Source: an uncultured Elusimicrobiales bacterium
Lineage (GTDB): Bacteria > Elusimicrobiota > Elusimicrobia > Elusimicrobiales > Elusimicrobiaceae
Length of the DNA: 64,000 bases
NCBI GenBank assembly: GCA_944326725.1
Contig: CALVFA010000010.1
Location: 1 to 64,000 of the forward strand
Direction of reading: 5' to 3'
Position numbers and translations under genes: made by a program. Shown piece by piece: positions 1 through 64,000 of the stretch. Within the stretch, counting starts at the first letter, position 1; every line of letters begins with the position of its first letter. Below the pieces are notes generated by a model, which saw nothing but the letters and a program-made list of their open reading frames with translations, ran no database searches and had not been told where the DNA came from.

Positions 1-1019
1 GCCGCGTTGATGTCTGAAATATCGGCGTCCACGTCTGCGCTGTTGGCTTTCAAATCCAAAGCCGCTTGCACCGCGGCAGACACAGGCTTATCTGTGTCTG
101 AAGTGTTGTCCACATTTCCCAGTCCCACCTGCGCTTTGGTTACCGCGTGCGGGTTATCCGTGCGGGCCATATGCGCAGATAAAGCCGTCTGCTCTGCTTT
201 GCCAGAAAGCGTGGTGCGGATATCGCTGTGCGCTTGGGCATTGGTGTTATGCGTTTGTACCGCATTTTGCGCTTCTTGGGCAGAAGCGGCGGCGGCTTGC
301 GCACTTGCTTGGGCAGATGTCAAGCTAGTTTGCGCCGCGGCGGCGGCCGTCTGAGCCTCAGAGGCTTTGCTTAAAGCAGAGGCCGCAGAGGAAGAAGCGC
401 TCTCAGCAAATTGTTTAGCCTGATTATATGACACCGCGGCGTTTATTTGAGCCTGCTGGGCATTGTCTGCATTCCAGGCGGAGCGGTCCGCTTCGTCTGA
501 AGCGTCCTCTGCCGATTGGGCGGCGTTGCTTGCGCTTGTTTGGGCGGCCTGGACGGAAAGCTGCGCCGCCGCCACCCCGCTGGTAATTTGGGACAAATAA
601 CTTTGTGCATTGGTTTGCGCGGCGGTGCAAGAGGCCGGAAATTTAATAGCGCGGGCTATTTCTTCCGCCTGTTCCTGGGCAATCATCATCGCCTTGTCAT
701 AGCCCTCTTCCAACAGAAACGGATCAAACGCCTGCTGGGCTTCAAATTCCGTTTGCTGGGCAAGCGCGGTACGGCGCAAAATCATCAATTTTTCTCCGGC
801 GGGCAGAGGTGGCGTTTGACTTCCTGACATCGGGTAAAGCACGGTATGCAAATCCGGGTCTATAGTAAAATCAGACGTAAGCGCTGTTTCCGTACCGTCA
901 GCATGTATTAAGAAAAGTTGCACATCACTTTCGCTTAAATAGCGGAAAGGGATATCCCATTGGATCGTTTGTCCGTTGCCCTCATAGATTACTTTGACTG
1001 CTGTGTAAGAGACCGTCAT
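1..1019 (-). CDS. Phage tail fibre protein, T7 gp17-type N-terminus (3' end cut by window)
   Basis: The first 339 codons are present and the C-terminal part lies outside the window. It starts MTVSYTAVKVIYEGNG, followed by a domain typical of the T7 tail-fibre N-terminus that docks the fibre to the tail (about residues 1-130, with the FDPFLLEEGYDKAM region). Residues about 150-270 are a long Ala/Gln/Ser-rich coiled-coil shaft. Near residue 300 there is the GLGNVDNTSD(T)DKPVS motif found before the distal part of many fibres. The start codon overlaps the stop of the upstream gene (ATGA). As the receptor-binding protein, its distal part would set host range, but that portion is not visible. Confidence 0.85.
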   Translation of the reverse strand, partial: MTVSYTAVKVIYEGNGQTIQWDIPFRYLSESDVQLFLIHADGTETALTSDFTIDPDLHTVLYPMSGSQTPPLPAGEKLMILRRTALAQQTEFEAQQAFDPFLLEEGYDKAMMIAQEQAEEIARAIKFPASCTAAQTNAQSYLSQITSGVAAAQLSVQAAQTSASNAAQSAEDASDEADRSAWNADNAQQAQINAAVSYNQAKQFAESASSSAASALSKASEAQTAAAAAQTSLTSAQASAQAAAASAQEAQNAVQTHNTNAQAHSDIRTTLSGKAEQTALSAHMARTDNPHAVTKAQVGLGNVDNTSDTDKPVSAAVQAALDLKANSADVDADISDINA

Positions 1020-2632
1020 TTTTTGCTCTCCTGTAAAAGAAATAATTGTTTCACCGCGCAGGCGGCGTTGATTTGCGCCTCTACATTGTCTGCCGCCGTA
1101 AAAACAAAATACTGCACTTCCTGGCTTTGTTGGGCAGAAAGTTCGTTCTGCCGACAGAAACGCTCCAGCGCCTGCGCCAGCAAACGGCTCCGGGCGTCTG
1201 ATGTGCCGCTTTGGGCGCGCAAAGAGCGAGCTTTTAAACGCCAGTAATCCGGGGCGGAAAGTTCGCCGCTTTCTAACGCGTTTTCAATTTCTTTATCCTG
1301 ATTTTTCCCCGCCAGCACCCCTTGTTGCAGCCGGTTAAATAACACGGCAGAAGAACGCTTCTGCGGCGCCCGCTGGTACAAACGCAAGGCTTTGCAGTTG
1401 CCTTCAAAATCCTGTGCGCTAAAAACTTCCTGCCCCATCAAAGAGGCCATATCCGCCTGCTCTGCTTCAGCCAACAGCCGCTCATATCCCGCCGCGCGGC
1501 GGCGCATATCCTGCAGGCGGCTTTGCTGCAGGCGGGCCGTCAGCGTTTCTGTCAGCTCCTGTTGAAAGCCAGCCTCTTCTTTAGACGCTTGGGCGCTGAC
1601 AAAATCTTTCAGCGCTTTTTTATCTATATTTCCTTCTCCGTCCACACACGCCCGGCGCGCCGCAGGCCAGATTTTTTCTCCCAACAAATCCGCCCGACGG
1701 GCAAGAATTTTGCGTTGCAGCAAATCCCGCTGCGGCAAAGAAAGTTGCTCTAAAAAATGGCGGTATACTTTTTCCGCCCGGTCCGCTTCCCCGGCTTCCA
1801 GAGCCGCTTCCACATTATGGCGCACGGCCTGCCGGCGCAACATTTGGCTTTGTCCGGCCCACTCCTGTGCCTGCACGCCCATGGCTCGCGCTTCTTCTGC
1901 GGCACTGTTTACATTGGCCTGTATATATTCCTCCAAAGCGCGCGGCGTGCGTATCAGTGCGGCGGTTTGGATAAAAGCGGACGTACCCGCCTGCCAGTTT
2001 TGCTGAGCGCGGGCACGAGTTGCTTTTTGCTCCAGCTTTTCCACTTCCCGGCGCAATACAACATAATCCTGCGCCAGGGTATGTTCCGCGCCGTCTGCGG
2101 CTACTTCAGAAGAGGACAGCAAAGACAAAAATTGCTCATCTAAGCGTGCGGCCGCACTTTTTTGGCTTTGCATTTGCATGCCCACAGAAGCAACTTCCGC
2201 CGACGGGGAAAAAGCTTCCTCCCGAGCAAAACGCAGCTGCTGCAGCCGTGCCGGAGAAGAAAACCCCCCTCCCGCCGCGGTCTGTTCTTCTGCGCCAGCG
2301 GAAGAAGGCGCTGCCTTGGGCTCTGAAGAAAACGCGCTGAAGCTTTTTGCTGCGGCGGCAGAAGAAGCCACAGCGCCCGCCTTTTTGCCGCTTACGCGCT
2401 GCTGCAGTTTTTCCCACTCACTCTGCCAGTTCTGCCCGGAAGCGCCAAAGGCGTCTATCGCGCGGTTTACAGCTGCCGGCCATTCATACACTCCTTGCAG
2501 CAAACCGGCGGCGGAAGCGGCGTCTGTCCATTCTTTTTTGCCAGACGCTTCGCGCAAAGGACGCGCCAGCATCACCTGCCGGGCCTGGGCTTTTTCATAA
2601 CGGATTTGAGGTTGATAAACAGGTACTTTCAT
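1016..2632 (-). CDS. Probable internal virion (ejection) protein
   Basis: A 538-residue protein with no motif I recognise. It begins MKVPVYQPQIRYEKAQ, has an Ala/Ser-rich segment at about residues 80-160, then long helical, Glu/Gln/Arg-rich stretches (about 190-500) likely to form coiled coils. The start is supported by AAGGAG five bases upstream. It lies between the gp14-like gene and the tail fibre, the place held in T7-like phages by the internal core proteins gp15 and gp16 that are ejected into the cell with the DNA. The role is inferred from position and composition. At 538 residues it is much smaller than gp16, and I see no lytic transglycosylase signature. It could also be a tail-fibre connector. 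Confidence 0.5.
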   Translation of the reverse strand: MKVPVYQPQIRYEKAQARQVMLARPLREASGKKEWTDAASAAGLLQGVYEWPAAVNRAIDAFGASGQNWQSEWEKLQQRVSGKKAGAVASSAAAAKSFSAFSSEPKAAPSSAGAEEQTAAGGGFSSPARLQQLRFAREEAFSPSAEVASVGMQMQSQKSAAARLDEQFLSLLSSSEVAADGAEHTLAQDYVVLRREVEKLEQKATRARAQQNWQAGTSAFIQTAALIRTPRALEEYIQANVNSAAEEARAMGVQAQEWAGQSQMLRRQAVRHNVEAALEAGEADRAEKVYRHFLEQLSLPQRDLLQRKILARRADLLGEKIWPAARRACVDGEGNIDKKALKDFVSAQASKEEAGFQQELTETLTARLQQSRLQDMRRRAAGYERLLAEAEQADMASLMGQEVFSAQDFEGNCKALRLYQRAPQKRSSAVLFNRLQQGVLAGKNQDKEIENALESGELSAPDYWRLKARSLRAQSGTSDARSRLLAQALERFCRQNELSAQQSQEVQYFVFTAADNVEAQINAACAVKQLFLLQESKK

Positions 2633-2641
2633 ACAAGCTCC

Positions 2642-3157
2642 TTAATAACCGCCCTTATAAGAGAATAAACCGCCCAACGCACTGCCCATTTGGGACCACA
2701 GGCTGGGACGCAAACGGTTGGCGCGGCGGTATTGCTGCGCCTGGGTACGGTATTGCTGCGCCTGCAAAGAGGCGGAGGTGTTGTTTTCATACATGGCGCG
2801 CTCCATATTCTCATTAAGCAGTTCCTGGTCTAACAAAGCGTTTAAGCGGCTGTTTTTTAAAATCATTTGCGCCGTGGCGGAGGCACTGCCCAACCCGCTG
2901 GCGGCCAGGGCGGTTTTTTGCTGTCCCTGCAAAGAAGCATAATCACGCATCAGCTGTGTATTTTGATAGGCCGCATCTTCAAAAATATATTCGGAATTGC
3001 GGCGGGCGGTTTCTTCCGTCTGGCGGGCCTGCGCTTCGGCGGTGGCCGCCATAGACTGATAATAATCGTTTTCCGCCTTGTCACTGCCCAGCAATGACGC
3101 GGCAGTAGACAAAATAGTTCCTCCGGTAAATAAAACGCCTCCTATGGCTCCTCCCAT
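2642..3157 (-). CDS. Internal virion core protein, T7 gp14-like
   Basis: 171 residues. The N-terminus (MGGAIGGVLFTGGTILSTAA) is a Gly/Ala-rich hydrophobic segment. The rest is a long Gln/Ala/Glu-rich helix with Tyr-Gln and Ala-Gln repeats, ending GGLFSYKGGY. This layout and size match the gp14-type core proteins that help form the conduit for DNA ejection. I chose the start at 3157 because AAGGAGAG lies seven bases upstream; the frame stays open further upstream, but that part overlaps the gp13-like gene. It begins one base after the stop of the gp13-like gene. The family call rests on composition and order, not on strict motifs. Confidence 0.6.
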   Translation of the reverse strand: MGGAIGGVLFTGGTILSTAASLLGSDKAENDYYQSMAATAEAQARQTEETARRNSEYIFEDAAYQNTQLMRDYASLQGQQKTALAASGLGSASATAQMILKNSRLNALLDQELLNENMERAMYENNTSASLQAQQYRTQAQQYRRANRLRPSLWSQMGSALGGLFSYKGGY

Positions 3158-3158
3158 A

Positions 3159-3671
3159 TTAACTCTCCTTATCTGTGAATATACGCCCCGCAGGGGCGGT
3201 AAAAAAATACGGCACGAAGCGGGTTTCTCTTCCCGCCAAATAAAATTTCTCTCCGGCTTGCCGCGCACCCAAACGCCGCAAATAATGCAGGGCAACGGCG
3301 TAACGCTCATCACACGCGGCGTATAAAAAAGGGTACTGCGCCTGAAACGCCGCCAATACTTTCCGTGACGCACGCCAAAAAGATATCGGGCACTGCTCTA
3401 CGGCCTGCCCCGTCCAGGACCACACACACGCCCGCTGCCCAAGCCAAGTCTGCGCTTCCACCCCAGCCGCTGCGGCTACACGGCCTTTGTACACTAAAGC
3501 CACCGCCTGGGCAGAACGTTTAAAACAAAGCTCCAGCCCCTGCCGCACAGGCAAACGGTACGCGGCCCACATTTCCGCTCTATCCTGTCGGCGCAGTGTG
3601 CGGCTGAGGCCGTCTAAATGTTCTTTACAAAGCGGTTCTAAACTAATATCATGAGATAAGAAACTTTGCAT
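3159..3671 (-). CDS. Internal virion protein, T7 gp13-like (acetyltransferase-like fold)
   Basis: About 170 residues. The N-terminal part (DGLSRTLRRQDRAEMWAAY) and the C-terminal part (ALHYLRRLGARQAGEKFYLAG) resemble the gp13 family of T7-like phages, which look like degenerate GNAT acetyltransferases and are needed for assembly of the internal core. The gene keeps the T7 order, between gp12-like and gp14-like genes, although a plus-strand gene has been inserted upstream. The start is uncertain: ATG at 3671 and ATG at 3689 are both in frame, and neither has a good ribosome-binding site. The 5' end overlaps the promoter and leader of the divergent plus-strand gene, so the two may interfere in transcription. 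Confidence 0.65.
   Translation of the reverse strand: MQSFLSHDISLEPLCKEHLDGLSRTLRRQDRAEMWAAYRLPVRQGLELCFKRSAQAVALVYKGRVAAAAGVEAQTWLGQRACVWSWTGQAVEQCPISFWRASRKVLAAFQAQYPFLYAACDERYAVALHYLRRLGARQAGEKFYLAGRETRFVPYFFTAPAGRIFTDKES
3624..3652 (+). promoter_or_regulatory. Sigma-70-type promoter of the phage moron
   Basis: TTTACA (3624-3629), a 17-bp spacer and TATCAT (3647-3652), each one base from consensus. It lies inside the 5' part of the oppositely oriented gp13-like gene, about 35 bp upstream of the plus-strand gene at 3688, with a good ribosome-binding site between. Confidence 0.65.
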
Positions 3672-3687
3672 ACTAAAAGGAGAAAAC

Positions 3688-4443
3688 ATGATTTGGATTA
3701 TATTACTGCTCCTGCTTGGAGCCGCTGTTCTGTACGGCATTTTCTTTTTGTTTTTTAAATTGGTTTGGGTTTTATGTAAAAAACAGCGCAATTTTTGGCC
3801 GCTGATTTTAGCCGGGGCGGCTACACTGCTGACCGTAGGAGGATTGATTTTTTCCATCGTTTATACCGGCAACAAACTTCTTAAACCGCTGTGGCCTATT
3901 GTTGAAACGATACAGACCCGCACGGAGCCGGTATATGGTTCTCAGCTTTATGTAGACCCCACCTATGGGTTTAGCATTATGCTTTATAACGGTACTGTGT
4001 TAAGCGATTGGATCAACTGGAAAGGAAATTCCGTTTTAGTAGGATTGGACACCAATGTTAAATTTTCCCAACAACAAGACCAGGACGACATACCGTTTAC
4101 TTTTCTGATCATCGGACGTCGGCCGAATGTAGACACCGATCAGGATGCGCATGTTTTGTTGCAACAGCTTATACAACAGATTAATAATTCAGACTCAGAC
4201 GTCCAATTAAGCTTTAGTGACATTAGCCAGGCATATGTCGGTCCCGGAGCCACTGCCGCCCGCGTGACTGGAAGTATTGATAGTGACGGGCCCGTCATTT
4301 TGTTTACGCTGCTGCTTTGCAGACAGGGCAGCGATATGTTTTTTGTAGCCGCAAGCACCTCGCAAAATAACCCGGTAACAGATTACATGATAAACAGTTT
4401 CCGTTTAAAAGGAGCTCCTGTTCTGCCGACTCCCATACAATAG
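3688..4443 (+). CDS. Membrane-anchored moron protein of the prophage
   Basis: 251 residues, read against the direction of the surrounding phage genes. Residues 2-25 and about 38-60 are membrane segments. The remaining ~185 residues form a soluble domain, probably outside the cytoplasm, with the pattern DPTYGFSIMLYNG...W, alternating strands, and a final MFFVAAS...SFRLKG. This recalls the Mog1/PsbP/DUF1795 fold, but that is only a visual impression. AAAAGGAG lies seven bases before the ATG. It has its own promoter and rho-independent terminator, the hallmark of a moron expressed in the lysogen. Such genes often encode superinfection exclusion or change the host surface; no function can be assigned here. 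Confidence 0.8.
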   Translation: MIWIILLLLLGAAVLYGIFFLFFKLVWVLCKKQRNFWPLILAGAATLLTVGGLIFSIVYTGNKLLKPLWPIVETIQTRTEPVYGSQLYVDPTYGFSIMLYNGTVLSDWINWKGNSVLVGLDTNVKFSQQQDQDDIPFTFLIIGRRPNVDTDQDAHVLLQQLIQQINNSDSDVQLSFSDISQAYVGPGATAARVTGSIDSDGPVILFTLLLCRQGSDMFFVAASTSQNNPVTDYMINSFRLKGAPVLPTPIQ

Positions 4444-4478
4444 GCTGTCCGCTCACATTCTATCTAAAAAAGCAGTAA

Positions 4479-4507
4479 AGCGCCCGGCCTCTGCCGGGCG
4501 TTTTTTA
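4479..4507 (+). terminator. Rho-independent terminator after the moron
   Basis: Stem CGCCCGGC / GCCGGGCG with a four-base loop (4481-4500), followed by six T. It ends four bases before the stop codon of the convergent tail tubular B gene. Confidence 0.9.
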
Positions 4508-4510
4508 TCC

Positions 4511-7117
4511 TCAGCAAAGCCGGGTAATAACCGCCAGCAGCGTAACGGGCAGCGGATCATCTTGCACAAAAGTAACAGACGGAAAATACTGATGTGAAGC
4601 TGGCAAAAGGCGGACATAATCGCACGTTTGCAGCGGGGCCGGCTGGGCATAGCTGGAAGCTGCTTCCCCAATCAGGCGGTCCAATTGGCCCTCACCAACG
4701 CCCACTTTCCCGCCGCGGCTGTCTAAGACTTTGAGCATCACCTGCACTGGGCGGCGTTTGCGGTCTTGCTGGGTGCCGTCTGTAAGCATATAATCGGGCG
4801 GCAATGTCTGCATAGTAGCCTGGTAAGGCAGCCCGGCGTGGGCGGTATGCACCGCCGCGGGAAGCACAATTTTGCCGTCCTCTACCACCAGGTCCGTCAG
4901 CGGGCTGCCGTCTGCCAGCACGCAGAGCGTGCACCTTTCCAAATGATCCAGTCCACTTATTTCTGTAAAAGAGTCCGTACTTTTTTTGGACACACTGCAG
5001 TCCAAAAACACTTGATCCTCTGGCTCTTTGCTGGTCAGGCGCGCCAGCAGCCGCTCCACACAGCGCACGCCGTCACGCTCCACCAGCAGCCAGGTTTCGT
5101 CATACCCCTGCGAGGGAATACTGCACACGCTGATAAATTTGCCTTGCGTTTCATGGCGCGTCCACGCAAAAATATCTTCCTCCGGCAAATAAGTCAGCGA
5201 AAGCAATTTGCCGTCCCCCAGCACACACCAAATTAAATTATCCGGCTCCTGCTGGTAGGCCATTTCTTTGATTTCCTGGTTGAAAAACAAATGACGGGCC
5301 CGCAGCGTCAAGTCCCGCCCGGTATAAGAAGCGGTGCTGTACTGATAATAAAAATCCCGCAGCACGCTGCCGCGCGACTGCACAAACAAAGTCCGGTTGC
5401 CCACCACAATAGGCGGCACGCGGCTGGCCCCGCGCTCTCCTTCCTGGTGGATTTCAATGTTATACGGAGTCAGCGCCCCGGAACAACCCAAACTCCACTC
5501 ACTGCCGGCGGTAAACACCAACAGTTTGGCGCCGACGGCTACGGAATTAATAGCATTTAATTTTTTGCCGGAAAGCGTCAGGCTGATGGCGTCGGAATCT
5601 TCCAGCGTGCGCAAATAACCGAAGTCTTCATATTCCCCGGTTTTGGAAAACCAAATGGTCTGCGGCTCTTTATTGCTGCCGGCAAAGCCCAATCTGTCCT
5701 GATAGAAAAACACACAGCTGGGATAACCCGACTGCGGACTAAAAGACCCTTCCGACCAATCAAATGTCCAAGCCTCGTCCTCTCCGGCCGGGCGCTCTAT
5801 GCTCACTTGCATTTTTTGTGCATTGACGTAATTTTGCGTCTTAACAATCCCTTCCTGGTAGAAAGAGTCCGCCTGCAGCACATAGCCCATTTCCCCGCTG
5901 ATTGTCTGACAGCGAATGCGCACATAATACATCTTGGCAGACACTTCCAAACTGCCCAGCGTATTTAAATTCTCTTCGTCTTGGGCTTTGGTAAAATGCT
6001 TCACTTTTTCCCAGGTGACATTGTCGGTAGAAGATTCCAAAACAATTTCCCCGTACCAGCTGCCCGTCGTGCGCAGGCGCCAGTCGCCGCTGGTTTTAAT
6101 CACCTTGGACACATCTTCATAAGCCAGCGTACCGCTTTCAGAAGGGCTTTCCACCCGGTGCCGCAGTGCAAACAATGCCCCCACCTGTGCAGGCGCAAAG
6201 GCGTTAAAATCCGCCTCCAAATACCATTTAGTTTCTCCTTGGCTGATAACCTCCCCGGCATTGCAGCCGCCGCTTAACGCATGCGTAACAATCAAATTCG
6301 GCGGGGCCACAATCCCCTGGCGGTAATAAATCATCAGCTCGGCCCCGTTAAAATCTCCGCCGGTTTCCTTAGGGGACTCTATACGCAGCACCCCGCCCTG
6401 GTTATAGGCTTGGCATCCCTCTGCACTGCAGCGCAGGTTAAAGGCGTATACCACTTCTTCTACATTAAATCCGTAATTGCTGGCGCTATAAAAATGCACC
6501 CCTTTCCAATAGGCCTGAATGAAATAGTTCGGGTAACTGACCGGCAAAAAAGACAGCGTGGCCCGCACCCCTTCAGACACGACGGTATCGCTTTTGCTGA
6601 CCAAGCGCATCTTTTTGGTTTCGTCGGTATTGGCCAGCATAAACGGACCGTCCTTAATGGTCATATCCGAAAGCGTAAAATAGCCGTCTGCGCCGCGCAC
6701 CAGTTTCTTGGGATAATACTTAGGGTGCACCAAAAACAAGGTTTGCTGGTACTGCACATACTGTACATCAGCCAAATCATACTCCGTATACGGGCACTCC
6801 AATTCATACACTAAGCCGTCCTCGTCAAGCAGCGTTCCCGCCGGGGCGTGCACCCGCATATATTCATGGCCCAGCTCCAACACATAGGCCTCTTCTTCCC
6901 CCAGCACAAACGGAATTAAGCGCGCATTTTTATTGCTATATTTAGCACTGGCTACATAGGCCGTACCGGGCCGGTTGGAAATACCCCCTTGCGGGTGGAC
7001 AAAGAAATTACAGGCCGTCTTTAACCAAGCGCCCTGCCCCTGGGCAGAAGCCTGGCTATAGAGGTGCGGGCTTATTTCCCCGCCGGAAAAATTGGTCTGT
7101 ATGGCATGGATAGGCAT
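4511..7117 (-). CDS. Tail tubular protein B, T7 gp12-like (tail nozzle)
   Basis: 868 residues, close to the usual size of about 800. The N-terminus has the family signature: FSGGEISPHLYSQ, ACNFFVHPQGGISNRPGT and the LIPFVLGEEEAYVLELG block. The middle and C-terminal parts contain the beta-rich propeller segments, including YPSCVFFYQDRLGFAGS, found in gp12-type nozzle proteins that extend the portal channel. I chose ATG 7117 because GGAGG lies upstream and the conserved family N-terminus begins there; the frame is open for 18 more codons within the preceding gene. It begins one base after the stop of tail tubular A. Confidence 0.93.
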   Translation of the reverse strand: MPIHAIQTNFSGGEISPHLYSQASAQGQGAWLKTACNFFVHPQGGISNRPGTAYVASAKYSNKNARLIPFVLGEEEAYVLELGHEYMRVHAPAGTLLDEDGLVYELECPYTEYDLADVQYVQYQQTLFLVHPKYYPKKLVRGADGYFTLSDMTIKDGPFMLANTDETKKMRLVSKSDTVVSEGVRATLSFLPVSYPNYFIQAYWKGVHFYSASNYGFNVEEVVYAFNLRCSAEGCQAYNQGGVLRIESPKETGGDFNGAELMIYYRQGIVAPPNLIVTHALSGGCNAGEVISQGETKWYLEADFNAFAPAQVGALFALRHRVESPSESGTLAYEDVSKVIKTSGDWRLRTTGSWYGEIVLESSTDNVTWEKVKHFTKAQDEENLNTLGSLEVSAKMYYVRIRCQTISGEMGYVLQADSFYQEGIVKTQNYVNAQKMQVSIERPAGEDEAWTFDWSEGSFSPQSGYPSCVFFYQDRLGFAGSNKEPQTIWFSKTGEYEDFGYLRTLEDSDAISLTLSGKKLNAINSVAVGAKLLVFTAGSEWSLGCSGALTPYNIEIHQEGERGASRVPPIVVGNRTLFVQSRGSVLRDFYYQYSTASYTGRDLTLRARHLFFNQEIKEMAYQQEPDNLIWCVLGDGKLLSLTYLPEEDIFAWTRHETQGKFISVCSIPSQGYDETWLLVERDGVRCVERLLARLTSKEPEDQVFLDCSVSKKSTDSFTEISGLDHLERCTLCVLADGSPLTDLVVEDGKIVLPAAVHTAHAGLPYQATMQTLPPDYMLTDGTQQDRKRRPVQVMLKVLDSRGGKVGVGEGQLDRLIGEAASSYAQPAPLQTCDYVRLLPASHQYFPSVTFVQDDPLPVTLLAVITRLC

Positions 7118-7118
7118 A

Positions 7119-7706
7119 TTAACGGGCCTCCACAAAAGCGCTCTCTGCGCGGTGTACATCAAAACGCTCACTCATATTGCTGCGCCGGGCTTCGTCCAAA
7201 ACCAACGTATATTTTTGCAATACCGTGTGCGCCAATGTGCTGTCCCCCGTCAGAGCCACCGCCAAATCCGCCGCTAAGGCCAGGGAAAACGCTTTCACAA
7301 AGGCCGGATCAAACAGGCTTTCATCGTTTACATCGCGCGTATATTCGGCCCGGGCCTGTTCTATACCTGATAAAATCACCCTGGCATGCAAATCCTGGTT
7401 AAACACCTCTTTAAACGCGCCGTCCCGCCCTTTGGGGCCAGCGGCAAATACCCTGCGCAGGAACAGACAATCCTGCGGATACGCATACATATACGGCCAT
7501 TGAGGGCCGCCGTCCCCTGCCAGCAAAGCCAGCGAAATCTGGCTGCCTGCAAAAGCCCAATTATGGGTACGGAGCACCTCTTTTTTCACTGGTTCATAAA
7601 ACAGACTGCAGCGGCGGGCGCGCTCATCTTCCTGTCCCAAAGAAGAAATAGGCTCCTGTCCTAAATGAGCCAAAGCTATATTACAAATGTCTAATTTTGA
7701 TACCAT
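7119..7706 (-). CDS. Tail tubular protein A, T7 gp11-like (head-tail adaptor)
   Basis: 195 residues, the usual family length. The start MVSKLDICNIALAHLGQEP and the following E.ARRCSLFYEPVKKEVLR helix, then the HNWAFA stretch, are diagnostic of gp11/gp4-type adaptors that form a ring under the portal. AGGAG lies seven bases before the ATG. It is the first gene after the 1.24-kb non-coding region, so it probably heads a separate late transcript running through gp12, gp13, gp14 and the tail fibre. Confidence 0.93.
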   Translation of the reverse strand: MVSKLDICNIALAHLGQEPISSLGQEDERARRCSLFYEPVKKEVLRTHNWAFAGSQISLALLAGDGGPQWPYMYAYPQDCLFLRRVFAAGPKGRDGAFKEVFNQDLHARVILSGIEQARAEYTRDVNDESLFDPAFVKAFSLALAADLAVALTGDSTLAHTVLQKYTLVLDEARRSNMSERFDVHRAESAFVEAR

Positions 7707-7719
7707 TTTATGCTCCTAT

Positions 7720-7980
7720 TTTAATTTATATTAAAATTTAAGTGTTTTTATAATTTATATTTTTATAAAAATATACAATGTATTTTAAAAATTATTATTT
7801 TTTAATTATTTTTAAAATAATATACATTTTTTTAGAAAACATATTTTATGTATTTTTTAAATTTTTTCATTATTTTAAAAATTATATTTAATTTTAAAAA
7901 TACTTAAATTTTAATGATTTTCAAAATCATACATATTTTTTAAAAACAGAAAACATATCTGTTTTTAATAGACTAAACAT
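7720..7980. other. Extremely AT-rich tract with small palindromes
   Basis: About 260 bp with almost no G or C, built from TTTTAAAAAT-like words. Palindromes include ATGATTTT-c-AAAATCAT near 7914 and AAAACAG...CTGTTTT near 7945-7965. Such a tract could be an easily melted replication origin, a promoter region or a nucleoid-protein binding site. The sequence alone does not decide. Confidence 0.6.
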
Positions 7981-8345
7981 TTGATCCCTCTTTCCCCTCT
8001 GCGGCAGACAAAAGCCCCATTTTCCATATACAAAGCCCTCAGAAAAACTAAATTTTGCTCTTTTGGGCCCTATTTTTAGTTCATTTTGGACAATTTCCGC
8101 CTCTAAACGGGCGTTTAAAGCCCTAGGGTAGGTAGGTGCTAGGATAAAACGGCTAAACTGCCTGTAAAAAAGGCTTTTCCCCTTTATTTTTCATCTACAA
8201 ACCCCAAGGCTTGGCCGCTTACTGCCATTTCTTTAAAAGTTATCCATTCATTTTTAGCACAAACAAAGCCCCGCGGTTTGCCTTTCCTGCCCTGATGATA
8301 TTTCTTGGAAAGTTGCTCATTTATTTTAATTTCCAAGATTCCGCT

Positions 8346-8515
8346 CTCTGCCCTTTACCATTTCGCGGAATGTTGCTCATAGACGACATAAACGCCATGC
8401 CGGATAACCTCTGCCCTTTACCATTTCGCTGGAAGTCTCCCATAGACGACATAAACGCCATGCCGGATAACCTCTGCCTTTACTACTATTTCTTGGAATG
8501 TCGGCCCATTTTTTA
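8346..8515. repeat. 63-bp tandem repeat, two copies plus a degenerate third
   Basis: Copies start at 8346 and 8409 with a period of 63 bp. They share CTCTGCCCTTTACCATTTCGC and, later, CATAGACGACATAAACGCC, ATGCCGGATAACC. The third copy (8472-8515) keeps only the beginning (CTCTGCCTTTA...ATTTCTTGGAATG). Weaker relatives occur upstream (8210-8330) and downstream (8525-8580, 8700-8770). Confidence 0.85.
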
Positions 8516-8908
8516 AAAGTTGCACCGCCTGCCTCTCCGCCACTTGCTGATATTTCTTTTGGAAAACATTCCTTTTATTTGAATTTTCGGGGTTTGGATT
8601 TCCGCCGATTTTTAGTAATTCTCGGCATTTGTTCCCCGGTTATTTTGGCTTAAATCAAGTCTTGCGCCAGGATATCCAGCACTTATTTACCGAATAAGCC
8701 CCGCTCTTGGCCTTCTGCGACTATCTAGAAAGAGCCTCCTTTATTTTTCGCCCAGCGGTTGGATTTTCGGCGTTTTGTGGCTATTTCTCATTTGATTTTT
8801 ACTTGAATAAAGCTAAAGCCAAACAAAAGACGGATTTTGTTTTCTGCAAAGCGCCAAACCACGGGAAAATACTTCCTCTTTTAAACCTGCTGATAAAAAT
8901 ATAAGGGG

Positions 8909-8940
8909 ACGGGGCGCGGGCAGAAGCAAGCGCGCCCCGT
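8909..8940 (-). terminator. GC-rich hairpin after the cement gene, possible terminator
   Basis: Perfect 10-bp stem ACGGGGCGCG / CGCGCCCCGT with a 12-base loop. It lies five bases after the stop codon of the minus-strand cement gene. The T-rich stretch on the minus strand follows only after about ten bases, so termination efficiency is uncertain. Confidence 0.5.
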
Positions 8941-8945
8941 AGGGG

Positions 8946-9323
8946 TTACATATCTACTTCGTCGGTAATAAACAGCGAGATTTTGCCCGCCGTTGCCGTA
9001 CCGCTGACGGTATAATAGCCGCGGATATAGCGCAAAGCACCCGCCGGCAAGACCATTTTAAACAAGGCCTTGCCGCTCTTTAAATCCGCCAAAGCAAACG
9101 ACGCAGACAAAAGCTCCGTCGGCTGGCTGAAGCTCTCTGCGGCGGAAGTTTGCAGGCTGATTTTCAGATTGCTCAAGCCGGCAAAATCTTCGTCGGCTTG
9201 AGCTACGACCACCAGGCGGTGATGCGCGTCGGCGGCCGCCGTTTGGTCAATGATATGTTCAGACGCGGCGGAAGAAGTAATTTTCTGCTGGTCTGAAAGA
9301 ACTAACGTGGAATCAATCAACAT
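8946..9323 (-). CDS. Capsid cement protein, Bbp16-like
   Basis: 125 residues, starting MLIDSTLVLSDQQKITSSAAS and containing the NLKISLQTS core and a C-terminal LRYIRGYYTVSGTATAGKISLFI beta pattern (split here as LRYIRGYYTVSG and TATAGKISLFI). This matches the small decoration proteins of the Bbp16 family, which sit on the capsid surface of Bordetella phage BPP-1 and relatives. It lies immediately downstream of the major capsid gene, as expected. AAGGAG lies upstream of the ATG. A strong hairpin in the intervening leader may tune its expression relative to capsid. Confidence 0.8.
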   Translation of the reverse strand: MLIDSTLVLSDQQKITSSAASEHIIDQTAAADAHHRLVVVAQADEDFAGLSNLKISLQTSAAESFSQPTELLSASFALADLKSGKALFKMVLPAGALRYIRGYYTVSGTATAGKISLFITDEVDM

Positions 9324-9357
9324 AGTTTCTCCTTAACTTAGGGGCTGCCGCCCCCTG

Positions 9358-9382
9358 CCGGGGCCCACTAAGCGGGCCCCGG
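9358..9382 (-). other. Strong hairpin between capsid and cement genes
   Basis: Perfect nine-base stem CCGGGGCCC / GGGCCCCGG with a seven-base loop, in a 150-bp GC-rich spacer that also holds GGCGGC...GCCGCC near 9419-9437. No T run follows on either strand, so an attenuating or mRNA-stabilising role is more likely than simple termination. Confidence 0.55.
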
Positions 9383-9475
9383 GTTATCGTACTTACGCCG
9401 CGCATGACCCCGCGGCGGGCGGCCCTACAGAGCCGCCGGGCAGTCCGGCCCGACTAAACACGCCGGACAATCCAA

Positions 9476-10453
9476 TTAAGCCACCACGTCTTCGGTGTCT
9501 TCAATAGCGTCGCAGATATGGACGGGGATTTCGTTAAACGTCATCAGCGGGCGGGACGTAATCTGGTCCGGCGTGTACTGGACGTTTTGCTTGTTGCTGG
9601 TCAGCTTGCGCAAAGCGGCCTTGACGGTGCGGTTCATATACCAGAACGGCTTGCCCAAGTTCAGGCTCTGGATACGCTCTTCCAATTCGCACATATTGTC
9701 AATCAAGCTGGCAGGCACATTTTTGACATCAATGTTGCAAATGCGCCCGGCGTAGCGCCAATCCTGTACGGCAAGGCCCATTTTCCATTCAAAATATTCT
9801 TTGTAGGCAGGGTATTCGTTGCCGTCGGAGTCAATATGATTAACCAAGCCGTGGTCCACACGCTGGATACCGGCTTTGGAGCCTTTGGGGAAGAATGTGA
9901 ACACTTTGTCCGTATCCCATACCACCAAATAAATGGAAGAGTTCTGTCCGTCCGTCTCGCCGCCGGCGTCAATGACATTGCGCGCGCTTTCCGCGTCGGT
10001 CAGCGTGTTATAGCGCGCGGCCAGGCCGGTAAAGCGTTCCGGTGTTTCCCCGGCGTTGCCGTAAATGAGGTTGCGCGCCATCGTGTTGGACATACCGGCA
10101 ATAATCGCCTTGCTCTGCCCGGTGCGCACAGACTGCAAGTTGCCGCCTTTTTCTGCGATGAGTTTATCCACCACCGAATAGGCAGAGAGCGTGCCGTAGC
10201 TTTCCACCACCACTTTGGTAGTGGCTTTGGCCGGCTCAATGCCTTGGTAGGCGCGGCGCCAGGTGCCTTCGGGGATACCGGTGCGCACGGCGTATTCGTG
10301 ACCGCTGTCTAAGTTGCTTTCCGTTACCAGCGCATCGCCAATAATGTCATTGGACTTGCTGAGCACCTCAGCAATAGCCAACTCTTGACCGGATTGGTCA
10401 AACTGTTTGGCATAGTCCATCAGGTTGTAATATTTATCTGCAATGATTGCCAT
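9476..10453 (-). CDS. Major capsid protein (HK97-fold type)
   Basis: 325 residues, a normal size for phage capsids of this class. It begins MAIIADKYYNLMDYAKQ. The segments LAIAEVLSKSNDIIGDA, GHEYAVRTGIPEGTWRR and NIDVKNVPASLIDNMC match the major capsid family found with Bbp16/Bbp17-type phages. It follows the scaffold gene and precedes cement, the standard order. AAAGGA is present but about 14 bases before the ATG, a longer spacing than usual; the conserved N-terminus still favours this start. Confidence 0.88.
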   Translation of the reverse strand: MAIIADKYYNLMDYAKQFDQSGQELAIAEVLSKSNDIIGDALVTESNLDSGHEYAVRTGIPEGTWRRAYQGIEPAKATTKVVVESYGTLSAYSVVDKLIAEKGGNLQSVRTGQSKAIIAGMSNTMARNLIYGNAGETPERFTGLAARYNTLTDAESARNVIDAGGETDGQNSSIYLVVWDTDKVFTFFPKGSKAGIQRVDHGLVNHIDSDGNEYPAYKEYFEWKMGLAVQDWRYAGRICNIDVKNVPASLIDNMCELEERIQSLNLGKPFWYMNRTVKAALRKLTSNKQNVQYTPDQITSRPLMTFNEIPVHICDAIEDTEDVVA

Positions 10454-10504
10454 AAATAAATGGTTTCCTTTGTAAATTCGGTCCTTGCGGACAGAGAAAA
10501 ACGC

Positions 10505-11110
10505 TTACTGCGCTTTTCCGTACAACGCCTCGGCAAAAGTCTTGTCTGCAGTGGCGCGCACGCGCCCGGACACAGACGTGTCTTCTGCGATTTGTTGGCT
10601 GATTTGATGAAACGTCTTTACCACCGCCGGGTGGCTGCCCAGCCCCGTAGCGTCAAGCAGTGCACGCAGCTCCGGCCCGCCAAAACGCTCCGCCGCCGCC
10701 AAAGCGCGGGCCACTTCCTGTTGGTAGCCCGGGCCAAAAAGCTGGCGGGTTTGCTCCGTCCACCGCTGCAAAATTTGCGCCCGCGCATACTGCGCGTTTT
10801 GGCGTCCGTCCGCAGCGGCTTTGCTTTCCCACTCCACCAGTTTTTTTGCGGCTTGGGCAGGCAGTTTTAGCTCAGAGGCCAGTTTTTTAAACGACGCAAA
10901 ATTTTCTTCGCAGCCGTTTAACTCTTCCGGCAGTTTCAGGTCTGGGTATAGGCCGGCAGGCAAAGAAGTTTCCGCCGGGTTATTTTCGTTTGGCCTATCG
11001 GAGGCAGAGGCGTCCTCTGCGCCGCTGGGCCCGGGGCAGACTTGTGCAGTCTGCGCCGTTTGTAAATCGGATTGTGCCGCTGGGGAAGCGGTGTTATTCT
11101 CTTCAGACAT
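10505..11110 (-). CDS. Head scaffolding protein
   Basis: 201 residues, acidic and Ala/Glu-rich. The N-terminal ~60 residues look disordered. The central part (KLASELKLPAQAAKKLVEW) and the C-terminal block FGGPELRALLDATGLGSHP followed by FHQISQQIAED are characteristic of podovirus scaffolding proteins that direct procapsid assembly and leave before maturation. The start ATG overlaps the end of the Bbp19-like gene by eight bases and has GAGGA upstream, suggesting translational coupling. Confidence 0.82.
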   Translation of the reverse strand: MSEENNTASPAAQSDLQTAQTAQVCPGPSGAEDASASDRPNENNPAETSLPAGLYPDLKLPEELNGCEENFASFKKLASELKLPAQAAKKLVEWESKAAADGRQNAQYARAQILQRWTEQTRQLFGPGYQQEVARALAAAERFGGPELRALLDATGLGSHPAVVKTFHQISQQIAEDTSVSGRVRATADKTFAEALYGKAQ

Positions 11111-11411
11111 TGTGCATTTCCTCGCTTTGGCGGTTAATTTCGTTTTGCTGGGAAGTGACTTCAGACAAATACTCCGCCTGCATCTGCGCCAAAATCAGCG
11201 GCGAAATTTCCGCAATTTGTTCCTGCAAAAAAAGACCAATGCTCTTCTGTCCGCAATGAAACGCGGTGGAGCATGGGTCCCCGGGCACAAAACCATGCCC
11301 GCTCACTTGGGCCGCCTGCAGCACACGCCACAGCAGCCGCCTGCCTTGCGGCAGTTTTAAAACGGCGGCCAAATCGGCCGCGTTGCGTTTTTCTAGTGTT
11401 TTTTTCTTCAT
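11103..11411 (-). CDS. Bbp19-like phage protein
   Basis: 102 residues. The segment DLAAVLKLPQGRRLLWRVL and, later, HCGQKSIGLFLQEQI with PLILAQMQAEY match the Bbp19 family, small proteins encoded beside the scaffold in BPP-1-like phages. Their exact role is not known; association with head assembly is inferred from position. No clear ribosome-binding site precedes the ATG. The 3' end overlaps the scaffold start. Confidence 0.75.
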   Translation of the reverse strand: MKKKTLEKRNAADLAAVLKLPQGRRLLWRVLQAAQVSGHGFVPGDPCSTAFHCGQKSIGLFLQEQIAEISPLILAQMQAEYLSEVTSQQNEINRQSEEMHNV

Positions 11412-11741
11412 AATTTATGAATGTTTGGAGTAGGAGAAAGGGCATTCTTCTCCGTCTGCACCGCATGTTTTATTTGGTAAGAAAGACCAGCAAGACTTTG
11501 GACCGGGGGAAAACGTCCGGCCCGTTTTCCCCCGCCTCTGCGTAGGGGCGTACGATAATTTTAGACCGCCCCGCGCCGCAGCTTTGTTTTAAAGGTAGGT
11601 GGCACGCCGGTATGCGCCGCAGCTTTATTTTACAGGTGTTTCCCGTATGCGCACTCACACAAACTGCCACCGGAAAATACGGTTTGCATATTCTTTACAG
11701 ACAAGTCCGTTTACGGTGCGCCTTCTTGCTAGAGCAATAAA
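11412..11741. other. 330-bp spacer with inverted and direct repeats
   Basis: No credible gene. A perfect 11-bp inverted repeat GGGGGAAAACG / CGTTTTCCCCC lies at 11505-11533. A 24-bp direct repeat with two mismatches, GCGCCGCAGCTTT(g/a)TTTTA(a/c)AGGT, occurs at 11573-11596 and 11614-11637. No T run follows the hairpin. The repeat pair could be protein-binding sites for phage late transcription. Confidence 0.6.
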
Positions 11742-13325
11742 TTACTGTGTGCCGGCCTTTGCTGCCGCTTCGGCGGCCTGCGCCTGCAAAAGCTGTTGGC
11801 GTTGGGCACGCAGTTGGGCTGTTTCTTCATCGGAGCGGAGCACCCGCGGCGGCACTCCCAGCATATCCAGTCCTTCTTCCAGCGCGGCGTCAAAATTAAT
11901 TTTATCCAGTACCTGCGGGTTACCTTGCGCCAAATTGCTGGTAAACGCAATGCCTTGCTGTAAGGCCGCCATACCGCTTTGTTTCTGCGCTTGTGCTATC
12001 ATAGAAACGTATTGCACTTTCATATCGTGTCCCTGTATCTGCGCCGGCGGCAGCGGGATAACGCCCCGCCGAAGCATAATGGCAAAGGTGCGTTCTATCA
12101 AAGGGTCCAACAGCTCGTTTTTCAGCCGCTCCAACACCGGCCCCAGCACCAGCATTTTTTCCTGGTGCCGCTCCGCCACTTCGGTAGCGGTCATATTGGA
12201 AAAGTTCTGCGCGCTGAGCATTAAAAATACATCAGCAAAAAATTGCCCCTTAATGGTTTGTTTTACGCGCTCTATGCTCTGCTCCAATGCGTTTAGATCC
12301 ACCGGCACTTGGTAGGCGGGCTTGACGGCTCCGTCTGAGCCGCTGCCGCTGTAGCGCGTCAGGCCGCCGGGCAGCAGGTTGACTTCCCCCTGCACATTGG
12401 CAGATACCATCATAGGCGGGTTGGTGTTTTTGTCCAGCGCCACCAGTTTGGTCTTTTGCATTTTTTGCAGCATTTTTACATCGCCCAACGCTTTCCAGCC
12501 GGGGCCGCGGCCGTATATGTCGCTGCTGTTGCGCACTTCCCAGCGCGCGGCAATAACCGGGAATTCGCGGTATCCTCCGCGGCGCAGCATTTCCCCCTGC
12601 GGCGTAAAATAGGCCGAAAGATAGGGCATATGCGCCACGTCTAACTTGCGCTCGTCAGCCTGCGGATTGGGCAAAATAACGTGCACTACTTTAAACCAAC
12701 CGCCGCGCTTTTCCTGCGCCGCGCGGCGCACAGAAAGGGGCAGCGCGTCCAAACCAAATTGATTCTGCATTTGCTCCGGCGTCATCCAAAATTCCCGCCC
12801 GAAGCTGTTTATGCGCCCTTTCCCGTCACAATCCAGCACATATTCCCCGGCGGTAAACGCCCGGCAGCAGAGTACGCGGTCCATGTCTTCTTCCAGCAGA
12901 AAAGCCGCCGTACCAAAGACGGAAATTTCCTGATAAAAACTGTGCAAAGTATTGTAAACATTTGACCGCGCAAATACCTCTTCCATACGGCGGCGCACTT
13001 CATGCAGCCAGGTGCGCACGCCGGGCTGTTTCATCAGCTGCCCGTTGGAAAGGCTCAGCTCAAACCAGCTGCGGCTGGGGCTGGTCAGCCCAGACACCAT
13101 ACCCGCGCTGAGTACTTCTACTGCCAGCAGCGGGTCGGAATCTATCAGGGTACGGTGGTCTATCTTGCGCCCGTCGGAAGGGCGGTCCCCATCAAAAAAG
13201 CCGCGCGTCGGCGCGATATATTTGGCCAACTCCTTCCAAGTGCTTTGCCATGTTTGCGCTTGGGATTTCATATCTTCGTAGCGGGTGCGGAAAAAATCCG
13301 CCTGTTGCGTATCGTTTGCGTTCAT
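11742..13325 (-). CDS. Portal protein (head-tail connector, T7 gp8-like)
   Basis: 527 residues, the usual size. Family features include WKELAKYIAPTRGFFDGD near the N-terminus, LAVEVLSAGMVSGLTSPSR, the wing and stem region around WKALGDVKMLQKMQKTK, and the C-terminal TATEVAERHQEKMLVLGPV block. These mark the dodecameric connector through which DNA enters and leaves the capsid. The protein ends in an Ala/Gln-rich tail. It sits between terminase and the scaffold-capsid genes. The nearest strong promoter on its strand is 600 bp upstream at 13.95 kb. Confidence 0.93.
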   Translation of the reverse strand: MNANDTQQADFFRTRYEDMKSQAQTWQSTWKELAKYIAPTRGFFDGDRPSDGRKIDHRTLIDSDPLLAVEVLSAGMVSGLTSPSRSWFELSLSNGQLMKQPGVRTWLHEVRRRMEEVFARSNVYNTLHSFYQEISVFGTAAFLLEEDMDRVLCCRAFTAGEYVLDCDGKGRINSFGREFWMTPEQMQNQFGLDALPLSVRRAAQEKRGGWFKVVHVILPNPQADERKLDVAHMPYLSAYFTPQGEMLRRGGYREFPVIAARWEVRNSSDIYGRGPGWKALGDVKMLQKMQKTKLVALDKNTNPPMMVSANVQGEVNLLPGGLTRYSGSGSDGAVKPAYQVPVDLNALEQSIERVKQTIKGQFFADVFLMLSAQNFSNMTATEVAERHQEKMLVLGPVLERLKNELLDPLIERTFAIMLRRGVIPLPPAQIQGHDMKVQYVSMIAQAQKQSGMAALQQGIAFTSNLAQGNPQVLDKINFDAALEEGLDMLGVPPRVLRSDEETAQLRAQRQQLLQAQAAEAAAKAGTQ

Positions 13326-13433
13326 AAATCACCTGTAATGTAATTTTTACTGCGTAAAAAGACAGAGAAAGAAGCGTAAAATTTATTAGGATATATTTGT
13401 ACTGTGCCGCAAAAGCGGCGCATGGGAGGGTGT

Positions 13434-13613
13434 ATGGGATCTGTTATTTTGATTTTGGTATTTGCCGCTTTGGTAGGGTTTCCGGGGTTTTATATTATTA
13501 CCCGCAAGGTATTTAAAGGCGGCAGCCGCAAAGCGGCGCTTTGGTTGTCTGCACTGGTCACACTGTTGTTGGTAGTTGTGCTGGCTGTAGTGATGGCGGG
13601 GGCTCCGCTGTAA
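13434..13613 (+). CDS. Small two-helix membrane protein in the prophage
   Basis: 59 residues, MGSVILILVFAALVGFPGFY at the start, with a second hydrophobic helix in the C-terminal half; Lys/Arg residues lie between. GGGAGGG sits a few bases before the ATG at 13434; an in-frame start 30 bases upstream (13404) lacks one. It is transcribed opposite to its neighbours, between portal and terminase. Size and two-helix topology would suit a holin-like or superinfection-exclusion protein, but no motif supports either. The minus-strand frame across the same bases is longer but has an implausible Gln/Arg/His-rich composition. Confidence 0.5.
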   Translation: MGSVILILVFAALVGFPGFYIITRKVFKGGSRKAALWLSALVTLLLVVVLAVVMAGAPL

Positions 13614-13668
13614 AAAGCGGCTTGGCCAGTGTTGCCATTTTATGTGGCGCTGGAAATCAGATTTTTTT

Positions 13669-13700
13669 AGCCGCGGCTGTTTTCTATAAACAGCGGCGGC
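13669..13700. other. Inverted repeat after the small membrane-protein gene
   Basis: Stem GCCGCGGCTGTTT / AAACAGCGGCGGC with one mismatch and a short loop. A T run lies before it on the plus strand rather than directly after, so it is not a textbook terminator, but it could stop the plus-strand transcript of the small gene. Confidence 0.5.
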
Positions 13701-13941
13701 ATTATATTGCATTTTTTGCAGATTGCCCGCTTATAGCACCCAAGCAAAACAAGAGACCGCGGCAGTTAAAAAAGCTTTTTTTGCCAAATGCCCAACGACA
13801 TCACGCTAAAACAAAAACTGATTGAGTAAAAATGCTAGATACAGCTCAGAAAAGCGAAAATAACAGGTAAGAAAAAACGCCGGCGGCCCCGCGCACAAAA
13901 ACACCCAGGCCACAAACAAAGACTAGAACAACTATAAGGCA

Positions 13942-13970
13942 ATTATAGCATAATTTGTAAGTTTTGTCAA
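13942..13970 (-). promoter_or_regulatory. Consensus sigma-70 promoter upstream of portal
   Basis: On the minus strand TTGACA (13970-13965), 17 bp, TATAAT (13947-13942), with TGC directly before the -10 box. The predicted start is near 13935. It would read through about 600 bp of non-coding sequence to the portal gene and be antisense to the small plus-strand gene. Confidence 0.8.
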
Positions 13971-14309
13971 TATTTATTGTTAGTATTTAGCTATTTCTCT
14001 TCTGAAAATTTTTTCATTCTAGCATTATTATTCGTCTAATTTATTTAAGCACTCCATTTTCAAACGCCCATGGCCCAATAATTTTCATGTTAGCAATTGT
14101 AGCAAATTTACCCGCTAGCAAAAATCTGTTTAGCGCACGTTTATCTGTCCGATAGCACCCGTTTTTCTGTATAGTCCAGCCCCTGCCTCCTGTTTTCTCA
14201 CAATACTTTCTATTCTTTTACTACGGATTGTGACGGCACAGGAACAAGGCGCAACCCTCTTCCTATTCCGTACGGACATACTCATCACTTGTCTATGCAA
14301 AAACAATCC

Positions 14310-15629
14310 TCACAGCACTTCATATTCCGTACGGGCAAACTCTCCGCTGCCGCGGCCTATTTTTCTCACAGGCAAGGCAAATGTCAGCGCCAGCGCGTCA
14401 GCCAAATCAGGGCTGCGGCCGCTGCGGGCTTTAAGCTCGTCTTTGCTCTCCAGCTTCAGCCGCCCGGCCGCGTCAAAACCATAGCGCACACCGCATAAAT
14501 CTGCCTTGAGCTCCGCCAACGCAGGCAACGCGCCGCCGGCTTGCAGCCATTGCTGCATTTCCCCCCACATTTCGGCGCGTTTATTGGCGTATTGGCCGGC
14601 TTTGAGCGGGGTGGAACCGAAGTGGATTTCCGTCACGCAAAACCCCAGCTGGCGCAACCGGTCTATCACGCCGCCGCCGCAGCCGGCGTCTATAAAAACC
14701 GCGTCCGGGCGGAAGGCCTCTATTTCCTGCGCGGCGCGGGCGGCTAAGGTCATATGGTCGGTTTTATGCAGTACTACCGGCGCAAAAGCCTGCAGACCCT
14801 GCCGCTTGAAAATAACGCTGCGGTCCGCCCCAAAACGCGCAGGGTCCACCCCCACAATTTTGGGCGCGTGGGCAACTTCGGCCCCGCCGTATTGCCGCGC
14901 ACACGCCTGGGACACCAAAGAAGAGGATATCAACACATCTTCCGCATCCGCCGTAAAATCGCACAAATACTCCTGCCTAAACAAATGCTCCGGCGTGCGG
15001 CGGCGGATTTCCTCCAGCTCCTGCGGCGAAATAACCCCCGTTTCATCGGCGGGAAATACACCGCACCACCAGCTCTCTCCGTCCTGCTGGGCGGCTTTGC
15101 GGGCATAGTTGTAAAGTTCGTAAAATTGATTTTGCCCCTTAGGCGTGCCCGTAAACAGCACCCAGCCGCCGCGCGAAAGCAACATAGGCCGCACGATTTC
15201 ATCAAACACGTCGGGTTTGATTTGGGCGTATTCGTCCAGCACCACTCCGTCGGCATAGGTGCCGCGCAGCGCGTCTGGATTATCGGCCCCCAACAGCCAA
15301 ATTTTGGCGCCGCTAGGCAGCTGGACGCAAAGCTCCGTTTCAGAAAGCTTCACCCCCGGCAGTGGAGCGCTGAAACATTTGACATAATCCCAAGCGATTA
15401 GTTTGGTCTGTTTTAAAAACGGAGCAATATAAAAATAGCGCGGCGCCGGGCGGGAGCACAACAGCGCGCTTTTAAGCAGATGATTGACTGCACAAACGGT
15501 TTTACCCATTTGTCGGTGCGTGACCAACACGCAAAAGCGGTGCGTTTCCAATGCCTGGTGAATTAGCGTCTGCGGATATCGCGGTTTATACGGAATAGTA
15601 ACACAAGCCGAAGCAGTTTTCTTTTTCAT
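14310..15629 (-). CDS. Terminase large subunit
   Basis: 439 residues, the ATP-driven DNA-packaging motor. The ATPase domain has a Walker A variant RQMGKT (residues 39-44), Walker B GVVLDEYAQ near residue 130 and the coupling motif FTGTPKG. The C-terminal nuclease domain has VGVDPARFGADRS, VFIDAGCGGGV and the final SPDLADALALTFA, which supply its acidic metal ligands. The start overlaps the end of the small subunit gene by four bases. The gene lies upstream of portal, unlike T7 itself but as in BPP-1-like phages. Confidence 0.95.
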   Translation of the reverse strand: MKKKTASACVTIPYKPRYPQTLIHQALETHRFCVLVTHRQMGKTVCAVNHLLKSALLCSRPAPRYFYIAPFLKQTKLIAWDYVKCFSAPLPGVKLSETELCVQLPSGAKIWLLGADNPDALRGTYADGVVLDEYAQIKPDVFDEIVRPMLLSRGGWVLFTGTPKGQNQFYELYNYARKAAQQDGESWWCGVFPADETGVISPQELEEIRRRTPEHLFRQEYLCDFTADAEDVLISSSLVSQACARQYGGAEVAHAPKIVGVDPARFGADRSVIFKRQGLQAFAPVVLHKTDHMTLAARAAQEIEAFRPDAVFIDAGCGGGVIDRLRQLGFCVTEIHFGSTPLKAGQYANKRAEMWGEMQQWLQAGGALPALAELKADLCGVRYGFDAAGRLKLESKDELKARSGRSPDLADALALTFALPVRKIGRGSGEFARTEYEVL

Positions 15630-16312
15630 TCTTTCTCCCAGCGCACCACCAGCGGGCCCGCCGCCGCGGGCGGCTCGTTTTTACCGTCACTCCACCCCAA
15701 AATGTTCTTGGCGGTAAATACGGCAAAAGAAGAAGAATAATTCCCCCGCAGGCTGTTTTGAATTAAAATATCCCCCTGCAAATCCCGCGCTTTTTTGGCG
15801 GCTTCGGCAAAATCCGAGTGCTTTTCTTCCCATTGCAGCAGCACCGCCTGCGTCACCCCCAAACTGCGCGCAAAAGCCGCAAAGGTAGGAAGCTCGGCGG
15901 CGGTTTCCAGCAAACTGACTGAGCCGTCTTTTTTGGTCACCTCAGTTACAGTAAACGGAGCTACGTCAAAAAACGCCAGCAAACGCTGGCAATACTGCGG
16001 GTTATAGGCAGGAGCTTGGCGTCCCGTTTGGCGTTTTACGGCGCCTTTTTGGCGCGTTTTAGCCGGTTTGGAAGCGGCCTTGCCGGAAATGGCTGGGGAG
16101 GAGGTTTTGGACAAATGTTTTTTGACGGCAGACATTGGGGAAGGAAGTTTTTCGCAAACCGGGATTTGAAACAGCAGTTCCTGCCCAGGCCCCGGCTGAG
16201 AGCCCGCAATTTGCTCTTTTATACTAGGGGCAGAAAGCGCCGCTTCCCTCCCGGGCAATTCCTGCTTCTCCAATGCAGAAGAGGACGCCGACTTGGTAGA
16301 TTTTTTATTCAA
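15626..16312 (-). CDS. Terminase small subunit
   Basis: 228 residues with a TTG start, chosen because AGGAG lies at the right distance upstream and no better ATG exists. The first ~100 residues are low-complexity Ser/Lys/Pro-rich, an unusual extension. The conserved part begins near residue 125: a helix-turn-helix-like segment (FAAFARSLGVTQAVLLQWEE) and the C-terminal block ILIQNSLRGNYSSSF followed by FTAKNILGW, typical of gp3-type packaging proteins that recognise phage DNA. It is the first gene after a perfect promoter at 16.5 kb and is coupled to the large subunit. Confidence 0.88.
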   Translation of the reverse strand: MNKKSTKSASSSALEKQELPGREAALSAPSIKEQIAGSQPGPGQELLFQIPVCEKLPSPMSAVKKHLSKTSSPAISGKAASKPAKTRQKGAVKRQTGRQAPAYNPQYCQRLLAFFDVAPFTVTEVTKKDGSVSLLETAAELPTFAAFARSLGVTQAVLLQWEEKHSDFAEAAKKARDLQGDILIQNSLRGNYSSSFAVFTAKNILGWSDGKNEPPAAAGPLVVRWEKE

Positions 16313-16497
16313 AAAGGACTCCTATGTGAGCATACGACACTCTGCTTTCTGGACCGGAATGAAGGCCCGGCTTGGCAGAGCGAAGTTTATGATAAAAGGT
16401 GCAAGCAGAGAGCAAACAACTCTTCTGCACCGCTTGATGATAGATTGAGAAAAATAAGGACAAAAAAATACAAACAGAGGATTGTTTGTATAAATTA

Positions 16498-16526
16498 ATT
16501 ATAGCAAATTTATGGCTGTTTGTCAA
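16498..16526 (-). promoter_or_regulatory. Consensus sigma-70 promoter for the terminase genes
   Basis: On the minus strand TTGACA (16526-16521), 17 bp, TATAAT (16503-16498), again with TGC before the -10 box. The leader to the TTG start is about 180 bases. Confidence 0.85.
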
Positions 16527-16676
16527 ATTATTAGACAACAGAAGCCCTTTTTACAAAAATTTGGTAAATACACTAAGGAAACAGCGGAAAGAGATATCTC
16601 CAGCACACAAAAAGATATATCGCTGCGTTTAGAGCAAATCACCACCGACAATTTGCCGGCGGATTTGGAGAAGTGA
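16512..16676 (+). CDS. Possible 54-residue protein or gene remnant at the prophage edge
   Basis: An open frame with a clearly protein-like, charged sequence (KFGKYTKETAERDIS then LRLEQITTDNLPADLEK). There is no ribosome-binding site, and the ATG lies inside the divergent terminase promoter, so translation from this start is doubtful. It may be the 3' end of a gene cut by prophage insertion or a decayed phage gene. I do not recognise it. Confidence 0.25.
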   Translation: MAVCQIIRQQKPFLQKFGKYTKETAERDISSTQKDISLRLEQITTDNLPADLEK

Positions 16677-16710
16677 GAAAAGAAACAAGCGGGACTAGGC
16701 CGCCTCTTGC

Positions 16711-18357
16711 TCAGCGGGCGCCGTCAGCCCAGCGCCAGAAAGCGTCCTCAAAATTAGCCGTACTGTTATAGCGGTAAGAACGGCCCAATGCTTTCTCAGC
16801 CGAATAGGGTTTGTAAACGGGTTTTCCGTTGCGGTCCTTCGCCGGGAAACCGGTGCGCGGGTCACGCACTTGCTCTCCCTGTGACATTAAGCGGGTAAAC
16901 TGCTCAAATTGCATGCGGTTTGACGGAGATAAAGACCCCGCCGGATTTAACAGGAAACGCACCATGGAATAGGCCTGAAAATACCAATCCTGCGCTTTTC
17001 CTTTCCCTTCCATGGAGGCCAGGGAGCCCTCCTGCATAAACTCATCAAACGGCATAAAATACAAAGGTTTTCCGCCGCCGCGCTGACCGGTTGTAAAAGA
17101 GCGGGCACCGCCAAACATATTACTGGAAGAAAAATTAGCCATCTGGGTTTCTTTGCTGCGCTGGAAATTAAGCGTCTTAAAATCGTTCGCCCACGGACCG
17201 CCTTTACTGCCGTTATATGCTTGGTCTTCCATATACACCGCCAGTCCTTCGTCTAACCAAGAAGGGGTCATTAACCGGCCAGTTTTATATTTATCAAAAA
17301 ACTTCTGCGTAAAAATATGCACCAGCTCATGCGTAAAAACTTCTTTAAGTTCCTGCTGTTTCCCCGGTTCGTCATATACCACGATTTCCCCGCGGGTTGG
17401 ATACGCCAAGGCACGCGTCCAAGCTTTGGCATTAGGCTCATGTTTTAAATAACTGTTGTGATCTTGATAAACAAAAACGCGCACTTTATCAGACATCATC
17501 CACGGGATATTACGCCGCAATGTGGAATAAGCAGACTCAAAGGTCATGCCCATGTTGGAAGAGCTGATACCATTGTCCCGCTTTTGGGTATAAATTGTAA
17601 AGTGTGTAGTGGAAGAAGGTATCCACTCCACTCCCGGGCGGAAATCTTTGGGATTATACGGACGGTTGGACGCTACGGAAGGAACAGCTTGCGCCAACTC
17701 AGAGGCAGCCGGCGGGATAAACCGACCTGAGGAAACGTTTTCCCGCGCTTGCTGCAGCAGGCGGGCTGCATAATCCAATTCTTCCTGGGCAATCACCTGG
17801 CGGGACGCTTCCTCCGCGTCTGCTGCTGTGCCAGCGGCAGGAGCAGCCGCTGATACCGCTCCGCCAGAGCTTTCCCCCGCAAGAAGCGCATTCTTAGTTT
17901 CTATTTCTTTTTCTGTAGCGGTCACCGCCGCGGTAGAAACTTGCGTGCCTGGCTGCACAGCTGTCTTTGTTGCTGCTGCAGTAGTTGCATTCTGTGCCGT
18001 CCGGGAATGAGAACGGCGGGACTGATTCTGAACAGCGGGGGCTTTGGCTTGAACTTGCGCTTTAGCCCCAGCGTTGGTTGGTTTCTTGGTTGGGACGTTT
18101 GCAACAGGCGCTGTTGGAGTGGTGACTGTAGCGGAAGATGAGGTTGTTTCTCTTTGTTGAACTGGTTCAGAACCAAAAGAAGCCACCCCAGCTACTCCAG
18201 CTATCCCGGCAGACTGGCGAATCAAATCTATACTGGCCGCCGGAGCTTCTACTGCATTAGAAGCGCGGTCAGCATCATTAGGGTAAACGCCTGTTTGGGC
18301 ATGCACAACTACATTGACGCCCACCGACAACAAGAAAAGTATAAGAAATCTTTTCAT
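16711..18357 (-). CDS. Secreted MA-type zinc metallopeptidase
   Basis: 548 residues. Residues 1-20 (MKRFLILFLLSVGVNVVVHA) are a signal peptide. Residues about 80-200 are an Ala/Thr/Gln-rich linker. The catalytic domain has HELVH (about 342-346) and, some 22 residues later, PSWLDEGLAVYME, giving the third zinc-ligand Glu: the gluzincin pattern of the peptidase MA-like family. It closes the type IV pilus operon, 20 bp after the last prepilin gene, so a role in processing or trimming surface or pilus-associated proteins is plausible, but this is inferred from position. I chose the start at 18357 because GGAG precedes it and the signal peptide begins there; an upstream in-frame start would add 11 residues. 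Confidence 0.8.
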   Translation of the reverse strand: MKRFLILFLLSVGVNVVVHAQTGVYPNDADRASNAVEAPAASIDLIRQSAGIAGVAGVASFGSEPVQQRETTSSSATVTTPTAPVANVPTKKPTNAGAKAQVQAKAPAVQNQSRRSHSRTAQNATTAAATKTAVQPGTQVSTAAVTATEKEIETKNALLAGESSGGAVSAAAPAAGTAADAEEASRQVIAQEELDYAARLLQQARENVSSGRFIPPAASELAQAVPSVASNRPYNPKDFRPGVEWIPSSTTHFTIYTQKRDNGISSSNMGMTFESAYSTLRRNIPWMMSDKVRVFVYQDHNSYLKHEPNAKAWTRALAYPTRGEIVVYDEPGKQQELKEVFTHELVHIFTQKFFDKYKTGRLMTPSWLDEGLAVYMEDQAYNGSKGGPWANDFKTLNFQRSKETQMANFSSSNMFGGARSFTTGQRGGGKPLYFMPFDEFMQEGSLASMEGKGKAQDWYFQAYSMVRFLLNPAGSLSPSNRMQFEQFTRLMSQGEQVRDPRTGFPAKDRNGKPVYKPYSAEKALGRSYRYNSTANFEDAFWRWADGAR

Positions 18358-18376
18358 CAAATCTCCAAACTGCGAA

Positions 18377-18826
18377 TTATAAATATTCATTACCTTGGAT
18401 AATTTCGTAAGTTATCTGCCACATTTGCCCGTTGTTGACCGTAGTATCCGGTACGAAATAAGCTTTTACGATATATTCATTTCCAAAAGGATTAGGGACC
18501 GTGCACAGGATTTCTTCACGTATGTCTTCCTCTGGACATATACTAATATCTTCACCGTTTCCAGAGCAATACATATAAGGAACGCCATTGTTTCCTACCC
18601 CCATCAAGTCCCGGGTAAAAGCTTCCGGCATTTTTTTAGCCCACAGGGAATTAACCTCTGACATACACGCCTGTATAACCATTTGGGCCGAAGCTGCCCG
18701 GCGTGTACGCCGTGCAGAAGTAGTGCGCGAAAGAGAAGCGCGCAACAACATGGTAGCTATACCAGCCAAAATAACCGTAATAAGTAAAATCTGCATTAAT
18801 GCAGCGCCTTTTTGGTTTAATTTCAT
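18377..18826 (-). CDS. Minor prepilin, PilX/GspK-like
   Basis: 149 residues. The N-terminus KLNQKGAALMQILLITVILA is a short prepilin leader followed by the hydrophobic helix, with cleavage expected after Gly. The usual Glu at position 5 of the mature protein is Gln here, a trait seen in the GspK/PilX class, which caps the pilus tip. AGAGGA lies before the ATG at 18826. Cysteines later in the protein (YCSGNG, ICPEED, LCTVPN) may form disulfides. It is the last of six consecutive prepilin genes and follows the PilW-like gene closely. Confidence 0.75.
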   Translation of the reverse strand: MKLNQKGAALMQILLITVILAGIATMLLRASLSRTTSARRTRRAASAQMVIQACMSEVNSLWAKKMPEAFTRDLMGVGNNGVPYMYCSGNGEDISICPEEDIREEILCTVPNPFGNEYIVKAYFVPDTTVNNGQMWQITYEIIQGNEYL

Positions 18827-18837
18827 ATAGTGTCCTC

Positions 18838-19545
18838 TCAATATCCCATAGGCATGGCAAAGGTTTCTTCTACTACATCATTAACCACAGGCCGGCTGTT
18901 CAATTCCGTAATAACCCGCACAGATAACAAACTGTTAGTCCAACTCCGGCTTACAGAATCCGCCATGAAAGAAGGGACATGGTAGTCGCCGGATATGTAC
19001 TTAACATTACTGAGTAGCAAATCATCATCCGAAAGCATTGTACAGGCACCGTTTCCGTTTGTATAATGGTTGCCGCTTTCTATGCGGTAAATAGCTCCTC
19101 CGCGGGTAGCCCCAGACGGAGAAATATTCTCAGTATCCGTTCCGCATACAAAACAGTAGGTAATATACTTGGCAGAAGAAGAAGTCATCGTTCCTTCCGC
19201 CGTAGATTTTACTACGCTAACAATCACATTTCCTTCACTATCTACATTTTGTGCTATTTGCAAAAGAGCAACAGGGTTCTCCCCACACTCAGCAGCTCCT
19301 GATACATAATCCACTCTGCTAGATTGGAGCATATCCGAACGCAACGTACGCAAGAAAGTGGATAAATTATTCCTCAACATAATCCGGCTCCGCCCCACCC
19401 CTGATTCACGGGCTGCTGCACGGGTAAGGGAAGCAAGCGCTATGGCAATTAACCCCACAATCATAACAGCCAAGAGCACTTCCGTCAGTGTAAAACCTCT
19501 ACGGAGAGAAGGGAATTGACGTATTAAAGATTTTATATATCTCAT
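18838..19545 (-). CDS. Minor prepilin, PilW/GspJ-like
   Basis: 235 residues. The leader ends RRG and the mature protein starts FTLTEVLLAVMIVG, with Glu at position 5. The large globular domain, over 180 residues, and the place between PilV-like and PilX-like genes fit PilW/GspJ, one of the minor pilins that prime pilus assembly. The start overlaps the stop of the PilV-like gene by four bases, suggesting coupled translation. Confidence 0.8.
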   Translation of the reverse strand: MRYIKSLIRQFPSLRRGFTLTEVLLAVMIVGLIAIALASLTRAAARESGVGRSRIMLRNNLSTFLRTLRSDMLQSSRVDYVSGAAECGENPVALLQIAQNVDSEGNVIVSVVKSTAEGTMTSSSAKYITYCFVCGTDTENISPSGATRGGAIYRIESGNHYTNGNGACTMLSDDDLLLSNVKYISGDYHVPSFMADSVSRSWTNSLLSVRVITELNSRPVVNDVVEETFAMPMGY

Positions 19546-20057
19546 AAAGTAAATCCATTACAGGAAATTTCAAAAATAAGAAAATACGGATCCCTGGAAG
19601 AAAAATCAATTATTCCCGAATCCACAAAAGAACCATCCGCATTTTTTCTTACCATCCGATCAACTGCCCGTGGTGTATACCCGCTCCCATTTCTGGTAAG
19701 AATATAAGAAAAAGAAGAGTTATTTTTGTCACAAATAGGAGGAAGCAAGCAATTAATGCTATGACGACCTTCGGCACGGGGATCAGCAGAATCCTCCCCC
19801 GGGCACAGCCCTTCCCCAATATTATCCGTAATTTCGCTGTCTAAAGTCATTCCTTCCGGATATACATATACTTGTAATTTTTGGGAAGCGCGCTCCATAG
19901 CCAAAACCATTTCTTCCCGCAAATCAGGCTGAGAAGATGTGCGCGAGGCTGAAAGCAATACCGCAAAAGTTCCTGTAGCTACCAAAGCCAACAAAGTCAT
20001 AGCTATGAGCCCTTCTAAAATTGTAACACCCTTCTTATCGTTCCACCATTTTTTCAT
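19542..20057 (-). CDS. Minor prepilin, PilV/GspI-like
   Basis: 171 residues. KKGVTILEGLIAMTLLALV gives a prepilin cleavage site after Gly and Glu at position 5. Size and order (before PilW-like and PilX-like genes) suggest the PilV/GspI minor pilin. GAGGAG lies before the ATG. Paired cysteines LCPGED and NCLLPPICDK are present in the globular part. Confidence 0.78.
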   Translation of the reverse strand: MKKWWNDKKGVTILEGLIAMTLLALVATGTFAVLLSASRTSSQPDLREEMVLAMERASQKLQVYVYPEGMTLDSEITDNIGEGLCPGEDSADPRAEGRHSINCLLPPICDKNNSSFSYILTRNGSGYTPRAVDRMVRKNADGSFVDSGIIDFSSRDPYFLIFEISCNGFTL

Positions 20058-20071
20058 CGTTTCTCCTCAGA

Positions 20072-20608
20072 CTATTCCAAATTATCCAGTACCTGCCTGT
20101 CTTGGCCTACGGACATAAAATAGCCACTGGAAGAAGAATATTTGCTTCCTGCATTGGTGCCATCACCCATAGCCCCAACATAGACAATATTACTAGGGTT
20201 ATCCCCCAAAGCCACACAAGGTTTTGACCCAATAGGATGGGTGGTACCGCATAAAATAAAACTATAGGGAACATCAAAATCTTTCCAATCTAAAAAATTA
20301 CAGGCAAATAATTGAGAAACATCGCTTGGTACACGATTGCCTGGAATACCGCTGGCAGCAATATCTAAACATCTTTCAGAAGCATAATCTTCTGCTGCAC
20401 TGCCCAAAAACCCCCCTGACACATCAGAACCCTTGGTATATTGATAATAAGACCGGCGGGCTTCCGCTAATTTTTTCAGAGCCGCCTTGGCGCGGGAATT
20501 GTATATATCATAACGCACGGAACGAATGGCTGGCACCGCAAAACTGATTACCAGCGCAATAACCAGCAATACAAAGAGTATTTCCATCAGTGTGAACCCT
20601 TTTTTCAT
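20072..20608 (-). CDS. Type IV prepilin-like protein
   Basis: 178 residues, beginning MKKGFTLMEILFVLLVIALV: an eight-class short leader, cleavage after Gly, Glu at position 5. Cysteines RCLDIA, ACNFLD, LCGTTH and PCVALG may form two disulfides. The start at 20608 has AAGGA upstream; the frame extends further but that part overlaps the upstream pilin gene. One of three pilins between PilC and the minor pilins; whether it is a major or minor subunit cannot be told from sequence. Confidence 0.85.
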   Translation of the reverse strand: MKKGFTLMEILFVLLVIALVISFAVPAIRSVRYDIYNSRAKAALKKLAEARRSYYQYTKGSDVSGGFLGSAAEDYASERCLDIAASGIPGNRVPSDVSQLFACNFLDWKDFDVPYSFILCGTTHPIGSKPCVALGDNPSNIVYVGAMGDGTNAGSKYSSSSGYFMSVGQDRQVLDNLE

Positions 20609-20619
20609 AATCTTTTTCC

Positions 20620-21138
20620 TTACGGGTTTTCTTTGCCGCCCAAAGTGCCATAATAGCAATAAGAGTATCCCCTATATTTGGCTGGCAGCTTAGCATCCTC
20701 ACGTATCTGTACACAAGCTACCGGCTGCTGAGAACTATACGCTTTACAGGGATCATCTGTTTTTTCATCACATGCATAATACAGAAAATATTCGTTACTC
20801 CAGTCCCCTTTTTCTAAATAATTACATTGCATTAACATCAACGTAGAAAGATATCCCTGTCCATAAAAACTGGAGGAAAGGAGACAACCATCGGCCGTTG
20901 GGTTAATTATAGCCTCCGAAGAAAATTTCAGTCCGGGATAGTCAGTTTTCATTCGTTGGATAGAGTTAGCCAGTTGGTCTAAATTGGCCTTTGCTTGTGC
21001 CCAACGTGTTTCCGCCACCCCATTGCGGTAGGAGTTAGTAGCAAAAATCGCCAAAATGCCAATAATTGTGGCGGCCACCAACAATTCCACTAAAGTAAAT
21101 CCCTTTTTTTTGCACATATATAAAAGTTTTTCCAGCAT
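20620..21138 (-). CDS. Type IV prepilin-like protein
   Basis: 172 residues with a 13-residue leader ending CKKKG and mature start FTLVELLVAATIIGILAIFA. Glu is at position 5. At least six cysteines are in the globular part (GCLLSS, QCNYLE, ACDEKTDDPC, ACVQIR, YCYYG). GAGG lies seven bases before ATG 21138; a later in-frame ATG would give a shorter leader. It is part of the six-gene prepilin run of the pilus operon. Confidence 0.85.
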   Translation of the reverse strand: MLEKLLYMCKKKGFTLVELLVAATIIGILAIFATNSYRNGVAETRWAQAKANLDQLANSIQRMKTDYPGLKFSSEAIINPTADGCLLSSSFYGQGYLSTLMLMQCNYLEKGDWSNEYFLYYACDEKTDDPCKAYSSQQPVACVQIREDAKLPAKYRGYSYCYYGTLGGKENP

Positions 21139-21151
21139 AATAGCCTCACAC

Positions 21152-21655
21152 TTAATTATGGTGCAAGTTTCCTTGTTTGTCAATATAAGCACACTGGTAT
21201 TCTGAGAGTGAAGCCTCAGTATTATACATACATGCTATCCACTCCCCTCTGCACGCTCCACAAGTACTGTCGCTGCCTTGCAAACTAAATTTGTACAAAT
21301 AGCCTTGATAGCGGGCATTGGAAAAAGGAATTTCCCCCAAGTATTTGTGACACTGCAAAAAAACTTTCACATTACTAGAGGTAAGTTCGTCAGGGCATTC
21401 CGTCCAACTGGCATTTGAAGTAAATAAACTAGAATAAGATATGGACGGATTATCCTCATGCAGCATACGCACCGCATTGCCCAGTTCGATCAATACCCCT
21501 GTAGCAGCCAAATACTGATTGCGTTCCTGGGCTTTACGATAGGAAGGCACCGCGAACATAGTTACTAGTACGGCAATTACTACAACTACCAATACTTCCA
21601 CCAATGTAAAGCCGCCGCGCCGCCGGACAAACTGTTTAAGAGGAGACAAATGCAT
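21152..21655 (-). CDS. Type IV prepilin-like protein
   Basis: 167 residues. The leader ends RRRGG and the mature protein starts FTLVEVLVVVVIAVLVTMF. AAGGAG precedes the ATG. The C-terminal half has TCGACRGEWIACMYN and a final QCAYIDKQG, again a cysteine-rich pattern. It is the first prepilin after PilC in transcription order, the place where a major pilin is often found, but that is only a hint. Confidence 0.85.
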   Translation of the reverse strand: MHLSPLKQFVRRRGGFTLVEVLVVVVIAVLVTMFAVPSYRKAQERNQYLAATGVLIELGNAVRMLHEDNPSISYSSLFTSNASWTECPDELTSSNVKVFLQCHKYLGEIPFSNARYQGYLYKFSLQGSDSTCGACRGEWIACMYNTEASLSEYQCAYIDKQGNLHHN

Positions 21656-21664
21656 AACCGCTCC

Positions 21665-22891
21665 TTATTGACCGCCGATTTGGGACAGTTTGAAAATCGG
21701 CAGGAAGATAGAGGCCACCACAATACCGATTAACACACCCACACCGACTACCAAAATCGGGTCAATTACCGCAGAGAAACGGGCAATAAACTGATCTACG
21801 TTGTCGGAGTAGAACTTAGACAGTGTAGCGATAATGCCAGGCAATTTACCGGACTCTTCACCCATCAGCATCATTTCCGTCATCAGCCCGGGGAACACGC
21901 CTGCCGCCCGGAAAGAATCGGAAATAGAACGCCCGGCCGCCACGTCCGATTTGGCTATACGAAGCGCATTTTGAATAATGACGTTTGTGTTGAAAGATTC
22001 TTCCAACACGGCAATAGCGTTCAAGATCGTCACACCGCTTCTAAGCAACGTAGCCAGCGTAGTCAACATACGCGAATAATAAATATTGCGCAGGAAATTG
22101 CCCAACAGCGGCACAGAGAGCAAGAAAGAGTGCCAGCGCTTTTTCCCCTCAGGTGTTTTAATGTAGAAACGGAACCCAAAGATAAGCACAATAAGCGCCA
22201 CAATAATCAAAATACCGTGGTTGACAAAAAAACCTGACACCGACAGCACAATAACGGTAATCATGGGCAGCTCAATATTAAAATCTTTAAATATTTGCGC
22301 AAAAGTCGGCACAATACCTAAGATAAAGTAAATTAAAACGCCTACGGAGGCCACCATCAAAATGGCCGGATAGGTAATAGCCGTAATAATTTTGCTCTTC
22401 ATAGCTTCCTGGGTCTTTATGTAAAGGGCAATTTGGCCCAAAGTTTCAGCTAACTGCCCGCCCACTTCACCGGCCTGCACCAAAGAAAGCCAAATATTAT
22501 TAAACGTCTTTGGATGACGGGCCAAAGCAGAATGAAGCGAGTTCCCTGCCGCAATATCTTTAGCTACTTGGTTGAGCACCACCCCTAAACGCGGATTAGA
22601 TGAATATTCACTAAGCAGCGAAATGGCACGTACCAAAGGTACACCGCCGGCAATCAGCGTAGAGAGCTGTTCGGCAAAGAAAGCCAGCACATGGCCGGGC
22701 ACTTTGCCGCCCGTTTTTTGACGGCCGCTTGTCTTTCCAAACAGCGTACCGCCCGTTCCTTCGCGCACTTCCAAAATAATAAACCCTTTATTCTGAAGTG
22801 CAAAAATAACACGGTCGCGGCTTTCGGCATTAATGCTGCCTTTAAGCGTTTTGCCAGATCCGTCTTTCACTACGTAACTATATTTTTGCAT
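21665..22891 (-). CDS. pilC: Pilus assembly platform protein PilC (GspF family)
   Basis: 408 residues, the usual length. It begins MQKYSYVVKDGSGKTLKG, a typical PilC/GspF start. Two T2SSF cytoplasmic domains (about 70-190 and 270-395) are each followed by membrane helices near 165-235 and 370-400. The motifs FAEQLSTLIAGGVPLVRAI and FSAVIDPILVVGVGV (the C-terminal EP-like region, here DP) are family hallmarks. It is the inner-membrane platform turned by PilB. AAAGGGG precedes the ATG and the gene follows pilB by nine bases. Confidence 0.93.
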   Translation of the reverse strand: MQKYSYVVKDGSGKTLKGSINAESRDRVIFALQNKGFIILEVREGTGGTLFGKTSGRQKTGGKVPGHVLAFFAEQLSTLIAGGVPLVRAISLLSEYSSNPRLGVVLNQVAKDIAAGNSLHSALARHPKTFNNIWLSLVQAGEVGGQLAETLGQIALYIKTQEAMKSKIITAITYPAILMVASVGVLIYFILGIVPTFAQIFKDFNIELPMITVIVLSVSGFFVNHGILIIVALIVLIFGFRFYIKTPEGKKRWHSFLLSVPLLGNFLRNIYYSRMLTTLATLLRSGVTILNAIAVLEESFNTNVIIQNALRIAKSDVAAGRSISDSFRAAGVFPGLMTEMMLMGEESGKLPGIIATLSKFYSDNVDQFIARFSAVIDPILVVGVGVLIGIVVASIFLPIFKLSQIGGQ

Positions 22892-22900
22892 AAAACCCCT

Positions 22901-24631
22901 TTAATCCTCTGTAGTGACACTTAAAATTTCGTCCACAGTCGTCAAGCCTTTTACCACTTTACGCCAGCCGTTGCCGCGCAAATTTAAAGCGCCGGTGCGT
23001 TCCATGGCTTTACGCATTTCCACCAAGTCCTGCGTTTTATAAATAATATTGCGTACTTCTTCATTAATCCGGTACACTTCATAGATAGCGCGCCGGCCCA
23101 AAAATCCTGTCCCTACGCATTTAGGGCAGCCTACGGCTTTGTAGAAAGTCCAGGTGCTGGCCTCGCGCGGATTGAAACGGCCTTCATTGATAATTTTGGC
23201 AATTGTAGCCGGATCGGGCTGGTAAGGAACCTTACAGTACGGGCACAAAATACGCACCAAGCGCTGCGCCGCCACCAACGCCAAAGAACTGGAAAGAAGG
23301 AAAGGCTCCATCCCCATATCAATTAAACGCGGAATAGCGCCCAACGCATCGTTGGTATGCAAAGTAGAAAGCACCAAGTGACCCGTTAAGGCGGCTTTCA
23401 GACACGCTTCTGCCGTTTCGTTATCGCGCACCTCACCTACCAGAATAACGTCCGGGTCTTGACGCAAGAAAGAGCGCAGCCCCGCCGCAAACGTCAACCC
23501 GATTTGCGGTTTTACCTGTACCTGGCTGATACCTGCCAGTTTGTATTCCACCGGGTCTTCCAAAGTCATAAAGTTAAGCTCCGGCGTACGAATCGTGGTA
23601 AGTACGGCGTTTAACGTAGTAGATTTACCAGAACCCGTAGGCCCCGTCAGAAAAATAAGTCCATGCGGCAAATGGGACGCTTCCAAAAAGGCTTTCTTCT
23701 GTTCCGGCTCAAAGCCCAATTTGTCTACGTTCATCTCCCCGGTACCGCGGTCCAATACACGCAGCACGAGCTTTTCCCCATATACTGCCGGGCATACAGA
23801 CACACGGACCTCAATGGTGCGGTTCTGGTATTTAATACTAAAACTACCGTCCTGCGGCAAACGTTTCTCCGCGATATCCAACTTAGACAAAATTTTAATA
23901 CGGGAAATAATGGCCGCCACAGAGTCTTTGTTAGGCGGAGTACGTTCATACAAAGAGCCGTCTATGCGGAAACGCAAACTGACACGCTCATCAAACATTT
24001 CCAAATGAATATCTGATGCACGTTCCGATATAGCTTGCTTTAAAATAGCGTTTACCAGTTTAATGTATTGGGAAGAAGAACCAGAGGCTTTATCCAAATC
24101 TAAGCTGCCCGCTTCTACCTGTACATCTTCGTCAGCGGCGCCAACCACCTCTTTCACTTCCCCAGTTTCTTTAACTACTTCATCCAACAAATTTTTATGA
24201 CCGTAAAAAGAGTCCACCACCGCCAAAATCTGGCTTTTGCTGGCGATAAACACCTGCACCTCTTTTCCCGCCATCATACGCACGTTATCAATTAAAAATA
24301 GATTTGACGGGTCATACAAAGCCACCGCCAGCTCATTGTCTTCAATAAACAGCGGCACTACCAGATTTTCACGGGCAAACTTTTCAGGGATCAATTTCTG
24401 TAAGTCCTGTTCCCGCTCCGGGATTAAAATGCCATTTTCTTTGGAAGCGTAAGGGAGGGAAAAATGTTTTGCCAACGCGGAAGTTACCTGCTCTTCCGTT
24501 GCAAAACCAAACAATACAACCGCCTCTGCCAACGTAGAATTATTTTGGCGCGCATACAGCTCAGCGCGCTGCAGCTGCTCGGCGTTAATTGTACCCTGTT
24601 CCACCAAAATTTCACTTAGTTCTTTAGCCAT
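22901..24631 (-). CDS. pilB: Pilus extension ATPase PilB (GspE family)
   Basis: 576 residues. The N-terminal ~150 residues are an MshEN-type domain. The ATPase core has Walker A GPTGSGKST near residue 333, the Asp box LEDPVEY, Walker B (ILVGEVRD) and the His box STLHTND. A tetracysteine zinc site is present as CPYC and CPKC about 40 residues apart. Together these identify the hexameric motor for pilus assembly. No retraction ATPase (PilT) is in this window. AAGGA precedes the start. Confidence 0.95.
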   Translation of the reverse strand: MAKELSEILVEQGTINAEQLQRAELYARQNNSTLAEAVVLFGFATEEQVTSALAKHFSLPYASKENGILIPEREQDLQKLIPEKFARENLVVPLFIEDNELAVALYDPSNLFLIDNVRMMAGKEVQVFIASKSQILAVVDSFYGHKNLLDEVVKETGEVKEVVGAADEDVQVEAGSLDLDKASGSSSQYIKLVNAILKQAISERASDIHLEMFDERVSLRFRIDGSLYERTPPNKDSVAAIISRIKILSKLDIAEKRLPQDGSFSIKYQNRTIEVRVSVCPAVYGEKLVLRVLDRGTGEMNVDKLGFEPEQKKAFLEASHLPHGLIFLTGPTGSGKSTTLNAVLTTIRTPELNFMTLEDPVEYKLAGISQVQVKPQIGLTFAAGLRSFLRQDPDVILVGEVRDNETAEACLKAALTGHLVLSTLHTNDALGAIPRLIDMGMEPFLLSSSLALVAAQRLVRILCPYCKVPYQPDPATIAKIINEGRFNPREASTWTFYKAVGCPKCVGTGFLGRRAIYEVYRINEEVRNIIYKTQDLVEMRKAMERTGALNLRGNGWRKVVKGLTTVDEILSVTTED

Positions 24632-24678
24632 TTTGCCTTCCTTTACACTCTCAATTCAGTACAAATACCTTTTTTGCC

Positions 24679-24714
24679 GCTTGCCCCCTTTTTAGGAAAC
24701 AAAAGGGGGCAAGC
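24679..24714. other. Perfect 14-bp hairpin between pilQ and pilB
   Basis: GCTTGCCCCCTTTT / AAAAGGGGGCAAGC with an eight-base loop. A runs rather than T runs follow on both strands, so it is not a classic terminator. It could protect or process the long mRNA and so set pilQ versus pilB levels. Confidence 0.6.
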
Positions 24715-24742
24715 AAAAAACTTTTAGCAGGACCCTTTTTCT

Positions 24743-26323
24743 TTATTCCGCCAAAATCGTCGGCGTAATAAAGATAACCAAGTCCGTCGTGTTCTTAGAG
24801 GTGCTGCGGCTGGTAAACAGCCAACCCAATATAGGGATATCACCCAACAGGGGCACCTTGCGGGTCTGGTCCGTTTCGCGGGAAGTTAACAACCCGCCGA
24901 TTACCACGGTCTGTCCGTTCTTCACACGCACCAACGTAGAAGCCGCACGGGTAGTGGTATCTTTGGTATTGTCAAAACCGGAGCTGACCAAATCGGAGTA
25001 AGAAGGCTGCACATATAATGTTACATAGCCTTCGCGGTTTACCTGCGGTGTCACTTGCAAGGTCAACCCTACACGTTTTCTTTCTGCACCGGCTACCGTC
25101 AGTGTATTATCGCCGCCGCCGGACTGGGACTGCGTGAAGCCTACCGTCGCGTCCGTAGAGGTGGTAATCGTAGCCGTTTTGTTATTCAAGGTCACCACTT
25201 TGGGTTTACCTAAGTATTTGGCTTCACCGCGAGTAAGCAAGCTTTTCAAAATAATTTTGAAGGCTGTAAAGTCTAACACACCGCCCTCGCTCTCATTTTC
25301 GCTGGACGAAGAGCTGCTGCTGCTGCTGGAAGAGCTGGACCCCGTATCGTTTAAATCTGCATTGCTGGGGAAAATCCAATCCCATCCGCTTAATTTTGTC
25401 GTTCCGTCGCTGGCATAACCGCGCATATAATCAGAAGTAATTTCGCGTTTCGGTCCGGAGAAAGAAACAATCGTACCGTCCGTACCGCCGTATTCAAAGC
25501 CCAACGTCAAGCCGCTGGTCTTGCTCACTTCCACAATCTGCGCTTCAATCAAAATCTGAGGCGGTTTAATATCCAGCTCGGCCAAAATATTTTCAATTTG
25601 CGGGAACACTTCCGCCACATCGGTAATAATGAGCTTGTTGGTTCTGGGATCTACCGCAATTCGGCCCACCGGAGAAAGCATGCTTTTGACAATGCCAATG
25701 ATTTCAGCTGTACCGGAGTAAGCATCTCCCCCCGTATTGGAAGAGCTGCCGATTCCACCGTCTGAATAGGAAGAAGATGAATAGCTTCCTAAGCTGGACC
25801 CCGTTGTAGAAACGTCCTGCGGCATAATGCTGTTGAGTTCGCTGGAAGGGGAACCGATGGCCTGCAAAGAAATATAGCTAAGTGTATAAATCTTGGTGAT
25901 CGTATCCGGCGCATCATTGGAACGTTTGGTCACCACATAGCTGTCACTTTTCCCAATGCGCTGATAGGTCAGCCCATGCACACGAAGCAAAGTATCCAGT
26001 GCTTCGCGAACTGTCACTTTTGTAAGCGAAGCCGTTACTTTTTTATTGGCAAATTCTTCGCTCATGATAAAGTTGATGCCGGCCTGGGTTGTAATACTGT
26101 TTAAAAACGCGGAAATAGGCACATTGGATACGCGGATGGACACTTTACGCTCCAACGGCGAAGCCACTTCCGTTTCCTTATACAGATCAGGTTCTCCGGA
26201 CAACTTTACGGTTTCCTCAGCCATAATGGTGGTGGCCTCTGCTACGGAGTTCTGCGCCATCGCAGGCACAGCTACGGCAGCCGCCATCAACAAAGCCAGA
26301 AAAACTCCTAACCGATTTTTCAT
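24743..26323 (-). CDS. pilQ: Outer-membrane secretin PilQ (GspD/PilQ family)
   Basis: 526 residues. Signal peptide 1-23 (ends VPAMAQ). An STN/N0-like domain spans about 45-125 and an N1-type domain about 200-265 (KLIITDVAEVFPQIENILAELD region). The secretin core (about 270-525) has VPLLGDIPILGWLF and the terminal LVIFITPTIL. A run of about 13 Ser (near residue 338) lies in a low-complexity insert. The protein forms the pilus pore. GGAGG precedes the ATG. It is shorter than most PilQ proteins and lacks AMIN domains, so GspD-like simplicity is notable. Confidence 0.93.
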   Translation of the reverse strand: MKNRLGVFLALLMAAAVAVPAMAQNSVAEATTIMAEETVKLSGEPDLYKETEVASPLERKVSIRVSNVPISAFLNSITTQAGINFIMSEEFANKKVTASLTKVTVREALDTLLRVHGLTYQRIGKSDSYVVTKRSNDAPDTITKIYTLSYISLQAIGSPSSELNSIMPQDVSTTGSSLGSYSSSSYSDGGIGSSSNTGGDAYSGTAEIIGIVKSMLSPVGRIAVDPRTNKLIITDVAEVFPQIENILAELDIKPPQILIEAQIVEVSKTSGLTLGFEYGGTDGTIVSFSGPKREITSDYMRGYASDGTTKLSGWDWIFPSNADLNDTGSSSSSSSSSSSSSENESEGGVLDFTAFKIILKSLLTRGEAKYLGKPKVVTLNNKTATITTSTDATVGFTQSQSGGGDNTLTVAGAERKRVGLTLQVTPQVNREGYVTLYVQPSYSDLVSSGFDNTKDTTTRAASTLVRVKNGQTVVIGGLLTSRETDQTRKVPLLGDIPILGWLFTSRSTSKNTTDLVIFITPTILAE

Positions 26324-26354
26324 CTATCCTCCTGTGTGTAAACAACAAATGATT

Positions 26355-27212
26355 TTACTTCAATTCTACATTCTTTGTAAATTTTTGTCCTTTATATATA
26401 AACACTACAGAATCAGGCTGAACGCTCAAAATACGCGCGCCCAAGACACTTTGTCCCACGGAATAAATTTTATTTCCGATAAAGACTTCCTGCCCAATAA
26501 TACCGCTGACGCGTATTTTACCGCGCACTTCACGGGCCGGATTGCGCAGACGGTCCAACTCTAACTGGCGCTGACGTTCCAGCTCGGCTAAACGGCGTCT
26601 TTCTTCTTCCGCTTTGCGGCGGCGTTCTGCTTCTAATGCCCGCAAACGCTCCTCTTCCCGATGTTTTAACAATAAGGTATCATCTGAGGAAAGCGTTGGA
26701 TCCCTGTCCGTAGGCGGATTATAAACCACTAAGGATTCTTTTTGGGGTGCGGCCGCAGCTGTATTCGGCTCATTCTGCAGAGGTTTGCCCTCAACGGCAG
26801 GCATTGCAGAGCCAGGCGCTGCCTCTTCCACGGCAGGCACAGCCGGCTGCACCTTTTGCGTATCTATCAAATCTTCTACCACAATCTCTTCCGCATTTAC
26901 TTTAGCCGCCGCATCAGTGACAGGCGGCACCGCCGCTTTGGCCTGTGTGGCTGCTGCCGGGACAGATTTCGTATTTACAGGTGCCTTGGCGACAGCCTGT
27001 TTTTTTATTGAAGCCGGTTGCTTGGCAGAAGATTTTACAGGAGCTTGCGCTTTAGCGGCATTGACTTCTGGCTCTTCAGCAACAGGAGCGGCCGCTTCTG
27101 TTTCTACTGGCAACTGCAAATCCGGCATAGCAGGCGCAACCTCCGCAGAAACCCAAGAAGCTTGCAGGAAGATACACGCGCCTAAAAACATGCAGAAATG
27201 TTTCATTTTCAT
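26355..27212 (-). CDS. pilP: PilP-like pilus alignment protein
   Basis: 285 residues. Residues 1-23 form a signal peptide (cleavage near VSA-EV). The middle (about 25-200) is Ala/Pro/Val-rich and then a Glu/Arg-rich helix (REEERLRALEAERRRK). The last ~65 residues (VRGKIRVSGIIGQEVFIGN then the GARILSVQPDSVVFIYKGQ segment) have the small beta-domain of PilP/GspC HR type that binds the secretin. There is no lipobox, unlike classical PilP. The start overlaps pilO's stop by four bases (ATGA). Assignment rests on gene order and the C-terminal domain. Confidence 0.72.
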   Translation of the reverse strand: MKMKHFCMFLGACIFLQASWVSAEVAPAMPDLQLPVETEAAAPVAEEPEVNAAKAQAPVKSSAKQPASIKKQAVAKAPVNTKSVPAAATQAKAAVPPVTDAAAKVNAEEIVVEDLIDTQKVQPAVPAVEEAAPGSAMPAVEGKPLQNEPNTAAAAPQKESLVVYNPPTDRDPTLSSDDTLLLKHREEERLRALEAERRRKAEEERRRLAELERQRQLELDRLRNPAREVRGKIRVSGIIGQEVFIGNKIYSVGQSVLGARILSVQPDSVVFIYKGQKFTKNVELK

Positions 27213-27838
27213 TTCTTCTTCCCCCCTGCCACATCTTTAAACATTTGCGCGGCTATTTTCTCTTTTGGAAAAATCGTATTAATGCGCAGCGTAATAGAGT
27301 TTTGTCCAAGCACTTCTGTTCCTTTAGTAAGTGTAAACTCTGAAATACGCAAATATTCCGGCCGGTTTTCTATATTTGCCAATAACTGTCCGAATTGGGC
27401 ATAAGAAGCTTCCACGGACACCGGAATCCCCACTGCTGTATAAGTGGAATTGGTATTATCCTCCGCCTGAGAAGAGCCCAACTTGGGCGTTAAGTGCGAA
27501 TCGCGAAAGATAGACACCACTTGTAACAGCAGCCAGTCATTTTTGGCAGACAAATCCGGAAAACGAGGTTCCAGGTCCAACAATTTGCGTTTGCTGGCCA
27601 AATAGTCCTGCTCGTTTGTTTGTTGGGCCAGCACGGCTTCCATCTGTCCGCGAATATTCATTTCTTTTTCCTGAAAAGAAGTATTAAAATAACGATATCC
27701 CAAAAAAATCACAATGATCACCACAATCTGTTTCAGGAAAAGCTTATAATTTCCCTCTTCCATTACCAGCTTAATGTCATTGAGCCCTTTTTTTATAGAC
27801 TCCACTATTTTGTTAGGAGATTTTACCGGTGCCGTCAT
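27209..27838 (-). CDS. pilO: PilO-like inner-membrane pilus protein
   Basis: 209 residues. One membrane helix at about residues 36-55 (FLKQIVVIIVIFLGYRYF), then a coiled coil (about 58-95) and a ferredoxin-like domain (about 125-200, with PVSVEASYAQFGQLLANIEN). This is the PilO/GspM layout. The start overlaps the stop of the PilM-PilN gene (ATGA). With PilM-PilN and PilP it forms the inner-membrane alignment complex. Confidence 0.82.
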   Translation of the reverse strand: MTAPVKSPNKIVESIKKGLNDIKLVMEEGNYKLFLKQIVVIIVIFLGYRYFNTSFQEKEMNIRGQMEAVLAQQTNEQDYLASKRKLLDLEPRFPDLSAKNDWLLLQVVSIFRDSHLTPKLGSSQAEDNTNSTYTAVGIPVSVEASYAQFGQLLANIENRPEYLRISEFTLTKGTEVLGQNSITLRINTIFPKEKIAAQMFKDVAGGKKK

Positions 27839-29433
27839 TTTTTGCCTCCTTTGGAGCAAGTAAACGTAAACGAGGTTTGCATACCGCTGTTCGTATCCAC
27901 TCTCTTTGTAGAAGCGGCCTGGGCTCCGGTAGCTAAATCCTTATATTTGATTTCCGCCGTATTACCGCACAGAGCTTTTATGGCGGGCATTTGCACCAGC
28001 TTATCATAAAACTCTTTACCTACAGCCAAATCCTGAGAAGAACTTCCCGTCTTAATAAACCCTTCCAAATTTAAAGAACGGACATCTCCATTTTTAGCCG
28101 GGAATTCCTCCCGATATGACAGGGTGGAAATCCACATAGGCGTTGGAATAGCAGACACAATATCCACCAACAAAGGCGTAATGGTGTTGCGCTGGGTCAA
28201 CTTTTCCAAGTTTTGGTTTTGCGTTTTAATACGGCTTAAATTGCTTTGAATTTGGCTGGCAGTTAAACCATCAAAATCAGCAATAGGCTGTGTATTCTGG
28301 CGTTTGGCCTGGGCCAGCTGTGCCATCTCTGAGTGCACACTCCACCAACCTTTTACCAAAAGCAATAAAAACACCACAGCCACTGCCGCCACTATCTTCC
28401 AAAACATTACGCTGGCGTTGAACTCATATTCACTTAAGCGATTCCCTTTAATAAAATCCAAATCAGGGCTCTTGGAATCATAAAACTTCATGCTGGCGCC
28501 AATGGCCGCTATTTCTCCGGCCGATTTGGTTTCTATTCCATAGACTTCACTTAAGTTCCATTTACGCACCGGTTTTTTAGAATCAGCCTCCAAAAGCGGC
28601 ATCCAATTTTCCGTATCACAGCCCATGATTACCGCTTCCTCAAAGGGATCTCTTTCCAATTGCTTGGCAATAAATTCCGTACAATTGGTAATCTCAAAAC
28701 GACGGCGTTCTACTGGGAGTGAGCCTGCAATTTCCACTTCACGCAACAAAACGGGGGCATTTTGGTTGATAAAAACAAAACTAGCCAAATCCGTCCCAAA
28801 GAAAGAATAAATGCGTCCCGAAGCGTCCACTGCTTCTTTATCACTGTCACAAAAAGCACGGCTTAAAGAAAGAGGCGAGGGCTCCATAGCCACCGGCTCA
28901 AGTCCAACGCTTCTGAGCCCTTTTTCTATGCGTTCTACTACAGTTTTGGGAGTCATGGTAAAAATGACGCCCAACCGTTTCTGTTTGGTAGCAGCCGTCT
29001 CAAATTCATAGACATAATAGGAATACAGCGTCTTTTCAAACGGAAAATGTATATATTTGCGCGCCTGCAGAGGGATTGCCTCTTTCCAATGCTTTCGCTC
29101 AATCATCGTTGGAATAACGAAATGACGAAGCAAAGAAAACGCAGGAGACAATGACACCACCACTTGGTTTCCATTCCACTTCTTTTTAGACGCTACTTTT
29201 GACAGCGCCTCCAACCAATTGGGCTCAGAAAAGAAGCCTTCATTTAGTTCCAAAGGTTTTAACTTACTGCTGTCTACTTCTGAAATAGGTACGCGCAATA
29301 AAGACTCCAACACAATTCCCCCGTCTTTACGGGAGCTTTGCGCAATATACATTTCGTCCAACCCGATATACAACCCCAATGCCTCGGGATGGGCTTTCAT
29401 GTTTTTACCTATTAATGTGTCTGCGATATTCAT
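27835..29433 (-). CDS. PilM-PilN fusion protein (GspL-like layout)
   Basis: 532 residues. Residues about 15-330 are an actin-like PilM domain (ALGLYIGLDEMYIAQ, PLQARKYIHFPFEKTLY, MEPSPLSLSRAF). A single membrane helix lies at about 345-366 (FWKIVAAVAVVFLLLLVKG). Residues about 370-530 form a PilN-like coiled coil and ferredoxin-type domain. In most type IV pilus systems PilM and PilN are separate; one chain combining them is the layout of GspL from type II secretion. The order PilMN-PilO-PilP-secretin-ATPase-platform still supports a pilus system. GAGGA precedes the ATG. Confidence 0.85.
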   Translation of the reverse strand: MNIADTLIGKNMKAHPEALGLYIGLDEMYIAQSSRKDGGIVLESLLRVPISEVDSSKLKPLELNEGFFSEPNWLEALSKVASKKKWNGNQVVVSLSPAFSLLRHFVIPTMIERKHWKEAIPLQARKYIHFPFEKTLYSYYVYEFETAATKQKRLGVIFTMTPKTVVERIEKGLRSVGLEPVAMEPSPLSLSRAFCDSDKEAVDASGRIYSFFGTDLASFVFINQNAPVLLREVEIAGSLPVERRRFEITNCTEFIAKQLERDPFEEAVIMGCDTENWMPLLEADSKKPVRKWNLSEVYGIETKSAGEIAAIGASMKFYDSKSPDLDFIKGNRLSEYEFNASVMFWKIVAAVAVVFLLLLVKGWWSVHSEMAQLAQAKRQNTQPIADFDGLTASQIQSNLSRIKTQNQNLEKLTQRNTITPLLVDIVSAIPTPMWISTLSYREEFPAKNGDVRSLNLEGFIKTGSSSQDLAVGKEFYDKLVQMPAIKALCGNTAEIKYKDLATGAQAASTKRVDTNSGMQTSFTFTCSKGGKK

Positions 29434-29453
29434 TAGGCGCCGTCCTCAAAAAA

Positions 29454-31328
29454 TCATTTGCCGTATTCCTCGTAAGGCATGTCATACGGATTGGTCACAC
29501 CCTGAGCAGGGGCTTGTCCGGCAGCGGGCTGCTGGGCAGCATACGGATTCGTAACACCCCCCTGAGCAGCTGGTGCGGCATAGGGATTAGTTACTCCCCC
29601 CTGAGCAGAGGCAGCCGGCACGGCATAAGGATCGGTCGTCCCCGCTCCATAAGCGGCATAGGGGTCCGTTACGCCCGAATTTTGCATGGCGTAGGCATCA
29701 GCCGCCTGGGTTGCCGTGTTTTCAGTGGCAAACGGATCCACGATTTCCGGTTCAGCCTGCTGGGCAGGGGCCGATTTCATGATACGGGCCGGCTTATTCC
29801 ACAGACGGGCTGTTTTATAATTGAGCTTCTTATCCTGAGTGGAAGCCGTTGCTTTCTGCGCAGGCTGTGCATTGGTACAAGCTACTTCAATTTGGCGGCG
29901 GATCGTGCGTTTGCCGCCCATCACGTCCGTAGCGGTCAAAGCCAGCGTATAGGTGCCGCAGGCCAACTCAGGGCCGATAATGCCTTTGCGTCCGTTCCAA
30001 ACCAGCTGATGATAAACTGGAGAGAATCCTTCCAACTGGCGCACCACATAATAGCCGCCGTTTGCGGCATGCTGCACCACTTGGAACAGCCAGTTGTCTA
30101 TGGTTTCGGCCGTTTCAATGACAGAAAAATCAATGGCAAACGCTTCCCCAGCAGCGGGGTCAATTTCATTGCTCACAGGCACTACCGCCATGCTCAGCAA
30201 AGGCAATTTGCTCACGGAAGCCGCCTGAGGCATAGAAGCAGGCAGCTCGGAATCAAAATCAAACACAATAGATACGCCGTCTAAATTGGCGAACTTGGCC
30301 GGGGGTTCTTGATCAAACAAGCCCATATTATAGCTCAGTTTACCGGAAGACAACCCTTTGTGCACCAAGAAAGAATTGAGCGCCATGGCCTGGCGGATAC
30401 CGGCTAAGGTAATGTTATCGGTATAAGAGCCCGGAGGCAAAATAACATACCCGGCGCCTTGCGTCAAAGCCATCAGCGTATAAATCTCGTCCAACAGCGG
30501 CATGGCTTCCGGGCGGAATTTGTAACCGTTAAATAAGACATCACTGTCAATATCAATAGCGTCGGGTAAACCATCGCGAAAATATACGCGCACGCCCTCT
30601 GCTTTTTCCAGCTTGGCAATGGCGGCTTTTTTCATGCTGTCTAACTTTTGGCTGGTGTAAATTTGGCGCGCCTTTAACGCAGACGGCGTGGACAAGTCTG
30701 TAAACGTGCTTCCGGTGGACACCGTCTCTTGTTGAGTGCTCTGTCCGGGAGCTTCTACGATTACGTCTGCTTCTTGCACCTGGCGGTCTTTGGAGCGCAT
30801 TTGCGCTTCCAAAGCGCGCTGTTGGGCTTGTTGCTGCAACAGCGCCTGCTGGCGGGCCTGCTCTTGGGCGGCCAACATTTCCGCTTCTTCCTGCCCTTTC
30901 ATAGCCACAGCATCTTGTTCAGCCGTATAAGTCAGGCCTTCAGAATCCAAATAGTTTTCAATAGGCGCATTTTCCGCATTCATCTGCGCTTCCAGCACAG
31001 CCGGGTCCTGACCGGGCTGCAGCCGTCTGGCTTCACCCTCTTTAAAGTTGACGTCCACTTCCACCGGGTCTTGAATGCCTCCCATGCGGTTATGAATCAA
31101 ATTGATATATTTATTGGCTTCTTCCACTTCGGCGCGGGAACCGTTGACCAACACATCAATCAAATAGTCCATCGCTGCTTCGTCCTGATTTGCCTGATAA
31201 AGCTGTATGCCTTTTTCCAGCTGTTTAGCGGAAGAAGACGCGGCAAACAAAGCGGTGCTGCCCGTCAACAAAGACAAGGCCAGCAACGCTGCCAAAAATC
31301 TGACTTGTATCATTTTGAGTATTCTCAT
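29454..31328 (-). CDS. Secreted NPYA-repeat protein heading the pilus operon
   Basis: 624 residues, not assigned to a known family. Signal peptide about 1-29 (MRILKMIQVRFLAALLALSL to ALFAA). A short TPR-like part follows (QLYQANQDEAAMDYLIDVL). Residues about 130-185 are Gln/Ala/Glu coiled coil. Residues about 230-340 include GYVILPPGSYTDNITLAGIR, reminiscent of an OmpA-like peptidoglycan-binding fold. The C-terminal ~100 residues contain at least five repeats of (V/T)T(N/D)PYA. The operon promoter lies just upstream. Its place before pilM-pilN suggests a pilus-associated periplasmic or outer-membrane part, perhaps anchoring the secretin to the wall. Two in-frame start codons exist; neither has a strong ribosome-binding site. 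Confidence 0.6.
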   Translation of the reverse strand: MRILKMIQVRFLAALLALSLLTGSTALFAASSSAKQLEKGIQLYQANQDEAAMDYLIDVLVNGSRAEVEEANKYINLIHNRMGGIQDPVEVDVNFKEGEARRLQPGQDPAVLEAQMNAENAPIENYLDSEGLTYTAEQDAVAMKGQEEAEMLAAQEQARQQALLQQQAQQRALEAQMRSKDRQVQEADVIVEAPGQSTQQETVSTGSTFTDLSTPSALKARQIYTSQKLDSMKKAAIAKLEKAEGVRVYFRDGLPDAIDIDSDVLFNGYKFRPEAMPLLDEIYTLMALTQGAGYVILPPGSYTDNITLAGIRQAMALNSFLVHKGLSSGKLSYNMGLFDQEPPAKFANLDGVSIVFDFDSELPASMPQAASVSKLPLLSMAVVPVSNEIDPAAGEAFAIDFSVIETAETIDNWLFQVVQHAANGGYYVVRQLEGFSPVYHQLVWNGRKGIIGPELACGTYTLALTATDVMGGKRTIRRQIEVACTNAQPAQKATASTQDKKLNYKTARLWNKPARIMKSAPAQQAEPEIVDPFATENTATQAADAYAMQNSGVTDPYAAYGAGTTDPYAVPAASAQGGVTNPYAAPAAQGGVTNPYAAQQPAAGQAPAQGVTNPYDMPYEEYGK

Positions 31329-31378
31329 AGACTTGTTTATTGCCCCTTATTTTAAATAAATGGCACAACCCACAGATA

Positions 31379-31406
31379 ATTATAGCAATTTACATCTTTT
31401 TGTAAA
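31379..31406 (-). promoter_or_regulatory. Promoter of the type IV pilus operon
   Basis: On the minus strand TTTACA (31406-31401), 16 bp, TATAAT (31384-31379), with TGC before the -10 box as in the two phage promoters. The gene at 31328 starts about 45 bases downstream. Confidence 0.75.
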
Positions 31407-31556
31407 GACTTTCCCGCACGAAAAAAAGGGCGCGCGTTCCCGTAAAAAGTATTCAAGCATAAATAGGTACCGTCTGGCAAGCGGAATTTTATCTTTATTT
31501 TACGCCTGAAAATATTTTTTCTTTGTCACCGCCGGCATACATCTTCGTCGGAGCTG

Positions 31557-34160
31557 TTATTTTTCTAGTCGTTTCAGGCGGTTCTTTGCCGTCTGGTTTT
31601 CCGGATAGTAAAACAACACATTTTGCAAATAACGTTTGGCCTCTTGTGTGTCTTCCGCTTTTTGCAGCAGCGACGCCAAGGCCAAATTGGCGGACAAATC
31701 GTCCGGGTGTTTCTCCAGCACTTCTTCCAACAATTCTTTGGATTTTATATCGTTTCCCGTCAATGTAAAATAACGCGCCAGTAAAATAGGTCCGTTCGTA
31801 TCCTGCGGATATTGCTCAATATATTCCTCCAGCCGGGCGCGCAGCTGTTTTAATTTGGCGCGCGGGGTACCCTGCAAATTTTGGATTTGGTCATAATACC
31901 CCTGCAGCTGTTGGGCCTGGGCCAGCACCGGCGGCAGTTCTTCCCCTTTGTCATATAATTTAGCCAAGCTGCGGCGCAGAGATTTGTCCAGCGTATCAAT
32001 GGTCAACGCATTTTTGTACACCATTTTAGCGTATTCTTTTTCTCCGCGTTTTAAATAGATATCCCCCGTTGCATGCCACAAAGAGGCATCGTAAGGGAAA
32101 ATCTCCAATCCGCGCTCCAGCAAAGACAGGGTATCTGCATCGGCATAAATAATGTCTTCTTTGACCAGCGCGGCCAGCGTTTCATAAGCGGCTAAATTAA
32201 ACGGGTCCAAGCGCAAAGTTTGGCGCAAATAGCGCACGGATTTGGCATGGTCGTTATCGCCCAGCGCAGCCAACGCGGCGTGATAATAAATTTGGTCATA
32301 GTACGCCGCGGCAGACATCGCGGTTTCATAGGCTGAGAGCGCCTCTTTGTACTTCTGCTGCCCCAACAACAAATCCCCCAGCATATACCCGGCCTCTGCA
32401 TTGGCAGGGTACAAATGCAAGGCGCCACTTAAATCCTGCTGGGCCTGGGTTTTATTGCCGCGGGCCAGTTGTTTCTGCGCGCGGAAAGCCAAATACTGGC
32501 TGGAAAGCACCAACCCCTGCCACAGCACCACCAACGCGCACAATCCCAACAAAGACAACGCCACCGTTTTAGTTACCGGATTGGCGGTAATTTCCACCCG
32601 GCGCTCTTCCCGTCCCACGCCGCTTACTTCTGCCCCTACCAACCACCAGAACACAAAAGCCGGCACTACGGTATGCAGAGAAATATTGAGCATATTGTCT
32701 GCCAGCATAGCCAATATGCCGCAGAACAACGCCTGCAAAAGCTGTTTTTTGTCCCCCTCTTTTTTGCGTGCGGCAAAATCATGCACTTCCAAAAACAACA
32801 CCATAAACATAAACAAAAACAACCCCAGCCCCACAATGCCGCCCTGGGCCAGCTGGAAGAAAAATTCATTATGCGGGGAATTGGTCGTCGTTTTCAATTC
32901 CCGCAAATTCGGATATTTCAGCAATGTTTGCGGCTGGGTATGGGCAAAAGCGGTTTGGAAATTGCCCAAGCCAGCCCCCATGACGGGGCGGTTTAAGAAA
33001 ATCCTTTTAGACACGTCCCACATATATAAACGCTGGTGTAAAGACGGAAAAATTTCTTCTCTGGGCACTTGCAGCGTAAAAGAGGACGGCGTTACCTGGC
33101 TCACTTCCGCCACCCGTTTTACCAGCGCCGGGCGCGTGCTTTGCACAAACACCGGCAAATACGACACCGCCACCCCCAGCACCACCAGCCAAAACACCCG
33201 GGCCTTGCGCTGCAAAATCAGCGCGCGCAATGTGCCAAACATCCACATCATCACCAGCCCCACGCCGCCGGCAATCCAGCAGGAGCGGCACAGCCCGGAC
33301 GAAAGATAAAACAAATAAACCAACACCAAAAACCCATACACGCAAATATCTTTGCGGCTGGACGTACGCATATAATACACCAGCAGCGCCGGCAGAAGCA
33401 TAATGACAAAAGAGGACAAGAAGTTTGGATTGCCAAATGTGGAAAAAGCCCGGCTGGCAAACTGGTTCATGTCAAAAGGCCATAAAATGTCTAAACCAAA
33501 ACTCTGAAACACGCCATACATACACGCCAGCGCACACGCCACAAAGCTCAGCACCAGCACGTTTTCCTGCGTCAGCTTGCGCAATACGCGCATGCCCAGC
33601 CATATTCCCACCGCCCACAAAATGACCCCGTATACATCAAAAACAGCCGCAAAAAATCCGTCCCCCGGCAAGGAAGTTTTCAGCTGCGGCAGCAACAGCC
33701 ACAAAGCCCCCCACCCGATAAAGAGCAAAATATAATTGGTCTTGCTTTCAATGACCCCGCTGAACACCACATTCTTGCTCACTACATAAGCCCCCAACGC
33801 CACCACCAAAAGCAAGGTGCCAAAATCCAGCATATTGAAAAACAGCGTTTGGCGCATATACTGCGGCGCGGCAGATACGGCAGAAAGCCAGCTGACCACG
33901 CTGGCAAAGATATAAATCAAAAAAGCCAAATCAAAAAACGTACGCGTAAAATTAATATGTCCGGCGCGCAAAAAGCGCAATACAGAAGCCCCGTACATCG
34001 CCGCCAGCAATAAGTAAAGCAGGACGCTTTGCACGGTAAACGGGTTAGACGTCAAACTGGTAAAAAACAGCAGCGGCACCATCAGAAAACAAACTGAGAG
34101 CAACAGCCGCATGACTTTGATATACATTCCTTCCGAAGATGATTTGCTTACAGGAAACAT
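31557..34160 (-). CDS. O-antigen-ligase-like membrane protein with C-terminal TPR domain
   Basis: 867 residues. About twelve membrane helices lie between residues 17 and 500. The Wzy_C/WaaL-type region includes FGNPNFLSSF (about 242-251), LNRPVMGAGLGNFQ and HNEFFFQLAQGGIVG on large periplasmic loops. Residues about 560-865 are tetratricopeptide repeats (for example EAGYMLGDLLLGQQKYKEAL). Families with this layout join glycans to lipid A core or, in some pilus-bearing bacteria, to pilin. The gene lies next to the pilus operon on the same strand, and LPS genes lie 8 kb away, so either acceptor is possible. AGAGGGG precedes the ATG. Confidence 0.82.
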   Translation of the reverse strand: MFPVSKSSSEGMYIKVMRLLLSVCFLMVPLLFFTSLTSNPFTVQSVLLYLLLAAMYGASVLRFLRAGHINFTRTFFDLAFLIYIFASVVSWLSAVSAAPQYMRQTLFFNMLDFGTLLLVVALGAYVVSKNVVFSGVIESKTNYILLFIGWGALWLLLPQLKTSLPGDGFFAAVFDVYGVILWAVGIWLGMRVLRKLTQENVLVLSFVACALACMYGVFQSFGLDILWPFDMNQFASRAFSTFGNPNFLSSFVIMLLPALLVYYMRTSSRKDICVYGFLVLVYLFYLSSGLCRSCWIAGGVGLVMMWMFGTLRALILQRKARVFWLVVLGVAVSYLPVFVQSTRPALVKRVAEVSQVTPSSFTLQVPREEIFPSLHQRLYMWDVSKRIFLNRPVMGAGLGNFQTAFAHTQPQTLLKYPNLRELKTTTNSPHNEFFFQLAQGGIVGLGLFLFMFMVLFLEVHDFAARKKEGDKKQLLQALFCGILAMLADNMLNISLHTVVPAFVFWWLVGAEVSGVGREERRVEITANPVTKTVALSLLGLCALVVLWQGLVLSSQYLAFRAQKQLARGNKTQAQQDLSGALHLYPANAEAGYMLGDLLLGQQKYKEALSAYETAMSAAAYYDQIYYHAALAALGDNDHAKSVRYLRQTLRLDPFNLAAYETLAALVKEDIIYADADTLSLLERGLEIFPYDASLWHATGDIYLKRGEKEYAKMVYKNALTIDTLDKSLRRSLAKLYDKGEELPPVLAQAQQLQGYYDQIQNLQGTPRAKLKQLRARLEEYIEQYPQDTNGPILLARYFTLTGNDIKSKELLEEVLEKHPDDLSANLALASLLQKAEDTQEAKRYLQNVLFYYPENQTAKNRLKRLEK

Positions 34161-34209
34161 AAACCCCTCTGCGCACCGCCGCAGGGCCGAACGCGTTTAG
34201 ATTTTCTAT

Positions 34210-34237
34210 ATTGTAGTTTTTTTCTCCGCCGAGGCAA
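34210..34237 (-). promoter_or_regulatory. Possible promoter of the O-antigen-ligase-like gene
   Basis: On the minus strand TTGCCT (34237-34232), 16 bp, TACAAT (34215-34210). The -35 box matches consensus at four positions. It lies 50 bp upstream of the start codon. Confidence 0.45.
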
Positions 34238-34375
34238 AGTTTTTTTTAAATTAGACCCGCACATTTTTACCTGCAAATGCATTTTCCCGACCAATAACCG
34301 CGCCTCGCGCCAAACACGGCGGCTTGTACCAAACCCCAAGACCAGCCAGTATTCTCCCCCCAGCCGCAAGCTTCC

Positions 34376-34413
34376 AAACAAAAAGGGGGCGGGCCCCGTG
34401 AAAGGCCCGCCCC
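34376..34413 (-). terminator. Rho-independent terminator downstream of trigger factor
   Basis: Perfect ten-base stem GGGGCGGGCC / GGCCCGCCCC (34386-34395 and 34404-34413) followed on the minus strand by CTTTTTG. It is about 165 bases after the trigger factor stop codon. Confidence 0.75.
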
Positions 34414-34577
34414 TGAGGTTAAACTAATTGTCTTAGGTATCTAAAACAAGAAGTTTAATTGCCTTGCGGCAAATGGGTTCTGTTTTTCCCCCGGCGGCGC
34501 ATCAACCGAAAGCGCACAGAGGGTGCAAACCCCGCCCCGCCTTAAAAGGCGGGACAGATAAGATAGCATTTTAATTT

Positions 34578-35867
34578 TTATTTTACAACCGCTTCTTTTT
34601 TGAGGAAATCAAATACTTTGCGCTCATTTAAAGTGGCCAAAATATGGTCTTTGCGTTCTTCAAAGAAAGCGCGTATTTTCTTTTCATCTTCTTTGGTTTT
34701 GGCATTGGCGGTCAGGCTCTTGTCCAGCTCGGCCTGCCAGTCGGCCTGCGTCGCTTCCAGGTTTTCCTTTTTAGCGATAGCATGGATAATGTAGCCGATG
34801 CGGAGATCTTTTTCTACCGTGGGGCGGATGCGCTCCTCAAAGCTCTTGCGCTGTTCAGCCGTCAGCTGTTCGGGCTTAAGCTGCGTTACGTTGCGCACAA
34901 AGTTGTTTAAGGAATTATCCGTATATTCCTGCACCAAGGTTTCGGGCAGGGCAAAATTGTTCATTTTGACCAGGTGTTCTTCAATCTGGTTGACAAAATC
35001 CCGCGCGGAGTTTTCTTTCGCCTCGGCGTTTAACCCTTCCTGCACGCGTTTTTTAAGCGCGTCCAACGTGTCAAAGCCCATGTCTTTGGCAAAAGAATCG
35101 TCCAACTGCGGCACGATTTTATTTTTAATATCGTCCACGGTTACATGGAAAGAAAACGTATCTTCGCCTTCTTTAGTTTCAAAATCTTTGCTTTCACCTT
35201 TTTTCATGCCCAGCACGGCTTTGGCCAGCTCCGGCATGGTCTGCGGGGCCGCCATATCAATCAGTTCACTGTCGGCGCTGAGTTTATAATCTTCGGTCCC
35301 GTTGCGTTTGCCTTTATATTGCACCACGGCATACACTTTATCGTCAATCACGGTGCCTTCGGGCGCGCTTTCCAGGCGGGCATTGGCCTGCAAAATGCGC
35401 TCCAGCTGGGCTTTTACTTCTTCTTCGGTGGCTTCTTCGGCTTTTTTGGTAACGGGAATGCCTTTGTAGTCTTTTACTTCAAATTCCGGGGCCACATCTA
35501 CCGCCAGCTCAAAGCTGAAAGATTTGCCGTCGTCAAACGTGGCAAAATCAGCTTTGGTCAAAGAGGGCACCGCCACGGGGTTTAATTTGGTCTGTTCCAA
35601 CGCCGCAGAAATGGCGCTCTTTAGCGCCAGATCCAGCGCACGTTCTTTAATATGTCCGGCAAAATTTTGTTTGACTAGATCAAGAGGCACTTTGCCCGCG
35701 CGGAAGCCCTGCATTTGGGCGCGGGACTGCACCTGTACGGCGGCGTTTTGGAAAGCTTTGGTAATCAGTTCCGAAGACGCTTCTACACTCAGGTTGACGC
35801 GGCAGCCTTCTTTATTTAGTTGTTTGGTTTTTACTTCGTCCGCCGCGGCGGTTTTGAAAATGGACAT
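34578..35867 (-). CDS. tig: Trigger factor, ribosome-associated chaperone and peptidyl-prolyl isomerase
   Basis: 429 residues, the standard length. The N-terminal ribosome-binding domain has GFRAGKVPLDLVKQNF, a close match to the family's GFRxGKxP signature near residue 45. The FKBP-like isomerase domain spans about 150-245 (DKVYAVVQYKGKRNG). The C-terminal arms form the chaperone body. AAGGAG lies seven bases before ATG 35867; the frame is open upstream but runs into tRNA-Leu. Only 21 bases separate the tRNA from the start codon, so the mRNA is probably released from a tRNA-containing transcript. Confidence 0.96.
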   Translation of the reverse strand: MSIFKTAAADEVKTKQLNKEGCRVNLSVEASSELITKAFQNAAVQVQSRAQMQGFRAGKVPLDLVKQNFAGHIKERALDLALKSAISAALEQTKLNPVAVPSLTKADFATFDDGKSFSFELAVDVAPEFEVKDYKGIPVTKKAEEATEEEVKAQLERILQANARLESAPEGTVIDDKVYAVVQYKGKRNGTEDYKLSADSELIDMAAPQTMPELAKAVLGMKKGESKDFETKEGEDTFSFHVTVDDIKNKIVPQLDDSFAKDMGFDTLDALKKRVQEGLNAEAKENSARDFVNQIEEHLVKMNNFALPETLVQEYTDNSLNNFVRNVTQLKPEQLTAEQRKSFEERIRPTVEKDLRIGYIIHAIAKKENLEATQADWQAELDKSLTANAKTKEDEKKIRAFFEERKDHILATLNERKVFDFLKKEAVVK

Positions 35868-35888
35868 GTTTCTGCTCCTTAAAAAAAC

Positions 35889-35970
35889 TGGACGGAGAGG
35901 GACTTGAACCCTCAAGGGTTTCCCCACACGCTCCTAAGGCGTGCGCGTCTGCCGATTCCGCCATCCGTCC
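35889..35970 (-). tRNA. tRNA-Leu (anticodon UAG)
   Basis: 82 nt, with acceptor stem GGACGGA/TCCGTCC, anticodon stem CACGC/GCGTG around loop CTTAGGA, a class II variable arm and a TTCAAGT T-loop. The 3' CCA is not encoded. T-rich sequence follows. Confidence 0.95.
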
Positions 35971-35990
35971 TATATTATCGTTTAAAAAAG

Positions 35991-36063
35991 TGGGCCATGT
36001 GAGGCTCGAACTCACGACCTTACGCTTAAGAGGCGTCTGCTCTACCAGCTGAGCTAATGGCCC
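35991..36063 (-). tRNA. tRNA-Lys (anticodon CUU)
   Basis: 73 nt, acceptor GGGCCAT/ATGGCCC, D-arm AGCTCAGCTGGTAGAGC, anticodon loop CTCTTAA, T-loop TTCGAGC. CCA is not encoded. The first anticodon-stem pair is a G-A mismatch. It lies 20 bases before tRNA-Leu in the same direction. Confidence 0.95.
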
Positions 36064-36080
36064 ATAAATCGGATAAGAAG

Positions 36081-36089
36081 ATTATAGCA
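36081..36089 (-). promoter_or_regulatory. Extended -10 promoter of the tRNA-Lys/tRNA-Leu/tig unit
   Basis: TGCTATAAT on the minus strand, about 18 bp before tRNA-Lys. No good -35 box is present at 16-18 bp; the extended -10 may compensate. Confidence 0.55.
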
Positions 36090-36223
36090 AAAAAAGAGCT
36101 GGCAGTTTTGGGCTGTGGGGCCCCAGGGCGCTGCCCGCATAGGTATATTTTAACATATTTCCCCGGCATATGTGCAAAAGAAGCTCTTTACGCAAAGGAC
36201 GTTGCTCCTTCTTTTTCTTCCCG

Positions 36224-36251
36224 TTGCATAAACCGTAAAATTAGCTATAAT
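36224..36251 (+). promoter_or_regulatory. Promoter of the DUF885-family gene
   Basis: TTGCAT (36224-36229), 16 bp, TATAAT (36246-36251). The leader is about 30 bases and contains GAGGT before the ATG. Confidence 0.65.
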
Positions 36252-36287
36252 AATTTCTGTTAGTCATTTTTACGCGCGAGGTATCGC

Positions 36288-38270
36288 ATGAAAAAACTGC
36301 TTTGCACTTTATTAAGTCTTTCTCTTTTTATATCTCCGGCGGCGCAAGCTTTGGATTTGACCGGATTTGACAATATAGACGCCATCATGGAAGACAATGC
36401 CTTGACCGATACGGTCAACCGCTATTCCGCCGTACAGCTTTCCTTCTTCCCGGAGCAGGCCACCCGGCTGGGCTTTGAATCGGCCAATAATAAACTGGAC
36501 CGCCGCGACACGGAACGCGACGCCCAGGCCATGCGCGCCTATAATATAGTGGAAGAGAGTTTGAAAGAAGTAAACCCTAAAAATTTGTCCGTTTCAAAAA
36601 GAACCGACTATGATATTTTGCAAGGCCGCTTAGCCATGGACAAATGGAATTTAAACCGCAACCGCACCGCATTAGATCCACTGTTATATACCCAGGCTTT
36701 TTCCTCTGTGTATGATTTGAGCATGAAAACCCTGAACTACCAAGATTTGCAAGACCGGGACCTGGCGGCCCGCCTGCGTGCGCTGCCTCAGACAGCCGAA
36801 GAGGCGGAAAAAAATCTGACCACCCCGCCGGCTTTTTTGGCCCAGTTAGCCATGGAAGACGCCTACTACGCCTATTTGGCTTTTGACCATATCCCCCAAT
36901 ATCTTTCCAAACGCGCCCAGGACGACGTCAGCCGCGCCCAAGTGCGTGCAGACGCGCGCGCTTCCAAGGCGGCAGTAAAAGAAATGTTTGAATTGTTTAA
37001 AAAATTGGCTCAGGAAAACAGCGAACAGGATTTCCGTTTGGGAGAAAAAGACTATTCTTTTGTACTGGAAAATCTCTACTTTATAGATGAAAGCCCCCGC
37101 CGCTTGGAAAAACGCCTGACCAAACACTTCCGCACCGCTCAGGAAGCCTTAGCCAAAGCGCTGGAAATGTTTGCTGTGCCTGTGGCAGTAGAAGAAGCCA
37201 AAGCGGCAGAAGAAACCCAAGCCGTAGTGGAAGAAATACAGGTACCGGGTGAAGAAGAGGTCGAAGGCATCGTTGTAACAACCCTTGATGCTCAAACCGG
37301 CGAAGAAAAAACCGCCGACCAAGAACAGGCCGCCCAAAAGGCGTCCCAACCGAAAAAACAAAAAGAGAAAGACGCCCCGCTAGTGTTGGCTTCAGACTTC
37401 TACGCCATTGCCCAGCGCTTGCAGCAAAACATCCGCAACCAAGATTTTGCACCGGCGTTGTCCAGAGAAGCCGGGAATTTGGCTAAATTCTTTGCCCAAG
37501 ATGACACCCTGCCTTCTTCCGATGTGGCATTTACCATCTATAAAATGCCGGACTATTACGCCTATACTCAAGCGTATTTGTTCCTGCCGCCTTTTGGCAC
37601 ACAGACCAATCCTACCACGGATTTGTTTTTGCGTCTGCCTTCCGGCAACGAAGAAACCAAGCAAAACATGCTTAACCAAGATTTCAATCTGCCAACGCTT
37701 AAGCTGATGATGGCGGGTCAGTTGGTGCCGGGGCTGTACTATCGCTCCGCCTACAACAACAAAACCCTTTCTTCTTTCCGCAAAATGTACGGCGTACCCA
37801 CCCTGCGCAACGGTTGGGAAGTATATGCCCAGCATTTAGCCAGTGAACGCGGCTATATTATCACAGACGAAGAGCTGCTCTACCTGGCGTGGGCCGATTA
37901 TGTGCGCGCTATAGCGGCCTTGGTGGATTTGCGCTTGCACACCGGGGAATACACCTACAGCCAAGCCTATAATTTCCTGACGCAGGAAAACGGCTTTAGC
38001 CAGGCGCAGGCCGAAACCATGCTTAAGCAAATGGCCCGCAGACCCGGCGAAGCAGTCAGCTATATTTACGGCTACCAAGCCTTGCAGGATTTGCGTACCA
38101 AATACCAAAAGAAACAGGGCAAAAAATTCTCTTTGGCAGACTTCCACGCCAAAGTAATGAACTTGGGCGACATTCCCCCCGCCCGCCTGGAAGCGGAAAT
38201 GGAAAATGCTTATGAGTTGGAAACCAGCCGCCTGACCCAAGCCCTGAGTACGCCGTTCTATTTAAATTAG
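36288..38270 (+). CDS. Secreted DUF885-family protein lacking the metal-binding motif
   Basis: 660 residues. Signal peptide 1-21 (MKKLLCTLLSLSLFISPAAQA). The whole chain follows the DUF885 pattern: N-terminal helices with SVSKRTDYDILQGRL, and the C-terminal PGEAVSYIYGYQALQDLR followed by FSLADFHAKVMNLGDIP. DUF885 proteins normally have HExxPGHH; here the aligned stretch (about residues 477-484) is GQLVPGLY, and the usual EGWAxYxE is NGWEVYAQ. All expected zinc ligands and the catalytic Glu are therefore missing. An acidic insert (about 303-365) interrupts the domain. It is probably a non-catalytic paralogue with a binding or structural role. The gene is monocistronic with its own promoter and terminator. 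Confidence 0.75.
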   Translation: MKKLLCTLLSLSLFISPAAQALDLTGFDNIDAIMEDNALTDTVNRYSAVQLSFFPEQATRLGFESANNKLDRRDTERDAQAMRAYNIVEESLKEVNPKNLSVSKRTDYDILQGRLAMDKWNLNRNRTALDPLLYTQAFSSVYDLSMKTLNYQDLQDRDLAARLRALPQTAEEAEKNLTTPPAFLAQLAMEDAYYAYLAFDHIPQYLSKRAQDDVSRAQVRADARASKAAVKEMFELFKKLAQENSEQDFRLGEKDYSFVLENLYFIDESPRRLEKRLTKHFRTAQEALAKALEMFAVPVAVEEAKAAEETQAVVEEIQVPGEEEVEGIVVTTLDAQTGEEKTADQEQAAQKASQPKKQKEKDAPLVLASDFYAIAQRLQQNIRNQDFAPALSREAGNLAKFFAQDDTLPSSDVAFTIYKMPDYYAYTQAYLFLPPFGTQTNPTTDLFLRLPSGNEETKQNMLNQDFNLPTLKLMMAGQLVPGLYYRSAYNNKTLSSFRKMYGVPTLRNGWEVYAQHLASERGYIITDEELLYLAWADYVRAIAALVDLRLHTGEYTYSQAYNFLTQENGFSQAQAETMLKQMARRPGEAVSYIYGYQALQDLRTKYQKKQGKKFSLADFHAKVMNLGDIPPARLEAEMENAYELETSRLTQALSTPFYLN

Positions 38271-38283
38271 ACTTCCCGCTAAA

Positions 38284-38313
38284 AAACCCGCCTCTATAGA
38301 GGCGGGTTTTTTT
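38284..38313 (+). terminator. Rho-independent terminator of the DUF885-family gene
   Basis: AAACCCGCCTC-tata-GAGGCGGGTTT followed by further T, 13 bases after the stop codon. Confidence 0.9.
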
Positions 38314-38718
38314 ATACTTGGGCCACAGATTTTATTGTGCTTATTCCCCGCATTTTTCAGCACAGCGCAAAGCCGCTTCCCTACCGCAGGGCGCTGGTTA
38401 TGGCGTCTAGTCCAAACGCCGCGCCTAGAGCTCTGTACCCGTATGACAGCTCCATTCGGCAGCATCTCTGCTAATACACGCCCCCTGGCAGATAGAACGG
38501 TGCCTTATCCTTTTTACCCATAACACGCCGCTTTGCTCCCGGGCTGATTTATCTAAGCGCAGCAAAGTCCGCCCTGTCTAGACCTAAGACCAGCCAACAG
38601 CTCCTCATCACTTCAAATGCAAGACTCAGCCAACAGCCCTGTATCGCTGCAAACGCAAGGTCAGCCAACAGCCCCGTACCACTTCAAATGCACGACTCAG
38701 ACTGCCGTTTTTTATTCT
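38314..38718. other. Non-coding stretch of about 400 bp with tandem repeats
   Basis: No gene is supported on either strand. The right part holds three tandem copies of a 35-36-bp unit (38591-38697). Confidence 0.6.
38591..38697. repeat. Three tandem copies of a 35-36-bp unit
   Basis: Units start at 38591, 38627 and 38662, each beginning CAGCCAACAGC and containing a CTTCAAATGCA-like part. They abut without spacers, so this is not a CRISPR array. Confidence 0.8.
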
Positions 38719-38730
38719 TTCCAAATAAAA

Positions 38731-38766
38731 CAAAACACCCCGGCAGTAGCCCGGGGTGTTTGCTTT
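38731..38766 (-). terminator. Rho-independent terminator of the MgtE-N/CBS gene
   Basis: AAACACCCCGG / CCGGGGTGTTT with a seven-base loop; T-rich sequence follows on the minus strand (TTTTGTTTTATT) and also on the plus strand, so it may act both ways. Confidence 0.8.
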
Positions 38767-38776
38767 TTTAAAAATC

Positions 38777-39520
38777 TTAAAACCAGCCGAAACGTTTCTT
38801 GCGCACCGGCGGTATATTTCCCGTTTGCTCCGGCGTAATCACGCCTATTGCTACGCCGTTTTCATCTGTTACCGGGGCCAGCGGCTGGCCCGCATCAAAA
38901 ATTTTCTGGGCTTGTGCCAGCAAAGCCTGCGGCGGCAGGCTTTGGGCTTCACTCATAACAGAGCCCGCCGTGCTTGCCGGCGCGTAAAAAGCCAGCTCCG
39001 CCGTACGGACAAACCCTTTGAGCTTGCCGTCCCGTGCCGTGACCAAACAGGCGGCAGGCAGTTTTTTGCGCGGAAGAGTTTTTAATTTTTCAATCATGTC
39101 AGAAAGTTTGGCTTCTGTTTTAAAAACCAAAAAATCCGTTTTCATCGCCGCCCCGGCGCTGCCCTGAGGCCAGCGGCTGGCCCCTTCCAGCGCACTGCGC
39201 AAAGAGGCAGAGAGCAAGGTTTTCATCTTTTCTCTTTGCGGCACGGAAAAAGCGGCAAATATCTTCGCCGCCTGGCGCAAATCCAAACGGGAAAGCACAT
39301 GCGCCGCCTGACGCGAAGGAAGCCGGCGCAAAATAGCGGCCGCTTTTTCGCTGTCCATCGGCTCCAAACAAGCCACCATATACTCCGCCTTAAGCGGTTT
39401 TAACAGCAGCACCGCCTCATGCGTAGCCAGCGCGCCCAGCGCTTGGGCGGCGGCCTGCGGCGCGGCGGAAATAAATTTTTCCGTCACCCACACAGTTAGA
39501 TTGGCATTGGGTCCGTTCAT
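38777..39520 (-). CDS. Soluble MgtE N-domain/CBS protein
   Basis: 247 residues. Residues about 1-115 form the helical MgtE intracellular N domain (LEPMDSEKAAAILRRLPSR then LSRLDLRQAAKIFAAFS). Residues about 125-235 look like a CBS pair (ACLVTARDGKLKGFVRTAEL and APVTDENGVAIGVITPEQ). In MgtE magnesium channels this cytosolic unit senses Mg2+ and gates the membrane domain, but here the membrane part is absent and the chain ends RKKRFGWF. It is therefore a stand-alone regulator-like protein; ligand and partner are unknown. The ribosome-binding site is weak. Confidence 0.75.
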   Translation of the reverse strand: MNGPNANLTVWVTEKFISAAPQAAAQALGALATHEAVLLLKPLKAEYMVACLEPMDSEKAAAILRRLPSRQAAHVLSRLDLRQAAKIFAAFSVPQREKMKTLLSASLRSALEGASRWPQGSAGAAMKTDFLVFKTEAKLSDMIEKLKTLPRKKLPAACLVTARDGKLKGFVRTAELAFYAPASTAGSVMSEAQSLPPQALLAQAQKIFDAGQPLAPVTDENGVAIGVITPEQTGNIPPVRKKRFGWF

Positions 39521-39609
39521 AAAATAACTCGCTGATACAGGACTTTAAAAAAATCCTGTTTTTATTATAATAAATAATAAGCAAGGCCGCCGCAGGCCGA
39601 GGGGGATTT

Positions 39610-40779
39610 ATGTTTTTTGACAAGCCCGTTCACGATTTAACCTTTGAAGACGTCGTCCACTTTTGCCAGCAGCAGCTGCCGGAAGGAAAACAGCTGGACT
39701 ATAAATTTTATCTGCCCAAAAACAAAGAAAAATTTGCCAAGACCATCGCCTCCTTTGCCAACGCCATGGGCGGCACGGTGATTATCGGCGTAAACGATGA
39801 CAAAAACGACAAACCCCGCCCCCCCTTTACCGGCATTCCCTATCATGAAAAAATGCGCAACACCATAGAGGACATCATACAGACCTACATTGACCCCATT
39901 GTGTTTGTAGACATTAACACCTGCGTCAGCCAAGACGGAGAGCGCATGTTTGTGGTGGTCAGCATTCCGCAGAGCAATTTAACGCCGCATTTGGTGGGCA
40001 AGCTAAAACGCGCCTATATCCGCACCGGGCAAAGCAGCCGGCCGGAAATTATCGTCCACCCGGACCGCCTGCCCTGGCTGCTGGACCACCGCAAAAAATC
40101 CGAACGTCTGCGCCACATTTTATACGACAAAGCCGAAAGCCATTTTGAAAACTATTTGAAAAACAAAAATCTCTCTCCGGCCGGGCTGCCGGTGGCTACG
40201 CTTTCTTTGCAGCCGCTTTATCCGCAGGAACCGCTGACGGATTACCGCACCCTGCCGGCGCTGATAGAGCGGTGTGCGCCGCATTTATCTTCCCGCGCGG
40301 ACATTTATCTGCAGCCGGTGCAGGACGGCATAGCCGCCATTGACACCCGGCGCACTATACACTGCATGACGGAGTTTAACTCCTACGGTCTGCTGATGAC
40401 AAAGTGGGAGGCTGCCCAAACCGTCACTTTCAACGGGCACGAAACCCGGGCGGTGGATTTTGCCGATTTAGCACGCCACATAACAGATTTTTTCCACAGT
40501 GCTGTTTTGTTTTTTAATGAACTTTCTTTTGGCGGAGCGCTGGCTTTCCGCTTAAAAATGAACAATACCCGCGCTTTGCGCGCCCGGCTAAATGAGCAAA
40601 CTTCCACCGTATTGGAAGACTATTTACGCCTGGACGAAAACTACAACATCGCCGAGATAACTGCCCGCCTGCCCCAAATTTTGCAAGAAGTGTTGCAAAC
40701 AGCCGCCTGGTCTTTGGGCCTGCGCGACGCAGAGCAGGATATCCGCCGGCTGCTGGCTGAATTATTGGAGAAAAAATGA
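39610..40779 (+). CDS. AlbA_2 (Schlafen-type) domain protein
   Basis: 389 residues. The N-terminal ~120 residues match the AlbA_2 domain: LPEGKQLDYKFYLPKNKEKF then FANAMGGTVIIGVNDD, followed by the strand that ends AYIRTGQSSRPE. Such proteins bind nucleic acids or nucleotides and often act as regulators or in defence. The C-terminal ~220 residues are unassigned, with no winged-helix that I can see. GGGGGA precedes the ATG. Its stop overlaps the following prepilin start (ATGA), making it the first gene of a plus-strand operon for LPS precursors and export. Confidence 0.8.
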   Translation: MFFDKPVHDLTFEDVVHFCQQQLPEGKQLDYKFYLPKNKEKFAKTIASFANAMGGTVIIGVNDDKNDKPRPPFTGIPYHEKMRNTIEDIIQTYIDPIVFVDINTCVSQDGERMFVVVSIPQSNLTPHLVGKLKRAYIRTGQSSRPEIIVHPDRLPWLLDHRKKSERLRHILYDKAESHFENYLKNKNLSPAGLPVATLSLQPLYPQEPLTDYRTLPALIERCAPHLSSRADIYLQPVQDGIAAIDTRRTIHCMTEFNSYGLLMTKWEAAQTVTFNGHETRAVDFADLARHITDFFHSAVLFFNELSFGGALAFRLKMNNTRALRARLNEQTSTVLEDYLRLDENYNIAEITARLPQILQEVLQTAAWSLGLRDAEQDIRRLLAELLEKK

Positions 40780-41252
40780 CCTCAAAAGGATTTACTTTAA
40801 TTGAAATGGCGGTGGTGGTGCTGATTATAGGTATTTTAACAGCCATAGCCGTGCCATATTATCAAAACGCTGTAGAAAGTGCACGCAACACAGAAGTATC
40901 TGTCTGGTGGGGCCAGCTGCACCGCGGCAATGCCGGCAAATATATGACGCAAGCCCGCGCGGAGCGCTACGAACGGGAAATCAATGAAAAGGGCAAGCTG
41001 AAATATTTTACGATATCTTTTTTCTGCCGGGAAAAAGAAAATACCGAAGAGTCCTGCTGGGAATTAGAACTGCACCCCAAAGACACCAACCAGCATATCC
41101 AATATTTTTGGGCTACCCAAAAGAATATGCAGGAGCTGGTGTGCGTGCCCGTCAACAGCGCAGGAGAAAACTTCTGCCAAAGCCAAGCCGTGCATGAAGA
41201 CGCACCCGACGCAGAAATTGAAGGACAGTCCGGCTATGTGGTGCGCCATTGA
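40776..41252 (+). CDS. Type IV prepilin-like protein in the LPS operon
   Basis: 158 residues, beginning MTSKGFTLIEMAVVVLIIGI: four-residue leader, cleavage after Gly, Glu at position 5. The globular domain holds CREKENTEESC, VCVPVN and NFCQ, so probable disulfides. It is translationally coupled to the AlbA_2 gene upstream. The downstream kdsA has an in-frame TTG overlapping its stop codon. A pilin embedded between a regulator-like gene and Kdo synthesis is an unexpected location. Confidence 0.85.
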   Translation: MTSKGFTLIEMAVVVLIIGILTAIAVPYYQNAVESARNTEVSVWWGQLHRGNAGKYMTQARAERYEREINEKGKLKYFTISFFCREKENTEESCWELELHPKDTNQHIQYFWATQKNMQELVCVPVNSAGENFCQSQAVHEDAPDAEIEGQSGYVVRH

Positions 41253-41305
41253 AAGGCCACCCCAAAACCCCCTCTGAAAACAAGCAAATTTGGTATGATG
41301 TATTT

Positions 41306-42133
41306 ATGCAAAAAACAGTAAAAGTAGGTTCTGTTAAAATTTCTAATACCCTCCCGCTGGTGTTTATGGCGGGCACCTGCGTTATTGAAAGTGAAAAACA
41401 TTACATTGACACCGCCAAAACGCTGAAAAAAATTATCGCCAAAACGGCGCACCCTTATATTTTAAAAGCTTCTTTTGACAAAGCCAACCGCACCTCTTTA
41501 TCGGCCTACCGCGGGCCTGGTCTGGCCAAAGGGCTGGACATCTTGGAAAAAGCCAAACGCATTACCGGCCTGCCGCTGGTGGTAGACGTACATGAGCCCT
41601 GGCAGGCGGAAGAAGTGGCCCGCGTGGCGGACATGCTGCAAATACCAGCTTTCCTGTGCCGCCAGACGGATTTGGTGCTGGCCTGCGCCGCTACGGGCAA
41701 AGCAGTCAATGTAAAAAAAGGCCAATTTTTAGCTCCGGCGGCGATGGAGCAAGTGATTAAAAAAATAGAGTCACAAGGCAACCACAATATCCTGCTGACC
41801 GAGCGCGGAGCCAGCTTTGGCTATGGCGACTTGGTGGTGGATATGCGTTCGCTGGAGATTATGAAACAGTTTGGCTATCCCGTCATTTTTGACGCCACCC
41901 ACTCCGTGCAAAAACCGGGCGCTTTGGGCACCGCCACCGGCGGCAACAGCGCGCTGGCCCCGGTGCTGGCTAAAGCGGCGGTGGCTTTGGGCATAGCGGG
42001 CGTGTTTTTTGAAGCGCACCCCCAACCGCAGCAAGCGCTTTCTGACGGGCCCAACTCACTGGACATGAAACAAGTGGAAAAAATGACCCGCCAGCTGGTG
42101 CAAATAGACGCCGTAGTCAAAAAATTTAAATAG
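41306..42133 (+). CDS. kdsA: 3-deoxy-8-phosphooctulonate synthase (Kdo-8-phosphate synthase)
   Basis: 275 residues, the usual size. It condenses phosphoenolpyruvate with arabinose 5-phosphate to make Kdo-8-phosphate for the LPS inner core. Diagnostic motifs are KASFDKANRTSLSAYRGPG, DVHEP, FLCRQTDLV, INVKKGQF-like VNVKKGQFLAP, and FIEAHPxP-like FFEAHPQPQQALSDGP. I chose ATG 41306 because the homologous N-terminus (MQKTVKVGSVKI) begins there; a TTG at 41249 overlaps the stop of the pilin gene and would add 19 unconserved residues. The ribosome-binding site is weak for either. Confidence 0.95.
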   Translation: MQKTVKVGSVKISNTLPLVFMAGTCVIESEKHYIDTAKTLKKIIAKTAHPYILKASFDKANRTSLSAYRGPGLAKGLDILEKAKRITGLPLVVDVHEPWQAEEVARVADMLQIPAFLCRQTDLVLACAATGKAVNVKKGQFLAPAAMEQVIKKIESQGNHNILLTERGASFGYGDLVVDMRSLEIMKQFGYPVIFDATHSVQKPGALGTATGGNSALAPVLAKAAVALGIAGVFFEAHPQPQQALSDGPNSLDMKQVEKMTRQLVQIDAVVKKFK

Positions 42134-42141
42134 GTGTGCTT

Positions 42142-42309
42142 ATGGTCAATTCTTTTACCCCCACTCTTAAATGGCATTTAAAAGTATTGGCCGCTATACT
42201 GGCTTTATGCGTGGCGGCGTTTTTTGTCCTTTCTTACGCAGCCACCAAATTGCCAGCGCAATACCAACCCAAAAAACCGGCCCCCGAAACGACCCCGTGG
42301 CTGGACTAG
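42142..42309 (+). CDS. Small single-helix membrane protein in the LPS operon
   Basis: 55 residues. A membrane helix spans about residues 13-34 (LKVLAAILALCVAAFFVLSY), followed by a Pro/Lys-rich tail ending ETTPWLD. AGGTG lies five bases before the ATG. It fills the gap between kdsA and kdsD with only 8 and 10 bases to its neighbours, strong support for it being a real gene. No family is recognised. A role in Kdo or LPS metabolism is inferred only from position. Confidence 0.65.
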   Translation: MVNSFTPTLKWHLKVLAAILALCVAAFFVLSYAATKLPAQYQPKKPAPETTPWLD

Positions 42310-42319
42310 AGGCAACCTT

Positions 42320-43315
42320 ATGAAATACAACGACAAAGACATTTTAACAACCGCCCGCAACGTTTTAAACGTAGAGCACAAAGCGCTGGAGCTTTCGCGC
42401 AAAAGCTTGAACGCGGGCTTTTTAAAAGCCGTCAAAGCCTGTGCCGAAACAAAAGGGCGCGTCGTTGTGTTGGGTATTGGCAAGAGCGGTCTTATCGGGC
42501 GCAAAATATCGGCCACGCTGGCTTCTACGGGCACGCCTTCTTTCTTTGTACACCCGGTGGAAGCGCTGCATGGGGATTTGGGCATGATTATGAGCGGGGA
42601 CGTCATTTTGGCTATTTCTTTCTCCGGTCAGACGGAAGAAATCAACAAAATTCTACCCTCATTGGCCCGGCGCAAACTGACCATTATTTCCATGACGGGG
42701 CATGAAAACTCTAAGCTGGCCCTGATGTCAGATATTCACGTAAAAATTTACATTGACCGCGAAGCCTGTCCCTACAACCTGGCTCCCACCGCTTCCACCA
42801 CCGCCACTTTGGCCGTGGGGGACGCGCTGGCAGTGTGCCTGATGAAAATCAAACATTTTGAAAAGACGGATTTTGCCCTTTTTCACCCGGGCGGTTCTTT
42901 GGGTAAGCTGTTGACCCAACAGGTTAAAGATTTGATGCGCAAAGGAAAAAACAATCCCACTGTGCCGCAAAGCGCCACCGTCAAAGACGCCCTGTTTATT
43001 ATGACGCAAAGCAACGCCGCCGGCGCCACCAGCGTGGTGGACAAAAAAGGCAAGCTGCTGGGCTACTTTACAGACGGAGATCTGCGCCGCGAATTGCAAA
43101 AAGACGAGAGCGTTATCCATAAAAAAATTACCGAAGTCATGACCCGCAATCCCTATCACATTTTAGATACCGCCCCCGCCATTGACGCGGCCAAAATGAT
43201 TCACTCCACCCATGTAGACAATATCCCGGTGCTGGACAAAACGGGCAAAGTGGTGGGCATTATTGATGAGAAAGATTTGATTGAATTTATTGCCATGCTG
43301 GATAAAAAATCATGA
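42320..43315 (+). CDS. kdsD: Arabinose-5-phosphate isomerase
   Basis: 331 residues, standard for KdsD/GutQ. The SIS domain (about 30-180) has VVVLGIGKSGLIGRKISATL, FVHPVEALHGDLGM and ISFSGQTEEI. Two CBS domains follow (about 205-265 and 275-328). It supplies arabinose 5-phosphate to KdsA, whose gene is just upstream. GAGG lies eight bases before ATG 42320, inside the stretch following the small membrane-protein gene; upstream in-frame codons lie inside that gene. Its stop overlaps lptC. Confidence 0.95.
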   Translation: MKYNDKDILTTARNVLNVEHKALELSRKSLNAGFLKAVKACAETKGRVVVLGIGKSGLIGRKISATLASTGTPSFFVHPVEALHGDLGMIMSGDVILAISFSGQTEEINKILPSLARRKLTIISMTGHENSKLALMSDIHVKIYIDREACPYNLAPTASTTATLAVGDALAVCLMKIKHFEKTDFALFHPGGSLGKLLTQQVKDLMRKGKNNPTVPQSATVKDALFIMTQSNAAGATSVVDKKGKLLGYFTDGDLRRELQKDESVIHKKITEVMTRNPYHILDTAPAIDAAKMIHSTHVDNIPVLDKTGKVVGIIDEKDLIEFIAMLDKKS

Positions 43316-43848
43316 AAAAATTAGCAGCCTTTCTCTTCTGTGTTCTGCTGATAAGCGCCTGCGGCGGCGAAAAAGAATTTTCTCCCGACGACGGCGACAT
43401 GCAGCGCGCCGAAGCTGTTACCATTTTTGAATCTAAAGACAGCCAAAAGAAATGGATTTTGCAGGCCGACGAAGTGGACTTTCAAGACCTCAACAACGCC
43501 GTGCTGACCAACCCCCGCCTCTTGCTGCGTGAAAACGGGGAAGACAGCGCCGAAGTAAGCGGCAAACGCGGCACGTTTGATTATCTTAAAAAACTCGTCA
43601 GCATTGAAGGCAACGCCCATGTGCGTTCTTTTACTGAAAAGACGGACCTATCTACAGACCGCTTTTTCTACGATATAGACAAAGACCGCGTTTGGTCGGA
43701 CAAAAAGACCGTCGTCACCCGCGGCAATACCAAAGTAACGGCCCGCGGCGGCATAGAAACTGATTCCAAACTGCTGACCATTGAACTGAAACAACAAACC
43801 ACCCAATTGCCTCAAGATATTAAAGAACTGCAGGAGGCCGCTAAATGA
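43312..43848 (+). CDS. lptC: LPS export protein LptC (lipoprotein form)
   Basis: 178 residues. The first 17 residues are a lipoprotein signal with lipobox LISAC (Cys17). The remaining chain has the repeated beta-strand pattern of the LptC jellyroll (KKWILQADEVDFQDLNNAV, VSGKRGTFDYLKKLVSIEG). LptC links the inner-membrane LptBFG complex to LptA. Classical LptC uses a membrane helix rather than lipid as an anchor. The gene overlaps kdsD and the next gene by four bases each, so translation is probably coupled. Confidence 0.82.
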   Translation: MKKLAAFLFCVLLISACGGEKEFSPDDGDMQRAEAVTIFESKDSQKKWILQADEVDFQDLNNAVLTNPRLLLRENGEDSAEVSGKRGTFDYLKKLVSIEGNAHVRSFTEKTDLSTDRFFYDIDKDRVWSDKKTVVTRGNTKVTARGGIETDSKLLTIELKQQTTQLPQDIKELQEAAK

Positions 43849-44789
43849 GCGGGAAAGAGCGGCTGCGCCGCGGGTTTTCCGGGCGCCTTATGGCCTCTCT
43901 GGCCGGTTTTTTGTTGCTGCCGTGGCTGGGAGGCTGTGGCGTAAAACATGCCCAAATTTCGCCCGTTTCCGGGCCTAATCCCGCTGCCGTACAGGCCGCT
44001 GCCAAGCAGAAGGTTCAACACTTAAAAGAAAAAGAAAAACAAAAAACGCAGCTGCCCGACACATTAGGCGGCGTGGTATCCAGCGAGCGCTGGATTATCT
44101 ATAAAGAAAAAGAAGAGGAAGAGTTTGAAGGCAATGTCCACTACGACAACGGCACCTATTCTTTCCGCTCCGATTATGCCCTTTCCCAACGCAAAAAGAA
44201 TTTGTTTACCGCCAAAGGCAATGTCTTTGCCCGCTATAACACCCCGGAAGGAACCTGGTACGAAGTATACGCAGACAAAGCCGTCTATAATTATAAAACC
44301 GCCGACGGCTCTGCCTACGGCAGCGGCAAAAAGCAAATCAAGCTCGTCTACCACGACTCAAAAGGGGACGTAATAACCGCCCTGGCTGACCAGGCTGTGT
44401 TTAATACACAAGCCCAAACCTACCAGTTAAGCGGTAATATTTTTGTTACTTATCAGGACAAAGAAGGCAAAACAGCCACCTTAAAAGCCCAAGAACTCAC
44501 CGCCCGGCAAAAAGAGCAGTACGCATTGCTGCAGGGCGGGGCCGAAGCGCAAAACGCCAATTATCATTTAAAAGCCCAAACTATAGAGTACGACGGCATC
44601 AAAGGGTTTTCCTATGCATACGGCGGGCGCCCGCTCATACAGGGCAAAACAGAGGACGGCACATTTGCTATAATAGCAGACAAGATTACCGCCGAAAATA
44701 AAACGCGTAAAATTAACCTTTCGGGGCAGGTGCAAGGCTGGACTGTATCAGAGCAAATTAACAATTCCCCAGCCAATAAAACTTTGTAG
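43845..44789 (+). CDS. lptA: LptA/OstA-like protein with lipobox
   Basis: 314 residues. A leader of about 30 residues ends LPWLGGC, a lipobox-like site, so the protein may be a lipoprotein. After a coiled, Lys-rich linker (about 45-80) come two or more OstA/LptA-type beta repeats (EFEGNVHYDNGTYSFRSDY, NLFTAKGNVFARY, YQLSGNIFVTYQD). LptA proteins form the periplasmic bridge carrying LPS to the outer membrane and are usually soluble and about 180 residues. The greater length and lipid anchor suggest a variant bridge. It lies between lptC and lptB, the classic order. Confidence 0.78.
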   Translation: MSGKERLRRGFSGRLMASLAGFLLLPWLGGCGVKHAQISPVSGPNPAAVQAAAKQKVQHLKEKEKQKTQLPDTLGGVVSSERWIIYKEKEEEEFEGNVHYDNGTYSFRSDYALSQRKKNLFTAKGNVFARYNTPEGTWYEVYADKAVYNYKTADGSAYGSGKKQIKLVYHDSKGDVITALADQAVFNTQAQTYQLSGNIFVTYQDKEGKTATLKAQELTARQKEQYALLQGGAEAQNANYHLKAQTIEYDGIKGFSYAYGGRPLIQGKTEDGTFAIIADKITAENKTRKINLSGQVQGWTVSEQINNSPANKTL

Positions 44790-44826
44790 CGGGCCGCGCT
44801 CCATGCGTCAGGGCGCAGGATATATT

Positions 44827-45546
44827 ATGGAACTTCGCAGCGATAACGTCATAAAAGCATATAAAGACCGCATGGTGGTCAAAGGGGTGGATATTCGGGT
44901 AAAGTCCGGAGAAATCGTGGGGCTTTTGGGCCCCAACGGCGCCGGCAAAACCACTACGTTTTACATGATGGTGGGTTTTATCCGCCCGACTAAAGGACGG
45001 GTGTTCATAGACAACGAAGATGTTACCCCCCTGCCCATGTACGAACGCGCCCGGCACGGACTGGGGTATTTGGCCCAGGAGCCGACCATTTTCAAAGGTC
45101 TGACCGTAGAAGAAAACCTGCTGGCGGTATTGGAACGCATTTTAGACGACAAACAGGAACAAAAACGCCGCGTGGACGCCCTGCTGAGCGAATTTGGCCT
45201 GACCAAATTGGCCCGCCAAAAAGCCTGGACTTTATCCGGCGGTGAAAAACGCCGCATGGAAATTGCCCGCTGTATGATCAGCAACCCCAAAATTATTCTT
45301 TTGGACGAGCCTTTTGTAGGTATTGACCCTATTACCGTGTCGGACCTGCGCCACATGATTTTTAAACTCAAAGACAAGGGCATCGGCGTACTGATTACCG
45401 ACCACAATGTGCGCGAAACCCTGCCGCTGACGGAGCGGGCCTATCTGATTTACGACGGAAAAATCTTAGTAGAGGGCGACCAAAACACCCTCTTAAACGA
45501 CCCGGACGCCCGGCGGCTGTATTTGGGTGAAGATTTTAAAATGTAA
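44827..45546 (+). CDS. lptB: LPS export ABC transporter ATPase LptB
   Basis: 239 residues. Walker A GPNGAGKTT, Q-loop region GYLAQEPTIF, signature LSGGEKRR, Walker B IILLDEPFVGIDP and switch His in ITDHNVRETL are all intact, and the sequence closely follows LptB. It powers extraction of LPS from the inner membrane. I chose ATG 44827 because AGGA lies eight bases upstream; ATG 44803 would add eight residues. LptF and LptG are not in this window. Confidence 0.96.
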   Translation: MELRSDNVIKAYKDRMVVKGVDIRVKSGEIVGLLGPNGAGKTTTFYMMVGFIRPTKGRVFIDNEDVTPLPMYERARHGLGYLAQEPTIFKGLTVEENLLAVLERILDDKQEQKRRVDALLSEFGLTKLARQKAWTLSGGEKRRMEIARCMISNPKIILLDEPFVGIDPITVSDLRHMIFKLKDKGIGVLITDHNVRETLPLTERAYLIYDGKILVEGDQNTLLNDPDARRLYLGEDFKM

Positions 45547-45555
45547 GAAGGATTT

Positions 45556-46383
45556 ATGGCCCCCGACTACGACTCTATCACCCAAGCGCTGCAAAACACC
45601 TTTGACCAAACCTTTTACGATAAAGCGCCCCATATCCCCACCACCACCGATGTGGTGCGTCTTTTTGAGGGGTTTCGGGCGTTATTGTGCCAATACTCTC
45701 TTTACAATATGCGCCAAGACCAGCAGCGCCTGCTGGCCCAATGCGCCGAAGAGCTGGAAAAGCAAATTCTAAACTCCTTGTGCTTGCTTTGCCGCCAAAA
45801 AGCCGACTGCGAAGCCTGCCGCGCAGAGGCCGCTCATATCACACAGGATTTTGTGCGCGCCTTGCCGGACATACAGCGCCTGCTGGTAACCGATATTCGC
45901 GCCGCTTACGAGGGCGACCCCGCCGCCGTAGATGAAATTGAAACGTTGCTTTGTTACCCCGGCGTACTGGCTATAACTTACCAGCGCATGGCGCATTTTC
46001 TGTATCGGCGCGGGGTGCGCATTGTACCACGCATTATTACTGAGCACGCCCACAGCTTAACCGGCATAGACATACACCCGGGCGCACAAATTGGGCCGGC
46101 GTTTTTTATAGACCACGGCACGGGTGTAGTCATTGGAGAAACCTGTGTAATCGGCGAACATGTAAAGCTCTACCAAGGCGTAACGCTGGGGGCCAAAAGC
46201 TTTCCGCTGGATGAAAAGGGCAATCCCGTCAAAGGCATACAGCGGCACCCTCACATTGAAGATGACGTCATTATTTACGCCGAAACCACCATTTTGGGCA
46301 ATATCACTATAGGCAAAGGCTCTGTCATCGGCGCCAACAAGTGGATTACGCAGGACGTCCCCCCCAACAGCAAAATAAATTAA
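45556..46383 (+). CDS. cysE: Serine O-acetyltransferase
   Basis: 275 residues. The N-terminal helical half (about 1-165) is of the SAT/EpsC type. The left-handed beta-helix follows, with HSLTGIDIHPGAQIGPAFFIDHGTG and YQGVTLGAKSFP (given here in parts: HSLTGIDIHPGAQIG, FFIDHGTGVVIGE, YQGVTLGAK), typical of enzymes that make O-acetylserine for cysteine synthesis. AAGGA lies five bases before the ATG. It is the last gene of the LPS operon. The six Cys around residues 75-92 (LCLLCRQKADCEAC) are unusual and could bind metal. Confidence 0.88.
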   Translation: MAPDYDSITQALQNTFDQTFYDKAPHIPTTTDVVRLFEGFRALLCQYSLYNMRQDQQRLLAQCAEELEKQILNSLCLLCRQKADCEACRAEAAHITQDFVRALPDIQRLLVTDIRAAYEGDPAAVDEIETLLCYPGVLAITYQRMAHFLYRRGVRIVPRIITEHAHSLTGIDIHPGAQIGPAFFIDHGTGVVIGETCVIGEHVKLYQGVTLGAKSFPLDEKGNPVKGIQRHPHIEDDVIIYAETTILGNITIGKGSVIGANKWITQDVPPNSKIN

Positions 46384-46395
46384 TCCTTTGCCCCC

Positions 46396-46430
46396 AATAA
46401 AAAACCCCGCCCACAAGCGGGGTGTTTATT
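46396..46430. terminator. Bidirectional terminator between cysE and a prepilin gene
   Basis: ACCCCGC / GCGGGGT hairpin (46404-46423), with T-rich sequence on both strands. The genes on both sides converge on it. Confidence 0.75.
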
Positions 46431-46442
46431 TATCAAACTGTT

Positions 46443-46997
46443 TTAATTGCAGTTTCCTACATTATAGCTGCTTAAACCATAAGTATCACAACTGGTAGAA
46501 GCCGTTCGGTTTTGACAAAACAACTTGCGGCCGCTGTTACGATATTCGGCACACACAGTAGAGTTATAGACTGAAGAAGAAGAATTAGTACAATATTCCT
46601 GTGCTGTATCTCCTAAATATAAAAAGACTGTCCCCTGATTATCCCCACGGCTTCTAGTAGCACAAACAGCATTTGGGTAGGAAGAGGGGTACAAGCTATA
46701 AGAAAAATCAGCACTGTTAGGATTTTTTATATCCAATTGATTAAGACCAAAGCTGTCCGTTGTGTATTGAATCAGGTTCATGCTGTCCATGGTACGCAGC
46801 TTGGATTCCGACAAACGTTTAAGCAACGCGCTCACTTCCGCCAGGCGGGACTTTTCTATCGTGCGCTCATACATAGGCACAGACATGGTAATTAATATCG
46901 CCAAAATCATCACCGCTACCAAAATTTCCATCATTGTAAAACCGCCCCGGTCATACATGCGGCAGAATTTCTTTAATATGCTGTTCTTTTTCAACAT
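46443..46997 (-). CDS. Type IV prepilin-like protein
   Basis: 184 residues with a leader of about 18 residues ending DRGG; the mature part starts FTMMEILVAVMILAILITM. The Ser/Asn/Tyr-rich globular domain has at least six cysteines, ending SCDTYGLSSYNVGNC. GAGAGG lies seven bases before ATG 46997; an in-frame TTG five codons earlier overlaps the previous stop. Third gene of a three-pilin operon. Confidence 0.85.
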   Translation of the reverse strand: MLKKNSILKKFCRMYDRGGFTMMEILVAVMILAILITMSVPMYERTIEKSRLAEVSALLKRLSESKLRTMDSMNLIQYTTDSFGLNQLDIKNPNSADFSYSLYPSSYPNAVCATRSRGDNQGTVFLYLGDTAQEYCTNSSSSVYNSTVCAEYRNSGRKLFCQNRTASTSCDTYGLSSYNVGNCN

Positions 46998-47008
46998 ACC
47001 AATTCCTC

Positions 47009-47464
47009 TCAATTTACCCCATAGATATCACAGGCACCACTGCCCGAATCGCTGCAATTATAAAAATTTAGTCCATTATAATCCATCTTGACGCCCACAT
47101 AACGTCCGGCGGTTTTCTCAATACCTACTAAACAATTACCCTTAAGCGTATATTTAAACCCTGCACCGGAAATAAAATTGCTGGCATCATTTAAAGTAAA
47201 TCCGCTGGGCAACAAATCCGTCCCGCCGATATCCAAACGCGAAAGTCTTTTTACCTCGGCAGGCAAAGCGGTATAGCTTTCCTCTCCCCATTCCGCCACC
47301 AGCCGCTGGCAGGAATCATGCAAAGACTTAGCCATGACTTCCGCTTTTGTGAAGCGGCCCTTTTCCACTACTTTGCGGTATTGCGGCAAAGCAATGGAAG
47401 ACAAAATACCGATAATGACCACCACGGCCAGCACTTCTGTTAACGTAAATCCTCTTTTACCCAT
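47009..47464 (-). CDS. Type IV prepilin-like protein
   Basis: 151 residues, start MGKRGFTLTEVLAVVVIIGI with Glu at position 5. C-terminal features GNCLVGIEK and NCSDSGSGACDIYG resemble the neighbouring pilins. GAGG precedes ATG 47464; the frame continues upstream but inside the previous gene. Second gene of the three-pilin operon. Confidence 0.87.
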   Translation of the reverse strand: MGKRGFTLTEVLAVVVIIGILSSIALPQYRKVVEKGRFTKAEVMAKSLHDSCQRLVAEWGEESYTALPAEVKRLSRLDIGGTDLLPSGFTLNDASNFISGAGFKYTLKGNCLVGIEKTAGRYVGVKMDYNGLNFYNCSDSGSGACDIYGVN

Positions 47465-47471
47465 ATTATCC

Positions 47472-47942
47472 TCACTCATTCCAAGCAGCAGCTCCCCACA
47501 CCGTACACGCCCGGGAAGCTTCCCCCGTAGTGGGAGCCGTGCACAAAAAATATCTGCCGTCAAAGATAATCATAGCCCCCTGATAGCTGCCCTTAACGGA
47601 GGTAGCAGTGATATTATGGCCTAATTCATAGGCAAAATTATCTGTAAGCAATATGGTGCCTGGGCCGGAGAAGGTTCCTTTTACCGTAATATCTAATTTA
47701 GGGAATTTGGCTATTCCGGCATTTACCGCTTCTGCACAATTTGCTTTTTGATTCTCCCAGGCCAGCCGTTCACACGAATCATAGATGGAACGCACAAGCG
47801 TCAAGGCTTCTGCCACACGGGCCCGCTCTACAGAGCGGCGGTACTGCGGAAGCGCGATGGAAGATAAAACTCCCAAAATCAATACCACAACCAATAATTC
47901 TATTAAAGTAAACCCTTCTTTGTGTTTGGACAAAATATTCAT
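47472..47942 (-). CDS. Type IV prepilin-like protein
   Basis: 156 residues. The leader ends KHKEG, the mature part starts FTLIELLVVVLILGVLSS. Cysteines occur as SCERLAWENQKANC, FLCTAP and RACTVWG. It is the first gene of the three-pilin operon, read from a good promoter in the region shared with guaC. The downstream gene follows after seven bases. Confidence 0.87.
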   Translation of the reverse strand: MNILSKHKEGFTLIELLVVVLILGVLSSIALPQYRRSVERARVAEALTLVRSIYDSCERLAWENQKANCAEAVNAGIAKFPKLDITVKGTFSGPGTILLTDNFAYELGHNITATSVKGSYQGAMIIFDGRYFLCTAPTTGEASRACTVWGAAAWNE

Positions 47943-47995
47943 AGAAACTCCGTTTTTACGTAAAATACAGCCCTTATAACCACATTCTATCTTTA

Positions 47996-48024
47996 ATTAT
48001 AACTAAATCCCGCTGGCTTGCCAA
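47996..48024 (-). promoter_or_regulatory. Promoter of the three-pilin operon
   Basis: On the minus strand TTGGCA (48024-48019), 17 bp, TATAAT (48001-47996). The first pilin ATG is about 50 bases downstream. Confidence 0.7.
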
Positions 48025-48044
48025 CAGTCCCTCAGCGGCAAATT

Positions 48045-48053
48045 TGCTATCAT
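48045..48053 (+). promoter_or_regulatory. Extended -10 promoter of guaC
   Basis: TTGCTATCAT with TG one base before the -10 box TATCAT (48048-48053). No strong -35 box. It is divergent from the pilin promoter, 25 bp away, so the two could compete. The leader is about 43 bases; no riboswitch-like structure is evident. Confidence 0.5.
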
Positions 48054-48102
48054 ATGTAGCGGCCCGGAAGCCTTGCGCCAAATTGCCCGGGCGGGGTGTT
48101 TT

Positions 48103-49209
48103 ATGAGAATTCAAGATGATATCCAGTTGGATTATTGTGATGTGCTGCTGCGGCCCAAACGTTCTGCATTGGCTTCACGCTCCCAAGTAAATATTATCCG
48201 CAACTATACATTTAAATGGTGTCCGCGTACAATTGAAGCGACGGGTGTTGTCGCCGCCAATATGTTTACCACCGGCACGATGGAAATAGCACGGGAAATG
48301 CAGAAGCAGAAACTCTTTACCGCACTGCATAAGCACTACGCTGCCGAAGAAATACTCTCGTTTTTAAAGGATAACGCCAAACTTTTTGGAAATAATGATC
48401 TAATCTTTGTCAGCTCCGGCGTCTCTGACACCGACTTTGAAAAATTGACTACCGTTATGCAAAGCGGTTTAGTAAACAATATTTGCATAGACGTGGCAAA
48501 TGGTTATTCTCCCTACTTAGTCAACTATGTCAAAAAAGTGCGCCGGGCTTGGCCTGAAAGCCTCATTATGGCGGGCAATGTCGTTACCGGGGATATGACC
48601 GAAGATTTAATTTTAAGCGGGGCTGACATTGTTAAAGTAGGCATTGGTCCGGGCTCTGTATGCACCACCCGCAAGCTGACTGGCGTGGGCCGGCCGCAAT
48701 TCTCCACCGTCATTGAATGCGCAGACGCCGCACACGGCGTAAGCGGAATGATTTGCGCCGACGGCGGCTGTACTGTACCAGGCGATGTATGCAAAAGTTT
48801 CTGCGCCGGGGCCGATTTTGTCATGTTAGGCGGCATGCTGGCTGGACATGAAGAAAGCGCCGGAGAATTAACCATCAGACGCTATCAAACCGGCGAAGTA
48901 GATTTTGTAGATGACAAAACCTGCGCCATGCATATAGAGGAGAAACAATTTAAAAAATTCTATGGCATGAGTTCCCAATATGCCCAACAAGCCCATTACG
49001 GCGGCATGAAAAAATACCGCGCCAGTGAGGGAAAAGTGGTGGAGATTCCTTTCCGCGGTCCCATTGAACAGACATTGCTGGCTATTTTAGGCGGTTTGCG
49101 CAGCTGCATGACTTATATCGGGGCCAAACGCCTCAAAGATATGCCCAAATGTGCTACTTTTTACCGCGTCAACCGGCAATTAAATAATATATTTGGAGAG
49201 GAAAAATAA
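48103..49209 (+). CDS. guaC: GMP reductase
   Basis: 368 residues. It converts GMP to IMP with NADPH. The sequence tracks the E. coli-type enzyme closely: MRIQDDIQLDYCDVLLRPKR, ALHKHY, IDVANGYS, AGNVVTGDM, GADIVKVGIGPGSVCTTR with the catalytic Cys, and MLGGMLAGHEESAG. The length is slightly above 347 owing to an insert near residues 265-285 (IRRYQTGEVDFVDDKTC). The start at 48103 has GGGGTG upstream and the homologous N-terminus. No CBS domains are present, which separates it from IMP dehydrogenase. Confidence 0.93.
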   Translation: MRIQDDIQLDYCDVLLRPKRSALASRSQVNIIRNYTFKWCPRTIEATGVVAANMFTTGTMEIAREMQKQKLFTALHKHYAAEEILSFLKDNAKLFGNNDLIFVSSGVSDTDFEKLTTVMQSGLVNNICIDVANGYSPYLVNYVKKVRRAWPESLIMAGNVVTGDMTEDLILSGADIVKVGIGPGSVCTTRKLTGVGRPQFSTVIECADAAHGVSGMICADGGCTVPGDVCKSFCAGADFVMLGGMLAGHEESAGELTIRRYQTGEVDFVDDKTCAMHIEEKQFKKFYGMSSQYAQQAHYGGMKKYRASEGKVVEIPFRGPIEQTLLAILGGLRSCMTYIGAKRLKDMPKCATFYRVNRQLNNIFGEEK

Positions 49210-49230
49210 CTCCTTCAGACGTCCAACCAA

Positions 49231-49260
49231 ACGCCGCCTGAACAGGCGGCGTTTTATTTT
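49231..49260 (+). terminator. Rho-independent terminator of guaC
   Basis: ACGCCGCCT-gaac-AGGCGGCGT followed by a TTTATTTTT stretch, 22 bases after the stop codon. Confidence 0.88.
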
Positions 49261-49288
49261 TAGACAAGGCTGTCTGATTGAGACAAGT

Positions 49289-49457
49289 TTTACACGAAAG
49301 TCTGTGTCAATAAAAGCTCCTTTTAGCCCTTTTTTAGGCTTGCTAGGTGTCCAAAAAGTGAAAGAATACGGGCAACAAGGCGTCTTGTTGATTAACTCTT
49401 ACCCCCAAAACTCAGCATGTTGAGGCGGCCCCGTCCTGCCCGGACGGGGGCCTTTCA
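49289..49457 (+). ncRNA. Possible small RNA between two terminators
   Basis: After the guaC terminator there is a promoter-like TTTACA (49289-49294), 16 bp, TAAAAG (49311-49316), then 110 bases without a gene containing small hairpins (ACAAG-gcgt-CTTGT near 49378), ending in a second strong terminator (49427-49457). The -10 box is imperfect; expression is uncertain. Confidence 0.3.
49427..49457 (+). terminator. Second rho-independent terminator downstream of guaC
   Basis: GGCCCCGTCC / GGACGGGGGCC stem with a short loop, followed by TTTCATTT. It serves no obvious protein gene and insulates the FKBP gene. Confidence 0.75.
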
Positions 49458-49505
49458 TTTCAGAAATTTATAAGATAATTTCCCCACAACTAAAGACGGA
49501 AATGT

Positions 49506-49511
49506 TACAAT
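49506..49511 (+). promoter_or_regulatory. Likely -10 box of the FKBP gene
   Basis: TACAAT preceded by TGT, about 44 bases before the ATG; the -35 box (CCCACA at 17 bp) is weak. Confidence 0.45.
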
Positions 49512-49554
49512 AAAGGCAGTCCCGGGGGTTTACCTGCGGCCAAAGGAGAAAGAA

Positions 49555-49971
49555 ATGATTAAAAAAGGTTCTAAAGTGAAATTTGACTATACCCTTACTG
49601 TTGACGGAAAAGTACAAGACACTTCCGCCGGACGGGGCCCGCTGGAATATACTCATGGCGCCGGACAAATTATCCAGGGATTGGAAGAAATAATAGAACA
49701 AATGAACGTAGGCGACAAAAAAACCGTAGACATCAAAGCAGAAAAAGCTTATGGCCCCGTTTTACAAGAAGCCATTAAACGCGTACCGAAAGAAGCCATC
49801 ATGAACGCCGACCAGCTTAAAGTAGGCGATATGGTAGGCGCCAGCAACGCAGGACATACGTTCCGCGCGGTAGTAAAAGAAATTTCCGATAAAGAAATCA
49901 CGCTGGATTTCAATCACCCGCTGGCAGGCAAAGACCTGACATTTGAAGTGGAAATTAAAGAAATCAACTAA
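49555..49971 (+). CDS. FKBP-type peptidyl-prolyl isomerase, SlyD-like
   Basis: 138 residues. The FKBP core is interrupted by an IF chaperone insert, as in SlyD: KVKFDYTLTVDGKVQDTS, GQIIQGLEEIIEQMNVGDKK, then AEKAYGPVLQEAIKRVPKE, the insert, and FNHPLAGKDLTFEVEI. No His-rich metal-binding tail is present. It would assist folding of cytosolic proteins. AAAGGAG precedes the ATG, and the gene has its own terminator. Confidence 0.93.
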   Translation: MIKKGSKVKFDYTLTVDGKVQDTSAGRGPLEYTHGAGQIIQGLEEIIEQMNVGDKKTVDIKAEKAYGPVLQEAIKRVPKEAIMNADQLKVGDMVGASNAGHTFRAVVKEISDKEITLDFNHPLAGKDLTFEVEIKEIN

Positions 49972-49974
49972 AAA

Positions 49975-50017
49975 TTTTCCCCGTTTCTGTTTGTATAGAA
50001 GAAACGGGGAATTTTTT
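49975..50017 (+). terminator. Rho-independent terminator of the FKBP gene
   Basis: CCCCGTTTC (49979-49987) / GAAACGGGG (50001-50009), then ATTTTTT. Confidence 0.85.
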
Positions 50018-50148
50018 GGAATTTTTACCGGACTATTCAGATATATTGAGAAGGACTTTTGGCTTAATTTGCCCCGCCCAAACTATTTATCAAAACAAAA
50101 ATATTGCCAAAGCAAAAGACGCTCTGCTCCAATTTATATAGTCCCAAA

Positions 50149-50178
50149 AAAACGGCCGGAGCAAGCTCCGGCCGTTTT
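50149..50178 (-). terminator. Terminator of the PAS-repeat gene
   Basis: ACGGCCGGAGC / GCTCCGGCCGT with A and T runs on both sides, 16 bases after the stop codon of the minus-strand gene; it can act in both directions. Confidence 0.85.
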
Positions 50179-50191
50179 TAAAAGTACAGTC

Positions 50192-53100
50192 TCATTTCTT
50201 TCTTACACCGATAAGACCGTATCCTTCCACATCACCTTTAATGTCTTTTATCAGGAACACATCCCACCCGGTAGCGGTGTACTTACCGTGTTCATCTACC
50301 AAGTCCAATTTTACCTGGAAAGCATTGCCTGAGGCATTTTTATTGGCGGCCTCAAACATACGCCGGCTACCGTCTGCTATACGGATAAACTCATCAAAGA
50401 ATTCTCTTTCTTCCACCGTTTGGCGCCGCCGGCCAGTAGAAGCCAAGAACACTTCGTTGGCATATTTAACGCGATATTGCAAATCCAACACCACTGCAGG
50501 CAAGTCCACATATTCTAAGGTACGGATAAAACTTTGGGCCGTCTCCCCCAGTGTTTTGCTGGCCTCACGCAATTCAATGCGCAAGCTCAAAATGCGCGAC
50601 ATAATACCAATCAATTCTTCTGCCCCCTCCACGAAATGAGCCTTAGGTGCACGCGCAGCAAAACACAAAGCACCGGCCACTTTGCCTCCGACATATAATG
50701 GAGCGGCAATTAAAGAGCCAAAGTCTTTTTCTTTATGGATACAGCGTTTGCAGTTGGTATTAGCCAAATCCGGAAAGACTACTACATTATCGTCACGCAC
50801 ATCAAAAAGGCATTCCTCCACCGGAAACACCATATACCGCTCTATATTAAATGGATTGGGCGTGGCATATACTACAGTCTGTTCATCGGGATTAGATTCC
50901 CGAAAGCGCAGTACAATCCCCACATCAGACTGGAATACTTTTTTGCCAAAATCCAAGATTTTATCCACTTGCTGCGTAATGGTAGACTTATTCTCATTGC
51001 TGATGTCATAAAGCTGGCGGATATTACGTTCGTGTATTCGGCGCTCGGTTACATCACGCAGCCAAATAACCACCTCATCTTGCCCGCTAATAGGAGTGCA
51101 TACCGCCTCAAAGAAACGCTGTTTTCCTCCGTAGTCCCAGTCAAACTCAAAGGTTGTATTGATATTGACGCTGGTCGCTTCTTTAATAGCGAAAATTTCT
51201 TTCGCAGCCGCATCTTCCGGCCAATACTGGCTGGGATATTTACCCATGAATATTTCCCGGGCTTGGTCCATATCCATGTAAGGCACGTTAGAAGACACTT
51301 CTAATACTAAGCCCTCTCCGTTTGTTTTTAAATAAAGTCCCGGCAAAGACTGCCGCACGCTGCGCAATTCTAATGCCGCGCGGGAATCATGGGCAATACG
51401 CTCCAATAAGTCGGACAAATCGGTTACCAACGCCAACACGGCGTTTTTGCCAGGGATATCCAAAGGCGTCAACGTCACAGAAGTTTCTATTTTGCGGCCG
51501 TCTTTGGTAAACAAAGAAGCCCCAAAAGACGCCCGGCCTTTTTCCTCCAATGTTTTGGCCGCGCGCTGGAAAACGGACTCTATTTTGTCTTTATCTGCTC
51601 CGTCGGAAGCCATAAACAAGCGGGAAAAGGACATAGACGTCAACTCATCATGAGTATAGCCAATCAGCTGGGATAAAAATTTATTGGCCTGCTCTATCCG
51701 TCCAAATTTACCGTTTTCATAATGCACAGAAAACACGGCTCCGTCGGTTGCTTCCAGCAAGGCATTTAACTGGGCCGATCTTTCCTGTAAAATATGCATA
51801 ATTTGTTTCTGAAACGCTATATTATGGAAAATAAACACATAGCTCCCATTGGCCGCACGCAAAGCGCTTACACGCACCGGAGAAGTCTCCAAACCGCTGG
51901 CCAAACAAATAGAATATTCGCGGTTTTCTATGGCTCCTTTATTCACTAATATTTTCAAGTCGGCCATTAAGAGCGGAATGCTGTCTTGGCTAAAGAGCTT
52001 AATAATTTCCTGGCCTTTCAGTTCTTCCGGCTGCAATTGGCACAACTTGCAAAACAGCTCGTTGCAGGAAGAAATCTTAAATTTGGAAGAACATACCACA
52101 TAAGGCTCCGTATTCGGCAGCAAAACGGCAGGGACCTGCGGCGGACGCGGCTTATTGGTATTTTTTTGCTTAATCTTATTTCCCTCTTCCGGCGGCTGAG
52201 AAGAGCCTCTTTCCCTTCGGTCCAATGTGACCAAATAATCCGCCTCTACCGTACCGTCCTGGCAATCACGCCGGTTAAACGGCTCCAAAGTCACATGGAG
52301 CAACATCTTTCCCTCTCCGTGAATACGCCCAGGGAATTTGGCCGCTGCTCTGTCAAAGTCAAATGTATAGTCCATATAGGCACTTTCCCCCCGACGTACT
52401 TTGCGGCGCACGGACAATGTTAAAGCGGGGCGGATATAAACATTGCGGTAGAAGTTGCGGTCATTTTCAGACAGGTGGAACATATCCCGCGCCGCTTTGT
52501 TCATCACATTAATGTAGCCCTTGTGATTAAGTACAAAAGCAGGCAATACTCCCCGTTCAAATACATTCTTAAACTTTTCGCGTTCTCCGCGCATCTCACG
52601 TATATTTTTATTAAACGCAGTCACATCGCGCAAGAAAGCGATGACGATACGCCGTCCTAAATATTTGGAAGCCATAGCGGCAAATTCCACTTCTGACGTT
52701 TCGCCTGATTTTTTGAGTAAATGCAATTGTACCGGTTCAGAAGCGTTATCTAAGCCGTTAATAACCGACTCATATTTATCCTTTGCAAAGATCTGATGGT
52801 CTGCCGCCACAAAATCCAACAATGGACGGCGGGCTATCTCTTCTGCCGCTTCATATCCCAGCACTTTGCAGGCCGCCCGGTTAGCATAGATGATTTTATA
52901 ATCTTCTAAAATCAAGATGCCTTCCCGTGCGTTTTCCACCAGCAGAGAATTCTTTTCTCCCGCTTCCCGAATTTGCTTTTCCATCTTGGTTTTAGCCGTA
53001 ATATCTTCAGATACATTAAGCAGATAATCCGGCGTACCATCTACTTTATACAAAGGCGTTTTGACTGTATGCATAATTTTGACGCCTTCATTGGGAGTAG

Positions 53101-55567
53101 AAATCAACTCTTGCGGAATATTGAGTTCCCGGCGGCTTTCAAAGACTTTATTGTCTGATTCTCTCACAAATTCCGCCTGTTCTTTGGTAATATCCGTACG
53201 ATAATTGTCTTTGCCAATTACATCTTTGGCCGATACACCAAAGAGGTCCTCACTCTTCTTATTCCACACAATATATTCGCCCGTATAGCGTTTTACGGAC
53301 AAAGCAATAGGCAAATTATCCACCACGTTTTGCAAGAAATTTTTAGATTCGCGGATTTCTTTTTCCTGCTGTTTTGTCTGTGTAATATCATTAGCAATAG
53401 TCAACACCATCAGAGGTTTTCCCGAAGCGTCAAAAACAGGGGCTTTTGTTAAATGCAAAAGAATTTTTTTACCGTCTTGGCGTTCATATTCTTCCTCGGT
53501 GATTTCCACAATTTTGCCGTCTTTAAAAATTTGGTCTTCCCGTTGGTTATAACCTCTTTCATCTTCTGGAGAGGTCATATCTCCCGGGAATAATTTTTCC
53601 GCCTCTTTATTAAAGAAACAAACTTGATGATTGACATCATAGGCATAAATAGCCACCGGCGCATTGTCCAAAATTGTCTGCTGCAAATTTTGGGCTTCGG
53701 TTAATTTCCTGTCCTTTTCCCTTTTATCAGTAATGTCTTCCGCAATAGAAAGCATCATAAACGGCTTACCTTCTTTATCATAGACAGGCACTTTGATTAA
53801 ATGCAGCCATATTTTCTTTCCGGTTTTAGTAATATATTCTTCTTCCGGGATATCCAAAGTTTTTCTTTGGCGGAACATCTCTTTTTCCCGTTCTCCATAG
53901 AAATCGTTTGACTCCTCGTAAACGGCTTCTTCCGGAAACATTTCCATCGCTTTTCGGTTTACAAAGGCTTCCGTATCATTAACGCCGCGCGCATAAATAG
54001 CCAACGGAGCATTGTCCAAGATAGCTTGTTGGAAGTTTTTGGCTTCCATTAGACGGCGTTCTTGTTCTTTCTTCTCAGTTACATCTTCCACCATGGTAAT
54101 CACAAATTCTGGGTTTCCCTCTGCATCTGATACGGGAACTTTAACCATATTAAGCAACAGACGCTTACCGTTTTCTTTTACATATTCCTCATCCGGGATT
54201 TCCAAAGGTTTACCCGACTCAAGTACCTGGGCTTCTCTATTCAAGTAACCGCTTACTTGCTCCTGTGTCTCATGAGGCAAAGACCCTTGTTCGTCAAAAT
54301 GATTGCCAGACGTAGCAAAAATTTGTTCACACTGTTTATTACGCAGCAACATTTTCCCCTCTTTGGTGCGGGCATACAAGCCAATAGGAGCATTATCTAC
54401 AATAGCCGTCAAGAAACTGTTTGCTTTAACAATTTCTTGTTCTTGCTGGCGTCTTTTGGTTACATCCTCCACTATGGTAAGCACCAACGGTTCCGGCCCG
54501 GCATGTTTGAGCGGGACTTTAATCATATGAATGATTTTTTCATCACCATCATGGCTCAAATACACTTCATCAGGATATTCTCTAATCTTCCCCTCTTCCA
54601 AAATTTCTCTTTCCCGGGCATTATATTGTCGGATAATATTAGGATCTTGTTTGGGGTGCGGAGAATTGGCATATTTAGGATCTGCTTCTGCAAAAACCAC
54701 TTGGCTTTGTCTATTAAAAAATGTCATTTCCCCGTCAATCGTACGCGTGTAAATACCCAATGGCACATTATCTAAAATCCCCTGCAGCAAATTACGGGTC
54801 TGTAACAAATCTTCTTCCTGCATGCGGCGGGCGGTAATGTCTTCATAAACCGTCAAAACGGTTATTAATTTCCCGGCAGCATCAAACGTGGGCACTTTTG
54901 TCACGGACAAAGTAATTTCTTTGCCTTCATTATTGCGAAAGCTCATCTGACAGCCGGTATGATTTTGTTTTTTATCCCGCACCTCTTTATCCAACATATC
55001 TAATGCGCTGGATAACTGGGCCGGCAACAATTCTGTTACCTTACGTCCGATGGCAGCGGTTTCCGTACAACCAAACATTTTTTCGGCTTTTTCATTCCAC
55101 ACTAAACATAGGCCGCGCCGATCCTGTACCGTAACAGCAAAAGGGTAGTTCTCTACAATAGATTTAAAAAACGCTTTTTCCTTTACCAACTGTCGATATT
55201 GAGGAGCGGAATCAAAGCTGAGGATAATATATTTTGTTCCAGGCACCCGGGAAGCGCTGACGTTCATATACAACGCTTCCATATCCTTGGTAACCATTTC
55301 TTTCATTAAAGAGGCAGGGGCATTTTTTTTCAACAACGTCTGAATGTCAGCAGCTGTTAACCCATATTTTGAGAGAGAAGTATTTTTTAATGCAGAGACA
55401 CTAAACCCGGACACAGCACTTATACGCTTATTAGCAAGCAAGATCTTCCCTTCTTCATCTGCCAAACAGGCCGCACACGGCAGCAAATCCAACAAAGCTT
55501 CCAACTGTTGCAAAGATTCCGGAGTTTCATCATTTTTAGAAAAGAAAGAAAGAATTTTGTTTACCAT
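50192..55567 (-). CDS. Giant multi-PAS sensory protein with one GAF and no visible output domain
   Basis: 1,791 residues. I count about thirteen PAS or PAS/PAC units: near 18, 135, 256, 380, 505, 625, 745, 875, 1000, 1165, 1280, 1410 and 1690. Units at 256-740 are near-repeats of about 120 residues with NAP(L/V/I)AIYAR-like starts and IKVP(V/L)...EDIT ends. A GAF domain lies at about 1530-1680 and carries NCKRCIHKE, a cysteine pair that could bind metal or sense redox state. No histidine kinase, GGDEF, EAL, HAMP, methyl-accepting or DNA-binding segment is seen, and no membrane helix. It probably senses several small molecules or acts as a scaffold. GAGGA precedes the ATG. The gene is monocistronic. 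Confidence 0.9.
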   Translation of the reverse strand: MVNKILSFFSKNDETPESLQQLEALLDLLPCAACLADEEGKILLANKRISAVSGFSVSALKNTSLSKYGLTAADIQTLLKKNAPASLMKEMVTKDMEALYMNVSASRVPGTKYIILSFDSAPQYRQLVKEKAFFKSIVENYPFAVTVQDRRGLCLVWNEKAEKMFGCTETAAIGRKVTELLPAQLSSALDMLDKEVRDKKQNHTGCQMSFRNNEGKEITLSVTKVPTFDAAGKLITVLTVYEDITARRMQEEDLLQTRNLLQGILDNVPLGIYTRTIDGEMTFFNRQSQVVFAEADPKYANSPHPKQDPNIIRQYNAREREILEEGKIREYPDEVYLSHDGDEKIIHMIKVPLKHAGPEPLVLTIVEDVTKRRQQEQEIVKANSFLTAIVDNAPIGLYARTKEGKMLLRNKQCEQIFATSGNHFDEQGSLPHETQEQVSGYLNREAQVLESGKPLEIPDEEYVKENGKRLLLNMVKVPVSDAEGNPEFVITMVEDVTEKKEQERRLMEAKNFQQAILDNAPLAIYARGVNDTEAFVNRKAMEMFPEEAVYEESNDFYGEREKEMFRQRKTLDIPEEEYITKTGKKIWLHLIKVPVYDKEGKPFMMLSIAEDITDKREKDRKLTEAQNLQQTILDNAPVAIYAYDVNHQVCFFNKEAEKLFPGDMTSPEDERGYNQREDQIFKDGKIVEITEEEYERQDGKKILLHLTKAPVFDASGKPLMVLTIANDITQTKQQEKEIRESKNFLQNVVDNLPIALSVKRYTGEYIVWNKKSEDLFGVSAKDVIGKDNYRTDITKEQAEFVRESDNKVFESRRELNIPQELISTPNEGVKIMHTVKTPLYKVDGTPDYLLNVSEDITAKTKMEKQIREAGEKNSLLVENAREGILILEDYKIIYANRAACKVLGYEAAEEIARRPLLDFVAADHQIFAKDKYESVINGLDNASEPVQLHLLKKSGETSEVEFAAMASKYLGRRIVIAFLRDVTAFNKNIREMRGEREKFKNVFERGVLPAFVLNHKGYINVMNKAARDMFHLSENDRNFYRNVYIRPALTLSVRRKVRRGESAYMDYTFDFDRAAAKFPGRIHGEGKMLLHVTLEPFNRRDCQDGTVEADYLVTLDRRERGSSQPPEEGNKIKQKNTNKPRPPQVPAVLLPNTEPYVVCSSKFKISSCNELFCKLCQLQPEELKGQEIIKLFSQDSIPLLMADLKILVNKGAIENREYSICLASGLETSPVRVSALRAANGSYVFIFHNIAFQKQIMHILQERSAQLNALLEATDGAVFSVHYENGKFGRIEQANKFLSQLIGYTHDELTSMSFSRLFMASDGADKDKIESVFQRAAKTLEEKGRASFGASLFTKDGRKIETSVTLTPLDIPGKNAVLALVTDLSDLLERIAHDSRAALELRSVRQSLPGLYLKTNGEGLVLEVSSNVPYMDMDQAREIFMGKYPSQYWPEDAAAKEIFAIKEATSVNINTTFEFDWDYGGKQRFFEAVCTPISGQDEVVIWLRDVTERRIHERNIRQLYDISNENKSTITQQVDKILDFGKKVFQSDVGIVLRFRESNPDEQTVVYATPNPFNIERYMVFPVEECLFDVRDDNVVVFPDLANTNCKRCIHKEKDFGSLIAAPLYVGGKVAGALCFAARAPKAHFVEGAEELIGIMSRILSLRIELREASKTLGETAQSFIRTLEYVDLPAVVLDLQYRVKYANEVFLASTGRRRQTVEEREFFDEFIRIADGSRRMFEAANKNASGNAFQVKLDLVDEHGKYTATGWDVFLIKDIKGDVEGYGLIGVRKK

Positions 55568-55660
55568 ATATATCCTCGCGCGCGCGTAGTCGCGGTCCCC
55601 AAGGGGCCGTGTTTTCTATATGCTAATAAATTCCCGCTTTTCTTGCAAGGAAAAAACTAC

Positions 55661-55690
55661 AAAAAATCCCTGTCGGATAACCGACAGGGG
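55661..55690 (-). terminator. Rho-independent terminator of the lipoprotein gene
   Basis: CCCTGTCGG-ttat-CCGACAGGG followed by ATTTTTT on the minus strand. Confidence 0.88.
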
Positions 55691-55717
55691 AAAAAACAGA
55701 AGTATTTATTCTCCTCT

Positions 55718-56293
55718 CTATCGCTGGGTGTGAGTGCAAGTTACTTCTGATCCCACAAAAAACAACTGATTGCGCTTATATACGCAAGACACCAACGTAG
55801 ACTCCTTGACCCCGCTAGCCGGATCCGGCGGCAAATAGCAGTCTATGCGTTTGCAGTCATAGGTTTCCCGGCATTGTGGAAAAGAAGAAGTAGGAAAATT
55901 GACCAAATACCAAGAAAATTCCAAATTATAATTCAACGCCTGCAAAAAAGCCTCACATGTTGGCTCCATAATAGGGCACTGGGGCTGGGGACTGACCGCC
56001 TGACGCGCTACTCTTTCCTGAAGCAGCGTGTAGCGCTGGTTATTAATGGGGCTGCCTTGCGCCAAATAAACATCAAAGCAGCTATAGCCATCTTCCTGCT
56101 TGCGCGAACAACTATATTGCTTCAAAATATCATTTCCCGGGCAGGTGTCCTCTACTTCTTCCGCGTCCGTACCTAAGTAGTAAGGGGTTTCCCTGTCCGT
56201 GGTCACGCGGTAATGCGGTGCTCCCTCGGTCCCCATGCCGGCACAGGCACCCAATAACACACAGCCGCCCAATAACACAAACCATTGTTTCAT
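55718..56293 (-). CDS. Cysteine-rich lipoprotein of unknown function
   Basis: 191 residues. Residues 1-16 form a lipoprotein signal with lipobox LLGAC (Cys17), followed by AGMGTEGAPHYR. The mature chain holds ten further cysteines, for example YSCSRKQEDGYSC, QCPIMEPTC, QCRETYDCKRIDC and SCVYKRNQ, enough for five disulfides, so it is surely extracytoplasmic. I recognise no family. The start at 56293 is set by the lipobox; there is no good ribosome-binding site, and the frame remains open upstream. Confidence 0.65.
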   Translation of the reverse strand: MKQWFVLLGGCVLLGACAGMGTEGAPHYRVTTDRETPYYLGTDAEEVEDTCPGNDILKQYSCSRKQEDGYSCFDVYLAQGSPINNQRYTLLQERVARQAVSPQPQCPIMEPTCEAFLQALNYNLEFSWYLVNFPTSSFPQCRETYDCKRIDCYLPPDPASGVKESTLVSCVYKRNQLFFVGSEVTCTHTQR

Positions 56294-56522
56294 GGTTACA
56301 GCATACCAGAAGAACTGGCCCCCCGTCAACAACCCAAAAAAGATTATTTTGTCTACAAGCTTTCGACCCGTGCAAGCACTTGTTCCGCTCCAAGCGTTTA
56401 TACTTCCTCTCTCACTCCAAAGCTGACCTCTCTTGATTTTCCCAAAATATACCCCGCCGGCAGAACACATCTAAGCGATACCGGCGGGACAACAAAGCAG
56501 ACAGAAATACCGCTGATAAGAC

Positions 56523-58064
56523 TTACCGTATAAAATGGCAGCCTATACTGTGCTTATTTTTCAACGCGGCATATGTAATAAGCAAGGCCGTTTGGGTGCC
56601 GTTGCGCAAGTCCAGCAACTCCTGATTCAGCGCATACCCTTTATAAAACACGTCAATCTCATTATGCAAATGGCGCAGGATTTTTTCCGCCCGGCTTAAA
56701 TGCGTTGCACTGCGCACTAGGCCCACATAGTTCCACATCGTACTTTTCAGCGTAGCCAAATCCTGCTTAATCAAGTTCAAGTCCGGCTGTTTATCCGGCA
56801 CAATCCATTCTTTGGGCTCCGGCAGACGGAATTGCTGGGCGTGAATATCCTGCCAATCAGCCTCCGCACATAAATACCCCGTCGCCACCGCTTCCAGCAA
56901 AGAAGTACTGGCCAAACGGTTGGCCCCATGATAGCCGGTGCAGGCCGTCTCTCCTACGGCATTTAAATGCAGAATGTTGGTTCGCCCCTGCGGGGTGGCA
57001 TATACGCCGCCGCAAAAATAATGCGCTGCCGGCACCACAGGAATGGGCTGCTGGGTAATATCTATGCCCTCTTTTAAGCAGGTTTCATAAATGGCCGGGA
57101 AGCGTTCTTTGGTATGTTGGGCTGGTTCATGGGTAATGTCCAAATATACGCAATCGTGGGAGGTTTTCAAGCGTTCTTCTTCTATGGCACGGGCCACAAT
57201 GTCACGCGGGGCCAAATCCTTAAGCGCATGGTATTTAGGCATGAACGCTTCCCCGTTGCAATTGCGCAGTACCGCTCCTTCCCCGCGCAGCGCCTCGGAA
57301 ATTAAGAAGCTTTTCCCTTTGGCAAATACCGTCGGGTGGAATTGCATAAATTCCATATTCATTACACGTGCGCCCACCCGGTAGGCCATGGCAATACCGT
57401 GTCCGTAAGCATGCTCTGCATTGGTCGTATGACGGTAAACCTGCCCCACGCCGCCGCTGGCAAGTATGGTCTTTTTGGCCTTAATGGCGCATACTTCGCC
57501 GGTTTTATTATCCAGCACATACGCACCAAAACACGTCAGCGGAGCATAGCGGTCCATAATATCAGTGGAGCTGTGCGAAAGCGTGAGCAAATCCACCGCC
57601 GCATGGTTTTCCAGCAGCATCACATTTTTCTCTTTTGCTAATGCTTTATGTATGGAAGAAAGTAAGGAATGACCCGTCGTGTCTTTCCAATAAATAATGC
57701 GGTTTTTGGTATGGGCCCCTTCCCGCGTAAAAAGCAAATTGCCTTGCTCATCACGCGAAAAATCCGTATGCAGCTCATTTAAAAAAATCTTTTTAACCGC
57801 GTCACATCCCGCCTGGGAAAGCGTGCGCACGGCACTTTCATTGCACAAGCCGGCAGTGGCCAAACGTACGTCTGCCAGAAGCTCTTCCACATTAAGCTCC
57901 GGCTCATATACAATCCCCCCCTGAGCCAAATCGCTGTTGGCCACGTCCCAGCCGCCGCAGCTGAGCAAAGTAACCTTCAGTCCGCGCCGGGCCGCTTCAT
58001 AAGCATATACGGAGCCGGCAATCCCCGCGCCGACAACCAAACAATCTGTTTGCAATATTTTCAT
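56523..58064 (-). CDS. nadB: L-aspartate oxidase
   Basis: 513 residues. It oxidises aspartate to iminoaspartate, the first step of NAD synthesis. The FAD-binding motif CLVVGAGIAGSVYAYEAA is at the N-terminus. SDLAQGGIVY, ASGGVGQVYRHTTN, FMQFHPTVF, LRGEGAVLRN, the HYFCGGVYATPQGRTN block and GANRLASTSLLEA are typical of NadB. The start is ambiguous: ATG 58064 begins at the usual family start, but ATG 58112 has the better ribosome-binding site (AAGGA) and would add 16 residues. Other nad genes are not in this window. Confidence 0.92.
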   Translation of the reverse strand: MKILQTDCLVVGAGIAGSVYAYEAARRGLKVTLLSCGGWDVANSDLAQGGIVYEPELNVEELLADVRLATAGLCNESAVRTLSQAGCDAVKKIFLNELHTDFSRDEQGNLLFTREGAHTKNRIIYWKDTTGHSLLSSIHKALAKEKNVMLLENHAAVDLLTLSHSSTDIMDRYAPLTCFGAYVLDNKTGEVCAIKAKKTILASGGVGQVYRHTTNAEHAYGHGIAMAYRVGARVMNMEFMQFHPTVFAKGKSFLISEALRGEGAVLRNCNGEAFMPKYHALKDLAPRDIVARAIEEERLKTSHDCVYLDITHEPAQHTKERFPAIYETCLKEGIDITQQPIPVVPAAHYFCGGVYATPQGRTNILHLNAVGETACTGYHGANRLASTSLLEAVATGYLCAEADWQDIHAQQFRLPEPKEWIVPDKQPDLNLIKQDLATLKSTMWNYVGLVRSATHLSRAEKILRHLHNEIDVFYKGYALNQELLDLRNGTQTALLITYAALKNKHSIGCHFIR

Positions 58065-58160
58065 ACTCTTATTATATAAAAACCCCAGCCGGCGCCACTT
58101 GGGAAAAAACATTTTTTTCCTTGCGTTTTATTTAAATAAAATGTTATATTAGTCAAATTT

Positions 58161-58189
58161 TTTCAACATACCCCCAAATTTTGTATAAT
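58161..58189 (+). promoter_or_regulatory. Promoter of the 33-codon gene
   Basis: TTTCAA (58161-58166), 17 bp, TATAAT (58184-58189). The -10 box is perfect; the -35 box is weak. Confidence 0.6.
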
Positions 58190-58251
58190 ATTTGTGTCAA
58201 ATAAATCTCCTGTGTCCCCATGAAACGGATTTTTAATAAAGGAGAAATAAA

Positions 58252-58353
58252 ATGACAAAAAGCAACAGCATACTGGAAAAAATCGCCGAGGCGTTAGTAA
58301 AAGTAGGGGACAATGTCCGCGGCGCACATTACCTGACCAACCACATTAAATAA
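58252..58353 (+). CDS. 33-residue small protein in a stand-alone unit
   Basis: MTKSNSILEKIAEALVKVG then DNVRGAHYLTNHIK: an amphipathic helix with no membrane segment and no cysteine. AAAGGAG lies seven bases before the ATG. An 11-codon frame starting at 58220 ends in an ATGA overlap with this start and could couple translation. The gene has its own promoter, a leader of about 56 bases, two hairpins in the 3' part and a rho-independent terminator, and it is flanked by minus-strand genes. I know no family for it. It could be a regulatory peptide, a toxin-like peptide or the coding part of a dual-function RNA. Confidence 0.65.
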   Translation: MTKSNSILEKIAEALVKVGDNVRGAHYLTNHIK

Positions 58354-58365
58354 AAGTCAGGACAT

Positions 58366-58427
58366 CCAAGCCAAGCGGACCGATGGGTCGCCTTGGCAGA
58401 CGGGAAGAAGAAATCTTCTTTCCCGTC
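58366..58427 (+). other. Two hairpins downstream of the 33-codon gene
   Basis: An imperfect hairpin CCAAG...GACC-gatg-GGTC...CTTGG (about 58370-58395) is followed by a 12-bp stem GACGGGA-AGAAG / CTTCT-t-TCCCGTC (58399-58427) with one bulged T. Their strength in such a short transcript suggests a structured RNA. Confidence 0.6.
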
Positions 58428-58456
58428 TCAAACCCGGATGATGATTTGAATAATTA

Positions 58457-58488
58457 AAAAGCCCGCGTGTTACACGCGGGATTTTTTA
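58457..58488. terminator. Terminator shared by the 33-codon gene and a prepilin gene
   Basis: CCCGCGTGT / ACACGCGGG (58462-58480) followed by ATTTTTT on the plus strand; A-rich sequence on the other side allows action on the minus strand too. Confidence 0.88.
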
Positions 58489-58508
58489 TCGGCGTATATT
58501 CAACGGGG

Positions 58509-58991
58509 CTAACAGGATGTCACAGGATTGGCATACCCCAGACTTTTGCAAAAATCTTGTCCATCGGCCGTAAAAGCCAAACATTTTTCTTCCGGCACTT
58601 TGCCTACAGCATTGGCTTCTTGATATACGCAAATACCATAACTTCTATCCACACGCTGCACTCTGACATATCTTGAGGAAGATATATCTATTGTAAAGTC
58701 GTTAATAGTATATGAAGATCCAGTGGCCGCTTCCACTTCCAAAGGCAACAGGCTAAATAAAGTGGGCATAGATGCTCCGCTTCCATCATATAGATGGTCA
58801 TAATAATAAACATCTCTGGCAGCAGCCACCTGATGTGCCAGAGAACGGGCATCTGTAAATTTAGCCCGGTCTATAGAGCGCCGGTAAGAGCCTAAAGCTA
58901 TACCTGCCAAAATAGCAATTATTACCACCACCGCCATTAATTCTGCCAACGTAAATGCGCGGCGGTCCAAACAGTTAAAAATTTTTTGCAT
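58509..58991 (-). CDS. Type IV prepilin-like protein with Ala at the cleavage site
   Basis: 160 residues. The leader ends DRRA and the mature protein starts FTLAELMAVVVIIAILAG, so the usual Gly before the cleavage site is Ala, a tolerated but less common residue. The C-terminal part has ICVYQEANAVGKVPEEKC and FCKSLGYANPVTSC, a pattern shared with major pilins of this kind. AAAGGAG precedes the ATG. It is monocistronic. Confidence 0.85.
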   Translation of the reverse strand: MQKIFNCLDRRAFTLAELMAVVVIIAILAGIALGSYRRSIDRAKFTDARSLAHQVAAARDVYYYDHLYDGSGASMPTLFSLLPLEVEAATGSSYTINDFTIDISSSRYVRVQRVDRSYGICVYQEANAVGKVPEEKCLAFTADGQDFCKSLGYANPVTSC

Positions 58992-59059
58992 AAAAACTCC
59001 TTTTTTTCCTTATTATGTTTAGTATATAGGTTTTTGGTTTTAATTTCAAATTTTCCCCC

Positions 59060-59087
59060 TTGAAAGACGCATATAAAATACTATAAT
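59060..59087 (+). promoter_or_regulatory. Promoter of the GlcNAc phosphotransferase operon
   Basis: TTGAAA (59060-59065), 16 bp, TATAAT (59082-59087), 30 bases before the ATG. No clear operator palindrome is seen nearby. Confidence 0.7.
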
Positions 59088-59117
59088 GAGAGAAATACCC
59101 CCCTCTAAGGAGTGTTT

Positions 59118-61649
59118 ATGCCTGATCTACAAGTCTTTGCCCCGACCGACGGAAAACTCGTTCCATTGGAACAAGTGCCTGACCCAGCCTTTAGTGAACA
59201 TATGCTCGGCGATGGGATAGCCATTGCCCCCTCCTGTGGTTTTACAGCAGCCCCCTTTGACGGAAAGGTTATTAGCATTCACAAAGCTTTACACGCCGTA
59301 GTGATTGGGAGGCCGGGCCTAGAAGTGTTAATTCATGTCGGTGTAGAAACCGTCAACTTGCAAGGAAAAGGATTCAAGGCATTGATCAAAGCAGGAGACG
59401 AAGTCAAAAAAGGCCAACACTTAACAGAATTTGACCCAGACTTTCTAGCACAAAATGCCCCCAGCAATTTGGTTATCTTAATTGTTACCTCTCCAGATGA
59501 AGCCGTATTAGATAAAAACAATATCTCCCAAGTAAAAGCAGGCCAAGATGCCGTATTTTCTCTCTCATGCGAAAATGCAACAGGCGAAGATACGCAATCC
59601 CCAACAACCGATTGGCTTAACTCCCGCTCGGTTACGATACCTAACTTAAATGGTCTGCACGCCCGCCCGGCAGGACGCCTAGCGGAAGCCGCAAAACAAT
59701 TCCCTTTTCCCATACAACTGGTTTGTGCAGAAAATGCCGCTGACGCTAAAAGTCTAGTCGCCATTATGGGGCTTTCTCTTGCCCGCGGCAGCGAAGTGTG
59801 CTTGCGCGCCCCCAAAGACCAGGCCGAAGCGGGTCGCGCCCTGGAAGATTTGGCCCGTCTGCTGGAAAGCGGCCTAGGCGAAGCCCCGACAGAAGAAACG
59901 GCAGATAGCGTCTGCTCTACAGATAAGCCCTGTTTATGCAACAATACTTCCACACCAGACCTCTCCTCGGCCGCAGTGCTCAAAGCATTGACCGCCTGTA
60001 CAGGAATTGCCCGGGGAAAAGCCTTTTTGTTTACCGCGGCTGATGTGTCCTTTGAAGAAAACGCCTCCGACAGCACCGCCGAACAAATCCTCTTAACCCA
60101 AGCGCTGCACGACACGGAATCAGACTTCAAAGCAGCTATCCTCTCCGCTCCGAGCAAAGCAGCCAAGGAAATTTTGCAAGCGCATGCGGAGCTTTTAAAA
60201 GATCCCTTTTTAGCCCAGCAGGCGGCCCTGCATATCCAGCATGGTAAAAGTGCGCCGTATGCTTTTAACGAAGCCATTCGCGCCAGCATTGACGTATTGA
60301 AAAAAACAAAAAACCGCTTTTTGCTTGAACGCATCGCCGATTTTAAAGATTTGCGCCGCCGGGTACTTGTCAAATTAACCGGAGCACAAACTAAAAAACC
60401 GGACTTTCCGGAAGGCTGCATCGTCATAGCAGATGAACTTCTTCCTTCCGACTTGGCTCTCTTTGACAGCCGGGTGCGGGGAGTCTTGCTGGCTTATGGT
60501 TCCCCCACGGCACATGTGTCCATTCTGCTTAGAAATATGGGGCTTCCCTCTCTGGTGGGAGCCGGCGAATGTGTGCTTAATATAGAAAGTGGCGCAGAAC
60601 TGGGTTTAAACGCCACAGAGGGATTGCTTTATGTACGCCCAAACGCCCAGCAAATATCCCAACTAGACGAAGCCTTGCGCAAAGAGCAAACGGCCCGGGA
60701 GCAAAACCAAAAAGCCGCCCAGGAAAAAGCACTTACCCAAGACGGAGTGCACATTCACGTCTGCGGCAATGCTTCCAATGAACGGGAAGCTTTGTCTGCC
60801 GCAGAAAATGGGGCAGATGGATTAGGCCTAGTGCGCACTGAATTTTTATTTTTCCAAGGCAAAGAACCTCCTTCTGAAGAGCGGCAGTTTATGCTCTATC
60901 AAAATATAGCCGCCGCTTTGCATGGCAAGCTGGTTACCCTGCGCACCTTGGACGTAGGTGGGGACAAGCCCGTCCCCTATATGCCGCTTCCGCCGGAGGA
61001 AAACCCCATTGTCGGTCTGCGCGGCGTGCGCAATTACAGTGTATACCGCGACATTTTCCTTTCCCAAATCCGGGCCATGCTGCGCGTACAACCGGCCGGA
61101 GCGGTGCGAATCATGCTGCCAATGGTGACTTTTGTAGACGAGCTGTTGGAATACAAAAAAATTATTGCCCAGGAAAAGGAAATATTGGGCATTACCGCCC
61201 CGGTAGAATTGGGTATTATGGTAGAAGTACCTTCCGCCGCGCTGATGGCGGCCCAGTTTGCCGCCCACGCGGACTTCTTTTCTTTGGGAACCAATGATTT
61301 AACCCAATATACCCTAGCCATAGACCGCGGACATAAAACTTTGTGCGCCCGGGCGGACCATTTACACCCCAGTGTACTTAAACTGATTGCGCTCACTTGC
61401 CAAGGCGCCCAAAAACACCACCGGCCCGTAGCCGTCTGCGGCGCTATGGCAGGGGACCAGCAAGCCGTACCATTGCTTATTGGTCTGGGGGTAACGGAAC
61501 TTGCTGTCGGGGCCAATGCTATTGCACAAATCAAAGCCCAAGTGCGCACGCTGGACAAAACACACTGCGCACAAGTGGCCCAACAAGCGTGCGAAATGGA
61601 AAGTGCGGCCCAAGTGCGGCAACTGATTAAAAAAGAATTTGGTGTATAA
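59118..61649 (+). CDS. IIA-HPr-enzyme I fusion of the sugar phosphotransferase system
   Basis: 843 residues in three modules. Residues about 1-150 are a glucose/GlcNAc-type IIA domain with active-site VLIHVGVETVNL. Residues about 170-255 are HPr with GLHARPAGRLAEAA (phosphorylated His) and the Ser-46-like DAKSLVAIMGL. Residues about 290-843 are enzyme I: swivelling His in SPTAHVSILLRNMGLPSLVG, then LRTLDVGGDKPVPY, FSLGTNDLTQY and the catalytic Cys in VCGAMAGDQQA. A single chain can thus pass phosphate from phosphoenolpyruvate to the IIB domain of the permease encoded next. AAGGAG lies five bases before ATG 59118. Confidence 0.95.
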   Translation: MPDLQVFAPTDGKLVPLEQVPDPAFSEHMLGDGIAIAPSCGFTAAPFDGKVISIHKALHAVVIGRPGLEVLIHVGVETVNLQGKGFKALIKAGDEVKKGQHLTEFDPDFLAQNAPSNLVILIVTSPDEAVLDKNNISQVKAGQDAVFSLSCENATGEDTQSPTTDWLNSRSVTIPNLNGLHARPAGRLAEAAKQFPFPIQLVCAENAADAKSLVAIMGLSLARGSEVCLRAPKDQAEAGRALEDLARLLESGLGEAPTEETADSVCSTDKPCLCNNTSTPDLSSAAVLKALTACTGIARGKAFLFTAADVSFEENASDSTAEQILLTQALHDTESDFKAAILSAPSKAAKEILQAHAELLKDPFLAQQAALHIQHGKSAPYAFNEAIRASIDVLKKTKNRFLLERIADFKDLRRRVLVKLTGAQTKKPDFPEGCIVIADELLPSDLALFDSRVRGVLLAYGSPTAHVSILLRNMGLPSLVGAGECVLNIESGAELGLNATEGLLYVRPNAQQISQLDEALRKEQTAREQNQKAAQEKALTQDGVHIHVCGNASNEREALSAAENGADGLGLVRTEFLFFQGKEPPSEERQFMLYQNIAAALHGKLVTLRTLDVGGDKPVPYMPLPPEENPIVGLRGVRNYSVYRDIFLSQIRAMLRVQPAGAVRIMLPMVTFVDELLEYKKIIAQEKEILGITAPVELGIMVEVPSAALMAAQFAAHADFFSLGTNDLTQYTLAIDRGHKTLCARADHLHPSVLKLIALTCQGAQKHHRPVAVCGAMAGDQQAVPLLIGLGVTELAVGANAIAQIKAQVRTLDKTHCAQVAQQACEMESAAQVRQLIKKEFGV

Positions 61650-61668
61650 ACTTCAACTGGAGAACTTC

Positions 61669-63177
61669 ATGCAAAACCTAAAAAATACATTTGCCCCCCT
61701 CGGACGGGGACTGGTTAAACTGGGCAAAGCCCTGATGTTGCCCATTGCCGTCTTGCCTATTGCCGGTCTGTTGCTGCGCTTAGGCCAGCCGGACTTGCTT
61801 AATATCGCTTTCATGGCGGCTGCCGGGCAGGCAGTATTTACCAATTTGCCTGTCATTTTTGCTCTAGGCGTAGCCATTGGCTTTGCCGATGAAAATCATG
61901 GTGCCGCGGCACTGGCGGCTTTTGTAGGCTATGTGATTTTGACGGCCTCCTTAGGCGTATTGGACGACGATATTGATATGGGCGTACTGGGCGGTATTAT
62001 CGTGGGCGTTACTGCCGGGTTGCTGTACAATAAATACAAAAGCATTAAGCTCCCTTCTTATTTGGCTTTTTTCGGCGGACGGCGTTTTGTGCCGATTGTA
62101 ACAGGCGCCGCCTGTTTGCTTATTGCCGCGGCGGCTTATTTTGTTTGGCCGCCGATTGCGCGCGTAATTGGAGCCTTTGGCGACTGGACGATTACTTCAG
62201 GCAACATTGGCCTTTTCTTTTATGGCATCGCCAACCGCCTGCTTATACCGCTGGGCCTGCACCACATTTTAAACAATTTAGTTTGGTTTCAATTTGGCAG
62301 TTTTGAAGTAGTCAAAGAAGGCGTAGTCACCATTGTACAAGGCGACTTGTCCCGCTTTTTTGCCGGAGACCCAATGGCCGGCCCCTTCATGGCGGGCTTT
62401 TTCCCAATTATGATGTTTGGCTTGCCGGCGGCGTGTTTGGCCATGATTGCCACTGCCAAAACCGCACGCAAAAAAGCCATCAGTGGGTTACTGCTGTCCA
62501 TGGCGTTAACTTCGTTTTTAACCGGCATCACAGAGCCTATTGAGTTCTCTTTTATGTTTTTGGCGTTCCCGCTTTATGTACTGCATTCGCTGCTTACGGG
62601 CTTGTCTTTAGTCATCATGAACATATTGGAGATTAAACTCGGCTTTACTTTCTCCGCCGGGCTATTTGACTATTTGCTCAGCTACGGCTTGGGCAAAAAC
62701 GGCCTCTATTTAATCCCGGTAGGCATTGTGTATGCGTTGCTGTATTATTTCTTGTTCAAATGGGCTATCGTGAAATTCAATTTAACCACCCCCGGACGCG
62801 AACCAGAAGAAACGGACCAAGAGGCCGCCCCGCCAACGCCCGCTGTACAAGCTGCGCCGCAAGCCGCAGCGGCTGGACCGGTCGCGGCAGCCAGCACAGA
62901 AGCCCCTAAAACAGAAATATCCGTCCCAGCCGCAGATGACCAAAGCCGCGGCGCCAACTACCTGCGCGGTTTGGGCGGGAAAGACAACATTAAAACCATT
63001 GACGCCTGCGCCACGCGCTTGCGCCTGGAGGTGGTCAATGCCGACGCTGTTGATACGCCCGCCCTTAAGGCCTTAGGGGCGCGCGGCGTGGTCAAAGCCG
63101 CCGGCGGGGCCGTACAGGTTATTATCGGGCCCGAAGCGGACCTCATATCGGACGAGATTAAAAAATACTTAAAATAA
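61669..63177 (+). CDS. nagE: N-acetylglucosamine-type PTS permease, IIC-IIB
   Basis: 502 residues. The IIC domain (about 1-370) has some ten membrane helices and family motifs LMLPIAVLPIAGLLLRLG, GLHHILNNLVWFQFG and FLTGITEPIEFSFMF. An Ala/Pro-rich linker (about 385-420) leads to the IIB domain with phospho-Cys in TIDACATRLRLEV. A IIA domain is lacking here but present in the fusion encoded upstream, so the two proteins make a complete system. GGAG lies seven bases before ATG 61669. The next gene, nagB, follows after one base and supports GlcNAc rather than glucose. Confidence 0.93.
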   Translation: MQNLKNTFAPLGRGLVKLGKALMLPIAVLPIAGLLLRLGQPDLLNIAFMAAAGQAVFTNLPVIFALGVAIGFADENHGAAALAAFVGYVILTASLGVLDDDIDMGVLGGIIVGVTAGLLYNKYKSIKLPSYLAFFGGRRFVPIVTGAACLLIAAAAYFVWPPIARVIGAFGDWTITSGNIGLFFYGIANRLLIPLGLHHILNNLVWFQFGSFEVVKEGVVTIVQGDLSRFFAGDPMAGPFMAGFFPIMMFGLPAACLAMIATAKTARKKAISGLLLSMALTSFLTGITEPIEFSFMFLAFPLYVLHSLLTGLSLVIMNILEIKLGFTFSAGLFDYLLSYGLGKNGLYLIPVGIVYALLYYFLFKWAIVKFNLTTPGREPEETDQEAAPPTPAVQAAPQAAAAGPVAAASTEAPKTEISVPAADDQSRGANYLRGLGGKDNIKTIDACATRLRLEVVNADAVDTPALKALGARGVVKAAGGAVQVIIGPEADLISDEIKKYLK

Positions 63178-63178
63178 T

Positions 63179-63979
63179 ATGAAACTGATTATTACTAAGC
63201 ATAATTTAGGGCTTTGGGCCGCCTCTTATATTTGCAAACGCTGGCAAGCGCGCAGCAAGGACCCCTTTGTGCTGGGCCTGCCTACCGGCGGTACGGTGGT
63301 TGACATGTACGCTGCCCTGGCCGGGCTGGTTAAAAACGGCAAGATGAGCTTTAAAAATATCGTCACGTTTAATATGGACGAATATGTCGGCCTGCCGCCG
63401 CAGCATGCGCAAAGCTACCACTATTATATGAAACACAACCTGTTTGACCATGTGGACGCCCAAGCACAAAACATACACATTTTAAATGGCATGGCAAAAG
63501 ACCTGCCCGCTGAGTGTGCTCAATACGAAGCGGCTATTGCCCAAGCCGGAGGCATAGATTTATTTTTGGGCGGCGTAGGACGCAACGGCCATTTGGCTTT
63601 TAATGAACCGGGCTCTTCTTTTGACTCCCGCACCCGCGTCATGGAGCTGACCGAAAGCACCCGCCAGGCCAATGCCCGCTTTTTTGAGGGCAATCCGGCC
63701 CTTGTGCCCACACAGGCCTTAACCGTAGGCATCGGTACAGTACTGGACGCACAGGAACTGCTGTTTTTAGCTTCCGGCGCCAGTAAAGCGGAAGCGGTGG
63801 CCCGTTTGACCCAGGGGGAAATCACCCCCAGCTGGCCTATTACCGCTTTAAAAACGCATACCCGCGCCGCATTGCTGGTGGATATGCAAGCCGCGGCGGC
63901 ATTAACCGGTCCGGCAAAAACCCAAATGCGAGAAGCCCTGCGTCTCCACCCGGAAGAGGACATTATCCTCACTTTATAA
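63179..63979 (+). CDS. nagB: Glucosamine-6-phosphate deaminase
   Basis: 266 residues, the normal length. It converts glucosamine 6-phosphate to fructose 6-phosphate and ammonia. Signatures are LGLPTGGTVVDMYAAL, NMDEYVGL with the general-base Asp, and GVGRNGHLAFNEPGSSF. At the ring-opening site the Asp of the E. coli enzyme is Asn here; to my knowledge Asn is also seen in some Gram-positive homologues, so activity is expected. STRQANARFF and ALTVGIGT follow the family. A ribosome-binding site (AAGGAGA, near 63986) follows the stop, so a further gene, plausibly a GlcNAc-6-phosphate deacetylase, starts just outside the window. Confidence 0.95.
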   Translation: MKLIITKHNLGLWAASYICKRWQARSKDPFVLGLPTGGTVVDMYAALAGLVKNGKMSFKNIVTFNMDEYVGLPPQHAQSYHYYMKHNLFDHVDAQAQNIHILNGMAKDLPAECAQYEAAIAQAGGIDLFLGGVGRNGHLAFNEPGSSFDSRTRVMELTESTRQANARFFEGNPALVPTQALTVGIGTVLDAQELLFLASGASKAEAVARLTQGEITPSWPITALKTHTRAALLVDMQAAAALTGPAKTQMREALRLHPEEDIILTL

Positions 63980-64000
63980 AAGGCTAAGGAGAGTCTGTTA

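Follow-up and report, generated by a model that had tools for sequence, protein, structure and literature searches.

Gene X, a 251-residue open reading frame on the forward strand (3688–4443, ATG start) of the window (the 64 kb stretch of an Elusimicrobiaceae contig analysed here as a whole), appears to belong to a domesticated podovirus-type element, of which it would be the cell-side component. Its product is predicted to be a membrane protein with two transmembrane helices and a PsbP/Mog1-fold domain, probably periplasmic, and the gene lies, as first described, between the gp12-like and gp13-like genes of a head–tail cluster transcribed in the opposite direction. In one genome of the same genus the virion and lysis genes have been lost in place while X and a second small membrane-protein gene, s13404, have been kept. 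We propose, at a little under an even chance, that X may be the exclusion or immunity component of the element, with s13404 as its partner.

The virion genes of the cluster occupy the reverse strand. From the contig end inwards, they encode the N-terminal 339 residues of a fibre that is cut by the contig end (1–1019; 82% identical to the fibre of genome G044), a fast-evolving protein at the gp15 position (1016–2632), gp14-like (2642–3160) and gp13-like (3159–3671; phrog_308) internal virion proteins, a gp12-like tail nozzle (4511–7171), a gp11-like tail protein (7119–7706; phrog_394), a phrog_427 protein of unassigned role (8946–9323), the major capsid protein (9476–10453), a scaffold/protease-like protein (10505–11110; phrog_458), a conserved small head-region ORF of 102 residues (11103–11411), the portal (11742–13325; Head-tail_con), terL (14310–15629) and a terS-like protein (15626–16312). 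In relatives, the cluster continues beyond the fibre with an endolysin gene that codes for an M15-type peptidase in some species and a phage lysozyme in others (L021:8983–9399; L039:14283–14777), followed by a holin-like and an Rz-like ORF that have no Pfam match and were named by eye and position; none of these lysis genes falls within the window. The whole cluster measures ∼18 kb in G044. Type II secretion genes, pilin-like proteins, trigger factor and tRNAs flank it on one side and, in G044, pilins, Wzy, SPFH/NfeD, OmpA and a fatty-acid-synthesis gene on the other. With genes for head, tail, packaging and lysis, the cluster resembles a defective prophage, and no replication or integration genes were found among the cluster genes and the profiled flanks; both features are those of a GTA locus (as defined in PMC8987985).

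Among the 66 genomes of Candidatus Avelusimicrobium, a gut genus of the Elusimicrobiota, gp12 is present in 64, the match listed for G047 being a diverged prophage copy and the gp12 of its cluster starting at a contig end. The capsid is found in 62 of the 66 congeners (61 full-length copies at 84–100% identity and one fragment) and in none of the 24 genomes from five other genera of the family; its named relatives are Elusimicrobiaceae MAGs, many of them apparently from animal gut, including Candidatus Avelusimicrobium excrementipullorum and UBA1436. Identity to the window copy follows that of the host gene T2E, with Spearman coefficients of 0.88 for the capsid and 0.91 for gp12, compared with 0.85 between two host genes; these figures omit fragments of TF and gp12. 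Trees of the 38 genomes with complete gp12 and T2E have 22 of 35 splits in common between host (T2E) and cluster, against a mean of 0.24 and a maximum of three when names are shuffled, and show no strongly supported conflict (FastTree); gp12 alone shares 25 of 35 splits with the host. No cluster gene has a dN/dS ratio above 0.32 in any of the five genome pairs, where computable, with synonymous sites near saturation in G051/G048. On these comparisons, the cluster has been vertically inherited since the genus ancestor under purifying selection.

The cluster adjoins the same secretion genes in six genomes, including that of the window, and in others terL and portal lie up to 11 kb apart, partly through ChaN/Tiki-family genes, a separation that a phage genome would hardly tolerate. 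IMG/VR contains one capsid relative at 66% identity, with the other 22 all at 40% or below, and no capsid relative above about 41% occurs among the matches listed for INPHARED (0 of 90 at ≥60%). Two integrase-bearing prophages of the same morphogenesis type, G063:C9 (L144/L105/L143) and G049:C2 (L104/L142), carry neither X nor s13404 and are likely to be living relatives of the cluster's ancestor. We regard the cluster as a domesticated podovirus-type element that is probably a GTA and possibly a PBSX-like killer particle; it resembles a GTA locus, and the production of particles and the transfer of DNA are predictions from gene content. Virion proteins of alphaproteobacterial GTAs show a low-carbon bias; the amino-acid carbon of the virion proteins of the cluster is no lower than in two true prophages.

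RcGTA-type elements are siphovirus-like, unlike the present cluster with its T7/BcepC6B-like genes and a capsid nearest to that of BcepC6B (40% identity), and PBSX differs from the cluster in tail type and hosts. With the RcGTA-type elements of Alphaproteobacteria, the cluster has in common that it is a vertically inherited head–tail cluster that is easily called a prophage (PMC6821227). PBSX of Bacillus subtilis, which PMC12946183 counts among GTA-like elements, is a possible analogue if the particles kill instead of deliver. The closest parallel is FpGTA of Faecalibacterium, presented by its authors as the first GTA-like element with a podovirus-like morphology (PMC12946183), so that the Avelusimicrobium cluster would be a further podovirus-type GTA-like element, in another phylum. 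Both combine a podovirus-type terS–terL–portal–scaffold–capsid set with lysis genes, and both are near-ubiquitous in a gut genus. FpGTA is arranged in two operons in a different phylum, its particles carry about 8.5–9 kb of DNA and its gene description, as excerpted, mentions no opposite-strand membrane genes (PMC12946183), whereas the Avelusimicrobium cluster, whose particles are predicted, includes X and s13404. Among the matches listed from open-licence papers, there was no report of a GTA or of this cluster in Elusimicrobiota, and no counterpart of a cell-side partner like X or s13404 in any GTA.

X itself was originally thought to have no clear relatives, a view that does not hold, as it occurs in 56 of the 66 Candidatus Avelusimicrobium genomes, 55 besides that of the window; it is found in none of the 24 genomes from other genera of the family. 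In 51 of the 56 it lies opposite gp12, just past the gp12 3′ end and convergent with it; four of the remaining five have X and the gp12 of the cluster on different contigs and the fifth is G020, discussed below. X is cleanly missing from nine clusters (G003, G009, G023, G026, G029, G065, G030, G036 and G057), in which gp12 directly adjoins gp13 or gp14. Mapped on the 38 taxa, presence and absence require five to six changes that are no more clustered than random, which indicates repeated losses, and the nine clusters imply that producers do not always need X. The X tree has 14 of 28 splits in common with the host tree (31 taxa), against a mean below 0.25 for shuffled names, with no strongly supported conflict; there is one such conflict between the cluster tree and the X tree. 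Identity of X to the window copy again follows that of T2E (Spearman 0.83; 37 of the 55 relatives ranked, 33–34 paired). X thus appears to be as old as the cluster, reaching back to the genus ancestor. Its constant position in 51 genomes is what would be seen for a core virion component, but X is absent from nine clusters and retained without virion genes in G020, and for these reasons we take it not to be part of the virion.

The signals of an independent transcription unit were found where originally predicted. On the forward strand, a TTTACA element (3624–3629) is separated by 17 nucleotides from TATCAT (3647–3652), both within the gp13-like coding sequence; a putative ribosome-binding site, AAGGAG (3677–3682), precedes the ATG by five nucleotides, and a predicted intrinsic terminator (4477–4506; ΔG −24.2, z −3.5) ends four nucleotides before the gp12 stop at 4511. 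Promoter-type sites in the window number five against 2.7 expected in shuffles, which for the window alone is not beyond chance, and the promoter and terminator become convincing only through their conservation across loci. In 30 of the 32 X loci (two with less than 60 nucleotides upstream were omitted), the exact TTTACA-17-TATCAT arrangement recurs in 12, the window's included, with a TATGAT variant in one more, and the best −10 element is TATAAT in 13. The best promoter score upstream of X averages 9.96 against 6.4 in shuffles, and 17 of the 30 loci exceed the 95th percentile. In the window's clade (13 loci less the one without the motif), the gp13 codons beneath the promoter are invariant at synonymous positions: Asp GAT, Ser AGT and Cys TGT each occur in 12 of 12, the serine codon doing so against an AGT usage of 16%; the corresponding p-values are too small because the loci are related to one another. 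Synonymous sites of neighbouring genes diverge widely among genomes like these. A terminator 3′ of X was detected by a custom scan in 31 of 32 loci, compared with 0.2% of shuffles, with hairpin sequences that vary between clades; a standard pattern search overlooked that of the window, probably since A–T pairs prolong the stem into the T run.

The AlphaFold model of X (pLDDT 90.9, pTM 0.80; alignment of 28 homologues) has helices at residues 2–29 and 37–77 and, in keeping with the fold first suggested, a PsbP/Mog1-type domain at residues 83–243. A fold search with this predicted model gave CyanoP (PDB code 2xb3) as the best hit (Z = 13.6, r.m.s.d. of 3.1 Å over 144 residues), along with the type VI secretion immunity protein TplEi (5h7y; Z = 10.8, 3.6 Å over 140), the Eag chaperone SciW, which binds transmembrane segments (9mvg; Z = 10.3, 2.7 Å over 116), DcrB (6e8a; Z = 10.1, 2.7 Å over 112), the type VI secretion immunity protein Tsi3 (4luq; Z = 8.4, 3.5 Å over 115) and TiME (Z = 7.5), a comparison that covers chiefly the soluble domain and barely probes the membrane part. 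The fold is functionally promiscuous: the DcrB, TplEi/Tsi3, SciW/EagT6 and CyanoP/PsbP proteins have envelope, immunity or transmembrane-binding roles, and X differs from them in adding a two-helix membrane anchor and in a sequence identity of at most 18% in the aligned rows. Positive residues between the helices would place, by the positive-inside rule, the connecting loop inside the cell and the domain in the periplasm. No significant family was found for X in Pfam (where the window's protein matches none at its cut-off), PHROGs, NCBIfam, PDB sequences, INPHARED or IMG/VR, and no PADLOC model matched it. A profile of X ranks DcrB first in the PDB, weakly (E = 0.15), the DcrB family PF08786 being absent among the Pfam matches listed. 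X is under purifying selection (dN/dS of 0.14–0.25 in five genome pairs) and is, with the gp15-position gene, among the fastest-evolving genes. Two genomes, G041 and G047, carry it as a tandem duplicate. After correction for host distance, its divergence follows that of no particular virion gene (28 taxa; 18 for gp13 and gp15).

G020 provides a natural deletion. G034 has the order antiporter (which we take to be YfcC-like, as in G020), terS, terL, s13404 (reverse strand), portal, capsid, gp12, X (reverse strand), fibre, lysozyme, holin and pilin. In G020 the order is antiporter (91% identical to that of G034), pilin, s13404 and X (both reverse strand) and pilin (61% identical to that of G034). 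The locus is interior to an 89.7 kb contig, and X and s13404, both full length, keep their original order and strand with AT-rich DNA between them, as in the intact cluster. All genes co-transcribed with the late operon, virion and lysis genes alike, have been lost in place, which needs at least three separate deletions, and portal, capsid and gp12 were not found anywhere in this MAG (93% complete), the single assembly on which the operon loss rests. The G020 copy of X retains, by eye, a TATAAT box and a hairpin after the stop, and its pN/pS against three relatives (0.29–0.37) lies within the range among those relatives (0.17–0.37). A TATAAT lies a few bases before the X start in G020 (L103:9516–10295), L080 and L082, and this proximity to the start codon suggests a leaderless X transcript in that clade. 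G005 shows a different deletion, with portal residue 50 fused to residue 79 of the phrog_427 protein (g427) and s13404 and terminase kept; X was not found there, and as the locus reaches a contig end the deletion is claimed for portal–g427 only, a loss of the whole cluster being unsupported.

The companion gene s13404 (13434–13613, forward strand) encodes 59 residues with two predicted transmembrane segments and a PGFYIITRKVF motif. Like X it runs against the late operon, between terL and portal, and it is more widespread than X, with strong matches (E ≤ 5 × 10−9) in 62 of 66 congeners. The membrane hairpin of X aligns colinearly with s13404 over 55 columns at 72% probability, with weak sequence cross-matches. 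Promoter scores upstream of s13404 equal those of shuffles, terminators follow it in 29 of 48 loci and a promoter shared by the two genes was sought and not found.

On the reading that we favour, X would be expressed by cells in which no particles are being made, because its own promoter runs against the late operon. The protein would sit in the inner membrane, its PsbP/Mog1 domain meeting in the periplasm the ejection proteins of landing particles, and would block either delivery of their DNA or the damage done by it, with s13404 partnering it in that membrane. Once the late operon is on, read-through antisense to X would switch exclusion off in producers. Control over DNA delivery is suggested by the membrane location, the independent promoter and the envelope roles of the fold relatives, and retention of X after the producer machinery has been deleted implies that it serves the cell being hit and not the particle. 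Phage superinfection-exclusion membrane proteins offer a parallel in their predicted membrane location and in a promoter against the late genes, unlike X in being carried on mobile phage. A further version, to which we give a slightly lower probability, is that X and s13404 form a dedicated GTA exclusion (or reception) module of the recipient, kept by non-producers after deletion of the GTA genes.

If X gates the delivery of particle DNA, excluding is more likely than helping, the sign of the effect being a prediction. Immunity genes are often fast-evolving and tandemly duplicated, and DcrB-type proteins serve phages as host factors for entry; the rapid evolution and duplication of X lean towards blocking, whereas the resemblance to DcrB and the repeated losses lean towards helping. 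Such frequent loss would not be expected of a strict immunity gene against a lethal particle, and this counts against exclusion. An unlikely but serious alternative is that X, with s13404, is a recipient factor that helps particle DNA across the inner membrane, so that non-producers gain DNA without the cost of lysis. Retention in the non-producer G020 would suit such a factor, as would its fold relative DcrB, which a title in the literature names as controlling phage DNA injection (PMC7773334, PMC13136074), but the mode of evolution of X looks more like conflict and nine producers do without it.

If X were an ordinary envelope protein that came to reside in the cluster and had nothing to do with the particles, its persistence without virion genes would be explained, and PsbP/DcrB-type domains are common in envelope proteins; we nevertheless think this improbable, since 51 of 56 copies occupy exactly this spot and the X tree, like the cluster, dates back to the genus ancestor. 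A role as a lysis restraint or membrane regulator (antiholin-like or a signal sensor), active until induction and then shut off by late antisense transcription, is also rather improbable. The two-helix hairpin on the strand opposite the late operon would fit it, as would weak holin-profile matches to hydrophobic segments (9 of 28 X members with the Pfam profile, best E = 0.0012; five of 22 s13404 members with that of PHROGs, best E = 0.0086), but such a restraint would be useless without lysis genes, yet G020 keeps both genes, and the cluster ends in holin-like and Rz-like genes of its own. It is very improbable that X is a virion or assembly component: its place among the tail genes and its shared descent with the cluster would fit, but it has its own signals on the other strand, and it is missing from the true-prophage relatives as well as from nine clusters.

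The original prediction of a self-contained moron stands in so far as X appears to be an autonomous, non-virion unit running against the late operon, with a promoter and terminator of its own as read from the sequence; its other part, insertion into a temperate phage, is contradicted by the vertical descent of the cluster and by the lack of an integrase among the genes profiled. X is neither on a mobile temperate phage nor patchy among relatives as a moron would be, and it was absent from the viral collections searched (INPHARED, IMG/VR). The suggestion of superinfection exclusion still stands, as one of the two directions that the effect might take. Recent lysogenic conversion thus has little but the layout in its favour and is highly improbable, a recent, mobile origin being ruled out by tree agreement with the host across the genus.

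Two long-standing questions about GTAs are why producers that lyse persist and in what way recipients differ from them; a cost to producers and a benefit to recipients have been considered (PMC6209664). The present genus offers, at one locus, both an apparently domesticated podovirus-type cluster and a natural knock-out, G020, that keeps only two membrane genes. If X and s13404 gate particle entry, the costs and benefits of receiving GTA DNA could be tested with two small genes.

Several further features of the locus deserve mention. An AT-rich spacer between the phrog_427 and gp11 genes (7707–8945) is kept in position across the genus; in 41 loci it spans 0.44–1.24 kb and averages 72% AT, against 52% for the loci, and it may be a silencer, a late promoter or a packaging site. 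By eye, it contains recurring ATACTTAAATTTTAAGTATTT-like palindromes and, in the window, an imperfect direct repeat of about 60 bases (8340–8480). In G060, eight related ORFs of 269–502 residues lie between terL and s13404 (L032:3836–14369), with fewer of this type in G016 (L034) and G005 (L147:1315–2427); of the members profiled, three match the ChaN/Tiki haem-uptake family, two of these just under its cut-off, and one in G016 matched nothing. The capsids of the G063:C9 and G049:C2 prophages are 63–72% identical to the domesticated capsid. Profiles of ComP, a DNA-uptake pilin, match the pilins flanking the cluster (L021:10105–11281), which may point to a connection with DNA uptake.

What the first reader, a model, noticed from the sequence alone, without database searches (positions are those of the whole stretch)
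50192..55567. A 1,791-residue protein of about thirteen PAS domains and one GAF without an output domain
Most PAS arrays end in a kinase, cyclase or transcription factor. Here the chain ends in a PAS domain and nothing else is visible. Four consecutive units are near-copies of about 120 residues, showing internal duplication. The GAF carries a Cys pair (NCKRC). It may be a cytosolic multi-ligand scaffold passing signals to partner proteins, a kind of sensor that is little described.
Basis: partly seen in the sequence, partly recalled or inferred. Interest (0 to 1): 0.66.

Follow-up and report, generated by a model that had tools for sequence, protein, structure and literature searches.

The report
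Giant PAS sensor without output domain
A gut bacterium of the phylum Elusimicrobiota makes a very large cell-interior protein built only of signal-sensing modules, conserved throughout its host-associated relatives; it probably works by handing signals to a separate enzyme, most likely a histidine kinase that lost its own sensor in the same lineages.

Summary
On the minus strand, 50192-55567 encodes 1,791 residues: thirteen PAS domains and one GAF, with no output domain by Pfam, NCBIfam, motif search or AlphaFold models. Terminators flank the gene and a convergent gene follows, so no output domain was lost to a frameshift. The gene is not a one-off. A form of it was found in 87 of 88 genomes of four related genera (gut Elusimicrobiaceae); no ortholog examined has an output domain; the two deeper genera of the family lack it. 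PAS number varies widely through internal gains and losses. The most conserved unit is PAS7; PAS9 is the only unit in every complete ortholog. The best partner lead is genomic. A soluble histidine kinase that is GAF-PAS-HisKA-HATPase in relatives without the array is cut to HisKA-HATPase (about 250 residues), in the same gene context and with intact catalytic motifs, in nearly all array-bearing genomes. I read the array as a multi-input sensor acting in trans, most likely on that kinase. The link rests on one evolutionary event and is untested biochemically.

The parts
50192..55567 (-). complete gene of the PAS/GAF array protein, 1,791 aa
   Evidence: orthologs without stops in tens of genomes
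55202..55516 (-). PAS1 (residues 18-122); preceded by a conserved N-terminal peptide MxNKxFSFFSK
54827..55183 (-). PAS2 (129-247)
54452..54805 (-). PAS3 (255-372), duplicated block 3-6
   Evidence: 35-39% identical to units 4-6
54071..54430 (-). PAS4 (380-499), duplicated block 3-6
53723..54049 (-). PAS5 (507-615), duplicated block; missing in many orthologs
   Evidence: 50% identical to unit 6
53375..53701 (-). PAS6 (623-731), duplicated block; mostly confined to the closest relatives
52991..53353 (-). PAS7 (739-859), the most conserved unit (about 51-62% identity across genera; His833 invariant)
52613..52969 (-). PAS8 (867-985)
52214..52591 (-). PAS9 (993-1118), the only unit present in every complete ortholog examined
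51809..52120 (-). PAS10 (1150-1253), after a low-confidence linker at about 1119-1149
51410..51787 (-). PAS11 (1261-1386)
51035..51382 (-). PAS12 (1396-1511)
50564..51022 (-). GAF (1516-1668)
   Evidence: Pfam GAF E 1e-7
50735..50812 (-). probable metal or Fe-S site in the GAF: C1586-x19-C1606-x2-C1609-x-H1611
   Evidence: each residue kept in 92-98% of the 50 aligned sequences; ligands swap or vanish together
50195..50542 (-). PAS13 (1676-1791), C-terminal, protein ends at the end of the domain
50146..50177 (-). intrinsic terminator directly after the stop codon (AACGGCCGGAGC TT GCTCCGGCCGTT, T run)
   Evidence: read from the sequence
55668..55689 (-). intrinsic terminator between the upstream lipoprotein-like gene and the array gene; the array is therefore read as monocistronic

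Best explanation
It is a cytosolic, modular multi-input sensor protein that carries no output of its own and acts in trans. Shown: thirteen PAS and one GAF, no output domain in any ortholog examined, stand-alone gene, found only in one clade of host-associated Elusimicrobiaceae, unit number gained and lost freely, GAF with a conserved C-C-C-H set. Also shown: a soluble histidine kinase (G000:C28:9361-10122, 254 aa, HisKA-HATPase only) whose counterpart in relatives without the array carries an N-terminal GAF-PAS sensor has lost that sensor in the array-bearing genera, and kept its catalytic motifs and gene context. Inferred: the array took over the input side of this kinase (and perhaps of others); ligands or redox states bound by individual PAS/GAF units change the packing of the linking helices, and the array, probably dimeric, docks on the kinase and sets its kinase/phosphatase balance. 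The GAF probably holds a metal ion or Fe-S cluster and reports redox, oxygen or metal state.
For: No output by profile, motif or model. Stand-alone transcription unit. A form of the array in 87 of 88 genomes of genera g1, g12, g15, g16, none in g13, g14. Stand-alone sensorless kinase in 84 of these 88 (65 of 66 in g1, one of them cut by a contig end, 2 of 3 in g12, 17 of 18 in g15, 0 of 1 in g16), against 520-539 aa GAF-PAS kinases in 5 of 5 array-lacking relatives tested, with the same upstream gene, intact H, N and G boxes and Pfam support. MutS tree: array carriers form one clade, 100/100; the kinase trait sits one node inside it. The genome's other kinases have a sensor, a transmembrane segment or a receiver. 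Conserved C-C-C-H set.
Against: The array/kinase correlation is in effect one event each on neighbouring branches, so chance or general genome reduction can explain it. The two genes are not linked. Genus g16 (one genome, 92% complete) has an array but no such kinase was found. G104 keeps only PAS9-13, G071 only PAS1-9, and the kinase persists with both, so no single half of the array is tied to it. The C-terminal GAF-PAS of the array is not specially related to the GAF-PAS the kinase lost: the profile does not recover that kinase in array-lacking genomes, and the colinear hhalign match (83%) is what two GAF-PAS modules would give anyway. No physical or genetic interaction data exist.
Confidence: 0.4

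Rival explanations
1. The array acts in trans on other partners (the 1-TM kinase, the receiver-kinase, the diguanylate cyclases or a PAS-bearing kinase) through PAS-PAS heterodimers; the sensor loss of the soluble kinase is unrelated genome reduction.
For: The genome has four GGDEF proteins, three single-domain receivers and several other kinases. One small kinase has a PAS domain. The correlation with the soluble kinase is a single event.
Against: Nothing in gene order or co-occurrence favours any of these; a kinase of the length of the 1-TM one is equally short in relatives without the array (314-315 aa in G039 and G050).
Confidence: 0.33
2. The array is a non-signalling binding or storage protein (cofactor, metal or metabolite buffer), or its PAS units mainly serve as a structural filament.
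For: No output; unit number free to vary; a probable metal site in the GAF.
Against: PAS and GAF units are joined by helices in the usual signalling arrangement. Very uneven conservation, with PAS7 far above the rest, fits specific functions better than bulk storage.
Confidence: 0.12
3. It is a decaying relic of a large PAS histidine kinase that lost its kinase in a shrinking genome.
For: Relatives with larger genomes carry PAS arrays ending in HisKA-HATPase, for example ORFs of 1,399-1,997 aa in G093/G094. Some orthologs are cut (G071, G021, G076).
Against: Open frames of 800-1,800 codons persist at 23-87% identity in dozens of species; near-universal in four genera. Relics decay faster than that.
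Confidence: 0.08

Closest known systems
Multi-PAS (hybrid) sensor histidine kinases, such as those of free-living Elusimicrobiota (loci L087-L097)
   Same: Long chains of PAS units joined by helices; PAS7 resembles PAS domains of these kinases best
   Different: No HisKA/HATPase or receiver in the array or in the orthologs examined
NreA of staphylococci (GAF protein without output that works with the NreB kinase; PMC4601167)
   Same: A sensor protein without output, thought to act on a separate cytosolic kinase
   Different: [quoted passage not shown] here 14 domains, unlinked gene
AirS of S. aureus (Fe-S kinase, C-x7-C-x-C-x17-C; PMC4601167)
   Same: A sensor with a conserved cysteine cluster in its sensory part
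   Different: Spacing here is C-x19-C-x2-C-x-H and there is no kinase
DosP, PpsR, bacteriophytochromes, LOV-histidine kinase, FixL, MmoS (best structural matches)
   Same: PAS and GAF folds linked by helices (MmoS, entry 3ewk, also by sequence)
   Different: From general knowledge all of these carry an output (phosphodiesterase, HTH or kinase); no LOV Cys motif in the array

Membership tests
PAS-array sensor histidine kinase | several PAS domains | tested here: met
PAS-array sensor histidine kinase | HisKA or HisKA_3 plus HATPase_c, with H, N and G boxes | tested here: not met
   also absent in divergent orthologs
PAS-GGDEF/EAL, adenylate cyclase or PAS transcription factor | catalytic or DNA-binding output domain | tested here: not met
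NreA-like stand-alone sensor for a kinase | sensor without output | tested here: met
NreA-like stand-alone sensor for a kinase | GAF protein encoded next to its kinase | tested here: not met
NreA-like stand-alone sensor for a kinase | physical action on the kinase in trans | not testable with these tools
   genomic correlation only
AirS-type [2Fe-2S] sensor | C-x7-C-x-C-x17-C | tested here: not met
   motif from PMC4601167
metal or Fe-S binding GAF in general | three or four conserved Cys/His ligands that vary together | tested here: met
   C1586, C1606, C1609, H1611 kept in 92-98%; g12 has a single Cys in place of the C1609/H1611 pair; g16 loses all four
metal or Fe-S binding GAF in general | bound metal, ligands in contact | not testable with these tools
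   model coordinates not available; no assay
LOV photoreceptor | GxNCR motif | tested here: not met

The most novel reading that the evidence does not exclude
A split two-component system specific to gut Elusimicrobiaceae: one giant, output-free PAS/GAF array collects many cytosolic signals and serves, in trans, a soluble kinase that gave up its own sensor domains in the same lineages; units are added and dropped without touching the kinase gene.
Probability: 0.35. Interest if true: 0.75.

Novelty: new variant of a known kind. Interest (0 to 1): 0.5.

Why it matters
Sensory domains are usually studied fused to their output. A lineage that keeps a near-universal, roughly 90-200 kDa sensor array without output, and at the same time strips the sensor from a soluble kinase, offers a natural experiment on how sensing can be moved to a separate protein during genome reduction, and gives a testable partner pair. 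One of the carriers may be the cultured Elusimicrobium minutum (see noticed items), so the test may be practicable.

Tried and rejected
Hidden or frameshifted output: rejected. An operon partner: neighbours differ between genera; in genus g1 only a small lipoprotein-like gene stays next to the array, in either orientation. Transfer of the kinase's own GAF-PAS onto the C-terminus of the array: not supported (against a weak hint). C-terminal GAF-PAS as the docking part: weakened by G071, G035 and G076, which have lost the GAF (and in G071 the last PAS) while the kinase stays. LOV flavin site: motif absent. Relative outside the family: the only one, G175, is a GAF hybrid histidine kinase. Anti-phage system: no PADLOC match. 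Literature on output-free PAS arrays or on PAS proteins of Elusimicrobiota: four searches gave nothing on the point, but the library is open-access only. Orthologs in genome contigs: ten loci, of which nine are true orthologs.

Full report
Observation. The frame is on the minus strand, 50192-55567, 1,791 codons. Profile searches see only PAS families and one GAF. I place thirteen PAS units and one GAF (order PAS1-12, GAF, PAS13). AlphaFold models built from 48 and 26 related sequences agree: 871-1791 with mean pLDDT 83, 1-880 with 77. Both show repeats of PAS/GAF strand-helix order joined by helices, apart from a low-confidence linker near 1120-1149. Their best matches in the PDB are PAS/GAF sensors: DosP, PpsR, bacteriophytochromes, LOV-histidine kinase, FixL, MmoS. 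The low TM-scores and the low pTM (0.36, 0.33) mean that domain folds are reliable and their arrangement is not. Units 3-6 are the most alike, 35-50% identity, against 15-35% for other pairs. There is no transmembrane segment (highest 19-residue hydropathy 1.6).

No lost output. Kinase, GGDEF and EAL motifs are absent. The stop codon is followed within 20 bases by a strong intrinsic terminator and then by a convergent FKBP gene. Upstream another terminator separates it from a lipoprotein-like gene. Divergent orthologs from other genera, L082 and L084, again give only PAS and GAF.

Distribution. The named relatives are uncultured Elusimicrobiales/Elusimicrobiaceae, including Candidatus Avelusimicrobium excrementipullorum and a yak-rectum assembly. 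In the whole-genome set a form of the array was found in 87 of the 88 genomes of genera g1, g12, g15 and g16; the one without a hit, G073, is a 66%-complete assembly and was searched with the GAF-PAS13 profile only. It is absent from g13 and g14 of the same family and, at E 1e-12 with that profile, from the rest of the phylum sample, except a GAF hybrid kinase in G175. In a MutS tree the array carriers form one clade with support 100/100, g16 branching first; g13 and g14 have long branches, so their mutual position is unsure. The array-bearing genomes are small (about 0.9-1.8 Mb); g13 and g14 have 2.2-2.3 Mb and 17-19 HisKA matches against about 5.

Modularity. Full arrays have 13, 12, 11 or 10 PAS; g16 has 8 PAS and GAF in 1,196 aa; G104 has PAS9-13 and GAF in 803 aa; G076 and G035 jump from PAS9 to PAS13 without PAS10-12 and GAF; G071 stops after PAS9; in G021 PAS13 is a separate reading frame. 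G035 is read from a contig end, and some of these could be assembly faults. PAS9 is the only unit found in every complete ortholog. PAS7 is by far the best conserved.

GAF site. C1586, C1606, C1609 and H1611 are kept in 92-98% of 50 aligned sequences whose identity to the window protein in this part falls to 22-35%. In g12 the C1609/H1611 pair is replaced by one nearby Cys, and in g16 all four are gone. Joint change is what ligands of one site do. Zinc, iron or an Fe-S cluster cannot be told apart here. The spacing differs from AirS, C-x7-C-x-C-x17-C (PMC4601167).

Partner. The genome holds about six histidine kinases: two membrane kinases with extracytoplasmic parts, one with a single membrane helix, a receiver-kinase, a PAS-HisKA_3 kinase and one soluble protein of 254 aa with HisKA and HATPase only. 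The best match of the last one in genomes without the array is 520-539 aa with a GAF and a PAS-like stretch in front (g13, g14 and three genomes of the next family; GAF by Pfam, the PAS part by its sequence and the colinear alignment, not by Pfam), behind the same about 290-aa gene. In array-bearing genera the frame is 241-288 codons stop to stop, with the same upstream gene. It was found in 65 of 66 g1 genomes (in G075 cut by a contig end), 2 of 3 g12 and 17 of 18 g15 genomes, not in the single g16 genome; the misses in g1, g12 and g15 are in incomplete assemblies (66-84%). All catalytic boxes are intact. So the sensor was lost on the branch just inside the one where the array appears. This is suggestive but is one event. 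The array's own GAF-PAS end is not a transplanted copy of the lost one. Whether the lost GAF-PAS is encoded elsewhere in the genome was not tested separately; a search with the whole array found no second relative of it in the own genome.

Judgement. The finding is real, and stronger than described: an output-free array kept across a whole host-associated clade. The mechanism (trans action on the sensorless kinase) is my best guess at 0.4. Output-free PAS proteins as such are known to exist, from general knowledge, so I file it as a new variant of a known kind.

Noticed in passing
window 55718-56470 (-): A small lipoprotein-like gene without Pfam match stays next to the array gene in 32 loci of the genus, but in either orientation.
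   Followed up: partly
L053, L067, L073, L082 next to the array gene: Genes of a secreted protein family with a signal peptide and a short N-terminal motif like TYHPSKYGNYE / AFHPVPSGKYAQL neighbour the array in several genera.
   Followed up: partly
window 50192-55567, residues 1-11: Conserved N-terminal peptide MxNKxFSFFSK before PAS1 in g1 and g12; possibly a membrane-binding amphipathic helix (hydrophobic moment within the top 6.5% of the protein's windows, so not strong).
   Followed up: partly
L054 7228-7644 (-) and 7645-12015 (-): In G021 the last PAS is a separate reading frame after an in-frame TAA; real split or sequencing error not settled.
   Followed up: partly
window 46443-47942 and 58509-58991 (-): Four type IV pilin-like genes; such genes are repeated around the locus in 34 relatives.
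   Followed up: no
G000:C54 (L058) 3369-7077: A membrane histidine kinase, a receiver-histidine kinase and a NarL-type regulator in a row beside Flp/Tad pilus-like genes.
   Followed up: no
window 59112-61649 and 61639-63177 (+): Apparent fused phosphotransferase gene (EIIA-HPr-EI) followed by a PTS sugar permease gene; judged by eye only.
   Followed up: no
Its array gene is 1,543 aa.
   Followed up: no
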